From contig JACPYP010000016.1 of assembly GCA_016195985.1 (NCBI GenBank), positions 124,001 to 188,000 on the forward strand: a DNA stretch of 64,000 nucleotides. Direction: 5' to 3'. This document shows, one piece after another, positions 1 through 64,000 of this stretch. Position 1 is the first letter of the stretch; the number at the start of each line of letters is the position of its first letter. Origin of the DNA: Acidobacteriota bacterium (GTDB lineage Bacteria; Acidobacteriota; Holophagae; Holophagales; Holophagaceae). The notes beneath the pieces are model-generated. The model saw only the letters and a list, made by a program, of their open reading frames with translations, was not told the DNA's origin and ran no database searches. A program made the position numbers and the translations under genes.

Positions 1-1287
1 TACGATTTCGGCGGCGGCACCATCGATTTCACGCTCATGGAGATGAACGACGGCGTGTTCGAAGTGCTGGCCACCAGCGGCGACACCTTCCTCGGCGGCG
101 AAGACATCGACCAGGTCATCCAGAACTGGCTGGTGCAGCAGTTCCGCGAGAAGACCAACATCGATCTCTCCGGCGACCGCATGGCGCTGCAGCGCCTCAA
201 GGAAGCCAGCGAAAAGGCCAAGTGCGAGCTTTCGACCCTGGACCGGGTGGAAATCCGGCTGCCCTTCATCGCGCAGGGCCCCACGGGGCCGCAGCACCTC
301 GAGGCCGCCCTCACCCGAGAGCAGCTTGAGGAGATGGTCAAGGATCTCGTGGAGCAGACCCTGGTGCCCATCCAGGACGCCCTCGAACAGGGTGGCAAGA
401 CGCCCAAGCAGGTCGATGAGGTGATCCTCGTGGGCGGGCAGACCCGCATGCCCTTGGTGCAGCGTCTGGTCCGCGACTTCTTCGGCAAGGAGCCCAACCG
501 CAGCATCAATCCGGATGAAGTGGTGGCCCTGGGCGCCTCCATCCAGGGCGCCGTGCTCAAGGGCGACATCAAGGATCTGGTGCTGCTGGACGTCACGCCC
601 CTTTCCCTGGGCATCGAGACCCAGGGCGGCGGCTTCGTGAAGATCATCCCGCGCAACGCCACCATCCCCATGCGGGACGCGCGCACCTTCACCACGGTCA
701 CCGACAACCAGAGCCGGGTGGAGATCCACGTCCTGCAGGGCGAGCGTGAACTCTCCGAGCACAACAAGAGCCTGGGCCGCTTCGATCTCATCAACCTGCC
801 GCCCCTCCCCAAGGGCGTGCCGCAAATCGAGGTGGCCTTCGATATCGATTCCAACGGCATCGTCACCGTGTCCGCCCGGGATCTGATGACCGGCCTGGAG
901 CAGAGCATGAGCATCCGGCCCAGCTCCGGCCTCTCCGAGCTGGAGATCCAGCGGATGATCCGCGAGGCCCTGGCCAACGCCGAGACCGACGTGAAGAAGC
1001 GGGATGCGCTGAAGTACATCGCTTCGGCCGAAGGACTCATCTTTTCCTGCGACAAGAGCTTCATCGAGTGCGGGAAGTACCTTTCGGATGCCCAGCAGTC
1101 CCAGGTGCGGGACGTGCTTTCCCGGGCCCGTCTGGCCGTGGCCTCCCAGGACTCGGACGCGCTCCGGGCCTGCGAAACCCAGCTGCTGGAAGCCCAGAAT
1201 CTGCTCACCGAAGCTGTTCTGGCCGCCAGCGAAGCCATGATGGCCAGCCTGGACGGCGAAGACGAAGGCGCCGTTCCGCCGAACTGA
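1..1287 (+). CDS. dnaK: Chaperone DnaK (Hsp70), 5' end outside window
   Basis: The first base of the window is in frame and reads [10 protein letters not shown], the conserved phosphate-binding segment of the Hsp70 ATPase domain, so about the first third of the protein is missing. The remaining 428 residues contain the rest of the nucleotide-binding domain, the conserved [11 protein letters not shown] linker/substrate-domain start (near base 600), the peptide-binding beta domain and a helical lid. DnaK binds unfolded peptides in an ATP-driven cycle with DnaJ and GrpE in the cytoplasm. dnaJ lies about 480 bases downstream on the same strand; no grpE is present between them. The C-terminal tail ends in GAVPPN and is not rich in the usual Asp/Glu/Val ending. 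Identification is secure; only the start is unseen. Confidence 0.97.
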
Positions 1288-1292
1288 TTGCG

Positions 1293-1754
1293 GGTCTTCG
1301 GGATTCAGTCTTCAGTGGGGGGCCGGTGGCCCCCCACTTCCTAGAGGATTAGAGCGTATGCGGGATCATGGTCGCTTGACCGCCTTCGTGAAGGCGAAGG
1401 AACTGGCCCTTGCTGTGTATCAGGCAACGGGCTCCTTTCCGCGGGAAGAAACGTTTGGCTTGACCTCTCAAATCCGCAGGTCCGCAGTGCCAGTGCCGTC
1501 GAATCCGGTGGAGGGATGCGCGCGGAAGAGCCAAAAAGGATTTCCTCTGGTTTGTGGAAATCGCGTTGGGGTCTGCGCGGGAATTGGAATTCCAGTTGGA
1601 CCTGGCCCAGGAGCTGGGCTTTTTGAGAGAGAATGGAGCCCTGATCGGGTTGTCCCAGGAAGTGGCCCGGCTGGTGACAGGGCTCGCCAATGTCTTCGAC
1701 GACAACCCGCCAAATGGAACCGCTCCGAAAACTGAAGACCGAAGACTGAAGACC
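1293..1754. repeat. Imperfect terminal inverted repeats around an IVS-like gene
   Basis: The left arm at 1293-1316 reads GGTCTTCGGGATTCAGTCTT and onward. The right arm at 1731-1754 is built from the words ACTGAAGACC and GAAGACTGAAG and is its imperfect reverse complement (both ends match, the middle differs). The arms enclose the frameshifted four-helix-bundle gene between dnaK and dnaJ. The right arm lies inside the 3' end of that reading frame. This looks like a small insertion cassette, but mobility is inferred only from the layout. Confidence 0.5.
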
Positions 1755-1772
1755 AAGGACCGAAACAAATGA
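1358..1772 (+). pseudogene. Four-helix-bundle protein (23S rRNA intervening-sequence family), frameshifted
   Basis: The reading frame from ATG 1358 gives an N-terminal half typical of the four-helix-bundle/IVS protein family (VKAKELALAVYQATGSFP, LTSQIRRSAVPVPSN, GCARKSQK). At the run CAAAAAGG (1532-1539) the frame breaks, and the continuation DFLWFVEIALGSARELEFQL is found one base further on, running to the stop at 1770-1772. Total length is 415 bases, i.e. 138 codons plus one base, consistent with a single inserted base. The family is best known from sequences inserted into 23S rRNA genes; its molecular role is not settled. The stop overlaps the dnaJ start as ATGA. It could be a true pseudogene, a sequencing error in the homopolymer, or (less likely) programmed +1 frameshifting. 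Confidence 0.75.
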
Positions 1773-2929
1773 AACGCGACTACTACGACGTGCTCGGTGT
1801 CTCCAAGGAGGCTGGGGCAGATGAACTGAAGAAGGCCTACCGCAAACTGGCCATGGAGCTGCACCCTGACCGCAATCCGGGCAACAAGGAGGCGGAGGAG
1901 AAGTTCAAGGAGGCCGCCGAGGCCTACAGCGTGCTGTCCGATGCCGAGAAGCGGAAGGTCTACGACCAGTTCGGTCACGCGGGGCTGGGCGGCGCCGGGG
2001 GCGGCGGACAGCAGTTCCAGTTTGACCCGAACCAGTTCGCGGATTTCGAAGACATCCTGGGCAGCTTCTTCGGAGGCGGCCTCTTCGGGGACCTCTTCGG
2101 CGGCGGCCGCCGCCGGGGCAACGGCGAGGAGCGGGGCTCGGACCTGCAGTACAACCTGAAAATCAGCTTCCAGGACGCCATCTTCGGCAAGGAGGCGGTG
2201 GAACTCTCCATCCCCCGACTGGAGGCCTGCGAAACCTGCCATGGCTCCGGCTGCGAGGCGGGCACCCGGGCGGAAACCTGCCCCCAGTGCCGGGGCGCGG
2301 GTCAGGTGGCCGTGCGCCAGGGCTTTTTCCAGATGCTCGCGCCGTGCCCCCGCTGCGAAGGGCGCGGCCGCATCATTCCCAAGCCTTGCCGGACTTGCCA
2401 CGGCGAGGGACGCGTCCACAAGAAGGCCAAGGTCAGTTTCAAGGTTCCGGCCGGCGTCGACCGGGGCACCCGGTTGAGGTTGCAAGGCCAGGGCGAGGCG
2501 GGACGATCCGGCGGACGCACCGGCGATCTGTACGTGGTGTTCGACGTGGAGCCCGATGCCCGCTACGAGCGGGACGGCAGCGATCTGCACCGGCGCTTCG
2601 AAGTGCACTGGCCTCTGCTGGTGACCGGCGGGACCCTCGATGTGGAAACGCCCTACGGCCAGGACAAGGTGAAGCTGGCCCCCGGCACGGCGGCTGATCA
2701 CGTGGTGAAGCTGGTCAACGCGGGGGTTCCGCGTCTGCAGGGCGGCGGCCGGGGCGATCTCTACCTCCATCTCCGGGTGGCGGTGCCGAAATCCCTCACG
2801 GCCGAGCAGAAGGAACTGGTGGAACAGCTGCGCCGCAGCCTGGAAGGCGAATCCGCCGAAGGCAAGGAAGAGGGCTTCCTGGCCAAGGTGTTCGGTTCGG
2901 AAAAGGCCAAGAAGAAAAAGCGGAAGTAG
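1769..2929 (+). CDS. dnaJ: Chaperone DnaJ (Hsp40)
   Basis: A 386-residue class I DnaJ. The N-terminal J domain carries the HPD motif ([11 protein letters not shown], about residues 31-41) that stimulates DnaK ATPase. A Gly/Phe-rich linker follows (about 70-118). Next come four CxxCxGxG zinc-binding repeats ([32 protein letters not shown]), then the substrate-binding C-terminal domain and a Lys-rich tail. Length is normal. The ATG at 1769 overlaps the stop of the upstream frameshifted gene (ATGA). The only plausible ribosome site, AAGGA at about 1755-1759, lies at the end of the upstream repeat, so the inserted cassette may supply translation signals for dnaJ. It acts with DnaK upstream. Confidence 0.97.
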
Positions 2930-2946
2930 GCCTCAGCTCGTTACGG

Positions 2947-4104
2947 TCATCCGGCCACGATCACCCGGCCCTTGCCCTCGCGCTTGGCCCGCAGCAGGGC
3001 GTGGTCGGCCTGTTCGATGAGGTGGCCCGCGCCGTCCGCGTGCTCCGGGAAGGCGGCCACGCCGGCGCTGAGGGATACGCGGAGGGATTCCCCGCCCAGT
3101 TTCAGGGGCTGCTCGCCCACGGTCTGGAGCAGGCGCTCGCCCAGCTTGAAGGCGCCCAGGGAGGTGGTGCCGGGCATGAGGATGCAGAATTCGTCGCCTC
3201 CGTACCGGTAGAGGCGGTCGTGGGCGCGGCAGAGGCGCTGGGCGGTGCGGGCCACGGTCTCCAGCAGCAGGCTGCCGGCGGGGTGGCCGTGGTGGGTGTT
3301 GACCCTCTTCAAGTCGTCCACGTCCATGAAGAGCAGGGCCAGGGGCTCGGACTTGGTGGCGGCGGAACGCACGGACTGGGGCAGCTCCGCCTCCAGGCAG
3401 CGCCGGTTCTGGGCCACGGTGAGGTCGTCCTTGAAGGACAGGGCCCGGCTTTCCTCCAGCCGCCAGGCATTGAGCAGCAGCGGCTCCATGTCGTCGAAGC
3501 CGTGCAGGAACAGGTCCGGCATCTCCTTGGGCCCTGCCAGTCGCAGGATGCCCAGCTGTTCCGAAGGGGCCAGCAGGAAGGCCTCTCCGCACCGCACGAG
3601 TTCGGCCGCTTCCTGGCGGGGCAGGGGGGCTTCGGGGAACATGCCGTCGCCCGCCCGCTGGTAGAAGGTGTCGTCCTTGCGCAGCCAGATGGCGCCGCCC
3701 TGGGCGCCGGAAAGCCGCACGGCGCGGCTCAGCACCAGGCGGAGCAGGTCGTCCATGGAGGCCAGGTGCATCATCTGGCGCAGCCAACCCTCGCTGCCGA
3801 GGTCGCGCTGGCGGATATGCTGCAGGGCCTCCCGGGCGGCTTCGAGGGGGCGGTCCTGGAGCAGGACCCAGCCGGGCCTGAGGTTCAGCACCGCGCTTAC
3901 TTCTTCGGGGTCGGCCTGCTCCACCCACCACAGGATCTCCGTGCCTTCAGCGGGCACCAGCCGCGCGTCCGGATGTTCGGCCACCAGCACGATGGAGCCG
4001 GGCCCGGGCCCTGCGGCGATGTCGAAGCCCCATTTCTGGAAGGCCGCACGCAGCCCCTCTCCCGCGAGGGAGGGGTGGACGTCCAGCCAATGGATGCGGG
4101 GCAT
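2947..4104 (-). CDS. Diguanylate cyclase with GAF-like sensory part (GGDEF)
   Basis: A 385-residue soluble protein. The C-terminal third is a GGDEF domain with an intact GGDEF active site at residues 302-306 and an RAHD inhibitory site at 293-296, five residues before the active loop. It is therefore predicted to make cyclic di-GMP from two GTP and to be product-inhibited. Residues about 110-225 resemble a GAF-type sensor (weak). Residues 1-105 resemble a degenerate receiver-like fold without an obvious phospho-acceptor. There is no membrane segment. It lies 45 bases downstream of the large unknown gene on the same strand, likely in one transcript, and that transcript diverges from pilB. A role in controlling type IV pili is inferred from position and from the cyclic di-GMP-binding motif of PilB. 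Confidence 0.9.
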   Translation of the reverse strand: MPRIHWLDVHPSLAGEGLRAAFQKWGFDIAAGPGPGSIVLVAEHPDARLVPAEGTEILWWVEQADPEEVSAVLNLRPGWVLLQDRPLEAAREALQHIRQRDLGSEGWLRQMMHLASMDDLLRLVLSRAVRLSGAQGGAIWLRKDDTFYQRAGDGMFPEAPLPRQEAAELVRCGEAFLLAPSEQLGILRLAGPKEMPDLFLHGFDDMEPLLLNAWRLEESRALSFKDDLTVAQNRRCLEAELPQSVRSAATKSEPLALLFMDVDDLKRVNTHHGHPAGSLLLETVARTAQRLCRAHDRLYRYGGDEFCILMPGTTSLGAFKLGERLLQTVGEQPLKLGGESLRVSLSAGVAAFPEHADGAGHLIEQADHALLRAKREGKGRVIVAG

Positions 4105-4149
4105 GAGGCTCCCTGATGGCCTGCTCTTCGGCAGGGAGTGTGGTCCCGC

Positions 4150-6108
4150 TTAACCCAAGGCCGCTTCCAGGCGGAGCGCGAGGTGCCGCAGGTGCCCCGC
4201 CAATTGGTCCAGTGAAGGCATCGGGCCTTCCTTCTGGCCGCGTTCGGCCCGGATCCAGCGCTTAAGCAGGGCCAGAGCCTGCGGGTCACGCACGCCCAGG
4301 CGCTTGGAGGTTTGGATCAGCATGTGGGAGAGGCGGGTCCGCTCGGCTCCGGAAGGGTGGTTCCGCAGCTCGGTGATGAGCCGCAGGGATTCCTGCGCCA
4401 CTTCCAGATCCTGCCGGATGAGGGGCACCCGGGCATTGATGCGGAGCAGGAAGAGTTCGAGGAAGCGCAGGAGTTCGCCCAGCAGGTCCATGCCGTCCCG
4501 CAGGGCCTGGGGCACGTCCTGGGGGGATTCGAGAAGCTGCCCCATCTCCTCAATGAGGCGTTCCGCCTCCTCCCGGTCGGGGCGGCGCATGAGGGGGAAT
4601 TCGGGGCTCCGCCGGAAGGCCAGGAGGTGGCGGAAGGTGTGCGACAGGCCAAGGGCCAGACGCGGCCAGTCCTGAAGCTCGAGGTGCAGGAGCAACTGGC
4701 CCTGGAGGGGCGGCACCTGTTCCCAAAGGCGCTGAAGCCGCACCCGGAGACGCTCACCCTCCTCCATCATGCTGGGGGATTCTGGGAAGAGCCGGTTCTG
4801 AACCTCAGGGGAGAAGATTCCCACGAGCTCGCCCATGAGCTGTTTCTGGTGGTTCACCAGGAGGGCCCGCAGGTTGTCCAGGGTCAGGGCCAGCTGATCG
4901 GCGTCCTGTCCGGCCAGAGCCTGCTGCAGAAGGCCCCGCAGGGTGCTTTGGTCCTGCTGGAGGCTGAGTACCGCTTGGCGAAGGAAGGCCCGCAGGCGAT
5001 GCGTCTCGGGCTTGGATGGATTCAGCGATTCGCCGCGGGCCGGATCGTAGGCCCGTTCGGCCAGCCGGACCAACTCCGACTCGAGCACCAGGAAGGTGGG
5101 AACGGCGGCGTAGCGGTCGCGCGGGCCCGCGCTGGTGGCGGGTTCCAGGGATTCCAGGAGGCCCAGCAGGGAGATGTGGCCGGCGAGGGCGCGGGCCACC
5201 AGGGAGAAGGCCGGCCGGTCGTTTCGGCGCAACTGCTGGAGAAGGCGGCGCAGCTCGGGCGGCATGCTGTCCCGGAACAAATCGGCGTCCATGCGGGGCA
5301 GGGACCAGCCGAGATGGTCCCAGAGCCAGCGCAGGCTCCCGCGCACCTGCTCCACGGCGGGCCAGTGGATGCCCCGGTCCAGAGGCCGCACCAGGCTGAG
5401 GCGGAGGTGGGACACCACGTGTTCGAGCAGGAGGAGGGGCTCCACCCGAGAATGGATCTCGGCGGGGATGCAGGCCTCCAGGTGTTCCGCCAGGCGGGAG
5501 AGGGATTCCTCAAGCCGTCCCTGGCCCTGGATGGCCCGGTTCACGGCCTTCATCTGGGCATTGAGGCGAGTCACGGTGGCCGCCCCGGGTTCGCTGGCCT
5601 GCAGGGCCGTCAGGATGTCGCGGAAGGCGTCGCGGTGGTCGGCCAGGAAGGCGGACCACAGGAGCCGCAGGCTGCCCTGGTCCTCGGACGGAGCCAGCGA
5701 CATGGCCCGCAGCGAGGCGAGAAGGTCCAGCAGCTGGGTGACCCATTCCGGCTGTTTCAACTCGGCGAGCAGCTCTCTGTGGGCGGCCTCGGCCTGGTCG
5801 CCCAGGCGTCCGAGGCTGTGGAGCATGACCAGGCCCATGGCGTTGCGGGCTTCGCCCAGACGGCGGGGCGAGAATCCATGGAGGAACGCCAGGAAGAAGC
5901 CCAGGTTCTTCCGGAGGGAGGCCTGGGCGGGCGATTCCCCGGCCTGCGCCTCCCGCTGCGGGCTGGCCTCGATGAGCGGCTCCAGATCCCGGGCGCCTTC
6001 GCGGAGGATGTCTTCGAGCAGGGCCAGATCGGTCCGCGACAAGCCCTTGTCGCGGATCAACTGCCGGGCCTGCAGCAGTCGCTGGGGCGGGGTGCCTGGA
6101 GATGACAT
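4150..6108 (-). CDS. Large leucine-rich alpha-helical protein of unknown function
   Basis: A 652-residue protein from ATG 6108 (an upstream in-frame TTG at 6123 is possible; neither start has a convincing ribosome site). It is rich in Leu, Arg, Glu and Gln and looks almost entirely helical. There is no signal peptide, membrane segment or catalytic motif that I recognise. It precedes the diguanylate cyclase gene by 45 bases and is divergent from pilB, so it may be a scaffold or regulator for motility or cyclic di-GMP signalling, which is guesswork. The opposite strand is also open over most of this length but gives a composition typical of a GC-rich shadow frame. Confidence 0.75.
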   Translation of the reverse strand: MSSPGTPPQRLLQARQLIRDKGLSRTDLALLEDILREGARDLEPLIEASPQREAQAGESPAQASLRKNLGFFLAFLHGFSPRRLGEARNAMGLVMLHSLGRLGDQAEAAHRELLAELKQPEWVTQLLDLLASLRAMSLAPSEDQGSLRLLWSAFLADHRDAFRDILTALQASEPGAATVTRLNAQMKAVNRAIQGQGRLEESLSRLAEHLEACIPAEIHSRVEPLLLLEHVVSHLRLSLVRPLDRGIHWPAVEQVRGSLRWLWDHLGWSLPRMDADLFRDSMPPELRRLLQQLRRNDRPAFSLVARALAGHISLLGLLESLEPATSAGPRDRYAAVPTFLVLESELVRLAERAYDPARGESLNPSKPETHRLRAFLRQAVLSLQQDQSTLRGLLQQALAGQDADQLALTLDNLRALLVNHQKQLMGELVGIFSPEVQNRLFPESPSMMEEGERLRVRLQRLWEQVPPLQGQLLLHLELQDWPRLALGLSHTFRHLLAFRRSPEFPLMRRPDREEAERLIEEMGQLLESPQDVPQALRDGMDLLGELLRFLELFLLRINARVPLIRQDLEVAQESLRLITELRNHPSGAERTRLSHMLIQTSKRLGVRDPQALALLKRWIRAERGQKEGPMPSLDQLAGHLRHLALRLEAALG

Positions 6109-6188
6109 GGCAAAAGCATACAATGGTTAAGCCTTCGCCGGCCTTTGCTGGTGTTACCATCGCTTCACCCCAAATCTGGAGGCAGCAC

Positions 6189-8033
6189 GTGGTCAGCAAG
6201 CTCGGGGAAATGCTCGTCAAAGCTCAACTCATCACGGAAGCCCAGCTTGATGAGGTGATGAAAATCCAGCGGCGGGAAGGCGGAAAGCTCGGAAGCATCG
6301 TGGCCCGCTCCGGTTTCTGCTCCGACCAGGACATCGTGAGCTTTCTCGGCATGCAATACGGCGTTCCGGCCGCCGACCTCGAACAGTGGCCCCCCATCGA
6401 TTCCAGCGTCATCGCGCTGATCCCCCGCGACCTCGCCCAGCGCCACAAGGTTCTGCCCCTCCAGCGCACCGGCAATGTCCTCACCCTGGCCATGTCCGAT
6501 CCCACGGACATCTTCGCCATGGACGACGTGCGGTTCCACACGGGCTACAACGTGGATCCCGTGGTCTCAAGCGAGATGGGCCTCGCCCGGGCCGTGGAGA
6601 AGTACTACGGCGGCAACAGCGCCGTGCGCCTGGCGGACGGCACCTCGGGCCCCCGCAGCCAGCCGGGCGGCGGGGGGGGTCCCATGGCCGCGGGGACCAG
6701 TTCCATGGAAGGCGCCCTGCCTTTCAACGAAGAGGACGAGCATTTCGACTTGTCCGAACTGGAGCAGGAACTGGACGCGGATGCCGAGTTCGACGCCGCC
6801 GAGGATGACGAAGACAGCGTCAACGTCGGAAGCCTCAAGCGGGGCAGCGAAGACGCGCCGGTGGTGAAGCTGGTGAACATGGTGCTCATTGACGCCATCA
6901 AGCGGGGCGCTTCGGACATCCACATCGAACCCTACGAGAAGAACTACCGCATCCGGTTCCGCATCGACGGCATCCTCCTGGAGGTCATGCGGCCGAACCT
7001 GAAGCTGAAGGATCCCCTGACCTCCCGCGTGAAGATCCTGGCCAAGCTCAACATCGCCGAGCGCCGCCTGCCCCAGGACGGGCGCATCAAGCTGCGCGTC
7101 AACATGGGGGGCCGGCAGAAGGTCATCGACTATCGCGTCAGCATCCTGCCCACGCTCTTCGGCGAAAAGATCGTGCTGCGCCTGCTGGACAGCGACAAGC
7201 TCATGCTGGACCTGACCAAGCTGGGCTTCGAACCGGAAAGCCTCGAACGCTGGGACCGCCAGATCTCCAAGCCCTACGGCATGGTGCTGGTGACGGGCCC
7301 CACGGGTTCGGGCAAGACGAACACGCTCTACTCCTCCATCGCCAAGCTGAACACCGTCGACACCAACATCATGACGGCGGAAGATCCCGTGGAATTCAAT
7401 TTCCCCGGCATCAACCAGGTGCAGATGAAGGAGCAGATCGGCCTCAATTTCGCGGCGGCCCTGCGCTCCTTCCTCCGGCAGGATCCCAACATCATCCTGG
7501 TGGGAGAGATCCGCGACTTCGAAACCGCGGAAATCGCCATCAAGGCCTCCCTCACGGGCCACCTGGTGTTGTCCACCCTGCACACCAACGATGCCCCCAG
7601 CACCATCAACCGCCTCATGAACATGGGGGTGGAGCCCTTCCTGGTGGCCACCTCCGTGAACATCATCTGCGCGCAGCGGCTGGTGCGCCGCCTCTGCACC
7701 CAGTGCAAGGCGGTGGACACCCACCATCAGCCGGAGGAGGCCCTCTACAGGGTGGGCTTCACCCCCGAGGAAGTCGCGTCCGGCATCACCTTCTATAAGC
7801 CCGTGGGCTGCGATACCTGCAACAAGCGCGGCTACAAGGGCCGCGTGGGCCTCTACGAAGTGCTGGAGATGTCGGAAACCCTCAAGGACATGATCCTCAC
7901 GGGCGCCTCGGCCATCGAGATCCGGGAACAGGGGCAGAAGGAAGGCATGATCACCCTCCGCCGTTCCGGGTGCCGCAAGGTGCTTGATGGCGTCACCACC
8001 ATCGAAGAAATCATCCGCGAGACGGTTCTCTAA
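6189..8033 (+). CDS. pilB: Type IV pilus assembly ATPase PilB
   Basis: A 614-residue hexameric extension motor that powers pilin polymerisation at the inner membrane. The GTG start at 6189 is chosen because GGAGG lies about six bases upstream and the product then begins with the MshEN domain. Residues 4-27 and 33-56 are two 24-residue motifs separated by five residues, each starting KLG and ending in Q, the pattern known to bind cyclic di-GMP in MshE/PilB proteins. The catalytic core has Walker A GPTGSGKT (about residue 370), Walker B ILVGEIRD and HLVLSTLHTND. Two CxxC pairs (CTQC, CDTC) form the zinc site. It is followed closely by pilT and pilC. Confidence 0.96.
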   Translation: MVSKLGEMLVKAQLITEAQLDEVMKIQRREGGKLGSIVARSGFCSDQDIVSFLGMQYGVPAADLEQWPPIDSSVIALIPRDLAQRHKVLPLQRTGNVLTLAMSDPTDIFAMDDVRFHTGYNVDPVVSSEMGLARAVEKYYGGNSAVRLADGTSGPRSQPGGGGGPMAAGTSSMEGALPFNEEDEHFDLSELEQELDADAEFDAAEDDEDSVNVGSLKRGSEDAPVVKLVNMVLIDAIKRGASDIHIEPYEKNYRIRFRIDGILLEVMRPNLKLKDPLTSRVKILAKLNIAERRLPQDGRIKLRVNMGGRQKVIDYRVSILPTLFGEKIVLRLLDSDKLMLDLTKLGFEPESLERWDRQISKPYGMVLVTGPTGSGKTNTLYSSIAKLNTVDTNIMTAEDPVEFNFPGINQVQMKEQIGLNFAAALRSFLRQDPNIILVGEIRDFETAEIAIKASLTGHLVLSTLHTNDAPSTINRLMNMGVEPFLVATSVNIICAQRLVRRLCTQCKAVDTHHQPEEALYRVGFTPEEVASGITFYKPVGCDTCNKRGYKGRVGLYEVLEMSETLKDMILTGASAIEIREQGQKEGMITLRRSGCRKVLDGVTTIEEIIRETVL

Positions 8034-8044
8034 AGAGGTTCTGC

Positions 8045-9229
8045 GTGAGCGATATCGGCGCCAACTATGTTGCCCCCCTCCAGCAGCTGCTCAAGACCAT
8101 GGTGGAGTACGGGGGAACCGATCTGCACATCACCACGGAGACGGCCCCCCAGATCCGCATCGACGGCCGGATGGTCCCCCTCAAGCTGCCTCCCCTGGAT
8201 GCCGCCCAGACCCGTTGGCTTTGCTACGGCGTCATGACGGACCAGCAGAAGCACCGCCTGGAGGAGGATCTGGAGGTGGATTTCTCCTTCGGCCTCCAGG
8301 GCGTGGCCCGGTTCCGCGCCAACGTGTTCAACCAGCGCGGGGCCACGGCCGGCGTTTTCCGCACCATCCCCGAGAACATCCGCAGCTTTGACCAGCTGGG
8401 CCTGCCTCCTTCCATCCAGGCCCTCTGCGACAAGCCCCGCGGCCTGGTGCTGGTGACGGGAGTGACGGGCTCGGGCAAGTCCACCACCCTGGCGGCCATG
8501 GTGGACAAGATCAACGCGGAGGAGCCCGTGCACATCCTCACCATCGAGGATCCGGTGGAATATGTCCACCGGCACAAGCGGGCTCTGGTGAACCAGCGGG
8601 AGATCCACGCGGACACCCACAGCTTCAAGAAGGCCCTGCGGTCGGCGCTCCGCCAGGATCCCGACGTGGTGCTGGTGGGCGAGCTGCGCGATCTGGAAAC
8701 CATCGAATCGGCCCTGACCATCGCCGAAACGGGCCACCTCACCTTCGGCACCCTGCACACGAACAGCACCGTCCAGACCATCAACCGCATCATCGACGTG
8801 TTCCCCAGCCACCAGCAGGCCCAGGTGCGGGCCCAGCTCTCCCTGGTGTTGGAAGGCGTTGTCTGCCAAAGCCTCATTCCCAAGGTCAGCGGAAAGGGCC
8901 GGGCCCTGGCCCTGGAGATCATGCTGCCCAACCCCGCCATCCGGAATCTCATCCGGGAAGACAAGATCCACCAGATCTATGGCGTCATGCAGTCCGGCCA
9001 GCAGAAATACGGCATGCAGACCTTCAACCAGAGCCTGTCGGACCTGGTGATTCGCAAGGAAATTTCCCAGGAACAAGCGTTTGAATACTCATCAAATACC
9101 GACGAACTCCGGGAACTCATCAACCGGGGCGTTGGAGTGGGAGGCGCAGGAGGTCGGGCCGCTGCGGCTCCGGCCCAGCCGGCCAGTCCCGTCCTAGGCG
9201 GACGGAATCCCAACATCAAATACACCTAA
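8045..9229 (+). CDS. pilT: Type IV pilus retraction ATPase PilT
   Basis: A 394-residue hexameric ATPase that depolymerises pili for retraction and twitching. It has Walker A GVTGSGKST (about residues 138-146), an Asp box (LTIEDPVEYVH), Walker B VVLVGELRD, the His box THLTFGTLHTN-like segment, and the AIRNLIRE motif near the C-terminus that is characteristic of PilT and needed for retraction. The start is GTG at 8045 with AGAGG just upstream, 11 bases after pilB, so the two are probably co-transcribed. The last 35 or so residues are Ala/Gly/Pro-rich and likely disordered. Confidence 0.96.
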   Translation: MSDIGANYVAPLQQLLKTMVEYGGTDLHITTETAPQIRIDGRMVPLKLPPLDAAQTRWLCYGVMTDQQKHRLEEDLEVDFSFGLQGVARFRANVFNQRGATAGVFRTIPENIRSFDQLGLPPSIQALCDKPRGLVLVTGVTGSGKSTTLAAMVDKINAEEPVHILTIEDPVEYVHRHKRALVNQREIHADTHSFKKALRSALRQDPDVVLVGELRDLETIESALTIAETGHLTFGTLHTNSTVQTINRIIDVFPSHQQAQVRAQLSLVLEGVVCQSLIPKVSGKGRALALEIMLPNPAIRNLIREDKIHQIYGVMQSGQQKYGMQTFNQSLSDLVIRKEISQEQAFEYSSNTDELRELINRGVGVGGAGGRAAAAPAQPASPVLGGRNPNIKYT

Positions 9230-9300
9230 GACTTCTCCGCAGATCCTTTCCTGCCTATTCTGATAGCACCACTTGTTCTCAGCCGCTCGCCGAGGTCCGC

Positions 9301-10503
9301 ATGCCCGCTTACGCATGGAAAGGCAAGAACCGAATGGGGGAGGTCCAGGAAGGCGTCCTGGTTTCCGATTCCCGTGATTCTGCCGCCGCCACCCTGAAAC
9401 GCAATGGCATTGAAGTCATGAACATCCGGGTCATGGCAGCGGAGGGGGGAAAGTCATTCGGGAAGGTTCCGCCGAAGGACTTGGCCATCTTCACCCGCCA
9501 GTTCAGCGTGATGATCGATGCCGGCCTGCCCCTGGTCCAGTGCCTGGAGATTCTGGGCGCCCAGCAGACTCACAAGGGGTTCCAGCGCATCATTGAATCC
9601 GTCCGGGATGATGTAGAGAAGGGTTCCACCCTCCAAGCGGCGCTGTCAAAACACCCGAAAGCCTTTAATGATTTATTTGTGAACATGGTCGGCGCCGGGG
9701 AAAGCGGCGGCATCCTGGACATCATTCTCCAGCGCCTTTCGGGTTACATCGAAAAATCGGTTAAACTCACGGCAAAAGTTAAAAGTGCTATGACTTATCC
9801 CATCGCGGTCATCAGCATCGCCGTCATCGTGGTGATTGTCATCATGGTGAAGGTTATTCCGGTCTTTTCGGCCATGTATTCGGGCCTGGGCAGCAAACTT
9901 CCCTATCCGACCATCGTTTGCATCGCAATCTCTGACGCTATCATTAACTATTGGTGGCTTCTGCTGGGTGCCTTGGCCCTCATTGTGATCGGCCTTCGAC
10001 AGTATTACAAAACTCCCGCGGGCCATCTCCAAATCGATACGCTCATTCTCAAGCTCCCCGTGTTGGGAAACGTGCTTCGAAAGGTCGCGGTGGCTCGATT
10101 CTGTCGGACGCTGGGCACCCTGATCAGTTCTGGTGTGCCGATCCTCGAAGGCATGGACATCACGGCCAAGACCGCAGGCAACCTCGTCATTCAGAATGCC
10201 ATTCTCAAATCCAAGGATGCGGTGGAGCAGGGGCGCAACATCTCTGCGCCCTTGGCCGAAACGAAGGTTTTCCCCCCCATGGTCGTTCAGATGGTGGGAG
10301 TGGGCGAGGCCACGGGCGCCCTGGACGCCATGCTTGCGAAGGTGGCTGATTTCTACGAAGACGAAGTCGACAACGCCGTGGCCAGTCTCACCAGCCTGAT
10401 GGAGCCCATCATGATCGCCATCCTAGGTGGCATCGTGGGATTCATCGTGGTCGCCATGTACATGCCGATCTTTGGTTTGGCGGCCGCTTTCGACAAGAGT
10501 TGA
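9301..10503 (+). CDS. pilC: Type IV pilus inner-membrane platform protein PilC
   Basis: A 400-residue member of the GspF/PilC family, the polytopic inner-membrane protein that couples PilB and PilT to the growing pilus. Two duplicated T2SSF domains are visible, each beginning with a FTRQFSVMIDAGLPL-like or RFCRTLGTLISSGVPI-like segment. Three hydrophobic stretches are seen (about residues 165-190, 210-235 and the C-terminal IMIAILGGIVGFIVVAMYMP). It follows pilT by 71 bases and ends where the pilA promoter begins. Base use is slightly more AT-rich than in pilB and pilT. Confidence 0.95.
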   Translation: MPAYAWKGKNRMGEVQEGVLVSDSRDSAAATLKRNGIEVMNIRVMAAEGGKSFGKVPPKDLAIFTRQFSVMIDAGLPLVQCLEILGAQQTHKGFQRIIESVRDDVEKGSTLQAALSKHPKAFNDLFVNMVGAGESGGILDIILQRLSGYIEKSVKLTAKVKSAMTYPIAVISIAVIVVIVIMVKVIPVFSAMYSGLGSKLPYPTIVCIAISDAIINYWWLLLGALALIVIGLRQYYKTPAGHLQIDTLILKLPVLGNVLRKVAVARFCRTLGTLISSGVPILEGMDITAKTAGNLVIQNAILKSKDAVEQGRNISAPLAETKVFPPMVVQMVGVGEATGALDAMLAKVADFYEDEVDNAVASLTSLMEPIMIAILGGIVGFIVVAMYMPIFGLAAAFDKS

Positions 10504-10509
10504 GGCATC

Positions 10510-10525
10510 TGGCTAGCCAATTGCA
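10510..10525 (+). promoter_or_regulatory. Sigma-54 (-24/-12) promoter of pilA
   Basis: The sequence TGGCTAGCCAATTGCA matches the sigma-54 consensus TGGCACG-N4-TTGCA in the invariant GG and GC with exact spacing. It begins seven bases after the pilC stop. The start of transcription would fall near 10536, just ahead of the GGAGG ribosome site at 10541 and the ATG at 10551. Pilins in many bacteria are driven by RpoN with PilR, which supports the call. Confidence 0.75.
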
Positions 10526-10550
10526 TCTCTTCGGGGTTCGGGAGGACACC

Positions 10551-10970
10551 ATGGGAAGATCATCAAAGGGTTTCACCTTCATTGAGCTGCTGTTGGTAGT
10601 GGTGATCATCGGCCTTCTCGGTGCCATCGCCATTCCTTCCCTGCTTGGGCAGAAAAAGAATGCCGAGCTGGTGGGAGATGCCCAGCAGAACACCAAGTCC
10701 TTGCAAATGATGTTGGAAACGCGCAAGGCGGATACAGGCCTTTATGGAGCTGCCAATGCCAGCGCCGTCTGGGATCCCACAGGCCCAGTCAGCGGAAGCA
10801 CTTCACTGGCGCCTCTCTTTGCCCCAAAGGGAGCCACGCAAATGACTTATACCCTGACAGTGGGCGCCACGGGCCTTACCTATGATTTATCTGTCCGCGA
10901 CAACCGCCCTGGACGCAGCAACAAACTTATCTTCCAGAGCGATGAGACCGGGAGGCAAATCTACCCTTGA
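10551..10970 (+). CDS. pilA: Type IV pilin PilA (prepilin)
   Basis: A 139-residue prepilin. The leader MGRSSKG is followed by the cleavage site G7/F8 and the type III N-terminal helix FTFIELLLVVVIIGLLGAIA with Glu at mature position 5, needed for processing by PilD and for assembly. The mature protein is about 132 residues with a small C-terminal globular part lacking a Cys pair. ATG 10551 is preceded by GGAGG at the right distance. It lies directly after pilC, has its own sigma-54-type promoter and is followed by a strong terminator, so it can be expressed at high level on its own. Two more pilins lie downstream on the other strand, so which one is the major subunit is not certain. Confidence 0.92.
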   Translation: MGRSSKGFTFIELLLVVVIIGLLGAIAIPSLLGQKKNAELVGDAQQNTKSLQMMLETRKADTGLYGAANASAVWDPTGPVSGSTSLAPLFAPKGATQMTYTLTVGATGLTYDLSVRDNRPGRSNKLIFQSDETGRQIYP

Positions 10971-11001
10971 AATGGCTGTGAACCAAGCAACCAATGGAAA
11001 G

Positions 11002-11030
11002 AAAAGGCCCCAATGGATTGGGGCCTTTTT
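11002..11030. terminator. Bidirectional rho-independent terminator after pilA
   Basis: A perfect 13-base stem (11002-11014 with 11017-11029, core AAAAGGCCCCAAT) is followed by T-runs on both strands. It sits between the convergent pilin genes at 10551-10970 (+) and 11055-11492 (-), so it can end both transcripts. Confidence 0.9.
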
Positions 11031-11054
11031 CATGAAGGGTGGAATACGCGGGAC

Positions 11055-11492
11055 CTATTCCACCGGCACCGTAGCAAGGATGGTGACTGCGCTCACGCCC
11101 TTATGCTTGTAATACACGTTGATGACGTTGTGGGTGCTTCCATTGATATCGAGGGCAGTCGTGGCCTTCAGGCCAACTTGACCATCTGTGGGAGCGGAGG
11201 TGTTGATCAGGGCCGTAGATGTGTTCGTGTAGGCGTTCTTGCAGTTTGGGTACTTGAAATTATTGATAGACGTTGAGATATAGGTGATGACACGAGCTGT
11301 GCTGGCATTGTTCATCAGTTTGGCCGCGCCTGTGATCTCTGAAACCACGGCCTGGGCAGTCGCTTCTGTGGCCTTTTGCTTGGCCTTGTCGCGCTGCCCG
11401 AGCAAAGCGGGGATCGCGATGGCGGAAATGATGCCAATGATGGCAAGCACGAGCAACAGCTCGATCAGGGTGAATCCGGATTGACGTTTCAT
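11055..11492 (-). CDS. Type IV pilin-like protein (second PilA)
   Basis: A 145-residue prepilin with leader MKRQSG, cleavage site G6/F7 and helix FTLIELLLVLAIIGIISAIA, with Glu at +5. The first 35 mature residues are nearly identical to those of the pilin at 13578-14036 but the C-terminal domains differ. The globular part is rich in Thr, Ser and Asn, suitable for surface exposure or glycosylation (inference). Two Cys are absent except C87-region NCKN. It has its own sigma-54-like promoter at 11538-11553 and shares the bidirectional terminator with pilA. Base composition is clearly more AT-rich than in the pilBTC genes. Confidence 0.9.
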   Translation of the reverse strand: MKRQSGFTLIELLLVLAIIGIISAIAIPALLGQRDKAKQKATEATAQAVVSEITGAAKLMNNASTARVITYISTSINNFKYPNCKNAYTNTSTALINTSAPTDGQVGLKATTALDINGSTHNVINVYYKHKGVSAVTILATVPVE

Positions 11493-11537
11493 GAAGCCTC
11501 CGAAATATGGATGGGTAAAACCCGTGGTAATTCACAA

Positions 11538-11553
11538 TGCAAAATGCGTGTCA
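11538..11553 (-). promoter_or_regulatory. Sigma-54-like promoter of the second pilin gene
   Basis: On the minus strand the sequence is TGACACGCATTTTGCA, a perfect TTGCA -12 element and a -24 element with one mismatch (GG to GA), at exact consensus spacing. It overlaps the stop codon of the upstream enzyme gene by three bases. The ribosome site GGAGG lies about 30 bases downstream, before the ATG at 11492. Confidence 0.65.
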
Positions 11554-13509
11554 TTTCCCGTCTAGCCATGGGCCTGCTTTTTTTGCATGGTAATCCTTTA
11601 AGATGGATTCAATCGAGGCAGCTGAAATTTCCTCTGGATTGCCATTAATGGCGTAACCTGCATACGAAACTTTTAGGTACTTACCGTCCCCAATCGGGTT
11701 CAGAGTGATGGTTTGGTCCGGGAGAATGTACGCCCAAGAAAGGTCCTTTACTGTCCGAAAATCCTGGGGGGTGTCCATGAACCACAACCCGGAAAAGCTA
11801 AGATAAGTATTGTTAATATAATCTTTAGGTTTAATTCCGGCTCCTTCTATTCCGCCCTGCTCTCGGGTCTCCTTGGATTGTGTGTGTACGGCTTGCACGG
11901 TTGGAAAAGAAATCAGCCAACCGACCGAACCAGTCCGAGTCAATTGCAGTTGATCATTCCCCTGTACCCACCTTCCCAGATCATCCCGTAAGTCCAACCA
12001 TGAATAAATATCATTGGAATTCAGATTGGCTTTTGTTTGCCCAAATGGGTGTAGGGGTACTTTCAATGTTTCCGGCGTCAATGTGAATCCATGGATGCCG
12101 GTCAAATAGGACACAAGTGTGCCCTCAGGCGTTATCACTGGGACGAACTCTTCACCATGATCTGAGGTAACTACACCAGATAGCTTAGGGTATTTAACTT
12201 CCCATTGTTTGAGCATGGGATCGAGATCCTTGAGAATCCTCGTGGCGCGGATCCTATAGTGATTAATGGGATTTGCTCTGCCGCCTTGTCTATGGAAGTG
12301 GTCCTGCTCTGCTTGCTCCATACCTTGATAGGGCTGGTAGGAGTAGGCCGTGTGAAAGAGCCAGCGCCAGGGCCGAAGTACCTGGATTTCGTCTCGTCGC
12401 AGAAAAAAGGGGGCGTGCATCTGGCATGTGTGGGCGCTTACCCACTGATGGTGCTCAAGCGCGCGGTCCACTTCTCTGAAAAAAGAACGATCATCGGACC
12501 AAGGGTTGGTGGTTTCGATATAACTTAAATAGTTTTCAACCCAACTATATACGGGCCAGCAACTACCCGCACCAACGGTAAAGAAATGCTTCCAACCTCC
12601 ACTGGGCTCATATACCTCATCGAAAGGCGTTTGAGTAAGTAAAAAACTGAGGGTGGTGGAGTCGTCGATCAAAAAAATGCTGTTGATTCCATTGGTTTTG
12701 GCTGCGTTCAGGAGGCCCGGTTTCTTGGGCGTCATGTATTCATCTTTGAATGGGATGACAAGATGGTATTTGAAAGAATCAGGATCCTCTCCCAGCAACA
12801 TGTTCCATGCGAGACGAGTTGCTGGAACCGCCACCACCGGTTGGCATCCGCCAGGGGCCTTCCAGTTCGGCATAGCGCTCTCGGTAAGATCCTGCCTCAG
12901 TCCATCAATCCCAATCACCAACAAGCGTCGCTCTTCGCTGGATACGTTTGCAGATCTGGGTGCCAAGCGCCGGAAAAAATCATGCGGCACGTGTAGCAGC
13001 AACAATATAGTCAATGCTGCGCCGACAAGCCTCCAAATGCTATTTATACGCGACTTAAATCCTTTCGCGCTTGCCCATATTCCACCCAGAAGAAGCAACG
13101 CAAGCACTAGTCCGATTGGGAGTCGATTTAGGCCTTGTACCGTCCCGAGGGTTCCTGGAACGTCTAGGAACAGGAGCCCATGAATCCATAGGAGGGATCC
13201 TAGTCCAACCCAAAGACCAGGCTTGAATCCAAGGAGTTGTTCCATGGAGGATTTAACGCCAACCCTTTGCCAAAGAAAGAAAATAAGCCCGCTCATTACA
13301 CCAACGGTTAGATAGGCAAGTAGAGCGAGTAAGGCCCACTCGGCCACGGCTTTCAGCATGACGCCGGAGTAGCTTAGGTTTGGAAGAAATGGATGGGGTG
13401 TTTTCCCGGCCATGATTAGGAAGCGAACTCCCAGGGTGATCCAGGCCATGAACCAGACAGAGAGAATGCCTACCAGCCAGGCCAGTCGTGCCAAAAGTCT
13501 CTGTCGCAT
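11551..13509 (-). CDS. Membrane protein with C-terminal sulfatase/alkaline-phosphatase-fold domain
   Basis: A 652-residue protein. About five hydrophobic segments lie within residues 1-175. The soluble part carries the metal-site pattern of the alkaline phosphatase superfamily: IGIDGLRQD (D202), a probable Thr nucleophile in VPATRLAW (T231), a His in QMHAPF (H365) and the SDHGEEF signature (D450, H451). Relatives include sulfatases and phosphoethanolamine or phosphoglycerol transferases that modify surface glycans and pilins; the exact reaction is unknown. The catalytic domain is predicted to face the periplasm. It lies between two pilin genes, follows a terminator, and has a run of ten G just upstream of its ATG. 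It is visibly lower in GC than its neighbours, suggesting acquisition. Confidence 0.85.
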   Translation of the reverse strand: MRQRLLARLAWLVGILSVWFMAWITLGVRFLIMAGKTPHPFLPNLSYSGVMLKAVAEWALLALLAYLTVGVMSGLIFFLWQRVGVKSSMEQLLGFKPGLWVGLGSLLWIHGLLFLDVPGTLGTVQGLNRLPIGLVLALLLLGGIWASAKGFKSRINSIWRLVGAALTILLLLHVPHDFFRRLAPRSANVSSEERRLLVIGIDGLRQDLTESAMPNWKAPGGCQPVVAVPATRLAWNMLLGEDPDSFKYHLVIPFKDEYMTPKKPGLLNAAKTNGINSIFLIDDSTTLSFLLTQTPFDEVYEPSGGWKHFFTVGAGSCWPVYSWVENYLSYIETTNPWSDDRSFFREVDRALEHHQWVSAHTCQMHAPFFLRRDEIQVLRPWRWLFHTAYSYQPYQGMEQAEQDHFHRQGGRANPINHYRIRATRILKDLDPMLKQWEVKYPKLSGVVTSDHGEEFVPVITPEGTLVSYLTGIHGFTLTPETLKVPLHPFGQTKANLNSNDIYSWLDLRDDLGRWVQGNDQLQLTRTGSVGWLISFPTVQAVHTQSKETREQGGIEGAGIKPKDYINNTYLSFSGLWFMDTPQDFRTVKDLSWAYILPDQTITLNPIGDGKYLKVSYAGYAINGNPEEISAASIESILKDYHAKKAGPWLDGK

Positions 13510-13513
13510 GCCA

Positions 13514-13531
13514 CCCCCCCCCCAAAAAAAA
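13514..13531 (-). repeat. Homopolymer tract G10 (with T8) abutting a start codon
   Basis: On the plus strand ten C (13514-13523) are followed by eight A (13524-13531). Read on the minus strand this is T8 then G10, then TGGC and the ATG of the membrane enzyme at 13509. The T8 doubles as the T-run of the upstream pilin terminator; the G10 occupies the ribosome-binding position. Long G tracts are classic slippage sites for phase variation, which is inferred here. Confidence 0.7.
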
Positions 13532-13554
13532 CGCCCCCAGCAGTGCGGGGGGCG
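13523..13554 (-). terminator. Rho-independent terminator of the third pilin gene
   Basis: On the minus strand a GC-only stem (CGCCCCC at 13532-13538 paired with 13548-13554) is followed by eight T. It lies 24 bases after the stop of the pilin at 13578-14036 and directly upstream of the membrane enzyme, so that enzyme may depend on read-through. Confidence 0.85.
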
Positions 13555-13577
13555 CTCAAATGAATTCAGACTATTGT

Positions 13578-14036
13578 TTAATCGAGAGCAACGACCTTGG
13601 TGACCTTCGGCGTGGTGGTGCCATCCTTATAGGTAGCCGTTACGACCACTGCAGGGTAGGTTTTGCTGGTTGCCGGGTCAGAGTAGGTGCTGTTGGCCGT
13701 CAGATAAACCAATCCGAGAGTTGTGCCTGCGGCTGCAGCAGTATAGGGAGCCGTGCTTCCTCCATAGGGGTTCTTGGCGGCAGGAAAGTTATAATTGCTC
13801 AGCTTGAGGACGGCGGTAACCACCGCTGCGGCGGTCGGGGTGGTGCCAGTCTGGCGCAAATCATCATTTACGCGAGCCAACTCGCCGGCGATATTGGCGA
13901 CCATGCTCTGAGTGGCCTTGGCCTTGGCCTTCTCGCGCTGACCCAGAAGGGCCGGGATGGCGATGGCGGCAATGATACCGATGATTGCGAGCACGAGCAG
14001 CAGCTCGATGAGGGTGAAGCCGGATTGCTTCTTCAT
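13578..14036 (-). CDS. Type IV pilin-like protein (third PilA)
   Basis: A 152-residue prepilin with leader MKKQSG, cleavage site G6/F7 and helix FTLIELLLVLAIIGIIAAIA, with Glu at +5. The ATG at 14036 is preceded by AAGGAGA; the frame is open further upstream but that part does not resemble a leader. The mature C-terminal domain is rich in Thr, Ala and Tyr and lacks a Cys pair. It shares the N-terminal segment, including ALLGQREKAK, with the pilin at 11055-11492, so the two are probable duplicates with divergent heads. A sigma-54-like promoter lies upstream and a terminator downstream. Confidence 0.92.
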   Translation of the reverse strand: MKKQSGFTLIELLLVLAIIGIIAAIAIPALLGQREKAKAKATQSMVANIAGELARVNDDLRQTGTTPTAAAVVTAVLKLSNYNFPAAKNPYGGSTAPYTAAAAGTTLGLVYLTANSTYSDPATSKTYPAVVVTATYKDGTTTPKVTKVVALD

Positions 14037-14406
14037 GGGCGTCTCCTTGGGAATGGGCCGAGGCAGGAACATCAAGTCTCGTGCCAGATGGAATTCGAGT
14101 TCTAAGATGAACAACTCGGCTCTGAATGACAAGGGGTTTATCCGATTTGATGGTGGCTGCCTGGCCTGGATCGTTTGACTACTGACCCAACGCGGCGGAC
14201 AAGTGACGGGCAAGGGCAGGTTGGCCGAAGGGGCTTTCGTCACCCCTCGGAGGCCATTCGGTCGTTGGCCAGAATTTCCTTGGAATCAAATCCACCAATC
14301 CGACCCCTTGGTGAATCGGGAGATCCGGGCATGATTGATTTCGTTTTCGGGGCCGCGTCCGACTGACCCCCGAGTTGTTTTGCGTAGAATGTTGAAAGGG
14401 AAGGGT
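14037..14406. other. Gene-free divergent regulatory region
   Basis: The 370 bases separate the third pilin (minus) from the glycan cluster (plus). The minus strand holds the sigma-54-like site at 14071-14086. On the plus strand TAGAAT at 14385-14390 with CTGACC about 16 bases upstream is a weak sigma-70-like candidate for the aminotransferase gene. Space for upstream activator sites is ample, but I see no clear operator, RNA gene or reading frame. Confidence 0.6.
14071..14086 (-). promoter_or_regulatory. Sigma-54-like promoter of the third pilin gene
   Basis: On the minus strand TGGCACGAGACTTGAT has a perfect -24 element (TGGCACG) and correct spacing, with one mismatch in the -12 element (TTGAT for TTGCA). 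Transcription would begin near 14060, giving a short leader with the AAGGAGA ribosome site before ATG 14036. Confidence 0.6.
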
Positions 14407-15519
14407 ATGAGCCAGGGGAAGCCAATCTATGTCACCCAGCCCCATCTCCCCCCTTTGGAGGAATTCATTCCCTACCTGGAGGAGATCTGGGAGAGGAAAA
14501 TTCTGACCAACGGAGGGCCCTTCCACCAAAAACTGGAACGAGCCCTCTCCGAATACCTCGGGGTGGGCCACATCGCCCTGTTCACCAACGGCACGATTGC
14601 CTTGGTGACGGCATTGCAAGCCCTTCGGATCACTGGCGAGGTGATCACCACTCCTTACTCCTTCGTGGCCACGGCTCATTCCCTGCTGTGGAACGGGATC
14701 AAGCCGGTCTTTGTGGACGTGGACCCGAAGACGCTCAACCTCGATCCTTCCAAGATCGAGGCGGCGATCACGCCTCAGACCACGGCCATCATGCCGGTGC
14801 ATTGCTATGGCCACCCATGCGACGTGGAGGCCATCCAGAAGATCGCCGACAACTACAACCTTAAGATCGTCTACGATGCCGCACACGCGTTCGGCGTTCA
14901 GGACGCCAACGGGAGCATTCTCCGGTACGGAGACCTGTCCGTGTTGAGTTTCCACGCAACGAAGGTCTTCAACACTTTTGAAGGGGGTGCCATCGTTTGC
15001 CCTGACGAAAAGACCAAGATCCGGATTGACCATCTCAAGAATTTCGGCCACGTGGGCGAGGTTACCGTGGTCGCGCCGGGTATCAACGGAAAGATGAGTG
15101 AGTTCAACGCTGCTCTAGGACTGCTGCAACTCAAGCATATCGATCAGGCCATCGAGAACCGGAAGCGGATCGATGCTGCCTACCGGAAGAGGCTTGAACC
15201 GGTGAGGGGAATTCGTTGCCTGGGCGATGCAGGGGAACGGAGAGCCAACCATGCTTATTTCCCGATCATGGTGGAATCAGAATTTGCCATTAGCCGTGAT
15301 GCGCTCTACCAGAGGCTGAAGGATCACGGTATCCATCCTCGCAAGTATTTCTATCCCCTGATTTCAGAGTTCCCGATGTACCGCAGCCTGCTTTCGGCTC
15401 GGCCCGAGAATCTCCCAGTGGCTTCGGTCGCCTCTCAGCAAGTGCTGTGTTTGCCCATCTATGCTGACCTGGATGCTTCTGTGGTGGATAGGATTACCGA
15501 TCTCATTCTGGCGCCCTGA
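14407..15519 (+). CDS. DegT/DnrJ/EryC1-family PLP sugar aminotransferase
   Basis: A 370-residue enzyme of the family that transfers an amino group (usually from Glu) to keto-sugar nucleotides, making amino sugars for O-antigen or protein glycans. K186 in SFHATKVFN is the predicted PLP Schiff-base lysine, and D157 in VYDAAHAFG the ring-nitrogen contact; NFGHVG is the usual loop that follows. ATG 14407 follows AAAGGGA. It heads a tightly packed plus-strand cluster up to gtrA at 20770. The substrate cannot be told from sequence. Confidence 0.9.
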   Translation: MSQGKPIYVTQPHLPPLEEFIPYLEEIWERKILTNGGPFHQKLERALSEYLGVGHIALFTNGTIALVTALQALRITGEVITTPYSFVATAHSLLWNGIKPVFVDVDPKTLNLDPSKIEAAITPQTTAIMPVHCYGHPCDVEAIQKIADNYNLKIVYDAAHAFGVQDANGSILRYGDLSVLSFHATKVFNTFEGGAIVCPDEKTKIRIDHLKNFGHVGEVTVVAPGINGKMSEFNAALGLLQLKHIDQAIENRKRIDAAYRKRLEPVRGIRCLGDAGERRANHAYFPIMVESEFAISRDALYQRLKDHGIHPRKYFYPLISEFPMYRSLLSARPENLPVASVASQQVLCLPIYADLDASVVDRITDLILAP

Positions 15520-15554
15520 GCCATGTCTAGCCTCCCAATCGCTTCGGCGGGTCC

Positions 15555-16253
15555 ATGAGAACTGCGATCATGCAGCCTTATTTCCTGCCCTACATCGGCT
15601 ATTTCCAGCTAATCGCGGCGGTCGATTTGTTCATCGTGTACGACAACATCAAGTACACGAAGAAAGGCTGGATCAATCGGAATCGACTGCTGCGGAACGG
15701 AGCCGATTCCGTATTCTCCCTGCCCTTGAAAGCCGCTCCGGATCATCTGGATGTACGGGAACGGAGGCTGGCGGAGGGATTCCGCCCAGACAAGTTGCTT
15801 AACCAGTTCAAGGAGGCCTACCGTCGAGCGCCGTACTTCGATCAGGCTTTTCCCATGCTAGAGGAAATTCTCGGTTTTGGAGACCCCAACCTGTTTGCCT
15901 TCCTTCGCCATTCGATCCAAAAAACATGTGGATACTTGGGTATTGCTACTGAGATCCGGACCTCTTCGGACATTGGCATCGACCACGGGCTGAGGGGCCA
16001 GGAGAAAGTGATCGCCCTATGTGAGGCAGTGGGCGCAACGATCTACGTAAACCCCATTGGTGGGACGGAGCTCTACGGTCGAGAAGCTTTTCAGACGCGG
16101 GGGATCGATCTAAGGTTTCTCCGGGCGCTTCCGGGTGACTACGTGCAGTTCGAAAACGACTTCGTACCTTGGCTATCCATCATTGATTTGATGATGTTCA
16201 ATTCTGTAAATGATCTGAAAACTCGATGGCTCGTCCAATTTGAACTAACCTAG
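15555..16253 (+). CDS. WbqC-like family protein
   Basis: A 232-residue protein with the hallmark N-terminus IMQPYFLPYIGYFQLI, followed by YDNIKYTKKGWINRNR, which matches the WbqC-like family found in O-antigen and glycan clusters. Members often sit next to aminotransferases of the DegT type and are suspected acyl- or amino-acyl transferases on amino sugars, but the biochemical role is not firmly established. It lies 35 bases after the aminotransferase gene and three bases before the next gene, so it belongs to the same transcript. No membrane segment is visible. Confidence 0.88.
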   Translation: MRTAIMQPYFLPYIGYFQLIAAVDLFIVYDNIKYTKKGWINRNRLLRNGADSVFSLPLKAAPDHLDVRERRLAEGFRPDKLLNQFKEAYRRAPYFDQAFPMLEEILGFGDPNLFAFLRHSIQKTCGYLGIATEIRTSSDIGIDHGLRGQEKVIALCEAVGATIYVNPIGGTELYGREAFQTRGIDLRFLRALPGDYVQFENDFVPWLSIIDLMMFNSVNDLKTRWLVQFELT

Positions 16254-16256
16254 GCC

Positions 16257-17219
16257 ATGTTCGAATGGAAGAAGCTCGGAAAAATCTTCACTCCACAGGC
16301 AGTTCAGGGACCGGCTTGGCTGTCTGAATTCGCCCAGGCGCCTTCCAGCCTGCTGTTCGATGATTTCGTGCGGATCTACTTCTCCTGCCGTCCGCCAGCG
16401 GATGATCAGGGGCAATACGTCAGCCGGTCCGCCTTCGTTGATCTGGACCGCACCGACCTTCCAAAAGTGCGGGCCGTTGCTGCGGAACCGATTCTGGCCC
16501 TCGGTGGGCTGGGGGAGTTTGACGAATTCGGGACCTACCCGGTGTCCGTCATCCGCACAGGGGAAGATGTGCGGGCCTACTATGCGGGGTGGACCCGTTG
16601 CGAATCAGTGCCATTCAACGTGGCGATCGGCATGGCTGTTAGTCGCGACAATGGAAGGACATTCAAGAAGGTTGGCTCGGGGCCGATTCTGCCATATTCT
16701 CCAGACGAGCCATTCGTGATGAGCGGGCCGAAAGTCAGGATCTACGGTGGCGTTTGGTACCTCTGGTATATCGCCGGGCGGAAGTGGAAGGTCGTGGATG
16801 GTCGTGCCGAGCCGGTCTACAAGATCCGGATGGCGACCTCGGATGACGGGTTTCGCTGGGTGAAGCTGCACCGTGACCTCATTGAAAGCCGGGTGGAGGA
16901 GGACGAGGCCCAGGCCAGTCCTGACGTGATTTTCGCCAATGGGAAGTACCATATGTTCTTCTGCTACCGCCACAGTTGCCACTACCGGAGCAAGGAGAAG
17001 GGGTACCGCATCGGTTACGCGTCTAGCACGAACCTGCTCGATTGGGTAAGGGATGACACAAAGGCCGGCATTGATGTCTCTGAGCATGGTTGGGACTCAG
17101 AAATGATCAGCTATCCGCACGTCTTCGAGGTGGATGGCAGAACCTACCTGGCCTACCTCGGGAACCAGGTGGGCCGAGAGGGATTCGGCCTTGCTGAACT
17201 TCAGGGTTTGTTGGCGTAG
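16257..17219 (+). CDS. Five-bladed beta-propeller protein (GH43/GH32-like fold), copy 1
   Basis: A 320-residue protein with repeated aromatic beta-strand motifs (VRIYFSCRP, AYYAGWTR, VWYLWYIAG, KYHMFFCYRHS, GYRIGYASS, RTYLAYLGNQ) typical of five-bladed propellers of the GH43/GH32/GH130-like group. There is no signal peptide, so it is probably cytoplasmic and acts on a sugar or nucleotide-sugar intermediate (inference). The next gene is a clear paralogue. I cannot assign catalytic acids with confidence. Confidence 0.75.
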   Translation: MFEWKKLGKIFTPQAVQGPAWLSEFAQAPSSLLFDDFVRIYFSCRPPADDQGQYVSRSAFVDLDRTDLPKVRAVAAEPILALGGLGEFDEFGTYPVSVIRTGEDVRAYYAGWTRCESVPFNVAIGMAVSRDNGRTFKKVGSGPILPYSPDEPFVMSGPKVRIYGGVWYLWYIAGRKWKVVDGRAEPVYKIRMATSDDGFRWVKLHRDLIESRVEEDEAQASPDVIFANGKYHMFFCYRHSCHYRSKEKGYRIGYASSTNLLDWVRDDTKAGIDVSEHGWDSEMISYPHVFEVDGRTYLAYLGNQVGREGFGLAELQGLLA

Positions 17220-17230
17220 GAGAAACCCGG

Positions 17231-18187
17231 ATGAAATGGAAGAAGCACGGATTGATCTTCGATCCGACCAAACATGACCTTCCGAGTGGGTGTACGCAGT
17301 TCGCCCAGTCGCCTCAGGTTCTCGTGTTTCCGGAGTTCGTCCGGATCTACTTTTCGACGCGTTCTGTGGATCCACTGAATGGGAAATTCCTGAGCCACAT
17401 CGCTTATGTGGACATAGAGAAGGACCTGCGCACACTCATCCGGGTCGCCGATCATGTGGTTCTTCCTCTGGGAGGGCTAGGCTGTTTCGATGAACATGGG
17501 ATCTTCCCTATGAATGTCCTGCGTCACGAGGGAGCGGTTTACGGGTATACCTGTGGATGGAGCCGACGCGTCTCTGTGTCCGTGGAGACGGCCATTGGCC
17601 TAGCGATTAGCCGGGACGAAGGGCTCACATTCCAGCGAGTGGGCGATGGCCCGATTATGGCCGCCTCGCCACTGGAACCCTGCCTGGTCGGGGATGCGTT
17701 TGTGAAAGTCATCAACGGTGTCTTCCACATGTGGCATATCTTCGGAACGGGATGGAAACAATCCCTGGCTGGCGTGCCGCCCGACCGCATCTACAAGATT
17801 GGTCATGCCGTCTCCACCAACGGCGTCGAGTGGATGAGGGAGGATGGCCGGAAGCTCGTTTCTGATCGCCTCGGCCCTGATGAGTGCCAGGCTCTCCCGA
17901 CCGTGGTCGTGGTCGATGGCCGGTACCACATGTTCTTCTGCTATCGCCAAGCTTTCGATTTCCGCCGGAGTGTGGGCCGCGGCTACCGGATCGGGCATGC
18001 CTGGTCGGAGGATCTCATTAACTGGACCCGGGACGATGAGCCTGGACTGGAGACACGGCCCGGCGAATGGGATTCGGATATGCAGTGTTATCCCCATGTA
18101 TTCCAGCTCGATAGCAAGGTGTTCATGCTTTATAACGGGAACGAATTCGGACGCCTGGGGTTCGGCCTTGCTGAGTTGCAACCGTGA
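17231..18187 (+). CDS. Five-bladed beta-propeller protein (GH43/GH32-like fold), copy 2
   Basis: A 318-residue paralogue of the gene just upstream, colinear over its whole length: VRIYFSTRS, LGGLGCFDEHG, GLAISRDEG, RYHMFFCYRQ, GYRIGHAWSE, EFGRLGFGLAEL. The start ATG 17231 follows GGAGA at 17219-17223. The tandem arrangement with retained strand motifs but different charged residues suggests duplication followed by specialisation, such as two sugar substrates or a heterodimer. Its stop overlaps the GTG of the following acetyltransferase gene (GTGA), which implies translational coupling. Confidence 0.75.
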   Translation: MKWKKHGLIFDPTKHDLPSGCTQFAQSPQVLVFPEFVRIYFSTRSVDPLNGKFLSHIAYVDIEKDLRTLIRVADHVVLPLGGLGCFDEHGIFPMNVLRHEGAVYGYTCGWSRRVSVSVETAIGLAISRDEGLTFQRVGDGPIMAASPLEPCLVGDAFVKVINGVFHMWHIFGTGWKQSLAGVPPDRIYKIGHAVSTNGVEWMREDGRKLVSDRLGPDECQALPTVVVVDGRYHMFFCYRQAFDFRRSVGRGYRIGHAWSEDLINWTRDDEPGLETRPGEWDSDMQCYPHVFQLDSKVFMLYNGNEFGRLGFGLAELQP

Positions 18188-18630
18188 GGAGGGAGGTTGA
18201 GTTTTCCCGGGACCGGGCGTCGGAAACCGAACTCCTTGATCACCTCCGCGCCTGCGGGTCCAGCTTCGACCCTCCCCTGGGCGACCGGGTGGATCTACCG
18301 ATCTATGCCAGGAAACTGGCGATCAGGGCGACGCGGTTTGAAGCTTGGGCCAACGGTTTGCTAGCCGGGCTGGTGGCTGTCTATTGCAACGATCTTGGGT
18401 CCGAGGTGGCCTACATCACCAGTGTCAGCGTGTTGGAAACTTGGACCGGGAAGGGGATCGCCAGGCACCTGCTCGATCAGTGCGCTGGATTCGCCAGGGC
18501 GGGCGGCTTCAAGGTGCTACGCCTCGAAGTGGGAGTGCATAACCTTGCAGCGCGGCGCCTCTACGAGAGTTTCGGGTTCATTGTTGAGGCCGAAGACAGT
18601 GAGTTCGCTAGGATGGGTCTGGCACTGTGA
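18184..18630 (+). CDS. GNAT-family N-acetyltransferase
   Basis: A 148-residue GCN5-related acetyltransferase. Beta-4 and motif A are visible (VAYITSVSVLETWTGKGIA, with the acetyl-CoA pyrophosphate loop TGKGIAR), followed by motif B (NLAARRLYESFGF). It likely acetylates an amino sugar made by the aminotransferase of the cluster, though protein or small-molecule substrates are possible. The GTG start overlaps the preceding stop by four bases. Confidence 0.87.
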   Translation: MRREVEFSRDRASETELLDHLRACGSSFDPPLGDRVDLPIYARKLAIRATRFEAWANGLLAGLVAVYCNDLGSEVAYITSVSVLETWTGKGIARHLLDQCAGFARAGGFKVLRLEVGVHNLAARRLYESFGFIVEAEDSEFARMGLAL

Positions 18631-18643
18631 ACCGGAGCATGGA

Positions 18644-19393
18644 ATGAACGGACAGCGGGACTATAACGCGGAATCCAGGGACTCGGGTTTGCGGCGCTAT
18701 GCCTACGGATTCGATTTCGATGTCATGCATCCCTACATGATCGAATCTTTCCGCCCTTTTTTTCGCCTGGGGAGCTTGCTTGAGCTGGGCAGCTTCAAAG
18801 GGGATTTCACGCGGAGGCTCCTCGATCATTTTGAGGACATTACCTGCGTCGAGGCATCGGATGCTGGCATCGAAGCCGCTCGTCAGCGGATCGATGGCCG
18901 GGTCCAGCTTGTTCACGCCTCCTTCGAATCGGTCCGCCTTCCGAGGCGCTATGACAACATCATGCTGACCCATGTCTTGGAGCATCTCGACGACCCTGTC
19001 CTGGTCTTGAGGCGCATCAATGAGGAATGGCTGGCCGATCAGGGGAGACTTTTCCTGGTCTGCCCTAATGCCAACGCCCCCTCCCGTCAGATCGCAGTGA
19101 AGATGGGCTTGATCAGCTCCAACGCCGCGGTGACAGAAGGTGAAGCCGACCACGGCCACCGCCGGACCTATTCGCTCGATACCCTGGAACGAGATGCCGT
19201 GGCGGCGGGTCTTAAGGTGGTTCATCGTTCCGGAATTTTTTTCAAGGCGCTGGCCAACTTCCAATGGGACAGACTTTTGCAGACAGATATCGTTTCTAGG
19301 GAATACCTGGACGGCTGTTATCGGCTCGGGCAGCACTATCCGGATTTGTGCGCCAGCATCTTTCTCCTTTGCGAACGGGGCGGACACTCATGA
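18644..19393 (+). CDS. Class I SAM-dependent methyltransferase
   Basis: A 249-residue methyltransferase with motif I LLELGSFKGDFTRRLL, motif II acidic residue in ITCVEASD, and the DNIMLTHVLEHLDDP segment typical of methyltransferase type 11/23 proteins. ATG 18644 is chosen; the frame is open upstream but overlaps the acetyltransferase gene. It probably methylates a sugar or glycolipid intermediate. The stop overlaps the ATG of the next gene (ATGA). Confidence 0.85.
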   Translation: MNGQRDYNAESRDSGLRRYAYGFDFDVMHPYMIESFRPFFRLGSLLELGSFKGDFTRRLLDHFEDITCVEASDAGIEAARQRIDGRVQLVHASFESVRLPRRYDNIMLTHVLEHLDDPVLVLRRINEEWLADQGRLFLVCPNANAPSRQIAVKMGLISSNAAVTEGEADHGHRRTYSLDTLERDAVAAGLKVVHRSGIFFKALANFQWDRLLQTDIVSREYLDGCYRLGQHYPDLCASIFLLCERGGHS

Positions 19394-20310
19394 AGGTCTC
19401 GTTTGTCATCGCTGTCTATCAGAACGAAGGTGCCATTTCTGCTACCCACTCGAAGATCGCGGCCCTCTTCCGGTCCGAACTGAACGAATATGACTATGAA
19501 GTGATCTTCATAGATGACGGATCAACGGACGAGTCGCTCGCCGAGGCGTTGAATCTGAGGGAGCGTGACAGCCACGTGAAGGTAATCACGTTTACACGGA
19601 ATTTTGGCCAGATGGCGGCGATGTTAGCCGGATTCCGAGAAGCCACGGGCGATGCGGTCATCAACATTTCGGCGGATCTCCAGGATCCTGTCGACTTGAT
19701 TCCCCGGATGATCGCTCATTGGCGGGAACACTCAGAAATTGTGATCTGCCACCGGACGGACCGTTCCGACCCAGTGCTTGCGAAGGCGTTCTCGCGTATG
19801 GCGTATGGGGTCCTGCGCCTCTCTATACCGCAGATCCCCTCTGGCGGCTTCGATTTCGTTCTTATGGACCGGAAAGTCATGGATTCCTTCAATGAGATCG
19901 ATGTGCGGCACAGATTCTTTCAGGGAGACTTGCTCTGGACGGGCTTTCGCACCAGCTTCATCCCCTACGCCCGTCTGAAACGGACCATTGGGAAGTCTCA
20001 GTACAACTTCAGCAAGAAACTCAAGAATTTCCTGGATGCCTTCATCGACGCCTCCTACCTGCCTATCCGATTCATTTCTCTGTTGGGCCTCATCACCTCG
20101 GCTCTTGGCGTGCTGTACAGCGTCAGCATCGTTATTGCATGGTTAGAAGGGAAGACCCCGTTCTCGGGGTGGGCGCCTATCATGATTGCAATCCTTCTGG
20201 TGGGAGGCCTGATTATGGTGATGCTCGGAGTGATTGGCGAGTACGTCTGGCGCATCAACGAGGAGGTCCGGAAGCGCCCAAATTACATCATCCGGGATCG
20301 ATTCCTTTGA
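19390..20310 (+). CDS. GtrB/DPM1-like glycosyltransferase family 2
   Basis: A 306-residue enzyme with a GT2 catalytic domain (FVIAVYQNEGAI, FIDDGSTDES with the DGS metal motif, RNFGQMAAMLAGF, ADLQDPVDLIP) and two C-terminal membrane helices (about residues 230-260 and 265-292). This is the GtrB/ArnC/DPM1 layout: transfer of a sugar from a nucleotide donor to undecaprenyl phosphate on the cytoplasmic face. It is paired with a gtrA-like flippase gene 25 bases downstream. ATGA overlap with the methyltransferase gene. Confidence 0.92.
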   Translation: MKVSFVIAVYQNEGAISATHSKIAALFRSELNEYDYEVIFIDDGSTDESLAEALNLRERDSHVKVITFTRNFGQMAAMLAGFREATGDAVINISADLQDPVDLIPRMIAHWREHSEIVICHRTDRSDPVLAKAFSRMAYGVLRLSIPQIPSGGFDFVLMDRKVMDSFNEIDVRHRFFQGDLLWTGFRTSFIPYARLKRTIGKSQYNFSKKLKNFLDAFIDASYLPIRFISLLGLITSALGVLYSVSIVIAWLEGKTPFSGWAPIMIAILLVGGLIMVMLGVIGEYVWRINEEVRKRPNYIIRDRFL

Positions 20311-20335
20311 TCATGCGCATACGGGGAGATGAGTA

Positions 20336-20770
20336 TTGAAAGCCCTAGTGCCCATCCAGAGGTCATGGGTCCGCCTTGTGGATTGTTGGCAGCAGCACGA
20401 GAGGCTGCGTTTCATTGTGATCGGCGTCTACAACACAGCTTTCGGCTACGTCGCTTTTGCCGCCACCTACCTGCTCCTACACAGACGTATGCACTACTTA
20501 GGCATTCTGGTGCTGGTGCACCTCGTGGCGGTTTCAAATGCCTTTCTTGGGCATAAATATCTGACGTTCCAGGTCAGAGGGAACCTGCTGAAGGATTACT
20601 TACGATTCAACCTGGCGTATTTGGGCGTACTGGCCGTCGGATTGATCGGCTTGCCTTTTCTTGTGGAGGTTTGCAGACTTCACCCCTTGGCCGGTCAGGC
20701 CATTCTAAACTTGCTCACCATTCTCAGTTCCTACCTGCTGCATAAGCACCTGTCGTTCCGCCGGGCTTGA
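20336..20770 (+). CDS. GtrA-like polyprenyl-phosphate-sugar flippase
   Basis: A 144-residue membrane protein with four hydrophobic segments and the family features RFIVIGVYNTAFGYVAF at the first helix and HKYLTFQ and HKHLSFR at the ends of helices 2 and 4. GtrA proteins are thought to flip polyprenyl-phosphate-linked sugars to the periplasm for transfer to O-antigen or protein. A TTG start at 20336 is used: it follows GGGGAGATGAG, and no ATG is in frame nearby. It completes the plus-strand glycan cluster; the final sugar transferase may be the membrane protein encoded next on the minus strand. Confidence 0.88.
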   Translation: MKALVPIQRSWVRLVDCWQQHERLRFIVIGVYNTAFGYVAFAATYLLLHRRMHYLGILVLVHLVAVSNAFLGHKYLTFQVRGNLLKDYLRFNLAYLGVLAVGLIGLPFLVEVCRLHPLAGQAILNLLTILSSYLLHKHLSFRRA

Positions 20771-20838
20771 ATTCCTCCCCGAACCTTCGGATGCATTCCG
20801 CATGCTCCGCTGGGGGCGCGCTGGTTTATAAAGAGGAA

Positions 20839-22545
20839 TCAGTACCAATTAATGAAGAAGCGGTTCGGGTCCCCTGGGCTCACCTCGGGCAATTGCTTTA
20901 AGGTGGGCCCCACCCACCCGACGACAACCATCGATCCCTTCTCTGCCTTAAAGACATGGATTCCAGCGGGAAGCGACTGGATTGAGGGTACTGGGATCTT
21001 GACCCCATCCATGTCGAGGTGATCAACACCGGCACCGGGTTTCGGCGTGACGGCCTTGATGTGGTACCGACCGCCTTGCAGGCATGTGAAGTCCAGTTTT
21101 GGAGAAACCATGGACTGGCCGAGTACCAGGAAATCGCCAGCGAGGGGTATGTAGTGTGACTTGATGAAGGCCTCATCCTCGGCCTCCAGCCAAGCAAAGC
21201 GGTAATTGGGAATCAAGACGGAGGCCGGGCGCTCTTGCAGCATGCTACGGACCGATGGCGACTCCCCGCGCCGGAGTCGGTCGAGGAAGAGGGTGTGCAA
21301 GAACCACTGGCGGCCGATGCTCTGCCGGCTGGCCACAAGACCGGCTGCATCGTAGACCCTATCTTTGGATGAGTCCGTCATCGTTTCCGCCAAGCCCATC
21401 AGTTCTTCCTGGCGGTCATTAGTGAAGTCCAGATGTCGGAGCGTGGCCCTAAAAAAGGGGATGACGTGGGCGAACAGGATCACGGCCGTCCACAGGAATG
21501 CCTGAACCTTCCCGGAAGAGACGACATCCGGGAAGGCCCTGATCCACTTGACCCCCAGGATGAATGCGAACGGGATGATCAGGCAGAGATGGTAGGGAAG
21601 GGGCATCGGGTGGAGGAACAAGATGAGGACGTTGATCAGCACCAGGGATGCTTCTGGAACGAGGGTTGCCCAGATGCCGCCCTTCCGCCAGTCTTCGCGG
21701 AAGGCGGTGAGGGTGAAAACAAGGGCTGTGGCAGAGAGTCCAAGAAGCATGGGGGTCTGCTGTAGGAGTCTGTCGAACGTACCCCAGGGTGGGAACCGCA
21801 CGGGAGTTCCCGTAGCGAGACTCAGACCCAGAGAGAAGCCATCCTTGAAGAAGGGCAACCAGCCAGACGCCTTGAGCAAACCCACCGCCGTTCCCATCAC
21901 GACCAGGAAACCAAGACTGCCAAAGAGGAGGGTCCATGCCCGCGAAAGCTTCCAGGATTTGGGCGGCTGGACAAGGAACAGAAGCGCCAAGGGAGACCAG
22001 TGGACTGGGGATTTGAATACCACCAGCAGCTGGAGAGCGGACAGGCCCCCAAGAAGGCCGGCTATCAGCCGGGGATCCCCGCGTTCCAGGCGCAGGCAGA
22101 ATAGATACGAGAGGAGCAGCAACAGAAGCAGGTTGTCGTGCCGGATTTCGAACCCGTAATCCCAGAGAGGGGTCATGCTTGCAGCCCCGAGAAGGATCCA
22201 TATAAAGGCCTTTGAGCGCCAGGGAACACCGCAGCAGAGGGCCGTCAAGAGAATGTTCAGCCAGAACACCAGCAGCATGAACAGACGGGCGACATGGAAA
22301 AGACCAACCGAGTCATGGATGTGGGAGGCCAGCCAAGCGAGAGGCCAAACATGCCATACCTCGATCCACAGGCTGTGTGTCTGTTCCCAGCGAGATGCCA
22401 AAACCCTTGCTGTGAAGACATTTTGAGCTTCATCTACTTGGTAGATGCGCGTTAGGGCCAGGTAGATCGAGAAAAGGACAAGTCCAGCCATGAGTCCGAG
22501 AGCCAGAGGTCGAGTCCATGGCTGATCGGATGTGGATGTCTTCAT
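20839..22545 (-). CDS. Polytopic membrane glycosyltransferase-like protein (GT39/ArnT type)
   Basis: A 568-residue protein with about ten hydrophobic segments and an acidic pair in the first periplasmic loop (YQVDEAQNVF), the position of the catalytic Asp in GT-C enzymes such as PMT and ArnT. The C-terminal 150 residues are soluble and presumably periplasmic. Such enzymes transfer a sugar from a polyprenyl-phosphate donor. It is convergent with the GtrB/GtrA pair that would produce such a donor, so a shared pathway is plausible but unproved. Acceptor unknown; a pilin or lipid acceptor would fit the neighbourhood. Confidence 0.75.
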   Translation of the reverse strand: MKTSTSDQPWTRPLALGLMAGLVLFSIYLALTRIYQVDEAQNVFTARVLASRWEQTHSLWIEVWHVWPLAWLASHIHDSVGLFHVARLFMLLVFWLNILLTALCCGVPWRSKAFIWILLGAASMTPLWDYGFEIRHDNLLLLLLLSYLFCLRLERGDPRLIAGLLGGLSALQLLVVFKSPVHWSPLALLFLVQPPKSWKLSRAWTLLFGSLGFLVVMGTAVGLLKASGWLPFFKDGFSLGLSLATGTPVRFPPWGTFDRLLQQTPMLLGLSATALVFTLTAFREDWRKGGIWATLVPEASLVLINVLILFLHPMPLPYHLCLIIPFAFILGVKWIRAFPDVVSSGKVQAFLWTAVILFAHVIPFFRATLRHLDFTNDRQEELMGLAETMTDSSKDRVYDAAGLVASRQSIGRQWFLHTLFLDRLRRGESPSVRSMLQERPASVLIPNYRFAWLEAEDEAFIKSHYIPLAGDFLVLGQSMVSPKLDFTCLQGGRYHIKAVTPKPGAGVDHLDMDGVKIPVPSIQSLPAGIHVFKAEKGSMVVVGWVGPTLKQLPEVSPGDPNRFFINWY

Positions 22546-22716
22546 GTGTTTTAGACTCCTGCCTCGGCAATCCGAGTCAAATGGATCGACCCTGAAGGCG
22601 CCAATTGGATATATGCAAACCCTGTTTATTCAATTCGTTGAACGGGAGAGGGGGGAACTTGCAACCATCGGTTCAAGGATATGTGGATCCATTGCTCGTC
22701 TTCGAATGGTAAACCA

Positions 22717-23796
22717 TCATGACTGGTCGAGACGTTCCAGCACCTCCCTGGCCCCTCGGTGCTTCGGATCCAGCTTCAGCGCTTCTCCGGCCGCCCTCCG
22801 GGCTTCGTCCTTCCGTCCCAGGGCTTTCAGGATCTGGGCTTTTCGCCACCAGGCGCCGGGGTAGCCGGAGGAGCCGCCTTCGAGGGGTTCGCGCAGCACC
22901 TGGTCCAGGGCGGCGAGGCCTTCGGTCAGGTGCAGGCCGCTGGAGGCGGCCACTTTGCCAAGCTGCAGCCGGACGAGGCTGGGGGCGTCGGCCTGGGGGA
23001 GGTGGTCCTGGAGCACCTTCCAGGCGGATTCGGGCTGTCCCGCGTGCAGGTAGGCGTCGCTGACGGCCGTGAGTCCCCGGGCCCGGCCGCGCAGGCCGGG
23101 GAGCAGGCGGGAGGCCTCGGCCAGCAGGCGGGCGTTCTTGCCGGCCTCACCCAGGGCCTTCTTGGCGGGACGCCGGTCTAGGGCGTCCAGCCACTGGCCG
23201 GCGATTTCGGGATCCTGCGGGGCCCGGCCCAGGGCGCGGGCGAAGCAGGGCTCGGCCTCGCGCCAACGATCCTCCTCCTCCAGGATGAGGGCCTGCAGCA
23301 GGTCGCCCCGGGCCGGTGAAACCGCCCGCAGGTGGTCGGCGCACTGCAGGGCTTTCCGGGTGGAGCCCCCCAACAGCCCCGGCAGCATTTCGTAGGCCAG
23401 GCCCAGGCTCATCCAGGCCGATTCCAGGCTGGGGTCGGCTTCGGTGGCGGCGCGGAGATCATCCATGGCCCCGAGGGCCCCGCGCAGGCTGCTCAGGTTC
23501 CGCTCCCGGATGGCCTCTCCGGCCCTGGCCAGGCCGCGGGCCAACAGGGCATCGGCCATGCCGGGCCGAAGGGCGACGGCGCGGTCCGCGGCGGCGCGGG
23601 CCTCGCCGAAGCGCAAGAGGCTGGAGAGCGCCTGGGATTTGGCGGCCCAGGCCAGGGCGTCGTTCGAATCCTTCCGGAGCCGCTGCTCGGCCTCGGACAG
23701 GGCTTTCAGGTAGCGGCCCGTATCCAGATCGGCGCGGAAGGCCGGGGCCGGGGCCTGGACCAAGGCGAAAGAGACCGCTGGGAGGAAGGGGGTCAA
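22717..23796 (-). CDS. Secreted TPR-repeat protein
   Basis: A 359-residue protein with a hydrophobic N-terminus (FLPAVSFALVQAPAPA) that may act as a signal peptide, followed by several tetratricopeptide-like helix pairs (for example NDALAWAAKSQALSSLLRFG, ALAWAAKS, PSLESAWMSLGLAYE, KAQILKALGRKDEARRA). TPR proteins are scaffolds and no enzymatic function is implied. The start is TTG with GAGG about five bases upstream. It is flanked by 171 bases on one side and divergent from fabI on the other; no operon partner is evident. Confidence 0.75.
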   Translation of the reverse strand: MTPFLPAVSFALVQAPAPAFRADLDTGRYLKALSEAEQRLRKDSNDALAWAAKSQALSSLLRFGEARAAADRAVALRPGMADALLARGLARAGEAIRERNLSSLRGALGAMDDLRAATEADPSLESAWMSLGLAYEMLPGLLGGSTRKALQCADHLRAVSPARGDLLQALILEEEDRWREAEPCFARALGRAPQDPEIAGQWLDALDRRPAKKALGEAGKNARLLAEASRLLPGLRGRARGLTAVSDAYLHAGQPESAWKVLQDHLPQADAPSLVRLQLGKVAASSGLHLTEGLAALDQVLREPLEGGSSGYPGAWWRKAQILKALGRKDEARRAAGEALKLDPKHRGAREVLERLDQS

Positions 23797-23943
23797 GGGG
23801 ACCTCGGGACAAGGTTCTGGCTTCCAGAATGACCGGAGTTGGCCGGAATGGCGCCGGGGGGTCGTCCTGACCTCGGGTATGGCGCGATAAAGCGGTTCTA
23901 CGGTATGCTAAGTGCTTGTATGGACACGACTCTAGGAGATCGC

Positions 23944-24723
23944 ATGGTGGCCAAAGGCGGGTTGCTGGAAGGCAAACGGGGACTGATCATCGGCGTGGCG
24001 AACAAGCGATCCATCGCCTGGGGCATCGCCCAGCGGGCCCAGGAAGCCGGGGCCCATCTCTGCCTGACCTACCAGAACGAGCGCTTGGGCGATAATGTCC
24101 GGGAACTGGCCGCCGAGCTGAAGAACCCCCTCCTTCAAATGATGGACGTGGGCAGCGACAGCCAGATCGTCATGGCCTTCGACGAGATCCGGAAGAAGTG
24201 GGGCAAGCTCGATTTCGTGGTGCACGCCGTGGCCTACGCGCCGCGCGGGGCCCTGGAGGGCCGCTTCGTGGACACCAGCCGCGAGGATTTCCGCGTCGCC
24301 CACGACATCAGCGCCTACTCCCTGGCCGCCGTCAGCCACGCGGCTCAGCCCCTCATGACCGAGGGCGGCTCCATCATCACCCTCAGCTACCTGGGCGCCG
24401 AGCGGGTGGTGCCGGGCTACAACGTCATGGGCGTGGCCAAGGCCAGCCTGGAGGCCACGGTGCGTTACCTGGCCGCGGATCTCGGCCCCATGGGCATCCG
24501 CGTGAACGCCGTGTCCGCGGGCCCCATCAAGACCCTGGCCGCCTCGGCCATCCCTGGCATCGGCACCAAGCTCAAGCAGCACCGGTCCCACACGCCCCTG
24601 CAGAAGGACACCGATCAGCTGGAAGTGGGCGATGCGGGCGTCTTCCTGCTGAGCGACATGGGCCGCGGCATCACGGGCCAGGTGCTCTACGTGGATGGCG
24701 GCTTCAGCATCATGGCTGGGTGA
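23944..24723 (+). CDS. fabI: Enoyl-[acyl-carrier-protein] reductase FabI
   Basis: A 259-residue NADH-dependent reductase catalysing the last step of each fatty-acid elongation cycle, close to the usual 260 residues. The divergent Rossmann motif GVANKRSIAWGIA binds NADH. The catalytic pattern Tyr-X6-Lys is present as YNVMGVAK, and the C-terminus holds GQVLYVDGG. ATG 23944 follows AGGAG at a good distance; an upstream ATG at 23920 would add eight residues. It is transcribed alone, apart from the plsX-fabD group at 54.7-56.7 kb. FabI is the known target of triclosan-type inhibitors. Confidence 0.96.
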   Translation: MVAKGGLLEGKRGLIIGVANKRSIAWGIAQRAQEAGAHLCLTYQNERLGDNVRELAAELKNPLLQMMDVGSDSQIVMAFDEIRKKWGKLDFVVHAVAYAPRGALEGRFVDTSREDFRVAHDISAYSLAAVSHAAQPLMTEGGSIITLSYLGAERVVPGYNVMGVAKASLEATVRYLAADLGPMGIRVNAVSAGPIKTLAASAIPGIGTKLKQHRSHTPLQKDTDQLEVGDAGVFLLSDMGRGITGQVLYVDGGFSIMAG

Positions 24724-24734
24724 GGGTGATTCTG

Positions 24735-24810
24735 TCCGGGGGTTCCTCGCTCCGCTGCGCTGCGCGAACACCCCCGGGCCCCCGCACTCAGCCCGGCGTA
24801 GCCGTGCCTC
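24735..24810. repeat. GC-rich REP-like intergenic repeat, single copy
   Basis: The stretch holds GTCCGGGGGTTCCTCGCTCC, then ACACCCCCGGGCCCCCG and a degenerate GCCCGGCGTAGCCG. The same order of words recurs at 41851-42077. The two arms TCCGGGGGTT and ACCCCCGG can pair. It lies between the convergent fabI and peroxiredoxin genes. Confidence 0.6.
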
Positions 24811-24835
24811 GTTTTCTCTCTGATGTCGGAGGCTC

Positions 24836-25309
24836 TCAGCCTTTCTGAAGGCCCGCCAGCACCTCGATCACTTCGGCCACGTGCCCCTTCACGCTGACCT
24901 TGGGCCAGACGTGGCGGACGACGCCCTTGGGATCAATGAGGAAGGTGCTGCGGATGATGCCTTCCACTTCCTTGCCGTACATCATCTTCTTCCCGAAGGC
25001 GCCCAGAGCCTTGAGCAGGGCGGTGTCTGGATCGGAGAGCAGGCGGAAGGGCAGGCTCTGTTTCGTGATGAAATTCTGATGGCTCTTGAGGCTGTCGCGG
25101 CTGATGCCGTAGACCTGGGCGCCCAGGGACTGCACCCGGGCGAGGTTGTCGCGGAAGTCGCAGGCTTCGGTGGTGCACCCGGGGGTGCTGTCCTTGGGAT
25201 AGGCGTACAGGACGGTCCAGCGGCCCTTGAAATCCTTGGCCGTGACGGTGGCGCCCTGATCGTCCTGCAGGGAGAAGGCGGGGAAGGGGTGTCCGAGGAG
25301 GGGGTTCAT
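24836..25309 (-). CDS. bcp: Thiol peroxidase of the Bcp/PrxQ family
   Basis: A 157-residue peroxiredoxin that reduces hydrogen peroxide and organic peroxides with thiol donors. The peroxidatic Cys is C45 in DSTPGCTTEACDFRD and the resolving Cys C50, the five-residue spacing typical of PrxQ. The thioredoxin fold is otherwise standard (RSTFLIDPKGVVRHVW). There is no signal peptide. It is convergent with fabI and divergent from the next gene. Confidence 0.94.
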   Translation of the reverse strand: MNPLLGHPFPAFSLQDDQGATVTAKDFKGRWTVLYAYPKDSTPGCTTEACDFRDNLARVQSLGAQVYGISRDSLKSHQNFITKQSLPFRLLSDPDTALLKALGAFGKKMMYGKEVEGIIRSTFLIDPKGVVRHVWPKVSVKGHVAEVIEVLAGLQKG

Positions 25310-25380
25310 GGGCCCTAGCGTAGCGCGTCTCCTGTGACCGGGGGCATCGGCGAATCCAGACAGAATGGGAGGGGGGCCCC

Positions 25381-26652
25381 ATGAACCTGACCGAATACCT
25401 TGCTGCCGAGTGGAAGCCCGCCCTGGGCTGCACCGAACCGGCGGCGGTGGCCTTGGCGGCCTGTCTGGCGGCGGGCCAGGGCCAGGGGGAGCCGCGCATG
25501 GTCCGCCTGGTGCTCGACGCGCGCACCTACAAGAATTGCCACGCAGTGGGCATTCCCAACAGCGGGCGCAGGACGGGCGTCCTCTGGGCCTTGGCCCTGG
25601 GCGCCGTGCTCAAGGATGCGCATCTGGGCCTTCAGATCTTCGAATCGGCCACCCCCGAAGCCCTGGCCCGGGCGGCCCGGCTGCTGGAGCGCGGGGCCGT
25701 CCATGTGGAGGTGGACGCTTCGCGGACCGAGCTCCACATCGACTGCACCGTGGCTTCCGAAGGGGGCGTCGGGCGGGCCGTGATGGAAAGGGAACACACC
25801 CGGCTGGTGCGTCTGGAAGCGGATGGGGCGCCGGTCCCGGTGCCCGCGGCCCAGGCCAGGCCCGAGGCCAAGGCGGGGATCCGCGAGCAGGTGGCCTCCC
25901 TGTCCCTGGCAGAGCTGGCGGCTCTGGCCGGAACGCTGACTGAGGCGGATCGCGGCCGGCTGCGGGAAGGCGTGGCCCTCAACCTGGCCCTGGCCGAGCA
26001 CTGCGTGGGCCTGCTGCCCGATGGCTTCGTGCCGGGGCCGGAGGCCGATCCCTGGCTGCGCATCCCCCGGTTGGTGAGCGCCGGCGTGCTGGGCCGCATG
26101 TCCGGCGAGGCCATGACGGTGATGTCCCTGGCGGGATCGGGCAACAAGGGCATCACGGTGTCGGTGGCCATGAGTCTGTGGGCCCAGGGGGGGGCCCAGC
26201 ACGCGGGGCATTCCCAGGCCCGCCTGGAGGAGGCCCTGGCCCTGGCCTGCCTGTTGACCTCCGCCACCACCCACCGTCTGGGCACCCTGTCGGCCATTTG
26301 CGGCGCCTCCAACGCCGCGGGCATCGGCATTGCCGCGGGGCTGGTCCACCTCGGCGGCGGGACCGCGGCCCAGATGGATCTGGCCATCCACAACATGGTA
26401 GGCAACCTGGCGGGGCTGATTTGCGACGGGGCCAAGATCGGCTGCGCCATGAAGGCCATGACCGGCGTCGAGGCCGCCTTCCGTTCCGCCACCCTGGCCC
26501 TGGCGGGCTTCGGCATTCCCGAAACCGACGGCATCGTGGGAAGCAACGGCGAGTCCTCCCTGGTCAACCTGGGCCGGCTGGCGCAGCGGGGCATGGCGGG
26601 CGTCGATACGGAGATCCTCGACATCATGCAGGCCAAGCTGGGCCCAGTCTGA
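25381..26652 (+). CDS. cyuA: L-cysteine desulfidase/serine dehydratase-like protein (UPF0597, CyuA family)
   Basis: A 423-residue member of the family related to the alpha chain of iron-sulfur L-serine dehydratase. Conserved cysteines sit in GCTEP (C17), ICGASNAAG and ICDGAKIGCAMK, the arrangement that binds a 4Fe-4S cluster. E. coli CyuA breaks cysteine down to pyruvate, ammonia and sulfide under anaerobic conditions, and this protein has similar length. Its own substrate is inferred. A strong ribosome site precedes ATG 25381. It is followed closely by an ABC exporter gene. Confidence 0.85.
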   Translation: MNLTEYLAAEWKPALGCTEPAAVALAACLAAGQGQGEPRMVRLVLDARTYKNCHAVGIPNSGRRTGVLWALALGAVLKDAHLGLQIFESATPEALARAARLLERGAVHVEVDASRTELHIDCTVASEGGVGRAVMEREHTRLVRLEADGAPVPVPAAQARPEAKAGIREQVASLSLAELAALAGTLTEADRGRLREGVALNLALAEHCVGLLPDGFVPGPEADPWLRIPRLVSAGVLGRMSGEAMTVMSLAGSGNKGITVSVAMSLWAQGGAQHAGHSQARLEEALALACLLTSATTHRLGTLSAICGASNAAGIGIAAGLVHLGGGTAAQMDLAIHNMVGNLAGLICDGAKIGCAMKAMTGVEAAFRSATLALAGFGIPETDGIVGSNGESSLVNLGRLAQRGMAGVDTEILDIMQAKLGPV

Positions 26653-26731
26653 TCAGGCCTTCCGAAGAAAGATGCTGCCGGACCTCCAGGGCCGGGATTG
26701 GTGTTGCTACTCTAAATGCCTGGAGGCCCGG

Positions 26732-28483
26732 TTGGCGGATCTTTCTAGCTCGAAGCTGTGGTGGTGGTGGCCGCTCATGGCCCGGCACCGGAAAACGCTC
26801 TACTGGGGCCTGGCGGCCACGGTCTGGTGCAGCGTGGCGGCTTCGGTGGTGCCCTACTGGTCCGGCCGGGCCGTGAACGCCCTGGAGCGGCAGGATTGGC
26901 ACGCCTCGCGGGTTTTCCTGGGCTGGATGCTGGCCTTCACCCTGGTGGCGGGCATCGGCCGGTACCTCATGCGGAACACGCTCATCGGCCTCAGCCGCGA
27001 AGTGGAGCGGGAGCAGCGCGAATCCCTCTACAGTTTCCTGCTGGGCCGCCCCTTCGCCTTCTACGAAAAGCAGCGGGTGGGCGACCTCATGTCCCGCCTG
27101 GGCGATGACGTCGGCACCGTGCGCATGGCCACGGGGCCCGGCCTCATGAGCTTCCTGCAGGTGCTGTCCATCCTGCCTGTGACCCTGGGCCTCATGTTCC
27201 ACACCAGCTGGCGGCTCACGCTGGCGGTGATGCTGCCCTTCTGCTTCCTGGCGCTGGGCTTCTACGTGATCGGCAAGTGGAGCCACATGGTGCAGCAGAA
27301 GCTGCAGCTGGCCTTTTCGGCGCTCACCACCTTCAGCCACGAGACCATCAGCGGCGAGCGGGTGGTGCAGGCCTTCGGGCTGGAGGCGGCCCGCGTGGCG
27401 CAGTTCGGCGCCCTCAGCCGGCGCCACGCCATGCTGAGCATGAAGCAGTCGGTGATCTTCAGCGCCTACGCGCCGCTTTCGGCCCTCATCAGTGGCGTGT
27501 CCCTGCTGGTGCTGGTGGCCTACGGCGGCAGCCTGGTGGTGCGTCACGCGCTGAACCTGGGCGACCTCACGGCCTTCACGGGATTCCTGGTGGCCCTGGC
27601 CTGGCCCATGATGAGCATGGGCTGGTCCGCCAACCTGTTTCAGCGCGCCAAAGCTGGGCAGGAGCGCCTGGATCAGTTGATGAGCAGTTCAGAGCCCTCG
27701 CTGCCGCCCGCCGAAGCCATCCGGTTGCCCGAGGCGCCCGTGTCCCTGAGGTTGGAAGGCCTGAGCCACCGCTTCGAAACGGGACGGGGTCTGGGGCCCT
27801 TGGATCTCAACCTGGCCCCCGGGGACAGTCTGGCGGTGGTGGGAGGCATCGGTTCCGGCAAGACATTGCTCCTCCAGGCGCTGGCAGGCCTGCGCGAGCC
27901 CCAGTCCGGCCGCCTGCTGATGGACGGCGAACCCCTGTCGGAGAAGACCATCCGCCGCCACTGGGCGGGATTGGGCTGGGTGCCCCAGGAAGCCTTCCTG
28001 TTCTCGGACACCCTGCGGACGAACCTGGCCATGGGCCGCCCGGAGGCGACCGAAGACGAGATCTGGGAGATCGCCCGGGTGGTGGCCATGGATGAACTGA
28101 TCCGCCGCCTGCCCGAGGGGTTGGACACCGTCGTGGGCGAGCGGGGGGTGATCCTCAGCGGCGGCGAACGCCAGCGCACGGCCCTGGCCCGGGCCCTGCT
28201 GCGGCGCCCGCGCCTGCTGCTTCTGGACGACGCCTTGTCCGCCGTGGACGCCGAAACCGAAAGCCGCATCCTGGAGAACCTGCGCGGATTCCTAGGTACC
28301 TCCACCCTGGTGCTGGCCACCCATCGCGTGTTCGTGGCCGAGACCTGCGCCCAGGTGCTGGTGCTGGAAGAGGGGCTCCCCATCCAGCTCGGCAGCCCTG
28401 AAGAACTGGCCGCTCAGACCGGCCTTTTCGCAAGGCTGAAACGCCTGCAGAGCCTCGAACGGGAACTGGTGCGGGGGGCCTGA
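26732..28483 (+). CDS. ABC-type exporter, fused membrane and ATPase domains
   Basis: A 583-residue half-transporter (MsbA/MdlB-like). Residues about 1-310 hold six membrane helices and residues 340-580 the ATPase: Walker A GGIGSGKT, signature LSGGERQ, Walker B LLLLDDALSAVD and the switch His in ATHRVF. It would work as a homodimer exporting a lipid, peptide or drug; the substrate is unknown. I prefer the TTG start at 26732, preceded by GGAGG about six bases upstream, over the earlier ATG 26672, which adds an unlikely Cys/Trp-rich leader. It lies 16 bases before the next gene. Confidence 0.9.
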   Translation: MADLSSSKLWWWWPLMARHRKTLYWGLAATVWCSVAASVVPYWSGRAVNALERQDWHASRVFLGWMLAFTLVAGIGRYLMRNTLIGLSREVEREQRESLYSFLLGRPFAFYEKQRVGDLMSRLGDDVGTVRMATGPGLMSFLQVLSILPVTLGLMFHTSWRLTLAVMLPFCFLALGFYVIGKWSHMVQQKLQLAFSALTTFSHETISGERVVQAFGLEAARVAQFGALSRRHAMLSMKQSVIFSAYAPLSALISGVSLLVLVAYGGSLVVRHALNLGDLTAFTGFLVALAWPMMSMGWSANLFQRAKAGQERLDQLMSSSEPSLPPAEAIRLPEAPVSLRLEGLSHRFETGRGLGPLDLNLAPGDSLAVVGGIGSGKTLLLQALAGLREPQSGRLLMDGEPLSEKTIRRHWAGLGWVPQEAFLFSDTLRTNLAMGRPEATEDEIWEIARVVAMDELIRRLPEGLDTVVGERGVILSGGERQRTALARALLRRPRLLLLDDALSAVDAETESRILENLRGFLGTSTLVLATHRVFVAETCAQVLVLEEGLPIQLGSPEELAAQTGLFARLKRLQSLERELVRGA

Positions 28484-28499
28484 GCTTGGGCTTGTCCGC

Positions 28500-29024
28500 A
28501 TGAAGGACCGCCGACGGGACCGTTCCAGGACCCGGCGCCGCGTGGCGCTGGCCCGGGCCCTGGAACAGGTGGAGGCCGAAGGGCTGGACAGCCTTGAGAC
28601 CCAGGGCCTGGACCTGCTGTTCCTGGACGAGGAAGATCTCAGGTCCGGCTTTGCTGAGGCCCTGGAAGCCGTCGGCCTCTTTGAGGCGGTCATGGCCTGG
28701 GCCGGACACCTGGAGGAGGATGGCGGTCTGTGGCGCCGACGCCTGGCCCTGGTGGGCCGGGAACCGCGGCTGCGGGCCCGGCGGGCGGAACTGGACGAGG
28801 CTTGGCGCGGCCTCCTGGGGGCCCACTTCCTGCGCTGGGGCGCGGCGGGCCCCCAAGGGGAGCGCCTCGCCCGCCTTGAGGCGGAACTGGCCCTGGCCGC
28901 CCTGCGCGGCGCCGAGCGGCTCTGGCTCGACGGAAACGGCCGCCCGGTGATGCCCGTGCTGGCGCAGGAGGCCCTGGCCACCCTGTGGCCCGCGCTCTAC
29001 GGCCATGTCCGCAAAGCGCGCTGA
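28500..29024 (+). CDS. Small protein of unknown function, possible degenerate TetR-like
   Basis: A 174-residue Arg-, Leu- and Ala-rich protein with no signal or membrane segment. Its first 60 residues (RRRVALARALEQVEAEGLDS, then LFLDEEDLRSGFAEALEAV) have the spacing of TetR helix 1 and helix 4, but the intervening helix-turn-helix is too short. The rest is helical, as in a TetR ligand-binding domain. A degenerate regulator is possible but weakly supported. It follows the ABC exporter by 16 bases and ends at a repeat. Confidence 0.6.
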   Translation: MKDRRRDRSRTRRRVALARALEQVEAEGLDSLETQGLDLLFLDEEDLRSGFAEALEAVGLFEAVMAWAGHLEEDGGLWRRRLALVGREPRLRARRAELDEAWRGLLGAHFLRWGAAGPQGERLARLEAELALAALRGAERLWLDGNGRPVMPVLAQEALATLWPALYGHVRKAR

Positions 29025-29063
29025 GCGAGCCCTTGTACGGATTTGAATCCAAAAGATAAGGAA

Positions 29064-29143
29064 CACCACCAAGGCACCAAGAAAAACAAGAGCCGCCATT
29101 CATGCAGTTCTTGGTGCCTTGGTGCCTTGGTGCCTTGGTGGTG
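29064..29143. repeat. Inverted repeat built from the 8-base word GCCTTGGT
   Basis: The left arm at 29064-29083 (CACCACCAAGGCACCAAGAA) is the reverse complement of the right arm at 29108-29143. The right arm contains two extra copies of GCCTTGGT in tandem. It lies between convergent genes and could fold as a long hairpin. There is no T-run. A related copy is at 61876-62007. Confidence 0.85.
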
Positions 29144-29181
29144 AAAGACCTTTTCCTCTTTGGATTGAACGCAACCTGGTA

Positions 29182-30813
29182 TCAGGCGCCTTCGCGGAAC
29201 GTGACTTTGTTGATCTCGGCGAAGGTGCTGATGCCGGCGCGGACCTTCTCGATGGCGCTTTCCCGCAGGAACTGCATGCCGTGTCGGCGGGCGGCGGCCT
29301 TCACCTCGCGGACCGGGGCGCGCTGGATGAGCAGCTCGCGGATCTCGTCGTTGAGGCCCATGAACTCGATGATGGCCTGGCGGCCCCGGAACCCGGTGCC
29401 GTGGCAGTCCACGCAGCCCACGCGCTCGAAGAGGGTGGCGCTGCGCAGCCAGGCTTCGTCCACCCCGTTCTCCTCCAGCTCCTGGGGCGTGGGCTTCGGC
29501 GCCGGGCGCTTGCACTTGGGGCAGAGCACGCGCACCAGGCGCTGGGCCAGGATGCAGTTCAGCGAGGACACGAAGTTGTAGACCTCGACGCCCATGTGCT
29601 GGAAGCGGCCCAGGACGTCCAGCACGTTGTTGGCGTGGACGGTGGTGAACACCAGATGGCCCGTGAGGGCGGACTGGATGGCGATCTGGGCCGTTTCGGG
29701 ATCGCGGATCTCGCCCACGAGGATCTTGTCGGGATCGTGGCGCAGGATGGACCTCAATCCCAGGGCGAAGGTGAGGCCCTTCTTCTCGTTGACGGGGATC
29801 TGGGTGACACCCTCCAGCTGGTATTCGACAGGATCCTCGATGGTGATGATCTTGTCCTCGGGGGCCTTGATTTCGCTGAGCACGGCGTAGAGGGTGGTGG
29901 TCTTACCCGAACCGGTGGGGCCCGTCACCAGAAACATGCCGTAGGGCTCGTGTGCGAAGCGGCGCAGCCGCTTCAGTTCGTGGTCGGAGAAACCCAGGAT
30001 CTCCAGGCTGAGGGCCTGGAACTCCTCCGTGAGGTTCTCCTTGTCCAGGATGCGGATGACCGCGTCCTCGCCGTGGATCGTGGGCATGATGCTCACGCGG
30101 AAATCGATGGCCCGGCCCCGGACCTTGAGCTTGAAGCGGCCGTCCTGGGGCTTGCGCTTCTCGGCGATGTCCAGCTCGGACATGACTTTCACGCGGCTGA
30201 TGATGGGCGAGGCGAAGCGGCGGTCGATGGGCTCGGCGGCGGGGTACAAACTGCCGTCGATGCGGTACTTGATCTGAAAGCCCGTGGCGGTGGTTTCCAG
30301 GTGGATGTCCGAGGCCCGCCGCTGGAGGGCGTTAAAGATGGTGGTGTCCACCAGGCGGACGATGGGGGCCTCGTCCTTGTCCGTGAGGCGCTCCAGGTCC
30401 AGCACCTCATCGTCCAGGTCCTCTTCGTGCAACACCTGGATCTTGAGGGCCTCGCCGGCCTCGTCCATGACCTTCTGGCCGCTTTCGGATTTCTTGAGCA
30501 CTTCCTGGATCTGGGCCAGGGGGGCTCCCGCGAAGCGGAGGGGCCGTTTGAGCCGGAGCCGGAGCATGTCCTGGGTGGGGATGTCCAGGGGATCGGCCAT
30601 GGCCAGCCAGAGCACGCCTTCGCGCTCCTGCACCGGCACGAAATGGTGTTTGAGCATCAAATCCAGGGGAAGGGCCTGGAACAGGGCGAAATCCACCGGC
30701 TCCCGGGTGAGGTCCAGGGTCGGGTACAGCTCGCGGACCGGGCGGAAGTCGGTCAGCGTCTTGTCGCCGGGAGCGACGGCATCCGTGGGGGCCTGCGGGG
30801 GTGTGGTGGACAT
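29182..30813 (-). CDS. GspE/PilB-family secretion ATPase
   Basis: A 543-residue ATPase of the type II secretion/type IV pilus family. It has Walker A GPTGSGKTTT, the Asp box ITIEDPVEYQL, Walker B ILVGEIRDPET, the His box HLVFTTVHANN and the zinc CxxC pairs CPKC and CVDC. The N-terminal part lacks the tandem MshEN motif seen in PilB at 6189-8033, so it probably does not bind cyclic di-GMP in that way. No other secretion genes adjoin it. It may be the motor of a type II secretion system encoded elsewhere or an accessory pilus motor. Confidence 0.9.
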   Translation of the reverse strand: MSTTPPQAPTDAVAPGDKTLTDFRPVRELYPTLDLTREPVDFALFQALPLDLMLKHHFVPVQEREGVLWLAMADPLDIPTQDMLRLRLKRPLRFAGAPLAQIQEVLKKSESGQKVMDEAGEALKIQVLHEEDLDDEVLDLERLTDKDEAPIVRLVDTTIFNALQRRASDIHLETTATGFQIKYRIDGSLYPAAEPIDRRFASPIISRVKVMSELDIAEKRKPQDGRFKLKVRGRAIDFRVSIMPTIHGEDAVIRILDKENLTEEFQALSLEILGFSDHELKRLRRFAHEPYGMFLVTGPTGSGKTTTLYAVLSEIKAPEDKIITIEDPVEYQLEGVTQIPVNEKKGLTFALGLRSILRHDPDKILVGEIRDPETAQIAIQSALTGHLVFTTVHANNVLDVLGRFQHMGVEVYNFVSSLNCILAQRLVRVLCPKCKRPAPKPTPQELEENGVDEAWLRSATLFERVGCVDCHGTGFRGRQAIIEFMGLNDEIRELLIQRAPVREVKAAARRHGMQFLRESAIEKVRAGISTFAEINKVTFREGA

Positions 30814-30898
30814 GGAAGCATCCTAGCGGAAGGCGGCGGATGTCCGGTGGGCAGAATCGGACCTGGATCACAAAGGATGGAAGGGTTGGCTTCGAGCG

Positions 30899-30928
30899 TT
30901 GACCTGCGCCGGACCGGCACTTCACAAT
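30899..30928 (+). promoter_or_regulatory. Candidate sigma-70 promoter of the nuo operon
   Basis: TTGACC at 30899-30904 and CACAAT at 30923-30928 are 18 bases apart. The expected start falls near 30935, followed by GGAGG at 30939-30943 and the nuoA ATG at 30948, leaving a very short leader. Plausible but not distinctive. Confidence 0.4.
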
Positions 30929-30947
30929 GATCTGTCCTGGAGGCTCC

Positions 30948-31301
30948 ATGCGTGGGTACGCGCCGGTATTGCTGCTGATCCTCGTAGCAGTGGCCCTGCC
31001 GATCATTATTTGGAATTTGTCGTGGCTGCTGCGACCGAGCTGGCCCAGCGCCGCGAAGTACTCGTCCTACGAGTGCGGCATCACCGCCAAGGGCGAGGCG
31101 CGCGAGAAGTTCTCCGTGCGCTACTACCTGGTGGCGGTCATGTTCCTCGTGTTCGACGTGGAAACAGTCTTTCTCATGCCATGGGCCATCCAAATGAAGG
31201 AGCTGGCCGTTTTCGGCGCCATTGAGCTGGGCCTCTTCCTCTTCCTGCTGCTGTTCGGCTACGGCTACATCTGGTCCAAGGGAGCCCTCACATGGGAATG
31301 A
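30948..31301 (+). CDS. nuoA: NADH-quinone oxidoreductase subunit A
   Basis: A 117-residue membrane subunit of complex I with three helices. The loop between helices 1 and 2 contains YECGIT (Cys involved in the quinone-cavity conformational change), then [24 protein letters not shown] 30948 follows GGAGG at five bases. It is the first gene of an eleven-gene nuo operon and overlaps nuoB by ten bases. Confidence 0.95.
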
Positions 31302-31804
31302 GCATGCAACCCACCGCCCTTGAGAACATCCTCATCACCACGAAGGTCGAGAAGGTCATGAACTGGTCCCGCGCCACCAGCGTGTGGCCCGTGACCTTCG
31401 GTCTGGCCTGCTGCGCCATCGAAATGATGGCTGCCGGCGCCAGCCGCTTCGACTTCGACCGCTTCGGCGCGGGGATCTTCCGCGCCACGCCCCGTCAGGC
31501 CGACCTGATGATCATCGCCGGCACGGTGACCTACAAGATGGCCCCGATCATCAAGACCCTCTACGACCAGATGCCCGAGCCCAAGTGGGTGATCGCCATG
31601 GGCTCCTGCGCCACGGCGGGCGGCCCCTTCGATTCGTACCACACCATCCAGGGCGTCGATAAGGTCATCCCGGTGGACGTCTTCATCCCTGGCTGCCCGC
31701 CCCGGCCCGAATCGCTCATCTACGGCTTCATGAAGCTCCAGGACAAGATCATGACCAGCAGCCTGGCCGACCGGTACAAGGACATCTTCGAGGAGGTGGG
31801 CTGA
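31292..31804 (+). CDS. nuoB: NADH-quinone oxidoreductase subunit B
   Basis: A 170-residue peripheral-arm subunit that binds the terminal 4Fe-4S cluster N2 next to the quinone site. The predicted ligands are C40 and C41 (GLACCAIEM), C106 (MGSCATAGG) and C135 (IPGCPPRPE). Its length is normal. The gene overlaps nuoA by ten bases, and its stop shares one base with the nuoC start, indicating tight coupling. Confidence 0.97.
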
Positions 31805-32673
31805 TGTCGGACGAGACCCTCCCCCAGGCTCCGGAAACGCCCGCCGGTCCCTACGTCTATGACTACGCGGCCTCGCCCCAGCGCCAGATCGTGCTGCCCA
31901 AGACCGTGCCCGTGCCGAGCCTGAGGACCTACCAGGCCGAAGTGGCCGCCGCGGCCGCCGCCGACGAGGCCAAGTGGCAGAAGCAGCTGGCAGACTTCGA
32001 GGTGGCCAAGGCCAAGGCCGAGGCCGAGGGCAAGGACGCTCCCAAGCCCCCGGTGCGGGCCGTGCCCCGCAAGGACGACAACGACATGAAGACCCCCTGG
32101 CCCCAGGAGGCGAAGGATGCTGACCTGCTGCGGCTCCAGGAAGTGCTGGGCGCCAAGGTGGAGGAGATCTTCGAGCAGGCCGGCGAGCTCACCTGCCAGG
32201 TGGCCAAGGAATCGATCCTCGAGGCGCTCCGGCTCTGCCGCCAGGACGCGGCCCTGAACTACGAGATGCTGGCCGACCAGTCCGCCACGCACTATCCGGC
32301 CGCCAAGGACTTCGCCTTCAGCGTGGTCTACCACCTGACCAGCATCAGCCGCCGCAAGCGCCTGCGCCTGCGCATTCTGGTGCCCGAGGGCTTCCAGCCC
32401 GAAAGCGCCTGCGCGGTGTACCCCAGCGCCAACTGGATGGAGCGCGAGATCTACGACATGCTGGGCATCCGCTTCGCTAACCACCCGGACATGACCCGCA
32501 TCCTCTGCCCGGAGGATTGGGAAGGCCATCCGTTGCGCAAGGACTACCCCGTGGTGGGTTGGGGTCAGCGCGACATCTCGTTCCGTGAAGACCGCGGGGG
32601 CATGCTCGAACGCATCGCCCTGCAGAAGGCCGGCCAGCTGGGCATCAACCTCAAGCAGCCCAAGGCGGAGTGA
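31804..32673 (+). CDS. nuoC: NADH-quinone oxidoreductase subunit C with N-terminal extension
   Basis: A 289-residue protein whose C-terminal 190 residues are the standard 30-kDa subunit (YHLTSISRRKRLRLRILV, YPSANWMEREIYDMLGI, HPLRKDYPV). About 95 extra residues precede it: an Ala/Lys/Glu-rich, probably helical or coiled-coil segment (DEAKWQKQLADFEVAKAKAE) flanked by Pro-rich stretches. NuoC helps form the connection between the cluster chain and the quinone site. The extension is unusual and its role unknown. Confidence 0.95.
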   Translation: MSDETLPQAPETPAGPYVYDYAASPQRQIVLPKTVPVPSLRTYQAEVAAAAAADEAKWQKQLADFEVAKAKAEAEGKDAPKPPVRAVPRKDDNDMKTPWPQEAKDADLLRLQEVLGAKVEEIFEQAGELTCQVAKESILEALRLCRQDAALNYEMLADQSATHYPAAKDFAFSVVYHLTSISRRKRLRLRILVPEGFQPESACAVYPSANWMEREIYDMLGIRFANHPDMTRILCPEDWEGHPLRKDYPVVGWGQRDISFREDRGGMLERIALQKAGQLGINLKQPKAE

Positions 32674-32676
32674 TCC

Positions 32677-33777
32677 ATGTTCAAGAACGAGGAAATGGAG
32701 ATCAACCTGGGCCCCCAGCACCCGTCCACCCACGGCGTGCTCCGGGTGAAGCTGCGGCTGGATGGCGAGACCATCACCCACTGCCGGCCCATGATCGGCT
32801 ACCTGCACCGCGGCGTGGAGAAGATCTGCGAAAACCAGAGCTTCTTCCAGGGCCAGGTGTGGACCGACCGCATGGACTACTGCTCCGCCGTGGCCAACAA
32901 CCTGGGCTGGGCGGAAGCCAATGAGAAGCTCTTCGGCATCACGGTGCCCCGCCGGGCCCAGTACATCCGCACGATGCTCAACGAGTTCAACCGCCTGGCC
33001 TCGCACCTGATCTGGCTGGCGACGCACGCGCTGGACATCGGCGCCATGACGGTGTTCCTCTACGCCTTCCGCGAACGCGAGGACATCCTCGACATGAACG
33101 AGGCCTTCTGCGGTTCGCGCCTCACCACCACGGCCTTCCGCATCGGCGGTCTGCGCGAGGATCTGCCTCCCGGCTTTGAGAAGATGGTCCAGAAGTTCCT
33201 GGCCAAGTTCGAGACCTGCCTCGAGGAATACGAGAACCTGCTCAGCGAGAACCGCATCTGGAAGAAGCGCACCGTGGGCGTGGCCAAGCTCAGCGCCGAG
33301 GATGCCATCGGCCTGGGCGTCACTGGGCCCGTGTTGCGCGCCGCCGGTGTGCCCTACGACATCCGCAAGGCCTTCCCCTACGCCGCCTACGCGGAAATGG
33401 ACTTCGAGGTGCCCACCCGCACCGAGGCCGACACCTACGCCCGGTACCTGGTGCGCATGGCGGAAATGCGGCAGAGCGCCCGCATCATCCAGCAGTGCAT
33501 GGACGGCATGCCCGAAGGGCCTGTCATGGCCAAACTGCCCAAGATCCTCAAGGCCGAAGTCAACGAGGTCTACCACGCCACCGAAGCCCCCAAGGGCGAG
33601 ATCGGCTACTACCTCGTGGGCGAGAAGGGAAGCGGCAATCCCTACCGCTTCCACGTGCGGGCCCCCGGATTCATCAACCTCCAAGCCCTGCCCAAGATGG
33701 CCGAGGGTGCGCTGATCGCCGACATCGTGGCGGCCATCGGCACTCTGGACATCGTGCTCGGCGAGATCGACCGCTAG
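32677..33777 (+). CDS. nuoD: NADH-quinone oxidoreductase subunit D
   Basis: A 366-residue 49-kDa subunit homologous to the large subunit of NiFe hydrogenases but without metal ligands. It has the typical N-terminus INLGPQHPSTHGVLR, whose His and Thr line the quinone site, then YLHRGVEK and the conserved C-terminal FINLQALPKMAEG and IVLGEIDR. It is a few residues shorter than most NuoD because the N-terminus is trimmed. It lies three bases after nuoC; nuoC and nuoD are separate genes here. Confidence 0.97.
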   Translation: MFKNEEMEINLGPQHPSTHGVLRVKLRLDGETITHCRPMIGYLHRGVEKICENQSFFQGQVWTDRMDYCSAVANNLGWAEANEKLFGITVPRRAQYIRTMLNEFNRLASHLIWLATHALDIGAMTVFLYAFREREDILDMNEAFCGSRLTTTAFRIGGLREDLPPGFEKMVQKFLAKFETCLEEYENLLSENRIWKKRTVGVAKLSAEDAIGLGVTGPVLRAAGVPYDIRKAFPYAAYAEMDFEVPTRTEADTYARYLVRMAEMRQSARIIQQCMDGMPEGPVMAKLPKILKAEVNEVYHATEAPKGEIGYYLVGEKGSGNPYRFHVRAPGFINLQALPKMAEGALIADIVAAIGTLDIVLGEIDR

Positions 33778-33796
33778 TCGACGAGGATTCCCACCC

Positions 33797-34963
33797 ATGC
33801 CGATTCCGACCCTCACTCAATCCATCGTGATCACGCTCATCCAGTGCCTGCTGGTGGTGATCTTCGTCTTCGTCGTCGTGCCCCTCACCGTGTTCGCCGA
33901 GCGCAAGGTGCTGGGCTACCTCCAGCAGCGCCTGGGCTCGACCCGCGTGGCCAGCGGCCATGTGGGCATCACCGGCTGGATGAACCGCGGCATGTGGAAG
34001 TGGGGACGCGTTCCCGTGCTTTCCTACTGGCGCGGCATCCCCGGCCTCGTGGCCGATGTGCTCAAGCTCATCCTCAAGGAGGACATCCTCCCTGCCAAGG
34101 CTGACAAGTTCGTGTTCTTCATCGCCCCGGCCCTCAGCATGGTGGCCGCGGTGGTGGTGTTCGCCGCCGTCTCCTTCGTGCCTGGCGTCTTCTTCACCTT
34201 CCCCAAGTGGTTCCCCTACCTGGGCGGCCTGCCGGTCTCCGGCGGCATCGCCGACATCAACGTGGGCCTGCTCTGGATTTTGGGCGTGGCCAGTGTGGGC
34301 GTCTACGGCATCGTGCTGGCCGGTTGGGCCTCCAACTCTAAGTATCCCCTGCTGGGCGGCCTGCGCAGCGCGGCCCAAATGGTCAGCTACGAAGTGCCCC
34401 TGGCCCTGAGCCTGCTGGCCCCGGTGGTGCTCTCCGCCAGCCTCAACTTCGGCGAGATGTCCGCACGCATGGCCACGGGCATGCCCGCCTTGGCGCTGAT
34501 TCCGCAGATCCTGGGCTTCCTGCTCTACCTCACCTGCGGCTTCGCCGAAACCAACCGCCTCCCCTTCGACATGCCGGAAGCGGAGAATGAACTGGTGGCG
34601 GGCTTCCACACCGAGTATTCGGGCATGAAGTTCGGTTTCTTCTACCTGGCCGAGTACATCAACATGACCGTGGTGGCGGCGCTGGCCTCGGGCTTCTTCC
34701 TGGGCGGGCCCTGGCTGCTGCCCTTCGGCCTGCAGGGCCTGCTGAACCCGCATCTTCCGGCCTTCCTGTCCTGGTTCGGCGAGCCCCACGCCATCTTCTT
34801 CGTCGTGAAGATCATCTTCATCCTCTTTACCTACATCTGGGTGCGTGGAACGATCCCCCGCTACCGCTATGACCAGGTCATGAGCGTGGCGTGGAAGTAT
34901 CTGATCCCCGTGGCCCTGGTCAACCTCTTGCTGGCGGCTGTCGTCCGCTGCTTCGCCGTCTAG
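33797..34963 (+). CDS. nuoH: NADH-quinone oxidoreductase subunit H
   Basis: A 388-residue membrane subunit with eight or more helices that forms the quinone entry channel and the first half-channel. Conserved pieces are VFAERKVLGYLQQRLG, GFAETNRLPFDMPEAENELV and GFHTEYSGMKFGFFYLAEY, the last with the acidic cluster facing the quinone chamber. Length is slightly above the usual 320-350, the excess being in the loop around residues 130-160. Confidence 0.96.
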   Translation: MPIPTLTQSIVITLIQCLLVVIFVFVVVPLTVFAERKVLGYLQQRLGSTRVASGHVGITGWMNRGMWKWGRVPVLSYWRGIPGLVADVLKLILKEDILPAKADKFVFFIAPALSMVAAVVVFAAVSFVPGVFFTFPKWFPYLGGLPVSGGIADINVGLLWILGVASVGVYGIVLAGWASNSKYPLLGGLRSAAQMVSYEVPLALSLLAPVVLSASLNFGEMSARMATGMPALALIPQILGFLLYLTCGFAETNRLPFDMPEAENELVAGFHTEYSGMKFGFFYLAEYINMTVVAALASGFFLGGPWLLPFGLQGLLNPHLPAFLSWFGEPHAIFFVVKIIFILFTYIWVRGTIPRYRYDQVMSVAWKYLIPVALVNLLLAAVVRCFAV

Positions 34964-34972
34964 GGGACTGCC

Positions 34973-35476
34973 ATGAACAAGCTATTGAGGACCCTGATCC
35001 CCTTCGACATTGCCAAGGGCCTGTCCATCACGGGCAAGCACTTCGCCAAGGTGTTCTTCTCGGCCAACCGCCGCAAGGTGCCCTTCCACATCACATCCGA
35101 ATACCCCGAGGTGCCCGCCAAGGTTCAGCCCCGGTACCGCGGACGCCTCACCCTGCTGAAGGATGAGCAGGGCGAGATCAAGTGCGTGTGCTGCCTGGCC
35201 TGCGAGAAGATCTGCCCCACCCAGGTGATCACCATCGAGAAGGGCAAGAAGGAAGGCCGCAAGATGCCCTTCCCCGTGCGCTACGACTTCGAGATGGAGC
35301 GCTGCATCTTCTGCGAGTTCTGCGTGGAGAGTTGCGGTTTCGATTCCATCATCCTGAACCACCAGTTCGAGTTGGCCGCCTACAACCGGGAGGATTTCTC
35401 CATCGGCATGGAAGGCCTGGCCCAGAACATGTACGAGCCCACCCCGGTGGGCAAGTTCAGCGTGGCCGAGGACTGA
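34973..35476 (+). CDS. nuoI: NADH-quinone oxidoreductase subunit I
   Basis: A 167-residue peripheral subunit carrying two 4Fe-4S clusters (N6a and N6b). The ligands are C71, C74, C77, C81 and C111, C114, C117, C121, each set in the standard CxxCxxCxxxC spacing. It passes electrons to NuoB. The first segment (IPFDIAKGLSITGKHF) is the amphipathic helix lying on the membrane. Nine bases separate it from nuoH. Confidence 0.96.
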   Translation: MNKLLRTLIPFDIAKGLSITGKHFAKVFFSANRRKVPFHITSEYPEVPAKVQPRYRGRLTLLKDEQGEIKCVCCLACEKICPTQVITIEKGKKEGRKMPFPVRYDFEMERCIFCEFCVESCGFDSIILNHQFELAAYNREDFSIGMEGLAQNMYEPTPVGKFSVAED

Positions 35477-35508
35477 CCTTCACCCTTCGCGCATTCCCGA
35501 GGACGCCC

Positions 35509-36060
35509 ATGGAACACTTCATCGAAACGATCGGCCGGAACATGTTCGCCATCTTTGGCGTCATGGCCCTGGGCGGCGCGGCCTTCATGGTCGGCTCTCG
35601 GAGCGCCGTGCACAGCGTGCTCGGCTTCCTCTTCGCGATGCTCTGCGTGGCGGGCTGCTTCCTCTCTCTGGAAGCGGAATTTCTCGGCATGGCACAGATC
35701 CTGGTCTACGCCGGCGGCATCGTCGTGCTCTTCCTCTTCGTGGTCATGCTCGTGGAAATGAGCAAGAAGAAGGAGAAGGCGGTCTTCCAGCTCCAGTCGC
35801 GCCATGCCATCGCCGTGGCGCTCCTCGGCGCCGCCGCCTTCCTGGGCGTCTTCCGGAAGGTGCTCTTCGGCGCCGCCTCGCCCGATGCCCTGGTGCTGCG
35901 TCCCGAACTGGCCGCGGGCCTGGATGTGGCGAAGCAGAACGCCCAGGCCGTGAGCCGGGGGCTCTACGCCGACTACCTCCTGCCCTTCGAGATCCTCAGC
36001 GTGATCCTGCTGGTGGCCCTGGTCGGCGCGGTGGTGCTGGCTAAGACGGAGCGTGTGTGA
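35509..36060 (+). CDS. nuoJ: NADH-quinone oxidoreductase subunit J
   Basis: A 183-residue membrane subunit with five hydrophobic segments, including the conserved AEFLGMAQILVYAGGIVVLF helix that takes part in the quinone-coupled conformational change. ATG 35509 follows GAGGA; the frame is open upstream but that portion overlaps nuoI and is not membrane-like. The stop overlaps the nuoK start by one base (TGATG). Confidence 0.94.
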   Translation: MEHFIETIGRNMFAIFGVMALGGAAFMVGSRSAVHSVLGFLFAMLCVAGCFLSLEAEFLGMAQILVYAGGIVVLFLFVVMLVEMSKKKEKAVFQLQSRHAIAVALLGAAAFLGVFRKVLFGAASPDALVLRPELAAGLDVAKQNAQAVSRGLYADYLLPFEILSVILLVALVGAVVLAKTERV

Positions 36061-36362
36061 TGGTGAGCCTGAACGCGGTCCTCCTCATCTCCTTCCTGCT
36101 GTTCACCATCGGCATCATCGGTGTGCTGATCCGCCGGAACGCCCTGGTGATCCTCATGTGCGTGGAGCTCATGCTCAACGCCGCCAACCTGAATTTCATC
36201 GCCTTCGCGCGCCACAGCGGCTCCGTTTCCGGCCAGGCCTTCGCCCTCCTGGTGATGGGCTTCGCCGCGGCGGAAGTGGCCGTGGGCCTCGCCCTGGTGG
36301 TGGCCCTCTACCGCAAGCGGGACACCGTCCAGGTGGACGACATCAACCTGCTGAAGGGATGA
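36060..36362 (+). CDS. nuoK: NADH-quinone oxidoreductase subunit K
   Basis: A 100-residue subunit of three membrane helices, exactly the usual length. The two conserved membrane glutamates lie in VILMCVELMLNAANL and in GFAAAEVAVGLAL, both needed for proton pumping. Translation is coupled to nuoJ through TGATG and to nuoL through ATGA at its stop. Confidence 0.95.
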   Translation: MVSLNAVLLISFLLFTIGIIGVLIRRNALVILMCVELMLNAANLNFIAFARHSGSVSGQAFALLVMGFAAAEVAVGLALVVALYRKRDTVQVDDINLLKG

Positions 36363-38677
36363 CGACGACCATGGACCATTCAATGACCGCCGCCTCCCAG
36401 GCCAGCAGCTACCTCTGGCTCATCCCCTTCCTGCCCCTCTTCGGGTTCCTCATCAACGGCCTCAGCGGCAAGAAGCTGCGCAACACCAAGGTGGTGGACT
36501 TCTTCGCCCTGGGCAGCGTGGGCGTGGCCTTCCTGCTCACCCTCGCGCACTTCGCCCAGCTCGTCAGGCTGCCCGCCGAAGGCCGGTCCATCCATCAGAG
36601 CCTCTGGACTTGGTTCGATGTGGGCGGCGCCCGCGTCCTTGGCGGCCTCAGCACCTACAAGATCCAGTGGGCCTACAAATTCGACGTGCTCAGCGGCTGC
36701 ATGGCCCTGCTCGTCACCGGCGCAGGCTTCCTGATCCATCTGTTCAGCACCGGCTACATGGCCGAAGAGCGCAACGACGGCCGCTACTACCGTTTCATGG
36801 CCTACCTGAACCTCTTCGTGTTCAGCATGCTGAACCTGGTGCTGGGCGCCAACATCATGATGATGTTCCTGGGCTGGGAAGGCGTGGGCCTCTGCTCCTA
36901 CCTGCTCATCGGCTTCTACTTCGACAAGGAATCCGCCGCCATCGCCGGCAAGAAGGCCTTCGTCACCAACCGCATCGGTGACTTCGGCTTCATGCTGGGC
37001 TTCTTCCTGATCTTCCAGATCTTCGGCAGCCTGGATTACGACACGCTCATGGGCTCCGTGCGCGGCATCGTGAACCTGCCGTCCATCACCCTCTACGGCC
37101 TCACCCACACGCCGACCTGGTGGTTCAACCTCATCGGCTGCTGTCTCTTCGTGGGCGCCATGGGCAAGTCCGCGCAGATCCCGTTGTATGTGTGGCTGCC
37201 GGACGCCATGGCGGGCCCGACTCCCGTGTCCGCCCTGATCCACGCCGCGACCATGGTGACCAGCGGCCTCTACATGATCACGCGCCTGAACTTCATCTAC
37301 GTGAGCGCCCCGGTGGCCCTCGCCGTGGTGCTGGCCTTCGGCTCGCTGACGGCCTTCGTGGCGGCCACCATGGGCCTGGCCCAGTACGACATCAAGAAGG
37401 TGCTGGCCTATTCCACCGTGTCCCAGCTGGGCTTCATGTTCATGGGCATGGGCGCCGGTGCCTTCACCGCCGGCATGTTCCACGTGTTCACCCACGCCTT
37501 CTTCAAGGCCAGCCTCTTCCTGGGATCCGGCGCGGTCATCGCCGCCTGCCACCACGAACAGGACATGCGCAACATGGGCGGCCTCCGCAAGGCCATGCCC
37601 ATCACCTTCATGTCCATGGGCCTTGCCACCCTGGCCATCAACGGCATCTTCCCCTTCAGCGGCTTCTTCTCGAAGGATGAGATCCTCTGGAAGGTCTTCG
37701 AGGGCTGGTACCAGCACGGCCACTACACGGGCCCCACGCTCAACCTGGTGGCCTGGATCCTGGGCATGCTGGGCGCCTTCTGCACCGCCTTCTACATGAC
37801 CCGCCTCATCGTCATGACCTTCTACGGCGAGTACCGCGGAGCCGGGCACGACCCCTACCACCTCACGGTACCCTCCGAGGCTCATGGCCACGGGGACGAC
37901 CACGGGCACGATGATCATGGCCACGATGATCATGCCCATGCCCATGCCCATGTGGACCATGGTCATGACGCTCACGCGTCCAGTCACGGTGACCACGGTT
38001 CCCATGGCCATGGCCCCACGGAAGTGGTCTGGAACATGTGGCTGCCGGTGGCGATCTTGGCCGGTCTCGCGGTGGTGGGCGGTTTCCTGAACTACCCCGA
38101 AAGCCTGCACCGAGTCCTGCCCATCGTTCCCGCCGAGCTCTTCAGCAAGTGGATCGAACCGCTGCTCTACCAGGTGGCGCCTGCCCACCACGGCGAGCAT
38201 GTGCCTCCGGCCATCGAGTACGGCCTCATGGCCTGGGCGACCTTCATCTGGGCCCCTGGCGCCATGCTGCTGGCCTGGGTCATCTACAAGAAGGATCCTA
38301 GCTGGAGCCGCGCCAAGGCTTTCGTGACGCGCTTCCCCAACCTCTTCCGCTGGGTGAATGCCAAATACTACGTGGACGAGTTCTACGAAGCCGCGATCAT
38401 CGAACCCATCAAGCGCTTCTCGGCCCAGCTCTGGAGCTTCGACACCTGGGTGGTGGACGGCATCGTGAACGGCGCGGCCCGCTTCACCCTTGTCTGGGCC
38501 GCCTTCATGAATTGGCTGGACGAGCACGTGGTGGACGGCGCGGTGGACCTCGTCGAGTACTTCGCGCAGGAGACCAGCGGTGTGTTCCGCGGCCTGCAGA
38601 CCGGCCGCGTCCAGAACTACGCCTTTGTCATGCTCATTGGTTTCCTCGTCTTCGCCATTTTGAAATTCCTGGCCTAG
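36359..38677 (+). CDS. nuoL: NADH-quinone oxidoreductase subunit L with His-rich insertion
   Basis: A 772-residue antiporter-like proton-pumping subunit, about 130-150 residues longer than most. Core motifs are FLGWEGVGLCSYLLIGF, the lysine/histidine channel segment PLYVWLPDAMAGPTPVSALI and AATMVTSGLYMITR. Between helices near residues 505-555 lies an insertion with 17 histidines (HGHDDHGHDDHAHAHAH and so on), followed by further helices and the long lateral helix with C-terminal anchor. ATG 36359 overlaps the nuoK stop (ATGA); ATG 36371 is an alternative. Confidence 0.95.
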   Translation: MTTTMDHSMTAASQASSYLWLIPFLPLFGFLINGLSGKKLRNTKVVDFFALGSVGVAFLLTLAHFAQLVRLPAEGRSIHQSLWTWFDVGGARVLGGLSTYKIQWAYKFDVLSGCMALLVTGAGFLIHLFSTGYMAEERNDGRYYRFMAYLNLFVFSMLNLVLGANIMMMFLGWEGVGLCSYLLIGFYFDKESAAIAGKKAFVTNRIGDFGFMLGFFLIFQIFGSLDYDTLMGSVRGIVNLPSITLYGLTHTPTWWFNLIGCCLFVGAMGKSAQIPLYVWLPDAMAGPTPVSALIHAATMVTSGLYMITRLNFIYVSAPVALAVVLAFGSLTAFVAATMGLAQYDIKKVLAYSTVSQLGFMFMGMGAGAFTAGMFHVFTHAFFKASLFLGSGAVIAACHHEQDMRNMGGLRKAMPITFMSMGLATLAINGIFPFSGFFSKDEILWKVFEGWYQHGHYTGPTLNLVAWILGMLGAFCTAFYMTRLIVMTFYGEYRGAGHDPYHLTVPSEAHGHGDDHGHDDHGHDDHAHAHAHVDHGHDAHASSHGDHGSHGHGPTEVVWNMWLPVAILAGLAVVGGFLNYPESLHRVLPIVPAELFSKWIEPLLYQVAPAHHGEHVPPAIEYGLMAWATFIWAPGAMLLAWVIYKKDPSWSRAKAFVTRFPNLFRWVNAKYYVDEFYEAAIIEPIKRFSAQLWSFDTWVVDGIVNGAARFTLVWAAFMNWLDEHVVDGAVDLVEYFAQETSGVFRGLQTGRVQNYAFVMLIGFLVFAILKFLA

Positions 38678-38699
38678 CCCCATCCTGGTTGGAGTTCAC

Positions 38700-40382
38700 A
38701 TGTTCACCGCAAACCCGACACTGATGCTGGTGGCGACCTTCCTGCCCGTTCTGGGCGCGCTGGTCCTCCTCCTCGTCCCCAAGGATCAGCGCCGCACCTT
38801 CGAAATCGGCTCTCTGCTGCTGATGATCGCCAGCCTGCTGCTGAGCCTCCCCTTCTGGTTCGGCTACGATCGCTCCAGCGACGCTGTCCAGTGGTTCATG
38901 GCCGTGGACTGGATCCCCGCACTCGGGGTGAAGTTCGCGGTGGGCATGGACGGCATCAGCCTCCTGCTCTGGCTCCTGACCACCTTCATCGGGCCCATCG
39001 CGGTGGCTTGTTCGTTCAAGTCCATCGAGGAGCGCCACAAGGAGTACTACATCTGGCTGCTGGTGCTCCAGACCGCCATGCTCGGCGTGTTCATCACCCA
39101 GGACATGTTCCTCTTCTACCTCTTCTGGGAAGTGATGCTGGTGCCCATGTATTTCCTCATCGGCATCTGGGGCGGCCCGCAGAAACTCTACGCCGCCATC
39201 AAGCTCTTCCTCTACACCCTGGCCGGCTCCGTGCTCATGCTGGTGGCCATCCTCGCCATCTACTTCCTGCAGCACAAGGCCACGGGCAGCTACAACTTCT
39301 CGCTGGCTTCCTTCCAGCAGATGGCGCCGATCATCGCCCAGCAGAGCAAGACCTACCAGCACCTGATGGCCCTGGCCTTCTTCGTCGGCTTCGCCATCAA
39401 GGTGCCGATGTTCCCCTTCCACACCTGGCTGCCTGACGCCCACGTGCAGGCGCCCACGGCCGGTTCCGTGATCCTCGCGGCCATCTTGCTGAAGATGGGC
39501 ACCTATGGCTTCGTCCGCTTCCTGCTGCCCATCCTGCCCACGGCCACGAAAGAACTGATGCCCTGGTTCATCGCCCTGGCCCTCATCGGCATCATCTACG
39601 GCGCGCTGGTGGCCATGATCCAGAAGGACATGAAGAAGCTGGTGGCCTACTCCTCCGTGAGCCACCTGGGCCTCTGCATGCTGGGCCTCTTCGCCCTGAA
39701 CCCCTACGGCATCAAGGGCGGCCTCTTCCAGATGATCAACCACGGCATCAGCACCAGCGGCTTGTTCCTCGCGGTGGGCATCGTCTACGAGCGCCGGCAC
39801 ACCCGCATGATCGCCGACTTCGGCGGCCTTTCGAAGACCATGCCGGTCTACGCCACCATCTTCATGATCATGACCATGAGCAGCATCGGCCTGCCCCTGC
39901 TGAACGGCTTCATCGGTGAGGGCGTCATCCTCATGGGCTCCTTCCAGGCCTTCCCCTGGGCCGCCGTGGTCGCCACCCTGGGCATCATCCTGGGCGCGGC
40001 CTACATGCTCTGGATGTTCCAGCGCGTCATGTTTGGACCCATCACCGCCGTCAACGAGAAGATGGACGACCTGAGCCTGCGCGAGATCCTCTACTTCGCA
40101 CCCCTGGTGGCCGCCGCCTTCTGGATCGGCCTCTATCCCAAGCCCATCATGGACGTCATGGATGCTCCGGTGCGCAAGCTGGTCACCCAGGTGAACCCTG
40201 ACTTCTTCATCGCTGAGTCCCTGGCTGCCAAGCAGGCCGAAGCCGCCAAGCTCGGCATGCAGGGCATGGCCGCGCCGGCTCACCATGAGGCTGCTCCCGC
40301 GGGCCATGAAGCCGCCGCCGAAGGCCACGCCGCCCATGAGGCTCCTGCCCACGAAACCGCAGCCCACGGCGGAGGCCACTGA
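38700..40382 (+). CDS. nuoM: NADH-quinone oxidoreductase subunit M with His/Ala-rich tail
   Basis: A 560-residue antiporter-like subunit with about 14 helices. Recognisable pieces are FYLFWEVMLVPMYFLIGIWG, the channel segment PMFPFHTWLPDAHVQAPTAG and KKLVAYSSVSHLGLCMLG. The last 45 residues are extra: Ala-, His- and Glu-rich (EGHAAHEAPAHETAAHGGGH) with eight histidines, echoing the His-rich insertion of NuoL. It shares a TGATG overlap with nuoN. Confidence 0.95.
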   Translation: MFTANPTLMLVATFLPVLGALVLLLVPKDQRRTFEIGSLLLMIASLLLSLPFWFGYDRSSDAVQWFMAVDWIPALGVKFAVGMDGISLLLWLLTTFIGPIAVACSFKSIEERHKEYYIWLLVLQTAMLGVFITQDMFLFYLFWEVMLVPMYFLIGIWGGPQKLYAAIKLFLYTLAGSVLMLVAILAIYFLQHKATGSYNFSLASFQQMAPIIAQQSKTYQHLMALAFFVGFAIKVPMFPFHTWLPDAHVQAPTAGSVILAAILLKMGTYGFVRFLLPILPTATKELMPWFIALALIGIIYGALVAMIQKDMKKLVAYSSVSHLGLCMLGLFALNPYGIKGGLFQMINHGISTSGLFLAVGIVYERRHTRMIADFGGLSKTMPVYATIFMIMTMSSIGLPLLNGFIGEGVILMGSFQAFPWAAVVATLGIILGAAYMLWMFQRVMFGPITAVNEKMDDLSLREILYFAPLVAAAFWIGLYPKPIMDVMDAPVRKLVTQVNPDFFIAESLAAKQAEAAKLGMQGMAAPAHHEAAPAGHEAAAEGHAAHEAPAHETAAHGGGH

Positions 40383-41845
40383 TGACCGGCTTCGCTCAGG
40401 GGCTTCTGGATGCGCTCCTCCGGGACACGCATCTGATCGTCCCCCAACTCTTCCTCATGGCCGTGGCCACGCTCATGCTTTGGCCGGGCGACCTCTTCTT
40501 CAACCGGAACGAAAAGCACAAGTGGGCCCCCATCACCCTGGTGGTCCTGGCCGTCACCGCGGTGCTCATCACCAAGACCACCGACGGCGAAGGTTTCTCC
40601 CGCATGTTCCGGGTGGACGGCCTCACCCGTGGCTTCCAGATGCTCTGTGTGTTGGCTGCGGCGGGCACCGTGGCCCTCAGCGTGAAGCTGCTGGACGCCC
40701 TCAAGCAGCACACGGTGGAGTACTACGCCCTGATCCTGTTCTCCGTGGCGGGCATGCTGTTCCTATGCGGCGCGTCGGACCTGATCTCGGTCTACTTCAG
40801 CATCGAACTCATGGCCATCAGCATCTACATCCTGGTGGCCTATCTCCGCGACCGCGCCACCAGCGTGGAAGCGGGCATGAAGTACTTCCTGCTGGGTGCC
40901 TTCTCAAGCGGCATCCTGGTCTATGGCATCAGCCTCCTGTACGGGGCTGGCGGCGGCATCACCACGAATCTGGAGGACCTTAACCGCGCCCTGGCCCTGA
41001 CTCCCACCACCAGCAGCCTGCTGGTCTACGCGGGCGTGCTCATGGTGCTGGTGGGCATGGCCTTCAAGGTGGCCGCGGTGCCCTTCCACATGTGGGCCCC
41101 CGATGCCTACGAGGGCGCTCCCACGCCCATCACGGCCTTCATGGCCACAGCCCCCAAGGCTGCGGCTCTGGCCGCCTTCCTGCGAGTCTTCGGCACGGGC
41201 TTCCACGGCGTATCCAGCGATTGGGTGCTGCCTCTGACCTACATCGCCGGCGCCAGCATGATCCTCGGCAACGTGGCTGCTGTGCGACAGGAAAGCATGA
41301 AGCGCCTGCTGGCCTATTCCAGCATCGCTCATGTGGGTTACATGCTGCTGGGCGTGCTTTCGGGCGATCCCAAGGCGGGTGCCCAGGCTGTCTGGCTCTA
41401 CATGCTCATCTACATCGTCATGAACACCGGCGCCTTTGCCGTGGTGATCTACCTGCAGGCCAAGAACGAGGGCGAGCGCATCGAGGATTTCAAGGGCCTG
41501 GGCCGCAAGCATCCGGTGCTGGCCTTCGCCATGATGGTGTTCCTGCTGAGCCTGGCTGGCATCCCGCCCCTGGTGGGCTTCTTTGGCAAGTTCTACCTCT
41601 TCAAGCTGGCCATCGAGCAGGGCTATGTCACTCTCACCGTCATCGCGCTGCTGACCAGCACCGTGAGCGCCTACTACTACCTGGGCGTGGTGAAGGAGAT
41701 GTATTTCAAGGAGCCCGAAGGCGAAGCCGCTCCCCTGGGTGCCGCCCAGCTCTTCATCGTGACCTTGGCCTGCATCCTGGTGCTGGTGGGCACGGCCTTC
41801 GGCCCCTGGCTGCTGAAGTGGGCGGGCGAGATCTTCTGGGTTTGA
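40382..41845 (+). CDS. nuoN: NADH-quinone oxidoreductase subunit N
   Basis: A 487-residue antiporter-like proton-pumping subunit, the last of this nuo operon. It has the conserved ELMAISIYILVAY, the channel segment VPFHMWAPDAYEGAPTPI and KRLLAYSSIAHVGYMLLG. Length and helix number (about 14) are typical. The stop is followed within 55 bases by a strong hairpin and then by a terminator at 42044-42077. Confidence 0.96.
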   Translation: MTGFAQGLLDALLRDTHLIVPQLFLMAVATLMLWPGDLFFNRNEKHKWAPITLVVLAVTAVLITKTTDGEGFSRMFRVDGLTRGFQMLCVLAAAGTVALSVKLLDALKQHTVEYYALILFSVAGMLFLCGASDLISVYFSIELMAISIYILVAYLRDRATSVEAGMKYFLLGAFSSGILVYGISLLYGAGGGITTNLEDLNRALALTPTTSSLLVYAGVLMVLVGMAFKVAAVPFHMWAPDAYEGAPTPITAFMATAPKAAALAAFLRVFGTGFHGVSSDWVLPLTYIAGASMILGNVAAVRQESMKRLLAYSSIAHVGYMLLGVLSGDPKAGAQAVWLYMLIYIVMNTGAFAVVIYLQAKNEGERIEDFKGLGRKHPVLAFAMMVFLLSLAGIPPLVGFFGKFYLFKLAIEQGYVTLTVIALLTSTVSAYYYLGVVKEMYFKEPEGEAAPLGAAQLFIVTLACILVLVGTAFGPWLLKWAGEIFWV

Positions 41846-41850
41846 ATAGA

Positions 41851-42043
41851 TATCGTCCGGGGGTTCCGCGCTGCGCGCACACCCCCGGGACCCCCGAGCA
41901 GAAGCCCGGTAGAGCCGGGCTTCTGCTTGTCACTCCGGGGATTCCACGCTCCGCTTCGCTGCGCGCCTCCGCCTGACGCACGCTCTGCGTGCTCCCGCTC
42001 GCTCGCTAGCTCGCGGAGTCGGAGCCTCCCCCCAGGCCCCCGC
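41851..42043. repeat. Compound REP-like repeat between the nuo and atp operons
   Basis: This gene-free region repeats the words seen at 24735-24810 (GTCCGGGGGTTCCGCGCTGC, ACACCCCCGGGACCCCCG). It then holds a second, degenerate unit starting CACTCCGGGGATTCCACGC and ending in CCCCCAGGCCCCCGCG. Each unit is followed by a GCCCGG/CCGGGC hairpin. No reading frame or RNA gene was recognised. Confidence 0.7.
41898..41926 (+). terminator. Hairpin downstream of nuoN
   Basis: A perfect 12-base stem (GCAGAAGCCCGG at 41898-41909, CCGGGCTTCTGC at 41915-41926) with loop TAGAG follows nuoN. It is followed only by TTGT, so it may be a weak terminator or a 3'-end stabiliser. Confidence 0.65.
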
Positions 42044-42077
42044 GAACAAGCCCGGCGAAGCCGGGCTTGTTCTTTTT
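42044..42077 (+). terminator. Rho-independent terminator before the atp genes
   Basis: A perfect 12-base stem (GAACAAGCCCGG at 42044-42055, CCGGGCTTGTTC at 42061-42072, loop CGAAG) is followed by five T. It would end transcription from the nuo operon. Confidence 0.88.
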
Positions 42078-42145
42078 CCACCGGATGTCCGTGCTGCCTG
42101 ATCGGTCTGCCCCTATAGGCTTGGCATACACTGGAAGGCGCGGAG

Positions 42146-42463
42146 TTGCCCGCGCCTTTGTTTGGGGTGGCTGTGCTCTTCAAGAAGACGGAAGGAGCGG
42201 ATCCGGGGGAGCGGGCCCTGTGGGGCGATCTCATGTCCCTGGGATTCACGTTTCCGCTGTGCATCGTGTTGGGATTCTTCCTGGGCCGTTGGATCGGGGG
42301 CTGGTTCGGCCATGCCAAGGGGGGCCAATGGGTGGGCCTGGTCTGGGGCATCGCCGCGGCGTTCTGGGAGCTCTACAAGGTCAGCCACCGCATGAACCGG
42401 CGGGACGAGGCGGAGCAGAAGCGGCGCGAGGAAGAAGGGCAGGGGCCCCGCGATGGCGATTGA
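42146..42463 (+). CDS. AtpZ/AtpI-like ATP synthase assembly protein
   Basis: A 105-residue protein with two membrane helices (LGFTFPLCIVLGFFLGRWIG and GGQWVGLVWGIAAAFWELYK), as in the AtpZ/AtpI family of small membrane proteins encoded at the start of ATP synthase operons and linked to c-ring assembly or Mg uptake. A TTG start at 42146 is used because GGAAGG lies seven bases upstream; in-frame GTG codons at 42167 and 42173 are alternatives. The C-terminal tail is charged. It overlaps the next gene by eleven bases. Confidence 0.75.
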   Translation: MPAPLFGVAVLFKKTEGADPGERALWGDLMSLGFTFPLCIVLGFFLGRWIGGWFGHAKGGQWVGLVWGIAAAFWELYKVSHRMNRRDEAEQKRREEEGQGPRDGD

Positions 42464-42866
42464 AGAAGGAAGGGCGCCCGAGGATGGGGGCACCGAGCAT
42501 CTGCGGCGGGTGACGGGCGCCATGCTCGTCCTGGCGGCCCTGGGCCTCCCCCTGTGGGGCCTCCTGCGCTCCTGGACGGCCGCCCTGGCCTTCGGGGTGG
42601 GGGCCCTGGCCAGCCTGGCTTTCTGGAGCCTCCACCAGATGCTCACGGCCCGCATGCTGACGCCCTCGGTGCGCCGCCGCTGGCTCTACGGCTTCCTGTC
42701 CCTGGGCAAACTGGCGTTGATCGCCCTGGTGCTGCGTGGGATGATGGGTAGATACCCGGCGGAAGCTTTGCCGCTGGCCCTTGGAGTGCTCCTCTTCGTG
42801 GCCGGCATCCTTCTGGAAGCGCTGCGACTGGCCTTCCTGAAACCCGACGCCCCGCCGCCTGTTTGA
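42453..42866 (+). CDS. atpI: ATP synthase subunit I-like membrane protein
   Basis: A 137-residue protein with four hydrophobic segments (TGAMLVLAALGLPLWGLL, ALAFGVGALASLAFWSLHQM, GKLALIALVLRG, LALGVLLFVAGILLEALRL) and few conserved residues, the usual picture for ATP synthase I chains, which assist c-ring assembly. Placement immediately before atpB supports the assignment more than sequence does. Confidence 0.75.
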   Translation: MAIEEGRAPEDGGTEHLRRVTGAMLVLAALGLPLWGLLRSWTAALAFGVGALASLAFWSLHQMLTARMLTPSVRRRWLYGFLSLGKLALIALVLRGMMGRYPAEALPLALGVLLFVAGILLEALRLAFLKPDAPPPV

Positions 42867-42878
42867 GGTCAGACCGAG

Positions 42879-43610
42879 ATGGAACACCACGCATCATTGC
42901 TCGCCCAGTGGCTCACTCACGTCCTGGGGTTGGCCCAGCACCCCTGGCCCGGCTTCTCCCACGGCACCCCCCTGTCCGTGCTGGAGCGCTATGACCACCT
43001 GCTGAACGCGGCCCTGGCGGCCCTGCTGGCCATGGCGATCACCACGCTGGTGCGCAAGAACCTGACCCGCATTCCCGGCCCCCTCCAGCAGGTCTTCGAG
43101 GGCGTGGTGGGCGGTCTCAAGGATATGATCAACGACAACATCGCCCACCACGGCGAGAAGTACCTGCCCTTCATCGGCACCATGGCCCTGTTCGTCTTCT
43201 TCAACAACCTCTTCGGCCTGCTGCCCGCCCTCAGCCCCGGCACCAGCAACTGGAACGTCACCCTGGGCGCGGCCCTGGTGGTGTTCGGCTACTACAACTT
43301 CCACGGCATGAAGGAGCAGGGCTTCGGCAAGTACTGGCTGCATTTCGCGGGCCCCATCTGGTGGCTGGCCCCCCTGATGTTCCCCCTGGAAATCCTGGGC
43401 CTGCTCAGCCGCATCCTCAGCCACTCGCTGCGCCTCTTCGGCAACATCGCCGGCGAGCACGTGGTGGCGGGCATCTTCTTCGGCCTGATGCCCATCCTGC
43501 TGCCGGTGCCCATGATGTTCCTGGGCCTCTTCTTCGGCCTGATCCAGACCTTCGTGTTCACGATGCTGGCCACCATCTACTTGAGCGGCGCCGTCAGTCA
43601 CGAACATTGA
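42879..43610 (+). CDS. atpB: ATP synthase F0 subunit a
   Basis: A 243-residue membrane subunit that forms the proton half-channels against the c-ring. The essential Arg lies in [16 protein letters not shown], and the C-terminal helix is [15 protein letters not shown]. Length is typical. The gene ends 95 bases before atpE, with a stable hairpin in the gap. The remaining F0/F1 genes (b, delta, alpha, gamma, beta, epsilon) do not follow, so the synthase genes are split in this genome. Confidence 0.95.
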
Positions 43611-43616
43611 GCTTCA

Positions 43617-43639
43617 CGCTGAAAGCTCCGCTTTCAGCG
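43617..43639 (+). other. Intercistronic hairpin between atpB and atpE
   Basis: A perfect 9-base stem (CGCTGAAAG, loop CTCCG, CTTTCAGCG) lies seven bases after the atpB stop and has no T-run. It may stabilise the downstream atpE message or mark a processing site, which would suit the high copy number of subunit c. Confidence 0.55.
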
Positions 43640-43705
43640 CAAGAAAGATTTAACCCGCCTCAGGGATTCCGAACCCCAAGGGCACCACTACCAAGGAGTT
43701 GCACC

Positions 43706-44002
43706 ATGAAGAAGTTCCTCACCACCGCCTTCCTCTTCACCCTGGCTTCCTTCGCCTTCGCGCAGGCCGCCCCCGCCGCCGGCAAGAGCCTCTTCGAAGG
43801 CCAGTTCGTGGCCCACCTCTCCCTCGCCATCGCGGCCGCCGGCTGCGGTCTGGCCCAGGGCAAGGCCGTGGTCGCCGCCTGCGAAGGCGTGGCCCGCAAT
43901 CCCCAGGCTGCCGGCAACATCCGCACGACCATGATCATCGGCCTGGCCCTCATCGAGGCCCTCGTGATCTACGTGCTCGTGGCCGCCTTCGCCATCAAGT
44001 AG
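43706..44002 (+). CDS. atpE: ATP synthase F0 subunit c with signal-peptide-like N-terminus
   Basis: A 98-residue protein. The last 65 residues form the helical hairpin of subunit c: first helix [13 protein letters not shown], polar loop ARNPQA, second helix with the ion-binding Glu in [14 protein letters not shown]. The Na-binding Ser/Thr after this Glu is absent (Ala), which favours protons, although the Gln of the first helix is kept. The first 32 residues ([20 protein letters not shown]) look like a cleavable signal peptide or extra membrane segment, found in some but not most c subunits. AAGGAG precedes the ATG. Confidence 0.93.
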
Positions 44003-44019
44003 GCTTGGCGTTATTCCAG

Positions 44020-44053
44020 CGGGGCGTCCATGATAGGGGCGCCCCGTTTTTTT
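44020..44053 (+). terminator. Rho-independent terminator after atpE
   Basis: A 7-base GC stem (CGGGGCG at 44020-44026 with CGCCCCG at 44040-44046) is followed by seven T. It closes the short atp operon 18 bases after the stop codon. Confidence 0.88.
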
Positions 44054-44079
44054 ATCTTTCCCTCGATTGGCCGATATAG

Positions 44080-45264
44080 ATGTTTGACGTCATGACGCCC
44101 CACTCCTTGTTTCCCATGCCGCCGGAAGTGACCCAGGTGATCCTGGGCGGGGGATCGCCCATCGATTTGGATTCGCTCCGGATCCATTCGCCCGGCGAGG
44201 CCCGCCACTTCGCCCTCAACTACGGCTACGACATGGACATCCCGGTCCAGCGGGCCGCGGTGATGCGCGTCTACGAAGACGCCGTGGACTTCCTGGAGGC
44301 CGTGGTGCTGGAGGGCACCAGCCTTCACGTGCCCATGGAAGTGCGGGACATGCAGGATCCCCTGGAGCTGCTGGTCTGGGCCTCGGAGCGGCCCCGGAAC
44401 CTCCGGGGACGCTGGTCCTGCGCGATCCTGCGGGTGATGCACACGCTCTTCCACGTGGACCACAATGTGAACCTCCGTTTCCTGCCGGAGATCCAGCGCC
44501 AGGTCTTCCACCGCTACGACCAGTACCTGGTTTGCGAGGAAGGGCGCTGGCTCCTCCGGGGGGCCTATGAGGTGCCCCTGGTGGCCGTGGAGCGCAAGGA
44601 GAACAAGGACCGCGTGTCCATGCTCCTGAAGATGCTGCACAAGCCTGAGAACGTGGCCGAGACCATCTACGACCAGATCGGCATCCGCTTCGTGGCCGAC
44701 GACCAGCTGGGCGTGCTCATGGTCATCCGCTTCCTGCTGGACCACCACGTCCTGATGCCCACCCACATCAAGCCCAGCCGCAGCCGGAACCTGATGATCG
44801 ATATGGAGGCCCTGGCCGCCTGGAGCGAAAGCGCGCCTCCCTTTTTCCGGATCCAGGATCTGGGGCCGGAGGAACGCCGGGCCCTGAGCGCGACCCTGGC
44901 CCTCAAGGCCGCTCCGGGAAAGGAGCAGAACCCCTTTTCCAGCAAGGATTACTCCGCCATCCAGTTCACGGCCCGCACCCTGGTCCGTCTCCCCAGCCCC
45001 GCGACCCGGGCCCTGGAGACCCTTCAGGAGCGGCTCCAGACCATGGGGGATACTGAGCTATCGGACCTTGCCCGGATTCCGGAGTTGATCCAGGATCAGG
45101 AGGAGTTTACTTTCTTCTTCGCACACGAAGTCCAAGTGATGGAACAATCGGGGTTTCAGAGCTCACGATCCGGTCCGGCATCCCACACCGAATACAAACA
45201 ACGCCAGCGGGACGCCGCCCGGCGGAGAGTACTACAGGGAATCCTTCAGGAGGAACCATGCTGA
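44080..45264 (+). CDS. Uncharacterised protein with weak RelA/SpoT-synthetase-like resemblance
   Basis: A 394-residue soluble protein. It may belong to the family named TIGR04552, but I cannot confirm this. The segment at residues 172-240 (RKENKDRVSMLLKMLHK, ETIYDQIGIRFVADD, IRFLLDHH, HIKPSRSRNLMID) has the order and spacing of (p)ppGpp synthetase domains, where a Lys-rich helix is followed by the D.x.G.R.V strand and then the PK loop. The catalytic Tyr/SLH part is not evident, so activity is doubtful. It overlaps the STAS gene by seven bases, giving an operon with a PP2C regulator. Confidence 0.7.
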   Translation: MFDVMTPHSLFPMPPEVTQVILGGGSPIDLDSLRIHSPGEARHFALNYGYDMDIPVQRAAVMRVYEDAVDFLEAVVLEGTSLHVPMEVRDMQDPLELLVWASERPRNLRGRWSCAILRVMHTLFHVDHNVNLRFLPEIQRQVFHRYDQYLVCEEGRWLLRGAYEVPLVAVERKENKDRVSMLLKMLHKPENVAETIYDQIGIRFVADDQLGVLMVIRFLLDHHVLMPTHIKPSRSRNLMIDMEALAAWSESAPPFFRIQDLGPEERRALSATLALKAAPGKEQNPFSSKDYSAIQFTARTLVRLPSPATRALETLQERLQTMGDTELSDLARIPELIQDQEEFTFFFAHEVQVMEQSGFQSSRSGPASHTEYKQRQRDAARRRVLQGILQEEPC

Positions 45265-45596
45265 ACATCCAGACCCGCCAAGAAGGCACCGCTTCGGTGG
45301 TGTCGATCCAAGGCAAGGTCAACTTCGAAGTGACCGCTCAGCTGCGGGACGTGATCCGCGAAACGGTGGCCACGGCTCAGCCGAAGCTTCTCGTGGTGAA
45401 CCTGGAAGGGGTGAGCTTCATCGATTCCTCGGGCCTCGGCCTGCTGGTCGCAGCCCGCAACAGCGTGGACAAATCCGGCGGCAAGCTGCATCTGGCCTGC
45501 CTGCCCGCGCCCGTGAAGAAGACCTTCGATCAGACCAACCTGACCAACTACTTCTCCATCTTCTCCACGGAGCAGGACGCGCTTCGCGGCGCCTGA
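45258..45596 (+). CDS. STAS-domain anti-anti-sigma factor
   Basis: A 112-residue single-domain protein of the SpoIIAA/RsbV type. The phosphorylatable serine is S57 or S58 in FIDSSGLGLLV. In partner-switching systems the unphosphorylated form binds an anti-sigma kinase and frees a sigma factor; a PP2C phosphatase restores it. Such a phosphatase is encoded 15 bases downstream, but no kinase of the RsbW type is present in this window. Confidence 0.93.
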   Translation: MLNIQTRQEGTASVVSIQGKVNFEVTAQLRDVIRETVATAQPKLLVVNLEGVSFIDSSGLGLLVAARNSVDKSGGKLHLACLPAPVKKTFDQTNLTNYFSIFSTEQDALRGA

Positions 45597-45611
45597 TCCA
45601 GGCAGTCCAGC

Positions 45612-46778
45612 ATGGCCAAAGGCGCGGTCCTGGTGGTGGATGACGAAGCACCCATCAGGGATATCCTCAGCTTCTACCTCAAGCGGGCGGGCTACCAGGT
45701 CCTGACGGCGTCCAACGGCGCTGAGGCCCTGGCGGAAATGGACCGTTCGCGGCCGGATCTCATCATCTCGGATCTGCGCATGCCCGAGATGCCCGGCGAC
45801 GAGCTGTGCAAGCGGGTCAAGAGCGACGCCGCCACGCGGGACATCTACTTCATCATCCTGTCGGCCCTGGACGGCACCGCCTCGCGGATTGGCGGCCTGT
45901 CCCTGGGCGCCGATGACATGATTCCCAAGCCTTTCCACGCGCAGGAGGTGCTGGCGAAGGTGGATTCCACCTTCCGTCTCATCGAGATGCAGAAAGAGAT
46001 CAAGCGCCAGAACAAGGAGCTGACCGCCTTCCAGCAGCGCGTTCAGGAGGAGATGTCCCTGGCCGCCGCGCTGCAGATGGGCCTGCTGCCCAAGCTGCCG
46101 GGCGAGGCGCCGGGATGCCGCTATACGCACCGCTACCTGCCCGCCGAGGGCATCGGCGGCGACATCTACGCCATCCTGCCCCTGCCCGACGGATGCACCG
46201 CCATGATGATCGCGGATGTGAGCGGCCACGGCGTTACCGCGGCCCTGATCTCGGCCATGGTGAAGACCTCCTTCGAGAACCAGGTGCGCCTGGGCGGGGA
46301 GCCGCTGTCCTGGGCCCACGGCATGAACGAGGATCTCTGCCGCTCCACGCTGGCGGAGCAGTTCGCCACTGCTTGGCTGGGCCGCCTGGATCCCGCCGCC
46401 AACCGCATCCGCTACGTGGTGGCGGGCCATTGCGCCCCCTTGCGCATCGTGGGCGGCTCCAAGGGCGGGTTGCAGCGCTCCGAGGTGATGCGCGGCAAGG
46501 GCTTCATGCTGGGCCTCGACGAGCAGCTGCCCTTCATGGAGCAGGAGGCCGAATTCCTGCCCGGGGATCGGCTGGTGCTCTACACCGACGGCCTGGTGGA
46601 AGTGGAACGCACGGACCGGTCGATGCTCGAAGAAGCAGGCCTGCGCCGCATCTGCGCCGAACTGCCCGTGGGAGCCGAGGCCGCCGCCGACGCCGTCATC
46701 GCCCAGGCCCGGGCCTTCAACCAGCCCGCGCCCTTCGTGGACGACGTGACCCTGGTGGTGCTGGACCGGATGGGGTGA
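45612..46778 (+). CDS. Response regulator fused to PP2C (SpoIIE/RsbU-like) phosphatase
   Basis: A 388-residue protein. Residues 5-120 form a receiver domain with phospho-acceptor D54 (LIISDLRMPEM) and the Lys of IPKPF. A coiled coil follows (about 125-155), then a PP2C-type serine phosphatase domain with metal-binding motifs GGDIYAILPL, IADVSGHGV and LYTDGLVEV. It likely dephosphorylates the STAS protein encoded just upstream in response to an unknown histidine kinase. The arrangement suggests control of a sigma factor or of another partner. Confidence 0.93.
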   Translation: MAKGAVLVVDDEAPIRDILSFYLKRAGYQVLTASNGAEALAEMDRSRPDLIISDLRMPEMPGDELCKRVKSDAATRDIYFIILSALDGTASRIGGLSLGADDMIPKPFHAQEVLAKVDSTFRLIEMQKEIKRQNKELTAFQQRVQEEMSLAAALQMGLLPKLPGEAPGCRYTHRYLPAEGIGGDIYAILPLPDGCTAMMIADVSGHGVTAALISAMVKTSFENQVRLGGEPLSWAHGMNEDLCRSTLAEQFATAWLGRLDPAANRIRYVVAGHCAPLRIVGGSKGGLQRSEVMRGKGFMLGLDEQLPFMEQEAEFLPGDRLVLYTDGLVEVERTDRSMLEEAGLRRICAELPVGAEAAADAVIAQARAFNQPAPFVDDVTLVVLDRMG

Positions 46779-46795
46779 CTCCCTGGCGCCGGATC

Positions 46796-47734
46796 CTATT
46801 GGATCTCAGCCAATGTAGCGGCGATGCCGTCTTCCAGGGAGGTGAAGGGAGCTGTGTATCCCGCGGCGCGGAGGCTGCGCACGTCGGCCTGGGTGAAGCT
46901 CTGGTACTTGCCGACCAGCGCCTCGGGGAAGGGGATGTACTCGATGCGGCCCTGGCCCAGGTGGGTGATGAGGGTCTTGGCGATGTCGTTGAAGCTGCGG
47001 GCGCGCCCGGTGCCCGCGTTGACGATGGCCTTCGCCATGCCGGAACCGCCGAAATGCAGGTTGATGGCCACGACGTCGCCCACGTAGATGAAATCGCGCT
47101 GCTGCTCACCGGGGCCGAACCCGTCTGTGCCCTCGAACAGGCGGCAGACGCCGGTATCCTTCAGCTGGCGCAGCAGCTGGTGCAGCACGGACATCATGCG
47201 GCCCTTGTGGTGCTCCCGGGGGCCGAAGACATTGAAGTAGCGCAGGCCCACCACGGGGCTCTGGATGGCGGGGATGAGGCTGCGCACGTGTTGATCGAAG
47301 GCCAGCTTGGAATAGCCGTAGACGTTGAGCGGGCCCTCGTTGGCGGCCACGGGCTCGAAGGCGGGGCTGGCGCCATAGGTGGCGGCGCTGCTGGCGTAGA
47401 CCAGAGGTGTCTTGCGGGCCAGGCACCAGTGGAGCAGGGCCTTGGAGTCGCCGTAGTTGTTCTCCATCATGTAGCGGCCGTCGGATTCCATGGTGTCGGA
47501 GCAGGCCCCGTTGTGGAACACGGCTTCCGGCCGCAGGTCCAGCGTCCCCGCGTCGAGGCGGGCCCGGAACTCGCGCTTGTCCATGTAGTCCGACAGCGTG
47601 AGGTCTGCGAGGTTCCGGGCCTTTTCGGCCCGGCCGAGGTTGTCCACCACAAGGATGTCCGTGTGCCCCCGCCGGTTCAGCTCCCGGACCAGGTTGCTGC
47701 CCACGAATCCCGCGCCGCCCGTGACGATGAACAT
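46796..47734 (-). CDS. hldD: ADP-L-glycero-D-manno-heptose 6-epimerase
   Basis: A 312-residue extended short-chain dehydrogenase that converts ADP-D-glycero- to ADP-L-glycero-manno-heptose, the donor for the LPS inner core. The NADP-binding motif is VTGGAGFVGSNL, the catalytic Tyr-X3-Lys is in YGYSK, and the family pieces FHNGACSDTME and FGPREHHKGRM are present. Two heptosyltransferase-like genes lie on the same strand at 49.9-51.8 kb, separated by two unrelated genes. Confidence 0.95.
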   Translation of the reverse strand: MFIVTGGAGFVGSNLVRELNRRGHTDILVVDNLGRAEKARNLADLTLSDYMDKREFRARLDAGTLDLRPEAVFHNGACSDTMESDGRYMMENNYGDSKALLHWCLARKTPLVYASSAATYGASPAFEPVAANEGPLNVYGYSKLAFDQHVRSLIPAIQSPVVGLRYFNVFGPREHHKGRMMSVLHQLLRQLKDTGVCRLFEGTDGFGPGEQQRDFIYVGDVVAINLHFGGSGMAKAIVNAGTGRARSFNDIAKTLITHLGQGRIEYIPFPEALVGKYQSFTQADVRSLRAAGYTAPFTSLEDGIAATLAEIQ

Positions 47735-47764
47735 GCTTGCTCCTCTTCGATTCCAGGATAGCGC

Positions 47765-48715
47765 CTAACCAATGGCCTCTTCGGATTCCGCGGGTGTCAG
47801 CCTTCGCAGCAGCCGCGGGCCCAGCTCGGCCACCAGGGTGGCGGCGAGGATGAGGCCGCCGCCCATGAGCTGGACGGGGCTCAGGTGTTCGCGGATGCCC
47901 GGCACCCAGCCGCTCATGGCCAGGGCGGCGGTCCACACGGGTTCCGAGGAGAAGATGATGGCGCTTTCCGTGGCCCCGAGGCGGGCCTGGTAGGTGCTCT
48001 GCACGTAAAAGGCCAGGCTGGTGGCCAGCAGGCCCATGAAGACCAGGGCCACCCAGGTGCCGCCCTTGGCCAGGGCCGCTCCGGCGCCCTGGAAGCCGAA
48101 GGGCGCGGGCAGGCACAGGGTCACCAGCAGGGAGGCCGCGCCGGTGACGGCCACCTGCATGAAGGCCAGTACCCAGCCCGAGGAACGCCGGGAGAAGTGC
48201 GAGGTCATCACGATGTGGAAGCCGCAGAGCACCGCGGCCAGCAGGGTCTCCGAGTCGCCGCGGTTCCAGCCCCCCCAGGCGCTTCCGGGTTCGCGCACCA
48301 GCAGGGCCAGCCCCATGGCGGCCACCAGGGCCCCCAGGGCGTGGGAGGGGCGCAGCCGGTCGCCGAAGAGCAGGGCCACCATGGGCGTGAAGATGACGTA
48401 CAGCCCCGTGATGAAGCCGGATTTCGAGGTGGTGGTGAAGCGCAGGCCGTCGGTCTGCAGCCAGAAGAGGGTGGCCAGCACCAGGCCCAGCCACAGGCCG
48501 TCCATGGCGTCCCGGCGGCGGATGGGCACCTTCAGCAGCAGCATCAGGAGGCCCAGCCCCGCCGTGCCGATGGCGAAGCGCAGGCTCAGCAGCGCGCCCA
48601 CGGAAAGGCCCGCCTGCAGCGAATACTTGGCGGCGGGGAAGCCCCCGGCCCAAACCAGGGAAATGCCGGCCAGAGCGCAGACCGCGAACAGGTGTGAAGG
48701 GCGGGACTTCGGCAT
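47765..48715 (-). CDS. DMT-superfamily (EamA) transporter
   Basis: A 316-residue membrane protein with ten predicted helices arranged as two EamA repeats (VWAGGFPAAKYSL at the start of the first; VALVFMGLLATSLAFYVQ and ATESAIIFSSEPVWTAALAM in the second). Proteins of this group export amino acids, nucleotide bases or other metabolites. The substrate is unknown. It lies 30 bases upstream of hldD and may be co-transcribed with it. Confidence 0.9.
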   Translation of the reverse strand: MPKSRPSHLFAVCALAGISLVWAGGFPAAKYSLQAGLSVGALLSLRFAIGTAGLGLLMLLLKVPIRRRDAMDGLWLGLVLATLFWLQTDGLRFTTTSKSGFITGLYVIFTPMVALLFGDRLRPSHALGALVAAMGLALLVREPGSAWGGWNRGDSETLLAAVLCGFHIVMTSHFSRRSSGWVLAFMQVAVTGAASLLVTLCLPAPFGFQGAGAALAKGGTWVALVFMGLLATSLAFYVQSTYQARLGATESAIIFSSEPVWTAALAMSGWVPGIREHLSPVQLMGGGLILAATLVAELGPRLLRRLTPAESEEAIG

Positions 48716-48758
48716 CCCTTCAGACTATTTCTAAATCGGGAATTCCGAGACCGTAAAT

Positions 48759-48858
48759 GCGGAACACAGAGGACACAGAGAAAAGCCCGATCTCCCGGGG
48801 ATGCCGATGGCCGGCTGACTCTGGGCTTTCCGTGGCCCTCGGTGCTCTTTGTTCCCGC
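48759..48858. repeat. Inverted repeat built from ACACAGAGG-like words
   Basis: The left arm (48759-48791) carries GGAACACAGAGGACACAGAG. The right arm (48820-48858) reads, in reverse complement, GGGAACAAAGAGCACCGAGG followed by GGCCACGGAAAGCCC. The inverted arms could form a long imperfect hairpin. A second copy of the family lies at 60194-60289. It occupies most of the space between the EamA and DUF1573 genes. Confidence 0.75.
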
Positions 48859-48876
48859 TTTTCAGTTTGTGAAACG

Positions 48877-49839
48877 CTATTTCAGCAGCGCCGCCACGCG
48901 AACCGTCAACTCCGGCTGGTCCGGGTCGTCGGTGCTGAGTACCAGCACTTCGCTGTAGCGCCCCGCCTTGACGCTGGCCGGCAGCACCACGGTGAGATCC
49001 AGGAGGTTGCCCTTCTGGTTCAGACCTTCCACTTTCATGCCCTGGAGCGAAGGACGGGTGCCGGTGATCTTGAATGCCTTGCCATCGGCCTGCTTGAGGG
49101 TGAGCTTCTGGCGCAGCTCCTTGCCGGCGCTGTCCTGGAACACCAGCTCCACGGGGCTGGCCTGGATGGAGGGCTTCAGATCCCACTGGATGTTCAGGGG
49201 CAGCTGGCTCATGCGGGGATTGCTGAACCGCACGGTGGCCTGCTCCACGCCCCGGAACTGTCCGGCGGGGACCTTCGTGCCGTTGAAGGCCACTTCCAGA
49301 ACCTGGTCCTTGCCCTCGGTGCGGTAGGCGAAGGTGAGGAAGGGGGCGCCGGGGGCCTTCACGTCCACGATCTGCACGGCCTCGCCGTTGCCGCTGGCAT
49401 AGCGGATCTGGCTGCGGCTGGTGCCGGACTTGACCGCCTGATGGAAATAGACCGCCTCGACAGAAGGCATGATCTCTTGCACCACTTCGGCCTCGAGGGT
49501 CAGGCTGAGGCTGGGGGTCTTGGGATCGTTGCAGACCACCTCGATGGATTTGCGGACGATGCCCTTCACGCCCCGGGGATCGAAGGTGGCCTCGATCTCC
49601 GTGGATTCCCCGGGCGCCAGGGACCACTTGCCCAGCATGGTGTAGGTGCAGCCGCAGCTGGGCCGCACCTGGGTGATGCTGAGGTAGGCGTTGCCGGTGT
49701 TGGTCACCTTGTACTTCGCGGCCACCTTGCGGTCCGGCGTGATGCGGCCGAAATCGTGGTGGGTCTTGTCGAAACTGATGGCAGGGGCCTGGGCCATGAG
49801 GGTGATGGCGGCGCCGGTGAAGAGAAGGGAACGGAACAT
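48877..49839 (-). CDS. DUF1573-containing secreted protein
   Basis: A 320-residue protein with an N-terminal signal peptide (MFRSLLFTGAAITLMAQA). The DUF1573 immunoglobulin-like domain follows: FDKTHHDFGRITPDRKV, then FKVTNTG-type YKVTNTGNAYL, and the CGCT segment (SCGCTYTMLGKW) that is the family hallmark, ending in GIVRKSIEVVCNDP. The rest consists of further beta-sandwich-like segments. Such proteins are periplasmic or surface proteins of unknown function. Confidence 0.88.
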   Translation of the reverse strand: MFRSLLFTGAAITLMAQAPAISFDKTHHDFGRITPDRKVAAKYKVTNTGNAYLSITQVRPSCGCTYTMLGKWSLAPGESTEIEATFDPRGVKGIVRKSIEVVCNDPKTPSLSLTLEAEVVQEIMPSVEAVYFHQAVKSGTSRSQIRYASGNGEAVQIVDVKAPGAPFLTFAYRTEGKDQVLEVAFNGTKVPAGQFRGVEQATVRFSNPRMSQLPLNIQWDLKPSIQASPVELVFQDSAGKELRQKLTLKQADGKAFKITGTRPSLQGMKVEGLNQKGNLLDLTVVLPASVKAGRYSEVLVLSTDDPDQPELTVRVAALLK

Positions 49840-49866
49840 GCGGAACCTCGGGGGAGACGTTTGATT

Positions 49867-50835
49867 CTATACGGGGATCAATGCGAGGAGCTGAGTCCAG
49901 ACGTCCTCGGGGCTGATTCCGGCCAGGCAGGGATGTCCGGGGGTGAAGCAGGCGGGTTTGAAGCAGGGGGCGCAGGGAATGCCGTCCTTGCGCATCCCAT
50001 GGCTCCGGGGTCCCCAGGGGGTGGACCCGCCGGGGTCCGTGGCGCCGTAGAGGGCCAGGGCGGGGGCTCCGCAGGCCGCGGCCAGGTGGCTGAGGCCGGA
50101 GTCGTTGCCCAGGACCGCCGCGGCCCCGCGCATCCAGGCGGCAGCCTCCTTGAGGGTGGTCTTCCCGCAGAGGTTGAGCCCTTCGGCCCCTGCCACCGCC
50201 TCGCAGGTTCCGGCCTCGTCCGGGGAGCCCAGCACCGCCACGGCGAAGCCTTCGGCGCGGGCCTTCAGCAGCAGGGCCCGGTAATGGGCCACGGGCCAGG
50301 CCTTGGAGGGCCAGGTGGAGCCGGGCATGAGGCAGATGTAGCGTTCCCGCGGGGCCTGGATGGCCACGCCCGGATCGAAATCCGCGTAGGGCATGGGCGG
50401 CAGGTCCGGCCAGCGCCGGGCCAGCACCGCGTGGTACCGGAGCAGGAAGGGGCCTTCCGCCTCCCAGAAGGGGCCGCTGTGCGTGTTGAACCAGCCCGCG
50501 AGGCTTTCGTCCACCCCGATGCGCTCCGGCACCCGCGCCAGCCAGGCCGCCAGGGCCGGGCGGAGGGATTTGGGGAAGTGGATGCTGCGGGCGGCCTGAT
50601 GCTGGCGGAGGATGCGGGCCAGGGCGAAGGGGCCCGGCTTGCCGTCATCCGGCAGCACCGCGTCGCAGAACCAGGTGCCCTCGACCAGGCCCACGGCGGT
50701 CCTGGGCCCCCAGACCACCAAGGGCCCCGCCTGGATCTCGCGGAGCAGGCGCAAGACGGGCAGCTGCATGGCCGCGTCTCCCACGAAACGCGGGAAGCGG
50801 ACCCAGGTGGCATGACGGGGAATGCTGGTGCTCAT
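49867..50835 (-). CDS. Glycosyltransferase family 9 (heptosyltransferase-like)
   Basis: A 322-residue GT-B enzyme. The N-terminus (VRFPRFVGDAAMQLPVLRLL) and the C-terminal donor site (PGSTWPSKAWP; LGNDSGLSHLAAACGAPALALYG) match ADP-heptose:LPS heptosyltransferases such as WaaF. Two extra Cys pairs occur near the end (CAPCFKPAC). ATG 50835 is used because it overlaps the stop of the upstream gene as ATGA; the open frame beyond it is a shadow. It probably adds a heptose to the LPS core from the donor made by HldD. Confidence 0.9.
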   Translation of the reverse strand: MSTSIPRHATWVRFPRFVGDAAMQLPVLRLLREIQAGPLVVWGPRTAVGLVEGTWFCDAVLPDDGKPGPFALARILRQHQAARSIHFPKSLRPALAAWLARVPERIGVDESLAGWFNTHSGPFWEAEGPFLLRYHAVLARRWPDLPPMPYADFDPGVAIQAPRERYICLMPGSTWPSKAWPVAHYRALLLKARAEGFAVAVLGSPDEAGTCEAVAGAEGLNLCGKTTLKEAAAWMRGAAAVLGNDSGLSHLAAACGAPALALYGATDPGGSTPWGPRSHGMRKDGIPCAPCFKPACFTPGHPCLAGISPEDVWTQLLALIPV

Positions 50836-51809
50836 GGGTTTCCGGAGTGGAAGCGGAGGCGTTCCAGATGGGGCAGCAGGTCTGCCGGGTCCAGTCTGTC
50901 CATGCCTCCGGCGAGATCCGCCTCGGGGCCGGGGTACTGAAGCACCTGCACACTGGATCCCAGCGGCGCCCAGCGGTCGGGGCTGTGGTTGGGGCGCAGG
51001 CCCATGAGGCAGAGCAGGGGCCGTCCCAGGGCCGCGGCCATATGGGCGGGGCCAGAGGAGGGGCTGAGGATGGCATCGCAGGCGGCCAGGCGCGCCAACA
51101 GCCCCCGCAGGTCCGCGGGCGGCAGATCCGAGAGCTCCGGGGGACCCAGCGGGATGGGGGTCCATCCGGCGGCGGCGAAGGCGGGCAGGGCGGCCTTCCA
51201 CCAGGCCTGGCTGGGACTGGCCCCCGCCCCGCTGCCCTGGAAGAAGATGCCCAGGCGGGGCCGGGTGAAGGCCTGCAGGTCCCGTTCGCCCTGGTCTTGT
51301 TCGGCCCCTGAAAGGAACAGGCGGGGCGTTTCGGGGGCGCCGCCGTCCAGGCCCCAGGGACTCAGGAAATCCATGACGTTCATGGCTTCGTGGCGGCCGC
51401 TTCCATAGCGTCCCTTCCAGAGCAGGTGCGTGGCGGCGAGGATCTGGGGCAGGCCCCGGGCCCTGGCCACCCGGATGGGGACTCCGGCCTGCTTGGCGGC
51501 CACGGTGACCGTCTTGTCCCGGTGGCCCAGGTTGAGCACGGCCTGGGGTTTCAGCTGGGCGAACAGGCCGGCCAGATCCTGGCCCTCGGCGCGGAGGTGG
51601 ACTCCGGCCACATCCGGATGCTCCTGCATCAGGGGCGCGGCATAGGGCCTCACCAGCCAGTGGATCTCCAGCTTCGGATGCCGGGCGAGAAGCCGCTGCT
51701 GGACAGGCAGGGACACCAGCAGGTCCCCCAGGGCGTCAGTGCGGGCAAGGAGCACGCGCTCCCTTCCCTCGAAGGACAGCTTCTGTTGGCCGGGCAGGAG
51801 GTGCTTCAC
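50832..51809 (-). CDS. Glycosyltransferase family 9 (heptosyltransferase-like), second gene
   Basis: A 325-residue GT9 protein with N-terminal VLLARTDALGDLLVSLPVQQ, the acceptor-side signature RTDALGD of heptosyltransferases, and the donor-site segment ILSPSSGPAHMAAALGRPLL. It is the first gene of the pair and is translationally coupled to the second (ATGA). The pair would add successive core heptoses. It is divergent from the sigma-54 regulator, 28 bases away. Confidence 0.9.
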   Translation of the reverse strand: MKHLLPGQQKLSFEGRERVLLARTDALGDLLVSLPVQQRLLARHPKLEIHWLVRPYAAPLMQEHPDVAGVHLRAEGQDLAGLFAQLKPQAVLNLGHRDKTVTVAAKQAGVPIRVARARGLPQILAATHLLWKGRYGSGRHEAMNVMDFLSPWGLDGGAPETPRLFLSGAEQDQGERDLQAFTRPRLGIFFQGSGAGASPSQAWWKAALPAFAAAGWTPIPLGPPELSDLPPADLRGLLARLAACDAILSPSSGPAHMAAALGRPLLCLMGLRPNHSPDRWAPLGSSVQVLQYPGPEADLAGGMDRLDPADLLPHLERLRFHSGNP

Positions 51810-51837
51810 GGGACTCCTGGAAAGGGTTCAGGATAGG

Positions 51838-53343
51838 ATGAGTGACTCGATGCGTCACACTCCCAGGGCGTCACATTCACAGGTTGCCATGCCCCTTGCC
51901 ACGACCCAACGGATCTTGCTGGTGGAGGATGAACCGGGCCTTCGGGAGGTTCTGACTCTGGCCCTGGAAGGGGCCGGCTTTTGCTGCGAAGCCGCAGCGG
52001 GCCTGGAAGAGGGCCTGCGGGCCCTGCGGGAAGCCACCTATGACGGGGTGCTTTCCGACCTGAAGCTCAAGGATGGTTCGGGCATCGAGCTGCTCACCTG
52101 GATGAAGGAGCAGGGCCTGGACACGCCGGTGGTCATCATGACCGCCTACGCCACCACGGAAACCACGGTGCAGGCCCTCAACCAGGGGGCCGTGGATTTC
52201 ATCACCAAGCCCTTCAAGCATGAGGAGCTCATCGCCACCCTCAAGGGCCTGCTGACCGCCGCTGGGCCCGAAACCGTGCCGCCGCCGGATCTGGGCGAGC
52301 TGGTGGGCGTGGGGCACGTCATGAGGAAGATCAATGCCCTCATCGGCAAGGTTTCGCGGGCCGACACCACCGTGCTGATCACCGGCGAGAGCGGCACCGG
52401 CAAGGAGGTGGTGGCGCGGCTCATCCACCGCCATTCGGACCGCTCCAAGGGCCCCTTCGTGGCCGTGAATTGCGGAGCGCTGCCCGAGGCCCTGCTGGAA
52501 AGCGAATTGTTCGGTTTCGAGAAGGGCGCCTTCACGGGCGCCACGGCCATGAAGCGGGGCCTGTTCGAAGAGGCCGGTGGAGGCATTCTCTTCCTTGACG
52601 AGATCGGGGAAATGCCCCTGGCCCTCCAGGTGAAGCTGCTGCGAGTGCTGCAGGAGCACAAGGTGCGGCGCCTGGGGGCCACCGAGGAGCGGCCCATGGA
52701 CGTGCGGGTCATCGCCGCCACCAACCGCGATCTGCGGGCCCGGGCCGAATCCGGCGCCTTCCGGGAGGATCTCTACTACCGCATCAACATCCTCCAGATC
52801 GAGATGCCGCCCCTGCGGGAGCGGCCCGAGGATCTGCCCGTGCTGGCCGAGCATTTCATCCGCCGCTTCTGCCACAAGCTGGGCAAGCCGCCCATGCAGC
52901 TGCATCCGGAAACCATGGCCCAGTTGCTGTCCTACCGGTTCCCCGGCAACGTGCGGGAGCTGGAGAACCTCATGGAGCGCTGCGTGGCGCTCAACCCCGG
53001 CGGCCCCATCACCCGGGACCTGCTGCCGGACGGCTTCGGGCAGGGCAGCGCCCCGGAGGGCGCCCCCTTGCCCGCGCCCCTGGGGATCCCCCCCGAGGGT
53101 TTCGATCTGGAAGCCTGGATCCAGGCGCTCAAAGGGCATTTTTTGCGCAAGGCCCTGGACGAGGTGGGCGGCGTCAAGACCAAGGCGGGCAAGCGCCTCG
53201 GCATGAGCTTCCGGGCCTACCGCTACTGGCTGGCCGAACTGGGCGGCCTGGAGGCCCTGCAGGCTGATTTCCCCTGGCCATCGGATTTCCCCGCTCCCGC
53301 GGTAGACGAAAGCGGGGGAACCGAAGGGTCCAAGGAGGCATGA
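51838..53343 (+). CDS. Sigma-54-dependent response regulator, PilR/NtrC type
   Basis: A 501-residue activator. It has a receiver domain with D74 (GVLSDLKLKDGSG), an AAA+ domain with Walker A GESGTGKE (183-190), the sigma-54 contact loop GAFTGA (230-235) and Walker B FLDEIGEMP, and a Fis-type HTH at the C-terminus (VKTKAGKRLGMSFRAYRYWL) close in form to that of PilR. On phosphorylation it should activate RpoN promoters. Start ATG 51838 follows AGGATAGG; ATG 51889 is an alternative. A pilin-like gene follows directly. No histidine kinase gene is adjacent. Confidence 0.92.
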   Translation: MSDSMRHTPRASHSQVAMPLATTQRILLVEDEPGLREVLTLALEGAGFCCEAAAGLEEGLRALREATYDGVLSDLKLKDGSGIELLTWMKEQGLDTPVVIMTAYATTETTVQALNQGAVDFITKPFKHEELIATLKGLLTAAGPETVPPPDLGELVGVGHVMRKINALIGKVSRADTTVLITGESGTGKEVVARLIHRHSDRSKGPFVAVNCGALPEALLESELFGFEKGAFTGATAMKRGLFEEAGGGILFLDEIGEMPLALQVKLLRVLQEHKVRRLGATEERPMDVRVIAATNRDLRARAESGAFREDLYYRINILQIEMPPLRERPEDLPVLAEHFIRRFCHKLGKPPMQLHPETMAQLLSYRFPGNVRELENLMERCVALNPGGPITRDLLPDGFGQGSAPEGAPLPAPLGIPPEGFDLEAWIQALKGHFLRKALDEVGGVKTKAGKRLGMSFRAYRYWLAELGGLEALQADFPWPSDFPAPAVDESGGTEGSKEA

Positions 53344-53432
53344 TGCCCATGAATGCTTGCTTTTCCAGCCATTTCTGGCACACTGATCCGCTCGGATGCG
53401 CCCCATCCGAGCCCTCCTCCCGGACTCTTCCC

Positions 53433-53903
53433 ATGACCCCGAACCACGCCCGACGCAGGACCGAAGGCTTCTCGCTGCTGGAATTGCTGGTGGCCATGAT
53501 GATCATCGCCGTCATCGCGACGCTGGGCTTCAGCCAGTACCGGAAGCACTCGGCCCAGGCCAACTACATCAAGGCCCAGGACGACCTCAAGATCGTGGGA
53601 GAGGGGCTCGACCAGTACTACCTCAAGCACAACGCCTACCCGGATTTCGGCAGCTACGACGCCATGGTCGACGGCAATTCCCCCCTGGTGAAGGAGAACC
53701 TCATCAAGGTGGGGATGTCCGCCACGGACCCCTTCAAGCAGCCCTACGAAGGGCGTTCCTCCCGCAACACCTACGAGCTGAAGTGCGCGGGCGACCCCTC
53801 CAACCCGGACGACGCGGGCCCCATCATCCGCACGCCCAATGGCTTCACCGCGAACACCGCCCCCAAGGGGGAACCCGCCGGGGACGCCGGAGCCAAGAAG
53901 TGA
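53433..53903 (+). CDS. Pilin/GspG-like pseudopilin
   Basis: A 156-residue protein with leader MTPNHARRRTEG, cleavage site G12/F13 and hydrophobic helix FSLLELLVAMMIIAVIATLG, with Glu at +5. The C-terminal domain (LDQYYLKHNAYPDFGSYDA, DPFKQPYEG, NTYELKCAG) resembles major pseudopilins of type II secretion and short pilins. Start choice is uncertain: AAGGAGG precedes ATG codons at 53340-53349, which would give an implausibly long leader of about 40 residues. The stop overlaps the GTG of the next gene. Confidence 0.85.
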   Translation: MTPNHARRRTEGFSLLELLVAMMIIAVIATLGFSQYRKHSAQANYIKAQDDLKIVGEGLDQYYLKHNAYPDFGSYDAMVDGNSPLVKENLIKVGMSATDPFKQPYEGRSSRNTYELKCAGDPSNPDDAGPIIRTPNGFTANTAPKGEPAGDAGAKK

Positions 53904-54433
53904 TCGATCTCCACAAGCTGCCCCCCGAGGGCGTCCGCCAGGCCGGCACCACTGACAAGCTGGAGCTGGAAGGGGATGTGTCCCTCCGCGACCTGGCCTG
54001 GTCCGTGTTCGTGCTGCCTTCGGATGGCGACGTTTTCATCGAGGTGAAGGGGCAGGCCCTTTGGCAGGGCTGCTGCTGCCGCTGTCTCGCCCCCCTGGAC
54101 CGCCCCCTGACGGTCGAAAGCCAGTTTCTCGGCAGCAAGGACGCGGACCTGGTGGGACGCGGCTCCCACGCCCTGGGATCCCAGGATCTCGACGTGGTGT
54201 TCCTGCCCGAGGACAGCCTCGACGAGGCCGAACTGGTCCGCGAACAGTTCGAATTGCAGGCTCCCATGCACCCGCTGTGCGCGGAGGACTGCAAAGGGCT
54301 TTGCCCCAACTGCGGCAAGAATTGGAACAAGGGACTCTGCCACTGCCGTCCCGAAGCCGATCAGATTCCATCGGCGCTCAACCGGGCCCTCACCAAGGCC
54401 CTGGCGGGAATCAAGCTGGACCCGGAATCCTGA
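53900..54433 (+). CDS. yceD: DUF177 (YceD-like) protein
   Basis: A 177-residue protein with the family pattern of a central Cys pair (CCCRCLAPL) and the C-terminal CAEDCKGLCPNCGKNWNKG. It is encoded immediately before rpmF, as in most bacteria. The family is linked to 23S rRNA/large-subunit assembly in plants and bacteria, with no enzymatic activity known. The start GTG 53900 overlaps the pilin-like gene's stop (GTGA). Confidence 0.9.
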   Translation: MIDLHKLPPEGVRQAGTTDKLELEGDVSLRDLAWSVFVLPSDGDVFIEVKGQALWQGCCCRCLAPLDRPLTVESQFLGSKDADLVGRGSHALGSQDLDVVFLPEDSLDEAELVREQFELQAPMHPLCAEDCKGLCPNCGKNWNKGLCHCRPEADQIPSALNRALTKALAGIKLDPES

Positions 54434-54486
54434 ACCCCTTAACCTGGAACATTGCGTTCTTTCGTTTTTACTCCTAGGAGCAAGCC

Positions 54487-54672
54487 ATGCCGAATCCCAA
54501 GCGCCGCCATTCCAAGGCCCGCCGTGACCGCCGGCGCACCCATGATTCGCTGGAAGTCATGAGCGCCAGCACCTGCCCCAACTGCCAGACCCCCAAGCTG
54601 CCGCACCGCGTTTGCCCCAGCTGCGGTTTCTACCGCGGCAAGCTGGCCGTCCGCGTTTCCGCGAACGCTTAA
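54487..54672 (+). CDS. rpmF: 50S ribosomal protein L32
   Basis: A 61-residue ribosomal protein with the standard N-terminus MPNPKRRHSKARRDRRRTHD and four Cys in two CxxC pairs (CPNC, CPSC) that bind zinc. AGGAG precedes the ATG. It is the usual partner of the upstream DUF177 gene and downstream plsX in a widely conserved cluster joining ribosome and membrane-lipid synthesis. Confidence 0.97.
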   Translation: MPNPKRRHSKARRDRRRTHDSLEVMSASTCPNCQTPKLPHRVCPSCGFYRGKLAVRVSANA

Positions 54673-54682
54673 GGACCGGCCG

Positions 54683-55708
54683 GTGGACGGCCATCGCATT
54701 GCACTGGATGTCATGGGGGGCGACCATGCCCCCCATGCCACGCTGCAGGGGGCCTGTGAGGCCCTGGCAGCTTGGCCCGGGCTCCACCTGCTGCTGGTGG
54801 GCGACGAAGGGGTGTTGAAGCCCCTGTTGCCCAAGTACGGCTTCACTCCGGATCTGCTGGCCCGCGTCGAACTGGTCCACGCGTCCCAGACCGTGGTCAT
54901 GGAGGACAAGGCCACCAGCATCTTGAAGGAAAAGAAGGACAGCTCCATCCGCGTGGCGGCCCAGCTCGTCCGCGAGGGCCGCGCCCACGGCGTGGTATCC
55001 ATGGGGCACACGGGCGCCGCCATGGTGGCGTCCAGCCTGGTTATCGGCAAGCTGGAAGGGGTGGATCGCCCGGCCCTGGCCAGCGTGCTGCCCAACATGA
55101 AGGGCTGCCCCACGGTGCTGCTGGACGTGGGCGCCAACGTGGACTGCCGGGCTGAGCACATCGCCCAGTTCGCGGTCATGGGCTCTGTCTACGCCGAGCA
55201 GGTGCTCGGCCTCGACCGGCCCCGCGTCGGCATCCTCAGCGTCGGCGAGGAGGATGGCAAGGGCACGGACGTGACCAAGGAAGCCTCGGCCATGCTCCGG
55301 GATCTGGAGATCCGCTTCGATGGCAACGCCGAAGGCCGGGACATCTGGAACGGCAATTTCGATGTCATCGCCTGCGATGGTTTCGTGGGCAACGTGGTGC
55401 TCAAGTCCAGCGAGGCGTTGGCAGAGGGCATCCTCAACGGCCTGCGCGACAGTTTCATGGAAAGCGCCATCACCAAGTTCGCCGGTCTGCTCGCCAAGCC
55501 CGCCATGAGGCGTTTCAAGAAGAAGCTCGACTATGCGGAGTACGGCGGGGCCCCCCTGCTGGGCGTCAAGGGCGTGAGCATCATCGGCCACGGCCGCAGC
55601 GACGCCAAGGCCGTGCGCAACGGCATCCGCGCCGCCCTGCGCGCCGCCGAGCACCGCCTCCACGAGCGCATCCAGGAGCGCGTGGCGCTGCTGCTTCCGC
55701 AAGACTGA
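54683..55708 (+). CDS. plsX: Phosphate acyltransferase PlsX
   Basis: A 341-residue enzyme that makes acyl-phosphate from acyl-ACP for phospholipid synthesis. It has the typical N-terminus IALDVMGGDHAPHATLQGA, the segment VSMGHTGAAMVAS and the C-terminal LLGVKGVSIIGHGRSDAKA. The start is GTG at 54683, ten bases after rpmF. In many genomes fabH follows; here a repeat and then fabD follow instead. Confidence 0.96.
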   Translation: MDGHRIALDVMGGDHAPHATLQGACEALAAWPGLHLLLVGDEGVLKPLLPKYGFTPDLLARVELVHASQTVVMEDKATSILKEKKDSSIRVAAQLVREGRAHGVVSMGHTGAAMVASSLVIGKLEGVDRPALASVLPNMKGCPTVLLDVGANVDCRAEHIAQFAVMGSVYAEQVLGLDRPRVGILSVGEEDGKGTDVTKEASAMLRDLEIRFDGNAEGRDIWNGNFDVIACDGFVGNVVLKSSEALAEGILNGLRDSFMESAITKFAGLLAKPAMRRFKKKLDYAEYGGAPLLGVKGVSIIGHGRSDAKAVRNGIRAALRAAEHRLHERIQERVALLLPQD

Positions 55709-55715
55709 TTTTCCT

Positions 55716-55780
55716 GCCACGGATGAACACAGATGAACACGGATGATTTTGATCTGAGTTCATCCGAGTTCATCTGTGGC
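55716..55780. repeat. Inverted repeat built from the 10-base word GGATGAACAC
   Basis: The left arm (from 55716) holds GCCACGGATGAACACAGATG and then GAACACGGATG. The right arm (55756-55780) is its imperfect reverse complement GAGTTCATCCGAGTTCATCT plus GTGGC. It fills the gap between plsX and fabD. Different word from the GCCTTGGT and ACACAGAGG repeats, but the same architecture. Confidence 0.85.
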
Positions 55781-55800
55781 CAAATTCTTTTGAGGTGGTT

Positions 55801-56739
55801 ATGAGCAAGGTGGCATGGCTGTTTCCGGGGCAGGGTTCGCAGGCGGTGGGCATGGGGATGGCGCTGGCGCAGGCTGAGCCCGCGGCCCAGGCCTTGCTGA
55901 AGGAGGCGGACGCGGCACTGGGGTTCTCGCTCTCGCAGCTCATGGCCGAGGGGCCGGAAGAGACCCTGAAGCTCACCGAGCACACCCAGCCCGCCATCCT
56001 CACCCACAGCCTCATGGTGGCCAGGGCCTGGGGCTCCCGTCTGCCGAAGCCCGACTTCGCCGCGGGCCATTCCCTGGGCGAGTACAGCGCCCTGGTGGCC
56101 CTGGGCGTCCTGGACTTCGCCGATGCCCTGCGCACCGTGCGTGAGCGGGGCCGGGCCATGCAGGTGGCCGTGCCGGTGGGCGTGGGCGCCATGGCGGCCC
56201 TGCTGGGCATGAGTCTCGCCGACGTGGAAGCCAGCTGCGCGGAGGCAGCCGCCCGCACCGGCAAGATCGTCGTGCCCGCCAACTTCAACGGCCCTGGCCA
56301 GATCGTCATCGCGGGCCACACCGAGGCCGTGGAGGCGGCGCTGGAGGCCGCCAAGGCGCGCGGCGGCCGGAAGGCCCTGAAGCTGCCGGTGAGCGCTCCC
56401 TTCCACTCGCCCCTCATGGAGCCCGCCAAGACGCACATGGAGCCCATCCTGAGGGATTTGGCCTTCAGGGCCCCCATGTGCCCCCTGGTGAACAACGTGG
56501 ACGCCAAGGCCGTGTCCGATCCCGAGGTCCTGCGCGATGGCCTGGTGCGCCAAATCCCCGGCGCGGTGCGCTGGCAGGCCACCCTGGACCTGCTGCTGGA
56601 TGAGGGCGTCACCACGTTCCTGGAACTGGGCCCGGGCAAAGTGCTGGCCGGACTCGTGAAGCGGCAGGCCAAGGAGCGCGGCCTCGACGTGGCGGCGCTC
56701 AGCTTCGGCGCTCCGGAGGATCTGGCCCAGTTGGGCTGA
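55801..56739 (+). CDS. fabD: Malonyl-CoA:ACP transacylase FabD
   Basis: A 312-residue enzyme that loads malonate onto acyl carrier protein. The oxyanion motif is PGQGSQAVG, the nucleophile S91 is in GHSLGEYSAL, and the catalytic His is in LPVSAPFHSPLM. ATG 55801 is preferred to GTG 55795 because GAGG is then six bases away. It is followed by a 237-base gap, so fabG and acpP are not in this cluster. Confidence 0.96.
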   Translation: MSKVAWLFPGQGSQAVGMGMALAQAEPAAQALLKEADAALGFSLSQLMAEGPEETLKLTEHTQPAILTHSLMVARAWGSRLPKPDFAAGHSLGEYSALVALGVLDFADALRTVRERGRAMQVAVPVGVGAMAALLGMSLADVEASCAEAAARTGKIVVPANFNGPGQIVIAGHTEAVEAALEAAKARGGRKALKLPVSAPFHSPLMEPAKTHMEPILRDLAFRAPMCPLVNNVDAKAVSDPEVLRDGLVRQIPGAVRWQATLDLLLDEGVTTFLELGPGKVLAGLVKRQAKERGLDVAALSFGAPEDLAQLG

Positions 56740-56976
56740 ACCGCCTGGAAATCCTTGAAAGGGGCCTCTCCGGAGGCCCTGCTCTTGCATGGCAAGAAAG
56801 CGGCAGATCCGCGCCCAGAGCCCACTCGCGCGGACCGGCGCCGGGCAAAGTGTGATGAATGCCAACCTTCGGAGCGGCTAGGGTAAACAGATCGCCGCGA
56901 ATCATGTCTCGTGCGCGGGAGATCGGGCTGAGACGCAGTCCGGCCGCCCCTCATCCACTCCCTCCCGGAGGTGCCC
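56740..56976. other. Gene-free gap between fabD and korA
   Basis: Contains a short 7-base hairpin (GGGCCTC at 56762-56768 with GAGGCCC at 56773-56779) that has no T-run, so it is at best a weak terminator. The korA promoter should lie in the remainder, but no good -35/-10 pair was found. Confidence 0.5.
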
Positions 56977-58767
56977 ATGCGCAAGGATCTCGTCTTCGGA
57001 ATGGCAGGTTCAGGAGGAGACGGCATCGTCTCCGCCGGGGACTCGCTGCTCCAGGCCGCGGCTGCGGAGGGCTACCACGGTGTCATGACCAAGAGCTTCG
57101 GATCCCAGATCCGGGGCGGGGAATCCTCCTGCCGCGTCCGCATCAGCACCTCGCCCATTCTCAATCCCGGCGGCAATCTGGACGTGGCGGTGGCCCTGAA
57201 CTGGGAGGACTTCCTCAAGTTCGGCGCCGAACTGCCCGTGAGCGGAAACACCGTGGTGATCTACGAGGCCGCCACCAACATCCCGGTGGATCAGATCCCC
57301 CTGGTGGGCGTGACGCCCCTGCAGGTCATCGCCGTTCCCATCGCCGCCATGGCCAAGGAAACGGCCGGCACCGAGCGCGCCAAGAACACCGTGGTGCTGG
57401 GCCTCATCGCCGGCTGGTTCGGCATCGGCGCCGTGGCCGTCATGAAGGGCATCCGGAAGAAGCTTGCGAAGAAGGGCGAAGAGCTGGTGGAAGCCAATCA
57501 GCGCGCCTTCGACGCGGGCCGCGCCTTCGCCATGGAGCACCCGCTCAAGGTGAGCATGGCCATCGAGCCCTCGGAAACCAAGGGCCAGGTGAAGCTCATC
57601 ACGGACGGCAACGACATGTGCGCCGCGGCGGCCATCTTCGCGGGCTGCCAGTTCTTCGGCGGCTACCCCATCACGCCCTCCACCGAGATCATGCAGTTCT
57701 TCACGGACCAGGTCTGGAAGTACGGCGGCGCCGTGCTGCAGGCCGAGGACGAGATCGCGGGCATCGGCGCGGCCGTGGGCGCCTCCTTCGCGGGCAAGAA
57801 ATCCATGACCGCCACCAGCGGCCCGGGCCTCTCCCTCAAATCCGAAATGATGGGCCTGGCCAGCATCGCCGAACTGCCCCTCGTCATCGTGGACGTGCAG
57901 CGCGGCGGCCCTTCCACGGGCCTGCCCACCAAGACCGAGCAGTCCGATCTCTTCGCCGCGGCCTTCTCCGCCCACGGCGACGTGATCCGCCCCGTGCTGG
58001 CGCCCACCTCTGTGGCGGACATGTTCCGCATCACCGTGGAGGCTTTCAACATCGCCGAGTACTACCAGACGCCGGTGATCGTGCTGTCCGACCAGGAGAT
58101 CGCCGCCCGCAAGGAGACGCTGGATCCCATCGACACCAGCCAGTTCAAGATCGTGGACCGGCTGCGCCCCACCGCCACCGATCTGCAGGACTACAGGCGC
58201 TTCAAACAGACGGAGAACCACATCAGTCCCATCAGCCACCCTGGCATGCTGGGCGGAACCTACCTGGCTTCCGGCATCGAGCACGTGGAATCCGGCGCTC
58301 CGACCAACAGCGGTTCGGTCCATGCGCGAATGAATGACAAGCGCACGAAGAAGTTCGATCCCTTGAAAGAACGGCGCGACCTCTTCGAGGTGCTGGGCAA
58401 TCCCGACGCCCCCATCGCCATGGTGGCCTGGGGCAGCGTGGCGGGCGTCTGCCGCGAGGCGCTGGCCATGGCCCAGGCCAAGGGGCTCGATGTGAAGCTG
58501 CTGGTGCCCTACCTGCTCTACCCCGTGGCCGAAGGGATCTACAACGATTTCTTCCGGTCGGTGCAGAAGGGCCTCGTCATCGAGCAGACGCACCTGGCCC
58601 AGACCTTCAAGCTGCTCCGCATGCACCTCGACCTGCCCAAGGGCGTCAAGCCTCTGGCCCGCAGCGGCGCCAACCCCTTCCTGCCCGGCGAGATCGTCGC
58701 CGCCCTCCAGAATCTCCTCGCAGAGCTGCAGCGCAGCCACGAGGGCAACCTCCAGCCCCAGGAGTGA
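56977..58767 (+). CDS. korA: 2-oxoacid:ferredoxin oxidoreductase, fused gamma-alpha subunit
   Basis: A 596-residue protein. Residues about 1-185 are the gamma domain (MAGSGGDGIVSAGDSL, SFGSQIRGGESSCRVR). From about 205 on is the alpha domain (GNDMCAAAAIFAGCQFFGGYPITPSTE, split here by motif, and ATSGPGLSLKSEMMGLA). The YPITPSTE and GPGLSLK motifs are typical of 2-oxoglutarate:ferredoxin oxidoreductases, which decarboxylate 2-oxoacids to acyl-CoA while reducing ferredoxin. It works with KorB downstream. ATG 56977 follows GGAGG. Confidence 0.92.
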   Translation: MRKDLVFGMAGSGGDGIVSAGDSLLQAAAAEGYHGVMTKSFGSQIRGGESSCRVRISTSPILNPGGNLDVAVALNWEDFLKFGAELPVSGNTVVIYEAATNIPVDQIPLVGVTPLQVIAVPIAAMAKETAGTERAKNTVVLGLIAGWFGIGAVAVMKGIRKKLAKKGEELVEANQRAFDAGRAFAMEHPLKVSMAIEPSETKGQVKLITDGNDMCAAAAIFAGCQFFGGYPITPSTEIMQFFTDQVWKYGGAVLQAEDEIAGIGAAVGASFAGKKSMTATSGPGLSLKSEMMGLASIAELPLVIVDVQRGGPSTGLPTKTEQSDLFAAAFSAHGDVIRPVLAPTSVADMFRITVEAFNIAEYYQTPVIVLSDQEIAARKETLDPIDTSQFKIVDRLRPTATDLQDYRRFKQTENHISPISHPGMLGGTYLASGIEHVESGAPTNSGSVHARMNDKRTKKFDPLKERRDLFEVLGNPDAPIAMVAWGSVAGVCREALAMAQAKGLDVKLLVPYLLYPVAEGIYNDFFRSVQKGLVIEQTHLAQTFKLLRMHLDLPKGVKPLARSGANPFLPGEIVAALQNLLAELQRSHEGNLQPQE

Positions 58768-58775
58768 GGTCGACC

Positions 58776-59657
58776 ATGAGCGCAACCGGCACCTGCGAAT
58801 ACCAAGCGAAGGACTACAAGAGCGACCTGAAGCCCATCTGGTGTCCCGGATGCGGCGACTTCTCCGTGGTGCAGGGCATCTACCGGGCTTTGGCGGCCGT
58901 AGGACGGCCCCCCCACGAGATCGCCTTCGTTTCGGGCATCGGCTGTTCCAGCCGCATCCCCGGCTACACCACGGCCTACGGCTTCAACAGCGTCCATGGG
59001 CGCGCCCTCCCCATCGCCCAGGGCATCAAGCTGGCCAACCCCGACCTGCTGGTGCTGGCCGCCGGCGGCGACGGCGACGGTTTCTCCATCGGCGGCGGAC
59101 ACATCGCCCACCTCATCCGCCGCAACATGGACATCACCTACATCGTGATGGACAACCAGATCTACGGCCTGACCAAGGGCCAGCTCTCGCCCACTTCCCA
59201 GAAAGGCCGCATCACCTGCACGTCCAGGTACGGAAGCCTGGAAGAGCCCGTGAATCCGCTGCTCTACGTGCTGGCCTACGGCGCCGGCTTCGTGGCCCAG
59301 GCCTCGCCCACGGATCTGGCGGGCATGGCCTCCACCATTGAGGCTGCGATCCGCTATCCAGGTTTCGCCTTCGTGAACATTCAGTCTCCCTGCGTCACCT
59401 ACGGCGAAGAGGCCCAGCAGATCAAGGGCCTCAAGGCCATCAGCGAAACGCTGGACAGCCTCGGCCACAATCCGGCGGATCGCCTCGCCGCCATGGACTT
59501 GGCCCAGCAGTACGGCGAGAAGCTGCACCTGGGCGTGTTCTACCGCAATCCCGAGCCTCCGCCCACCTATGGCGATCTGGTGAAGGAACGCCAGGCGGCG
59601 CTCTCCAAGGATGCCCTCCCCAAGGAGCGCATCCTGGACCTCTTCATCAAAAAGTAG
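58776..59657 (+). CDS. korB: 2-oxoacid:ferredoxin oxidoreductase beta subunit
   Basis: A 293-residue thiamine diphosphate- and 4Fe-4S-binding subunit. N-terminal Cys ligands are in WCPGCGDF and SGIGCSSR. The TPP/Mg motif is GGDGDGFSIGG (with GDGD), followed by MDNQIYGLTKGQ. ATG 58776 follows GAGG. It forms the catalytic pair with korA; the substrate, most likely 2-oxoglutarate or pyruvate, cannot be fixed from sequence alone. Confidence 0.93.
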   Translation: MSATGTCEYQAKDYKSDLKPIWCPGCGDFSVVQGIYRALAAVGRPPHEIAFVSGIGCSSRIPGYTTAYGFNSVHGRALPIAQGIKLANPDLLVLAAGGDGDGFSIGGGHIAHLIRRNMDITYIVMDNQIYGLTKGQLSPTSQKGRITCTSRYGSLEEPVNPLLYVLAYGAGFVAQASPTDLAGMASTIEAAIRYPGFAFVNIQSPCVTYGEEAQQIKGLKAISETLDSLGHNPADRLAAMDLAQQYGEKLHLGVFYRNPEPPPTYGDLVKERQAALSKDALPKERILDLFIKK

Positions 59658-59665
59658 GAGGTTCC

Positions 59666-60190
59666 ATGGCCGTCCAGGGCATCGATTTCGCCAACCTTTC
59701 CCTCATGGATGCCCTCGACCTGGCCATCCTGATCGAGGATGAGGCGCAGGAGCGCTACGAGGATTTCGCCGCGCAGATGGAGCAGCACCGCACGCCGGAG
59801 GCCGCCAAGTTCTTCCGCTACATGGTGGAGAACGAGGCCAAGCACGCCCGCGAACTCACGGCCCGGCGCATCCACCGCTTCGGCGACGCGCCCCGGACCG
59901 TGACCCGGGCCATGATCTTCGACGTGGAGGCGCCGGACTACGACGCCGCCCGCGCCTTCATGAGCCCTCGCAAGGCCATGGAAGCGGCTCTGGCCGCCGA
60001 GCTGAAGGCCCACGCCTTCTTCGTGTCCTCCCTGCCTACGCTGAAGGACCCCGAAGTCCGCGCCCTCTTCGAAGACCTGCGGGACGAGGAGCTGGAGCAT
60101 CAACAGCTGGTTCAGGCCGAACTCTACAAGCTGCGCCCCGAAACCGGTCTCTCGGATGACGATTTCGTGGACGAGCCGACTGCGCAGTAA
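59666..60190 (+). CDS. Rubrerythrin-like diiron protein
   Basis: A 174-residue four-helix diiron protein. Metal ligands are visible as ExxH-type pairs: IEDEAQERYEDF, ENEAKHARELT and EELEHQQLVQ. The C-terminal rubredoxin-type Cys4 domain of classical rubrerythrin is absent. Members scavenge peroxide or oxygen and protect oxygen-sensitive enzymes; nine bases after korB, it may protect the iron-sulfur oxidoreductase. It ends just before a repeat. Confidence 0.85.
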   Translation: MAVQGIDFANLSLMDALDLAILIEDEAQERYEDFAAQMEQHRTPEAAKFFRYMVENEAKHARELTARRIHRFGDAPRTVTRAMIFDVEAPDYDAARAFMSPRKAMEAALAAELKAHAFFVSSLPTLKDPEVRALFEDLRDEELEHQQLVQAELYKLRPETGLSDDDFVDEPTAQ

Positions 60191-60193
60191 AAG

Positions 60194-60289
60194 CGGAACA
60201 CAGAGGGCCGCAGAGGACACCGAGAGGGACGGAGAGCTGGATTGAATCCTGGCGCTCCGTCCTTTCTCTGTGTCCTCTGTGTTCCTGCC
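60194..60289. repeat. Inverted repeat of the ACACAGAGG family, second copy
   Basis: The left arm (CGGAACACAGAGGGCCGCAG and onward) and the right arm at about 60255-60289 (TCCGTCCTTTCTCTGTGTCC, CTGTGTTCC) are reverse complements with mismatches. The element exactly separates the convergent rubrerythrin and MFS genes. The first copy is at 48759-48858. Confidence 0.8.
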
Positions 60290-60291
60290 GT

Positions 60292-61851
60292 TTAGTCGAT
60301 GGCGATGGGCCCTGCAGCCCGGCTCTTCCGCATGAGGAAGATGAGCGGGAAGAGGGTGAAGCAGAGCACGCCCATGAACCAGAAGGTATCCGCGAAGGCC
60401 ATCATGCTGGATTGCTTCACCATGGTGCCGTAGGCGGCGCCCTGGGCCAGGTGGCCCGCATCGGCGGGTGACAGGCCGCCCCGCGCCATGCCCAGCTGAG
60501 TGGCCCGGTCCAGGAAGCCCTGGTAGGCGGGGGCTCCCGGTGTAAGGTGGCCCACCAGATTGGCCTGATGGAACTGGGAGCGGCGGGCCAGCATGGTGGT
60601 GGCGAGGGCGATGCCCGTGCTGCCGCCGATGTTGCGCACCAGGTTCATGAGGCCGGCGGCGTAGGCCGTCTTCTCGTGGGGGATGTGCTGGAAGGCCGAC
60701 ACGTTGATGGGAATGAACAGGAAGGCGAAGCCCAAACTCTGCACCACGCGGGACCACATGGCCGTCTGGAAATCCACCTGCAGGTTGAACCCGGCCATCT
60801 GGATGAGCCCCAGCCCGCAGAAGAAGAAGCCCACGCCGATGAGCCAGCGGGTGTCCGTCTTCTTCAGGAGCATGGCCACCACCGGCATCATGAGCATGAT
60901 GGCGAGGCCGCCGGGGCTCAGCACCCAGCCGCTGAGCAGGGCGGTGTAACCCAGCAGGGTCTGCAGGAAGATGGGCAGCAGGGCCAGGCTGCCGTAGAGC
61001 ACGAAGCCCAGCACGAAGAGCATGAGGATGGCCACCGCGAAGGTGCGGTCCTTCATGAGGCGGAGATCGACGATGGGCCGTGTCTTCTTCAGCTCGTGGT
61101 AGATGGCGTAGCCCAGGGCCAGCACTGCCACGACGGCGAAGAAGAGGATGAAGTTCGAGCTGAACCAGTCCTTGCGCTGGCCTTCGTCGAGGACGATCTC
61201 CAGGGCCGCCAGGCCCAGCGTGATGACGCCGATGCCCAGGTAGTCGAAGCGGGCGCCCTCCTTGAGGGAGATGCGGTGGAAGTTCGGCGGATCCTGAACC
61301 AGGGCGCTGGTGAGAGAGAAGGACAGGAAGCCCACCGGGATGTTGATGAGGAAGATCCAGTTCCAGCTGAAATTGTCAGTGATCCAGCCGCCCAGCACGG
61401 GGCCGATGATGGGGGCCAGCACCACGCCCATGCCGTAGACCGCCATGGCCGCGCCGCGCTTGGCCGCGGGGAAGGTCTCCACCAGGATGGCCTGCGAGAT
61501 GGGCTGGAGGCCGCCGCCGCCGAGGCCCTGAAGCACGCGGAAGAAGATCAGCCAGCCCAAGGATGGCGCGATGCCGCAGAGGAACGAAGCCACCGTGAAG
61601 ATGGTCACGCAGGTGAGGTAGAACCGCTTCCTGCCGATGAGGCTGGAAAAATAGCCGCCCAGGGGCAGCACCACGGCGTTGGCCACCAGGTACGACGTGA
61701 GCACCCAGGTGGTCTCCTCCACCGTGGCCGAAAGGTGGCCAGCGATGTGGGGCAGGGCCACGTTGGCCACGCTGGTGTCGAGGACCTCCATGAAGGTCGC
61801 GATCATCACCGTCAGCGCGATGACCCAGGGATTGATGTGGCGGGTCGTCAT
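60292..61851 (-). CDS. MFS drug efflux permease, DHA2 (EmrB/QacA) family
   Basis: A 519-residue protein with 14 predicted membrane helices. Motifs include EVLDTSVANVALPHI (motif D1), VLPLGGYFSSLIGRKRFYL (motif A), LQGLGGGGLQPISQAI (motif B-like) and GVVLAPIIGPVLGGWI (motif C). Together with an EmrA-like adaptor and a TolC-like channel upstream on the same strand it forms a tripartite pump that exports hydrophobic compounds driven by protons. A 178-base gap with a repeat separates it from the adaptor gene. Confidence 0.93.
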   Translation of the reverse strand: MTTRHINPWVIALTVMIATFMEVLDTSVANVALPHIAGHLSATVEETTWVLTSYLVANAVVLPLGGYFSSLIGRKRFYLTCVTIFTVASFLCGIAPSLGWLIFFRVLQGLGGGGLQPISQAILVETFPAAKRGAAMAVYGMGVVLAPIIGPVLGGWITDNFSWNWIFLINIPVGFLSFSLTSALVQDPPNFHRISLKEGARFDYLGIGVITLGLAALEIVLDEGQRKDWFSSNFILFFAVVAVLALGYAIYHELKKTRPIVDLRLMKDRTFAVAILMLFVLGFVLYGSLALLPIFLQTLLGYTALLSGWVLSPGGLAIMLMMPVVAMLLKKTDTRWLIGVGFFFCGLGLIQMAGFNLQVDFQTAMWSRVVQSLGFAFLFIPINVSAFQHIPHEKTAYAAGLMNLVRNIGGSTGIALATTMLARRSQFHQANLVGHLTPGAPAYQGFLDRATQLGMARGGLSPADAGHLAQGAAYGTMVKQSSMMAFADTFWFMGVLCFTLFPLIFLMRKSRAAGPIAID

Positions 61852-61875
61852 GATCGGTTACTCATGCAGAAAGGA

Positions 61876-62007
61876 TTCACCACCAAGGCACCAAGACACC
61901 AAGAAAGACACTGCTGTGAAAGACCACCCAGAGGCCCTGGCATTACGCAGAATTCCCGGATGTCCATCTACACGCCCTTTTTGCTCTTCTTGGTGGCTTG
62001 GTGGTGA
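61876..62007. repeat. Inverted repeat of the GCCTTGGT family, second copy
   Basis: The left arm (61876-61907) holds ACCAAGGC, ACCAAGAC and ACCAAGAA in tandem. The right arm (61986-62007) is CTTCTTGGTGGCTTGGTGGT, its reverse complement. It lies between the EmrA-like and EmrB-like genes. The 78-base spacer between the arms has no recognisable feature. Confidence 0.8.
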
Positions 62008-62029
62008 TCAGTTGTTCTAAACCGCGACC

Positions 62030-63139
62030 CTAGTTGACGATCACGGTGGCTTCGACGTTCATGCCGGGGCGCAGGATGACTTTCTTGGCTTCCTCTTCGT
62101 CGATGCGGATCTTCACGGGGATGCGCTGGACCACCTTCACGAAGTTGCCCACGGCGTTTTCGGGGGGCATCAGGCTCATGCGCGAGCCCGTGGATCCGGA
62201 AATGGAATCCACATGGCCCTTGAGCACCAGGCCGTTCATGTCGACCTTGATCTCGGCCTCCTGGCCGGGTTTCATGCGCGCCAGCTGCGTTTCCTTGAAG
62301 TTGGCCGTCACCCAGGTCCGGTGCAGGGGAATGATGGTGAGCAGGCCCTGGCCGGGCTGGATGGTCTGGCCCGCCTCCACGAGCTTGCGGGTGACCACGC
62401 CGTCCACGGGCGCCACGATGCTGGTGTAGCCCAGCTGCAGGTCGAGGCCGGTCTGGCTGGCGCGGGCGGTGTCCACCTGGGCCTTGGCCGCGGCCAGGCG
62501 GGCCTCGGCGGCACCCACGGCCACCTTGCGGATGTCGGCCTCGCGCTGGAGGGAGGCCAGGCGCTGCTGGGCGGCGCGCCACTCGCTGTCGGCCACGTCG
62601 GCCTGGGTGCGGAAGCCGTCGAACTGCAAGGCAGAGATCTCTTCCCGTTCGGCCAGGGGCTTCATGCGCTGCAAGTCGGTCTTGGCCTTGTCGAGGCTCG
62701 CCTTCTTGGCATCCACGTTGGCCTTGGCGGTCTCAAGGTCCGAGCTGCGGGCCTGCTGGTAGGCCACCTGGGAGCGCTCCAGCTCAGCGCGGGCGCCTTC
62801 CACCTGGGCCAGGGACTGGGCCAGGGAGCCCTTGGTCTGGTCCAGCCGCGCCTGGATGTCGCGGGGATCCACGGCCACGAGCGGGTCGCCGGCCTTCACG
62901 GCCTGGTTGTCCTCCACCAGCACCTTCTCGACGGTGCCGTAGACGCGGCAGGACACGGGCACCAGGTGGCCGTCCACCTGGGCGTCGTCGGTGCTCATCC
63001 GGTTCCGGGAGTGGAACCACATGCCCGCCGCGATGAGCAGCACGATGGGCGTGCCGATCTTCAAGGCCAGCATGGCCTTGCCGGATTCAGGGGCGCCAGA
63101 GGTGGAGGGAACGGGCTGGTCAGCGGCTTCTTGATTCAT
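62030..63139 (-). CDS. EmrA/HlyD-family membrane fusion protein
   Basis: A 369-residue periplasmic adaptor with one N-terminal membrane helix (IGTPIVLLIAAGMWFHS). A lipoyl half-motif follows (VDGHLVPVSCRVYGTVEKVL), then a long alpha-helical hairpin (about residues 85-205) and the matching half-motif (YTSIVAPVDGVVTRKLVEAG). It links the MFS pump to the outer-membrane channel. ATG 63139 with GGAG upstream is preferred to TTG 63151. Confidence 0.93.
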   Translation of the reverse strand: MNQEAADQPVPSTSGAPESGKAMLALKIGTPIVLLIAAGMWFHSRNRMSTDDAQVDGHLVPVSCRVYGTVEKVLVEDNQAVKAGDPLVAVDPRDIQARLDQTKGSLAQSLAQVEGARAELERSQVAYQQARSSDLETAKANVDAKKASLDKAKTDLQRMKPLAEREEISALQFDGFRTQADVADSEWRAAQQRLASLQREADIRKVAVGAAEARLAAAKAQVDTARASQTGLDLQLGYTSIVAPVDGVVTRKLVEAGQTIQPGQGLLTIIPLHRTWVTANFKETQLARMKPGQEAEIKVDMNGLVLKGHVDSISGSTGSRMSLMPPENAVGNFVKVVQRIPVKIRIDEEEAKKVILRPGMNVEATVIVN

Positions 63140-63205
63140 CGGAATCTCCAACGGAGCAAAGGGTTCTGGGTCGTGGACTGGGCGGTGCTGAAGGGAGCCC
63201 CCGGC

Positions 63206-64000
63206 TCAGCGGGCGGAAGCCGCAGGATGGTCCTGGGGCAGGTACATGTTCTCGAGCCGGCCCGTGGCCCGGGCCAAATCCGCGCGGGACTGGTTCAGGC
63301 GGTAGAGGGCGCTGATCTGGCTGTCGTTGGCCTTGGCCAGTTCATCCTGGGCATTGATCACTTCGATGTTGTTGCTGACGCCGGCCTCGAAGCGGTGCCG
63401 GGCCTGGCTCAGGGCTTCGGTGGAGAGGGCCACGGCCAGATTGGCCACTTCCACCTCGTGGGCGGCGGCGTCCAGTTCTGCCTGGGCCACCTGGATCTCG
63501 AAGCCCACCTGGGAGCGGACCTCGCGCCGGGCCTCCTGCACGCGGCTCTGCTCGGACTTGGCCCTGGAGACCTGGGCGGAAACCAGGCCGCCGGTGAAGA
63601 GGGGCACCCGCAGGCCCACGGTGACCTGGTAGGTGCGGGTGGAGGGATGGGATTCCAGCCCGGCGGACCCGTAGAAGCCCGAGGCCACCAGGGTGGGCAG
63701 GCGCAGGGCCTGGGCGGCTTCCTGCATGTTCGCGGCGGCCTTCTCCCGGGCTTCCAGCGCCGCCAGTTCCGGGCGCTGCGCCAGGCTGGCGGCGAAGCTC
63801 TCCTGGAAACCCGTTGCCGGCAGCGCGGGCGTAGCCAGGGCATCCGTCAGCTCGATGCGGGTGCCGGGCTCCAGGCTCAGGGCCCGGCCCAGGCCGGCCA
63901 GGGCCGTGGCGCGCTGGGTCTGGGCCTGGATGAGGCGCTGCCGCTCGGTCTGCAGCTGCACCTGGGAGCGCAGGGTGTCGAGCTTGGTGCCCACGCCCTG
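63206..64000 (-). CDS. TolC-like outer-membrane efflux protein, N-terminus outside window
   Basis: The frame stays open to the end of the window, so only the C-terminal 264 residues are seen. They show the long heptad-like helices and short strands of the outer membrane efflux family (AALEAREKAAANMQEAAQAL, RVPLFTGGLVSAQVSRAK, SRADLARATGRLEN near the end). It forms the channel for the pump encoded downstream and is separated from the adaptor gene by 66 bases. Confidence 0.9.
   Translation of the reverse strand, partial: QGVGTKLDTLRSQVQLQTERQRLIQAQTQRATALAGLGRALSLEPGTRIELTDALATPALPATGFQESFAASLAQRPELAALEAREKAAANMQEAAQALRLPTLVASGFYGSAGLESHPSTRTYQVTVGLRVPLFTGGLVSAQVSRAKSEQSRVQEARREVRSQVGFEIQVAQAELDAAAHEVEVANLAVALSTEALSQARHRFEAGVSNNIEVINAQDELAKANDSQISALYRLNQSRADLARATGRLENMYLPQDHPAASAR

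What the first reader, a model, noticed from the sequence alone, without database searches (positions are those of the whole stretch)
13510..13531. G10 tract at the start codon of a surface-modification enzyme: candidate phase-variable switch
A run of ten G lies four bases before the ATG of the alkaline-phosphatase-fold membrane protein, exactly where the ribosome site should be, next to a T8 run that ends the upstream terminator. Homopolymers this long are rare in such a genome and slip readily. Slippage would change the spacing or the transcription read-through, switching the enzyme on or off beside variable pilin genes.
Basis: partly seen in the sequence, partly recalled or inferred. Interest (0 to 1): 0.65.

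Follow-up and report, generated by a model that had tools for sequence, protein, structure and literature searches.

The report
Poly-G ribosome site behind pilin terminator
In a bacterium of the genus Geothrix, the ribosome-binding site of a surface-enzyme gene has become a run of ten G's directly behind the transcription stop signal of a pilus gene; the gene layout is shared by its relatives but the G run is not, and nothing found shows that it acts as an on/off switch.

Summary
Observation confirmed: on the minus strand, TTTTTTTT (13531-13524), GGGGGGGGGG (13523-13514), TGGC and ATG (13509) follow one another. They are the longest T/A and G/C runs in the window; the genome has six G/C runs of 10 or more.

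Interpretation only partly supported. The tract is well placed to be the Shine-Dalgarno sequence of a 652-aa membrane protein with an alkaline-phosphatase fold. What is conserved is the layout: all 17 orthologous loci with a readable gap lie close behind a type IV pilin gene, with a hairpin (usually followed by T's) between, and several have the T run running straight into a short G-rich Shine-Dalgarno. G10 is not conserved (0-5 G elsewhere, including the 67%-identical nearest relative).

In silico, slippage of +/-1 should not switch the gene. A pure G tract offers 5-7 equivalent registers, so usable spacings survive. Anti-SD pairing is nearly saturated and folding changes smoothly. The reading frame is untouched, and no promoter uses the tract as a spacer. 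MutS and MutL are present. Length variation itself could not be tested (one assembly per species).

Most likely: a pilin operon whose second gene is expressed by terminator read-through from an overgrown Shine-Dalgarno.

The parts
14071..14086 (-). sigma-54-like -24/-12 element TGGCACGAGACTTGAT upstream of pilin 1: candidate promoter of the operon
   Evidence: Sequence; the same motif (TGG[CT]ACN5TTGA) upstream of the pilin in L002, L003, L004, L006, L008, L010. Consensus from general knowledge, not tested.
13578..14036 (-). type IV pilin-like gene (152 aa, N-terminal methylation motif)
   Evidence: Pfam PF07963, E 2.7e-10
13532..13554 (-). G+C-rich hairpin of the pilin terminator
   Evidence: terminator scan; fold; hairpin at the same place in all readable orthologues
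13524..13531 (-). T8 run, U-tract of the terminator
13514..13523 (-). G10 tract, inferred Shine-Dalgarno of the downstream gene
   Evidence: same position as GGAG (L002) and GGGG (L003, L010) in orthologues
13510..13513 (-). TGGC spacer between tract and ATG
11551..13509 (-). membrane protein with alkaline-phosphatase-superfamily domain (652 aa), likely phosphotransferase or hydrolase
   Evidence: AlphaFold model pLDDT 82, pTM 0.86; Foldseek best PbgA/YejM, MCR-1, sulfatases, also EptA; VIA Z about 20; invariant D202, T231, H360, D450, H451, H473 in 10 relatives
11055..11492 (-). second type IV pilin-like gene downstream (145 aa)
   Evidence: Pfam PF07963, E 1.2e-9

Best explanation
The tract is the Shine-Dalgarno sequence of the second gene in a conserved unit: pilin, terminator, membrane enzyme. 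Transcription probably starts upstream of pilin 1 (a sigma-54-like element is present). Most transcripts end in the T8 run right behind the pilin; a minority read through and carry the enzyme, whose ribosome site begins at the very next base. In this lineage the short G-rich site of relatives (GGAG, GGGG) has grown to G10, probably by slippage at the T-run/G-run junction. The expected effect is a low, pilin-coupled level of the enzyme, with at most modest tuning by tract length and no on/off switch. Shown: the anatomy, its conservation and the absence of the tract elsewhere. Inferred: read-through, the tract working as Shine-Dalgarno, the growth by slippage, and weak dependence on length.
For: Layout kept in 16 orthologous loci measured by script, gap 58-112 nt, hairpin in every gap, and in L014 by eye. 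T run running into a G-rich site in L002 (TTTCTTTGGAG), L003 (T7GGGG), L010 (T8GGGG). Anti-SD core GGATCACCTCCTTT present in six of seven Geothrix genomes searched. G5 to G12 all give a strong anti-SD duplex, -18.1/-18.7/-18.9 kcal/mol at G9/G10/G11. Terminator hairpin predicted unchanged from G4 to G15; pairing probability of the start codon drifts only between 0.60 and 0.44. No sigma-70-like promoter on this strand near the gene. Sigma-54-like element before the pilin in most orthologues.
Against: No transcript data: the enzyme may have its own promoter of a type not scanned for. The 16S 3' end was not found in this draft itself. Read-through is not measured. A single-base change in a G tract of an untranslated leader can alter translation (espR in Mycobacterium tuberculosis, PMC11898584), so modest tuning cannot be excluded.
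Confidence: 0.62

Rival explanations
1. Phase-variable contingency locus: the tract gains and loses G's at high frequency, and this switches or strongly modulates the enzyme, so that cells differ in a surface or pilus modification.
For: G10 is long enough to slip. It lies at the ribosome site of a surface-type enzyme next to pilins. Neisseria pptA, a pilin phosphorylcholine transferase, is phase-variable through a G tract (PMC3656113), and espR gives a precedent for a leader G tract. Contingency tracts are often species-specific.
Against: Tract absent from all orthologues. Register degeneracy and near-saturated pairing. No folding switch. Reading frame unaffected. MutS1 and MutL present. No genus-wide set of G10 tracts at starts of surface genes: almost all other G10-N2-8-ATG matches in 47 genomes do not precede a plausible gene.
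Confidence: 0.13
2. Neutral overgrowth: the tract slips and varies but has no effect, being a by-product of poly-T/poly-G slippage behind a terminator.
For: Another T8G9 stands behind a terminator-like hairpin in the same genome, with no ATG right after it (L056). T6G6 is commoner than the reversed G6T6 in the genus, 16 to 2, and T5G9 versus reversed is 7 to 0 in 60 genomes, which points to a sequence-driven process.
Against: It lies exactly where relatives have their Shine-Dalgarno, so some G-richness is needed there.
Confidence: 0.17
3. The exact length is an assembly or sequencing error; the true tract is shorter or longer.
For: Poly-G is error-prone, and draft relatives carry poly-G/poly-C stretches next to N gaps.
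Against: The tract lies inside a 470-kb contig with coherent flanks, both matching orthologues, and 18 bases are easily spanned by a short read.
Confidence: 0.08

Closest known systems
pptA of Neisseria meningitidis (phase-variable pilin phosphorylcholine transferase)
   Same: transferase that acts on pilin (membrane-bound alkaline-phosphatase type, from general knowledge), with a G tract
   Different: there the tract is inside the coding region and changes the frame (PMC3656113); here it is outside the frame, at the ribosome site, and pilin modification is not shown
espR 5'UTR 7G tract of Mycobacterium tuberculosis
   Same: G tract in an untranslated leader; a one-base change alters translation (PMC11898584)
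   Different: that tract begins 144 bp upstream and is thought to act by refolding the leader; here it is the ribosome site itself and no refolding is predicted
Neisseria porA homopolymer in the promoter spacer
   Same: homopolymer upstream of a surface-protein gene (paper cited in the reference list shown; details from general knowledge)
   Different: there length changes the -10/-35 spacing; no promoter spans the tract here
Fimbrial operons with a terminator behind the major subunit gene (papA-papH type; from general knowledge)
   Same: terminator inside an operon keeps later genes low relative to the subunit
   Different: downstream gene is an enzyme, and the ribosome site begins at the next base after the U-tract

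Membership tests
Phase-variable homopolymeric (contingency) locus | long homopolymer, rare for the genome | tested here: met
   G10, one of six G/C runs >=10 in 4.26 Mb
Phase-variable homopolymeric (contingency) locus | tract length varies within a culture or between isolates | not testable with these tools
   one assembly per species held, no reads
Phase-variable homopolymeric (contingency) locus | tract placed so that +/-1 changes frame or promoter spacing | tested here: not met
   outside the ORF, ATG is the first start codon of its frame; no promoter-like pair on this strand near the gene
Phase-variable homopolymeric (contingency) locus | tract length alters leader structure or ribosome binding | tested here: inconclusive
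   predictions show smooth, small changes; not measured
Alkaline phosphatase superfamily, membrane phosphotransferase type (EptA, LtaS, PptA, PbgA) | alkaline-phosphatase fold in the soluble domain | tested here: met
   Foldseek E 4.8e-10 to PbgA, 2e-8 to MCR-1; VIA Z 20.6, rmsd 3.9 over 292 residues to the YejM periplasmic domain
Alkaline phosphatase superfamily, membrane phosphotransferase type (EptA, LtaS, PptA, PbgA) | N-terminal membrane helices before the domain | tested here: met
   five long predicted helices within residues 2-172, hydrophobic by sequence
Alkaline phosphatase superfamily, membrane phosphotransferase type (EptA, LtaS, PptA, PbgA) | metal and nucleophile residues (Asp, Thr, Asp-His, His) | tested here: met
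   D202, T231, D450, H451, H473 invariant in ten relatives; roles assigned by analogy
Alkaline phosphatase superfamily, membrane phosphotransferase type (EptA, LtaS, PptA, PbgA) | sequence match to a Pfam/NCBIfam model of the family | tested here: inconclusive
   window protein matches none; two of ten aligned members match Sulfatase PF00884, best E 2.2e-5
Pilin phosphotransferase (PptA-like) | modifies pilin | not testable with these tools
   only gene neighbourhood: pilin directly upstream in 17 loci
Intrinsic terminator | G+C-rich hairpin followed by a T run | tested here: met
   13554-13532 then T8

The most novel reading that the evidence does not exclude
A slippage-prone all-G Shine-Dalgarno fused to a leaky pilin terminator works as a graded rheostat: changes in T-run and G-run length together set read-through and translation of a pilin-modifying enzyme, giving cell-to-cell variation in pilus chemistry in an environmental bacterium.
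Probability: 0.08. Interest if true: 0.65.

Novelty: new member of a known kind. Interest (0 to 1): 0.27.

Why it matters
If the switch were real, it would be phase variation of a pilus-linked enzyme in an environmental Acidobacteriota genus, for which no paper in the searched library mentions phase variation together with Geothrix. As it stands, the useful result is the conserved unit: a pilin gene, a terminator, and a divergent membrane enzyme of the alkaline-phosphatase superfamily, which no Pfam or NCBIfam model recognises in the window's protein. It makes a testable suggestion that Geothrix pili or nearby surface material carry a phosphate-type modification.

Tried and rejected
Enrichment of G8-N2-8-ATG in the genus (454 against 140 for the reversed control) looked like widespread poly-G ribosome sites. 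Reading 28 of the sites showed that only nine precede an open frame of >=100 aa and few of those look like real genes, so this is not used as evidence.

Genus-wide long G tracts as contingency loci: many in drafts lie by N gaps or contig ends, so they are set aside.

Frame effect: the ATG is the first start codon of its frame, so a length change does not alter the reading frame.

Promoter-spacer effect: no promoter-like pair on this strand near the gene.

RNA families: no Rfam match in the window.

Own 16S 3' end: not found in the draft; relatives used instead.

Naming the species: the scans of genome contigs returned named relatives (Geothrix oryzisoli, Geothrix rubra) but not the window's own record.

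Full report
Observation. The minus strand reads hairpin-TTTTTTTT-GGGGGGGGGG-TGGC-ATG, with T8 at 13531-13524, G10 at 13523-13514 and the ATG at 13509. They are the longest T/A and G/C runs in the window. Across the 4.26-Mb draft there are 16 G/C runs of nine or more and six of ten or more. Under independent bases about 65 runs of ten or more would be expected, so length alone beats no such null. Models with memory of two to five bases expect about 0.1 per 64 kb, and no T6+G8 junction arose in 40 simulations each.

Genus and neighbourhood. On the minus strand the order is pilin (14036-13578), terminator, G10, enzyme (13509-11551), second pilin (11492-11055). A sigma-54-like TGGCACGAGACTTGAT lies at 14086-14071, and the same kind of element precedes the pilin in most orthologues.

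The enzyme. Pfam and NCBIfam do not recognise the window's protein; two of the ten aligned members match Sulfatase, best E 2.2e-5. An AlphaFold model from ten sequences (pLDDT 82, pTM 0.86) has several long N-terminal helices and a soluble domain that matches PbgA/YejM, MCR-1, EptA and sulfatases. Asp202, Thr231, His360, Asp450-His451 and His473 are invariant, as expected of a working active site of this superfamily. The substrate is unknown; pilin is a guess from the neighbourhood.

What is conserved. Relatives of the enzyme were found in 20 of 100 genomes. In all 16 loci where pilin stop and enzyme start could be placed by script, and in L014 by eye, the enzyme follows a pilin gene closely (58-112 nt in the 16) with a stable hairpin in the gap. 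In several the U-tract runs directly into the ribosome site: TTTTCTTTGGAG in the nearest relative L002 (67% identical), T7GGGG in L003, T8GGGG in L010. The longest G run within 22 nt of the start is 0-5 in all others and 10 here. So the layout is old and the tract is new.

Would slippage switch the gene? A run of G pairs with the anti-SD core CCUCC in every register. From the fixed 3' edge (TGGC), G9, G10 and G11 offer spacings of 4-8, 4-9 and 4-10 nt, so a good spacing is always available. Calculated duplex energies are -18.1, -18.7 and -18.9 kcal/mol. Folding the leader with 4 to 15 G's leaves the terminator hairpin intact and shifts start-codon pairing only gradually. The tract is outside the reading frame and not in a promoter spacer. 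A change in the T8 run could shift termination a little, which would be a graded effect. MutS1 and MutL genes are present, which argues against a raised slippage rate without excluding it.

Is there a genus-wide system? G10-N2-8-ATG occurs in 15 of 47 Geothrix genomes, but read one by one the sites nearly all precede no plausible gene; the window's is the clear exception. An apparent excess of G8-N2-8-ATG (454 against 140) also proved mostly not to lie at gene starts. Long poly-G/poly-C stretches in several drafts sit at N gaps or contig ends.

Precedents. Neisseria pptA switches by a G tract inside the gene (PMC3656113). The espR leader of M. tuberculosis shows that one extra G in an untranslated leader can change translation, by a predicted refolding (PMC11898584). 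Neither geometry applies here.

Verdict. The best reading is an overgrown Shine-Dalgarno in a conserved pilin-terminator-enzyme unit; the phase-variation claim is possible but unsupported, and only reads or reporters can decide it.

Noticed in passing
G000:C30:182490-182504 (locus L112, about 1497-1511): G15 tract directly after a (TG) repeat, about 23 nt upstream of the ATG of a multi-spanning, flippase-like membrane protein (no Pfam match). A stronger contingency-locus candidate than the window's G10.
   Followed up: partly
Geothrix genomes; window 13514-13531; L056 about 1498-1514: T runs followed by G runs are commoner than the reverse: TTTTTTGGGGGG 16 against 2 in 47 genomes, TTTTTGGGGGGGGG 7 against 0 in 60. 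Some of the 16 lie behind terminator-like hairpins. Cause unknown.
   Followed up: partly
L092, L096, L101, L106 and similar loci in other Geothrix drafts: Long poly-G/poly-C stretches beside N gaps or contig ends or in patchwork stretches, probably assembly artefacts.
   Followed up: partly
window 14407-17219: DegT/DnrJ aminotransferase, WbqC-like protein and a weakly glycoside-hydrolase-like protein next to the pilins: a likely surface-glycan cluster.
   Followed up: no
L004 270-737 and 916-1383: Two pilin genes in tandem whose predicted proteins agree over at least their first 70 residues, upstream of the enzyme in a relative: apparent recent duplication.
   Followed up: no
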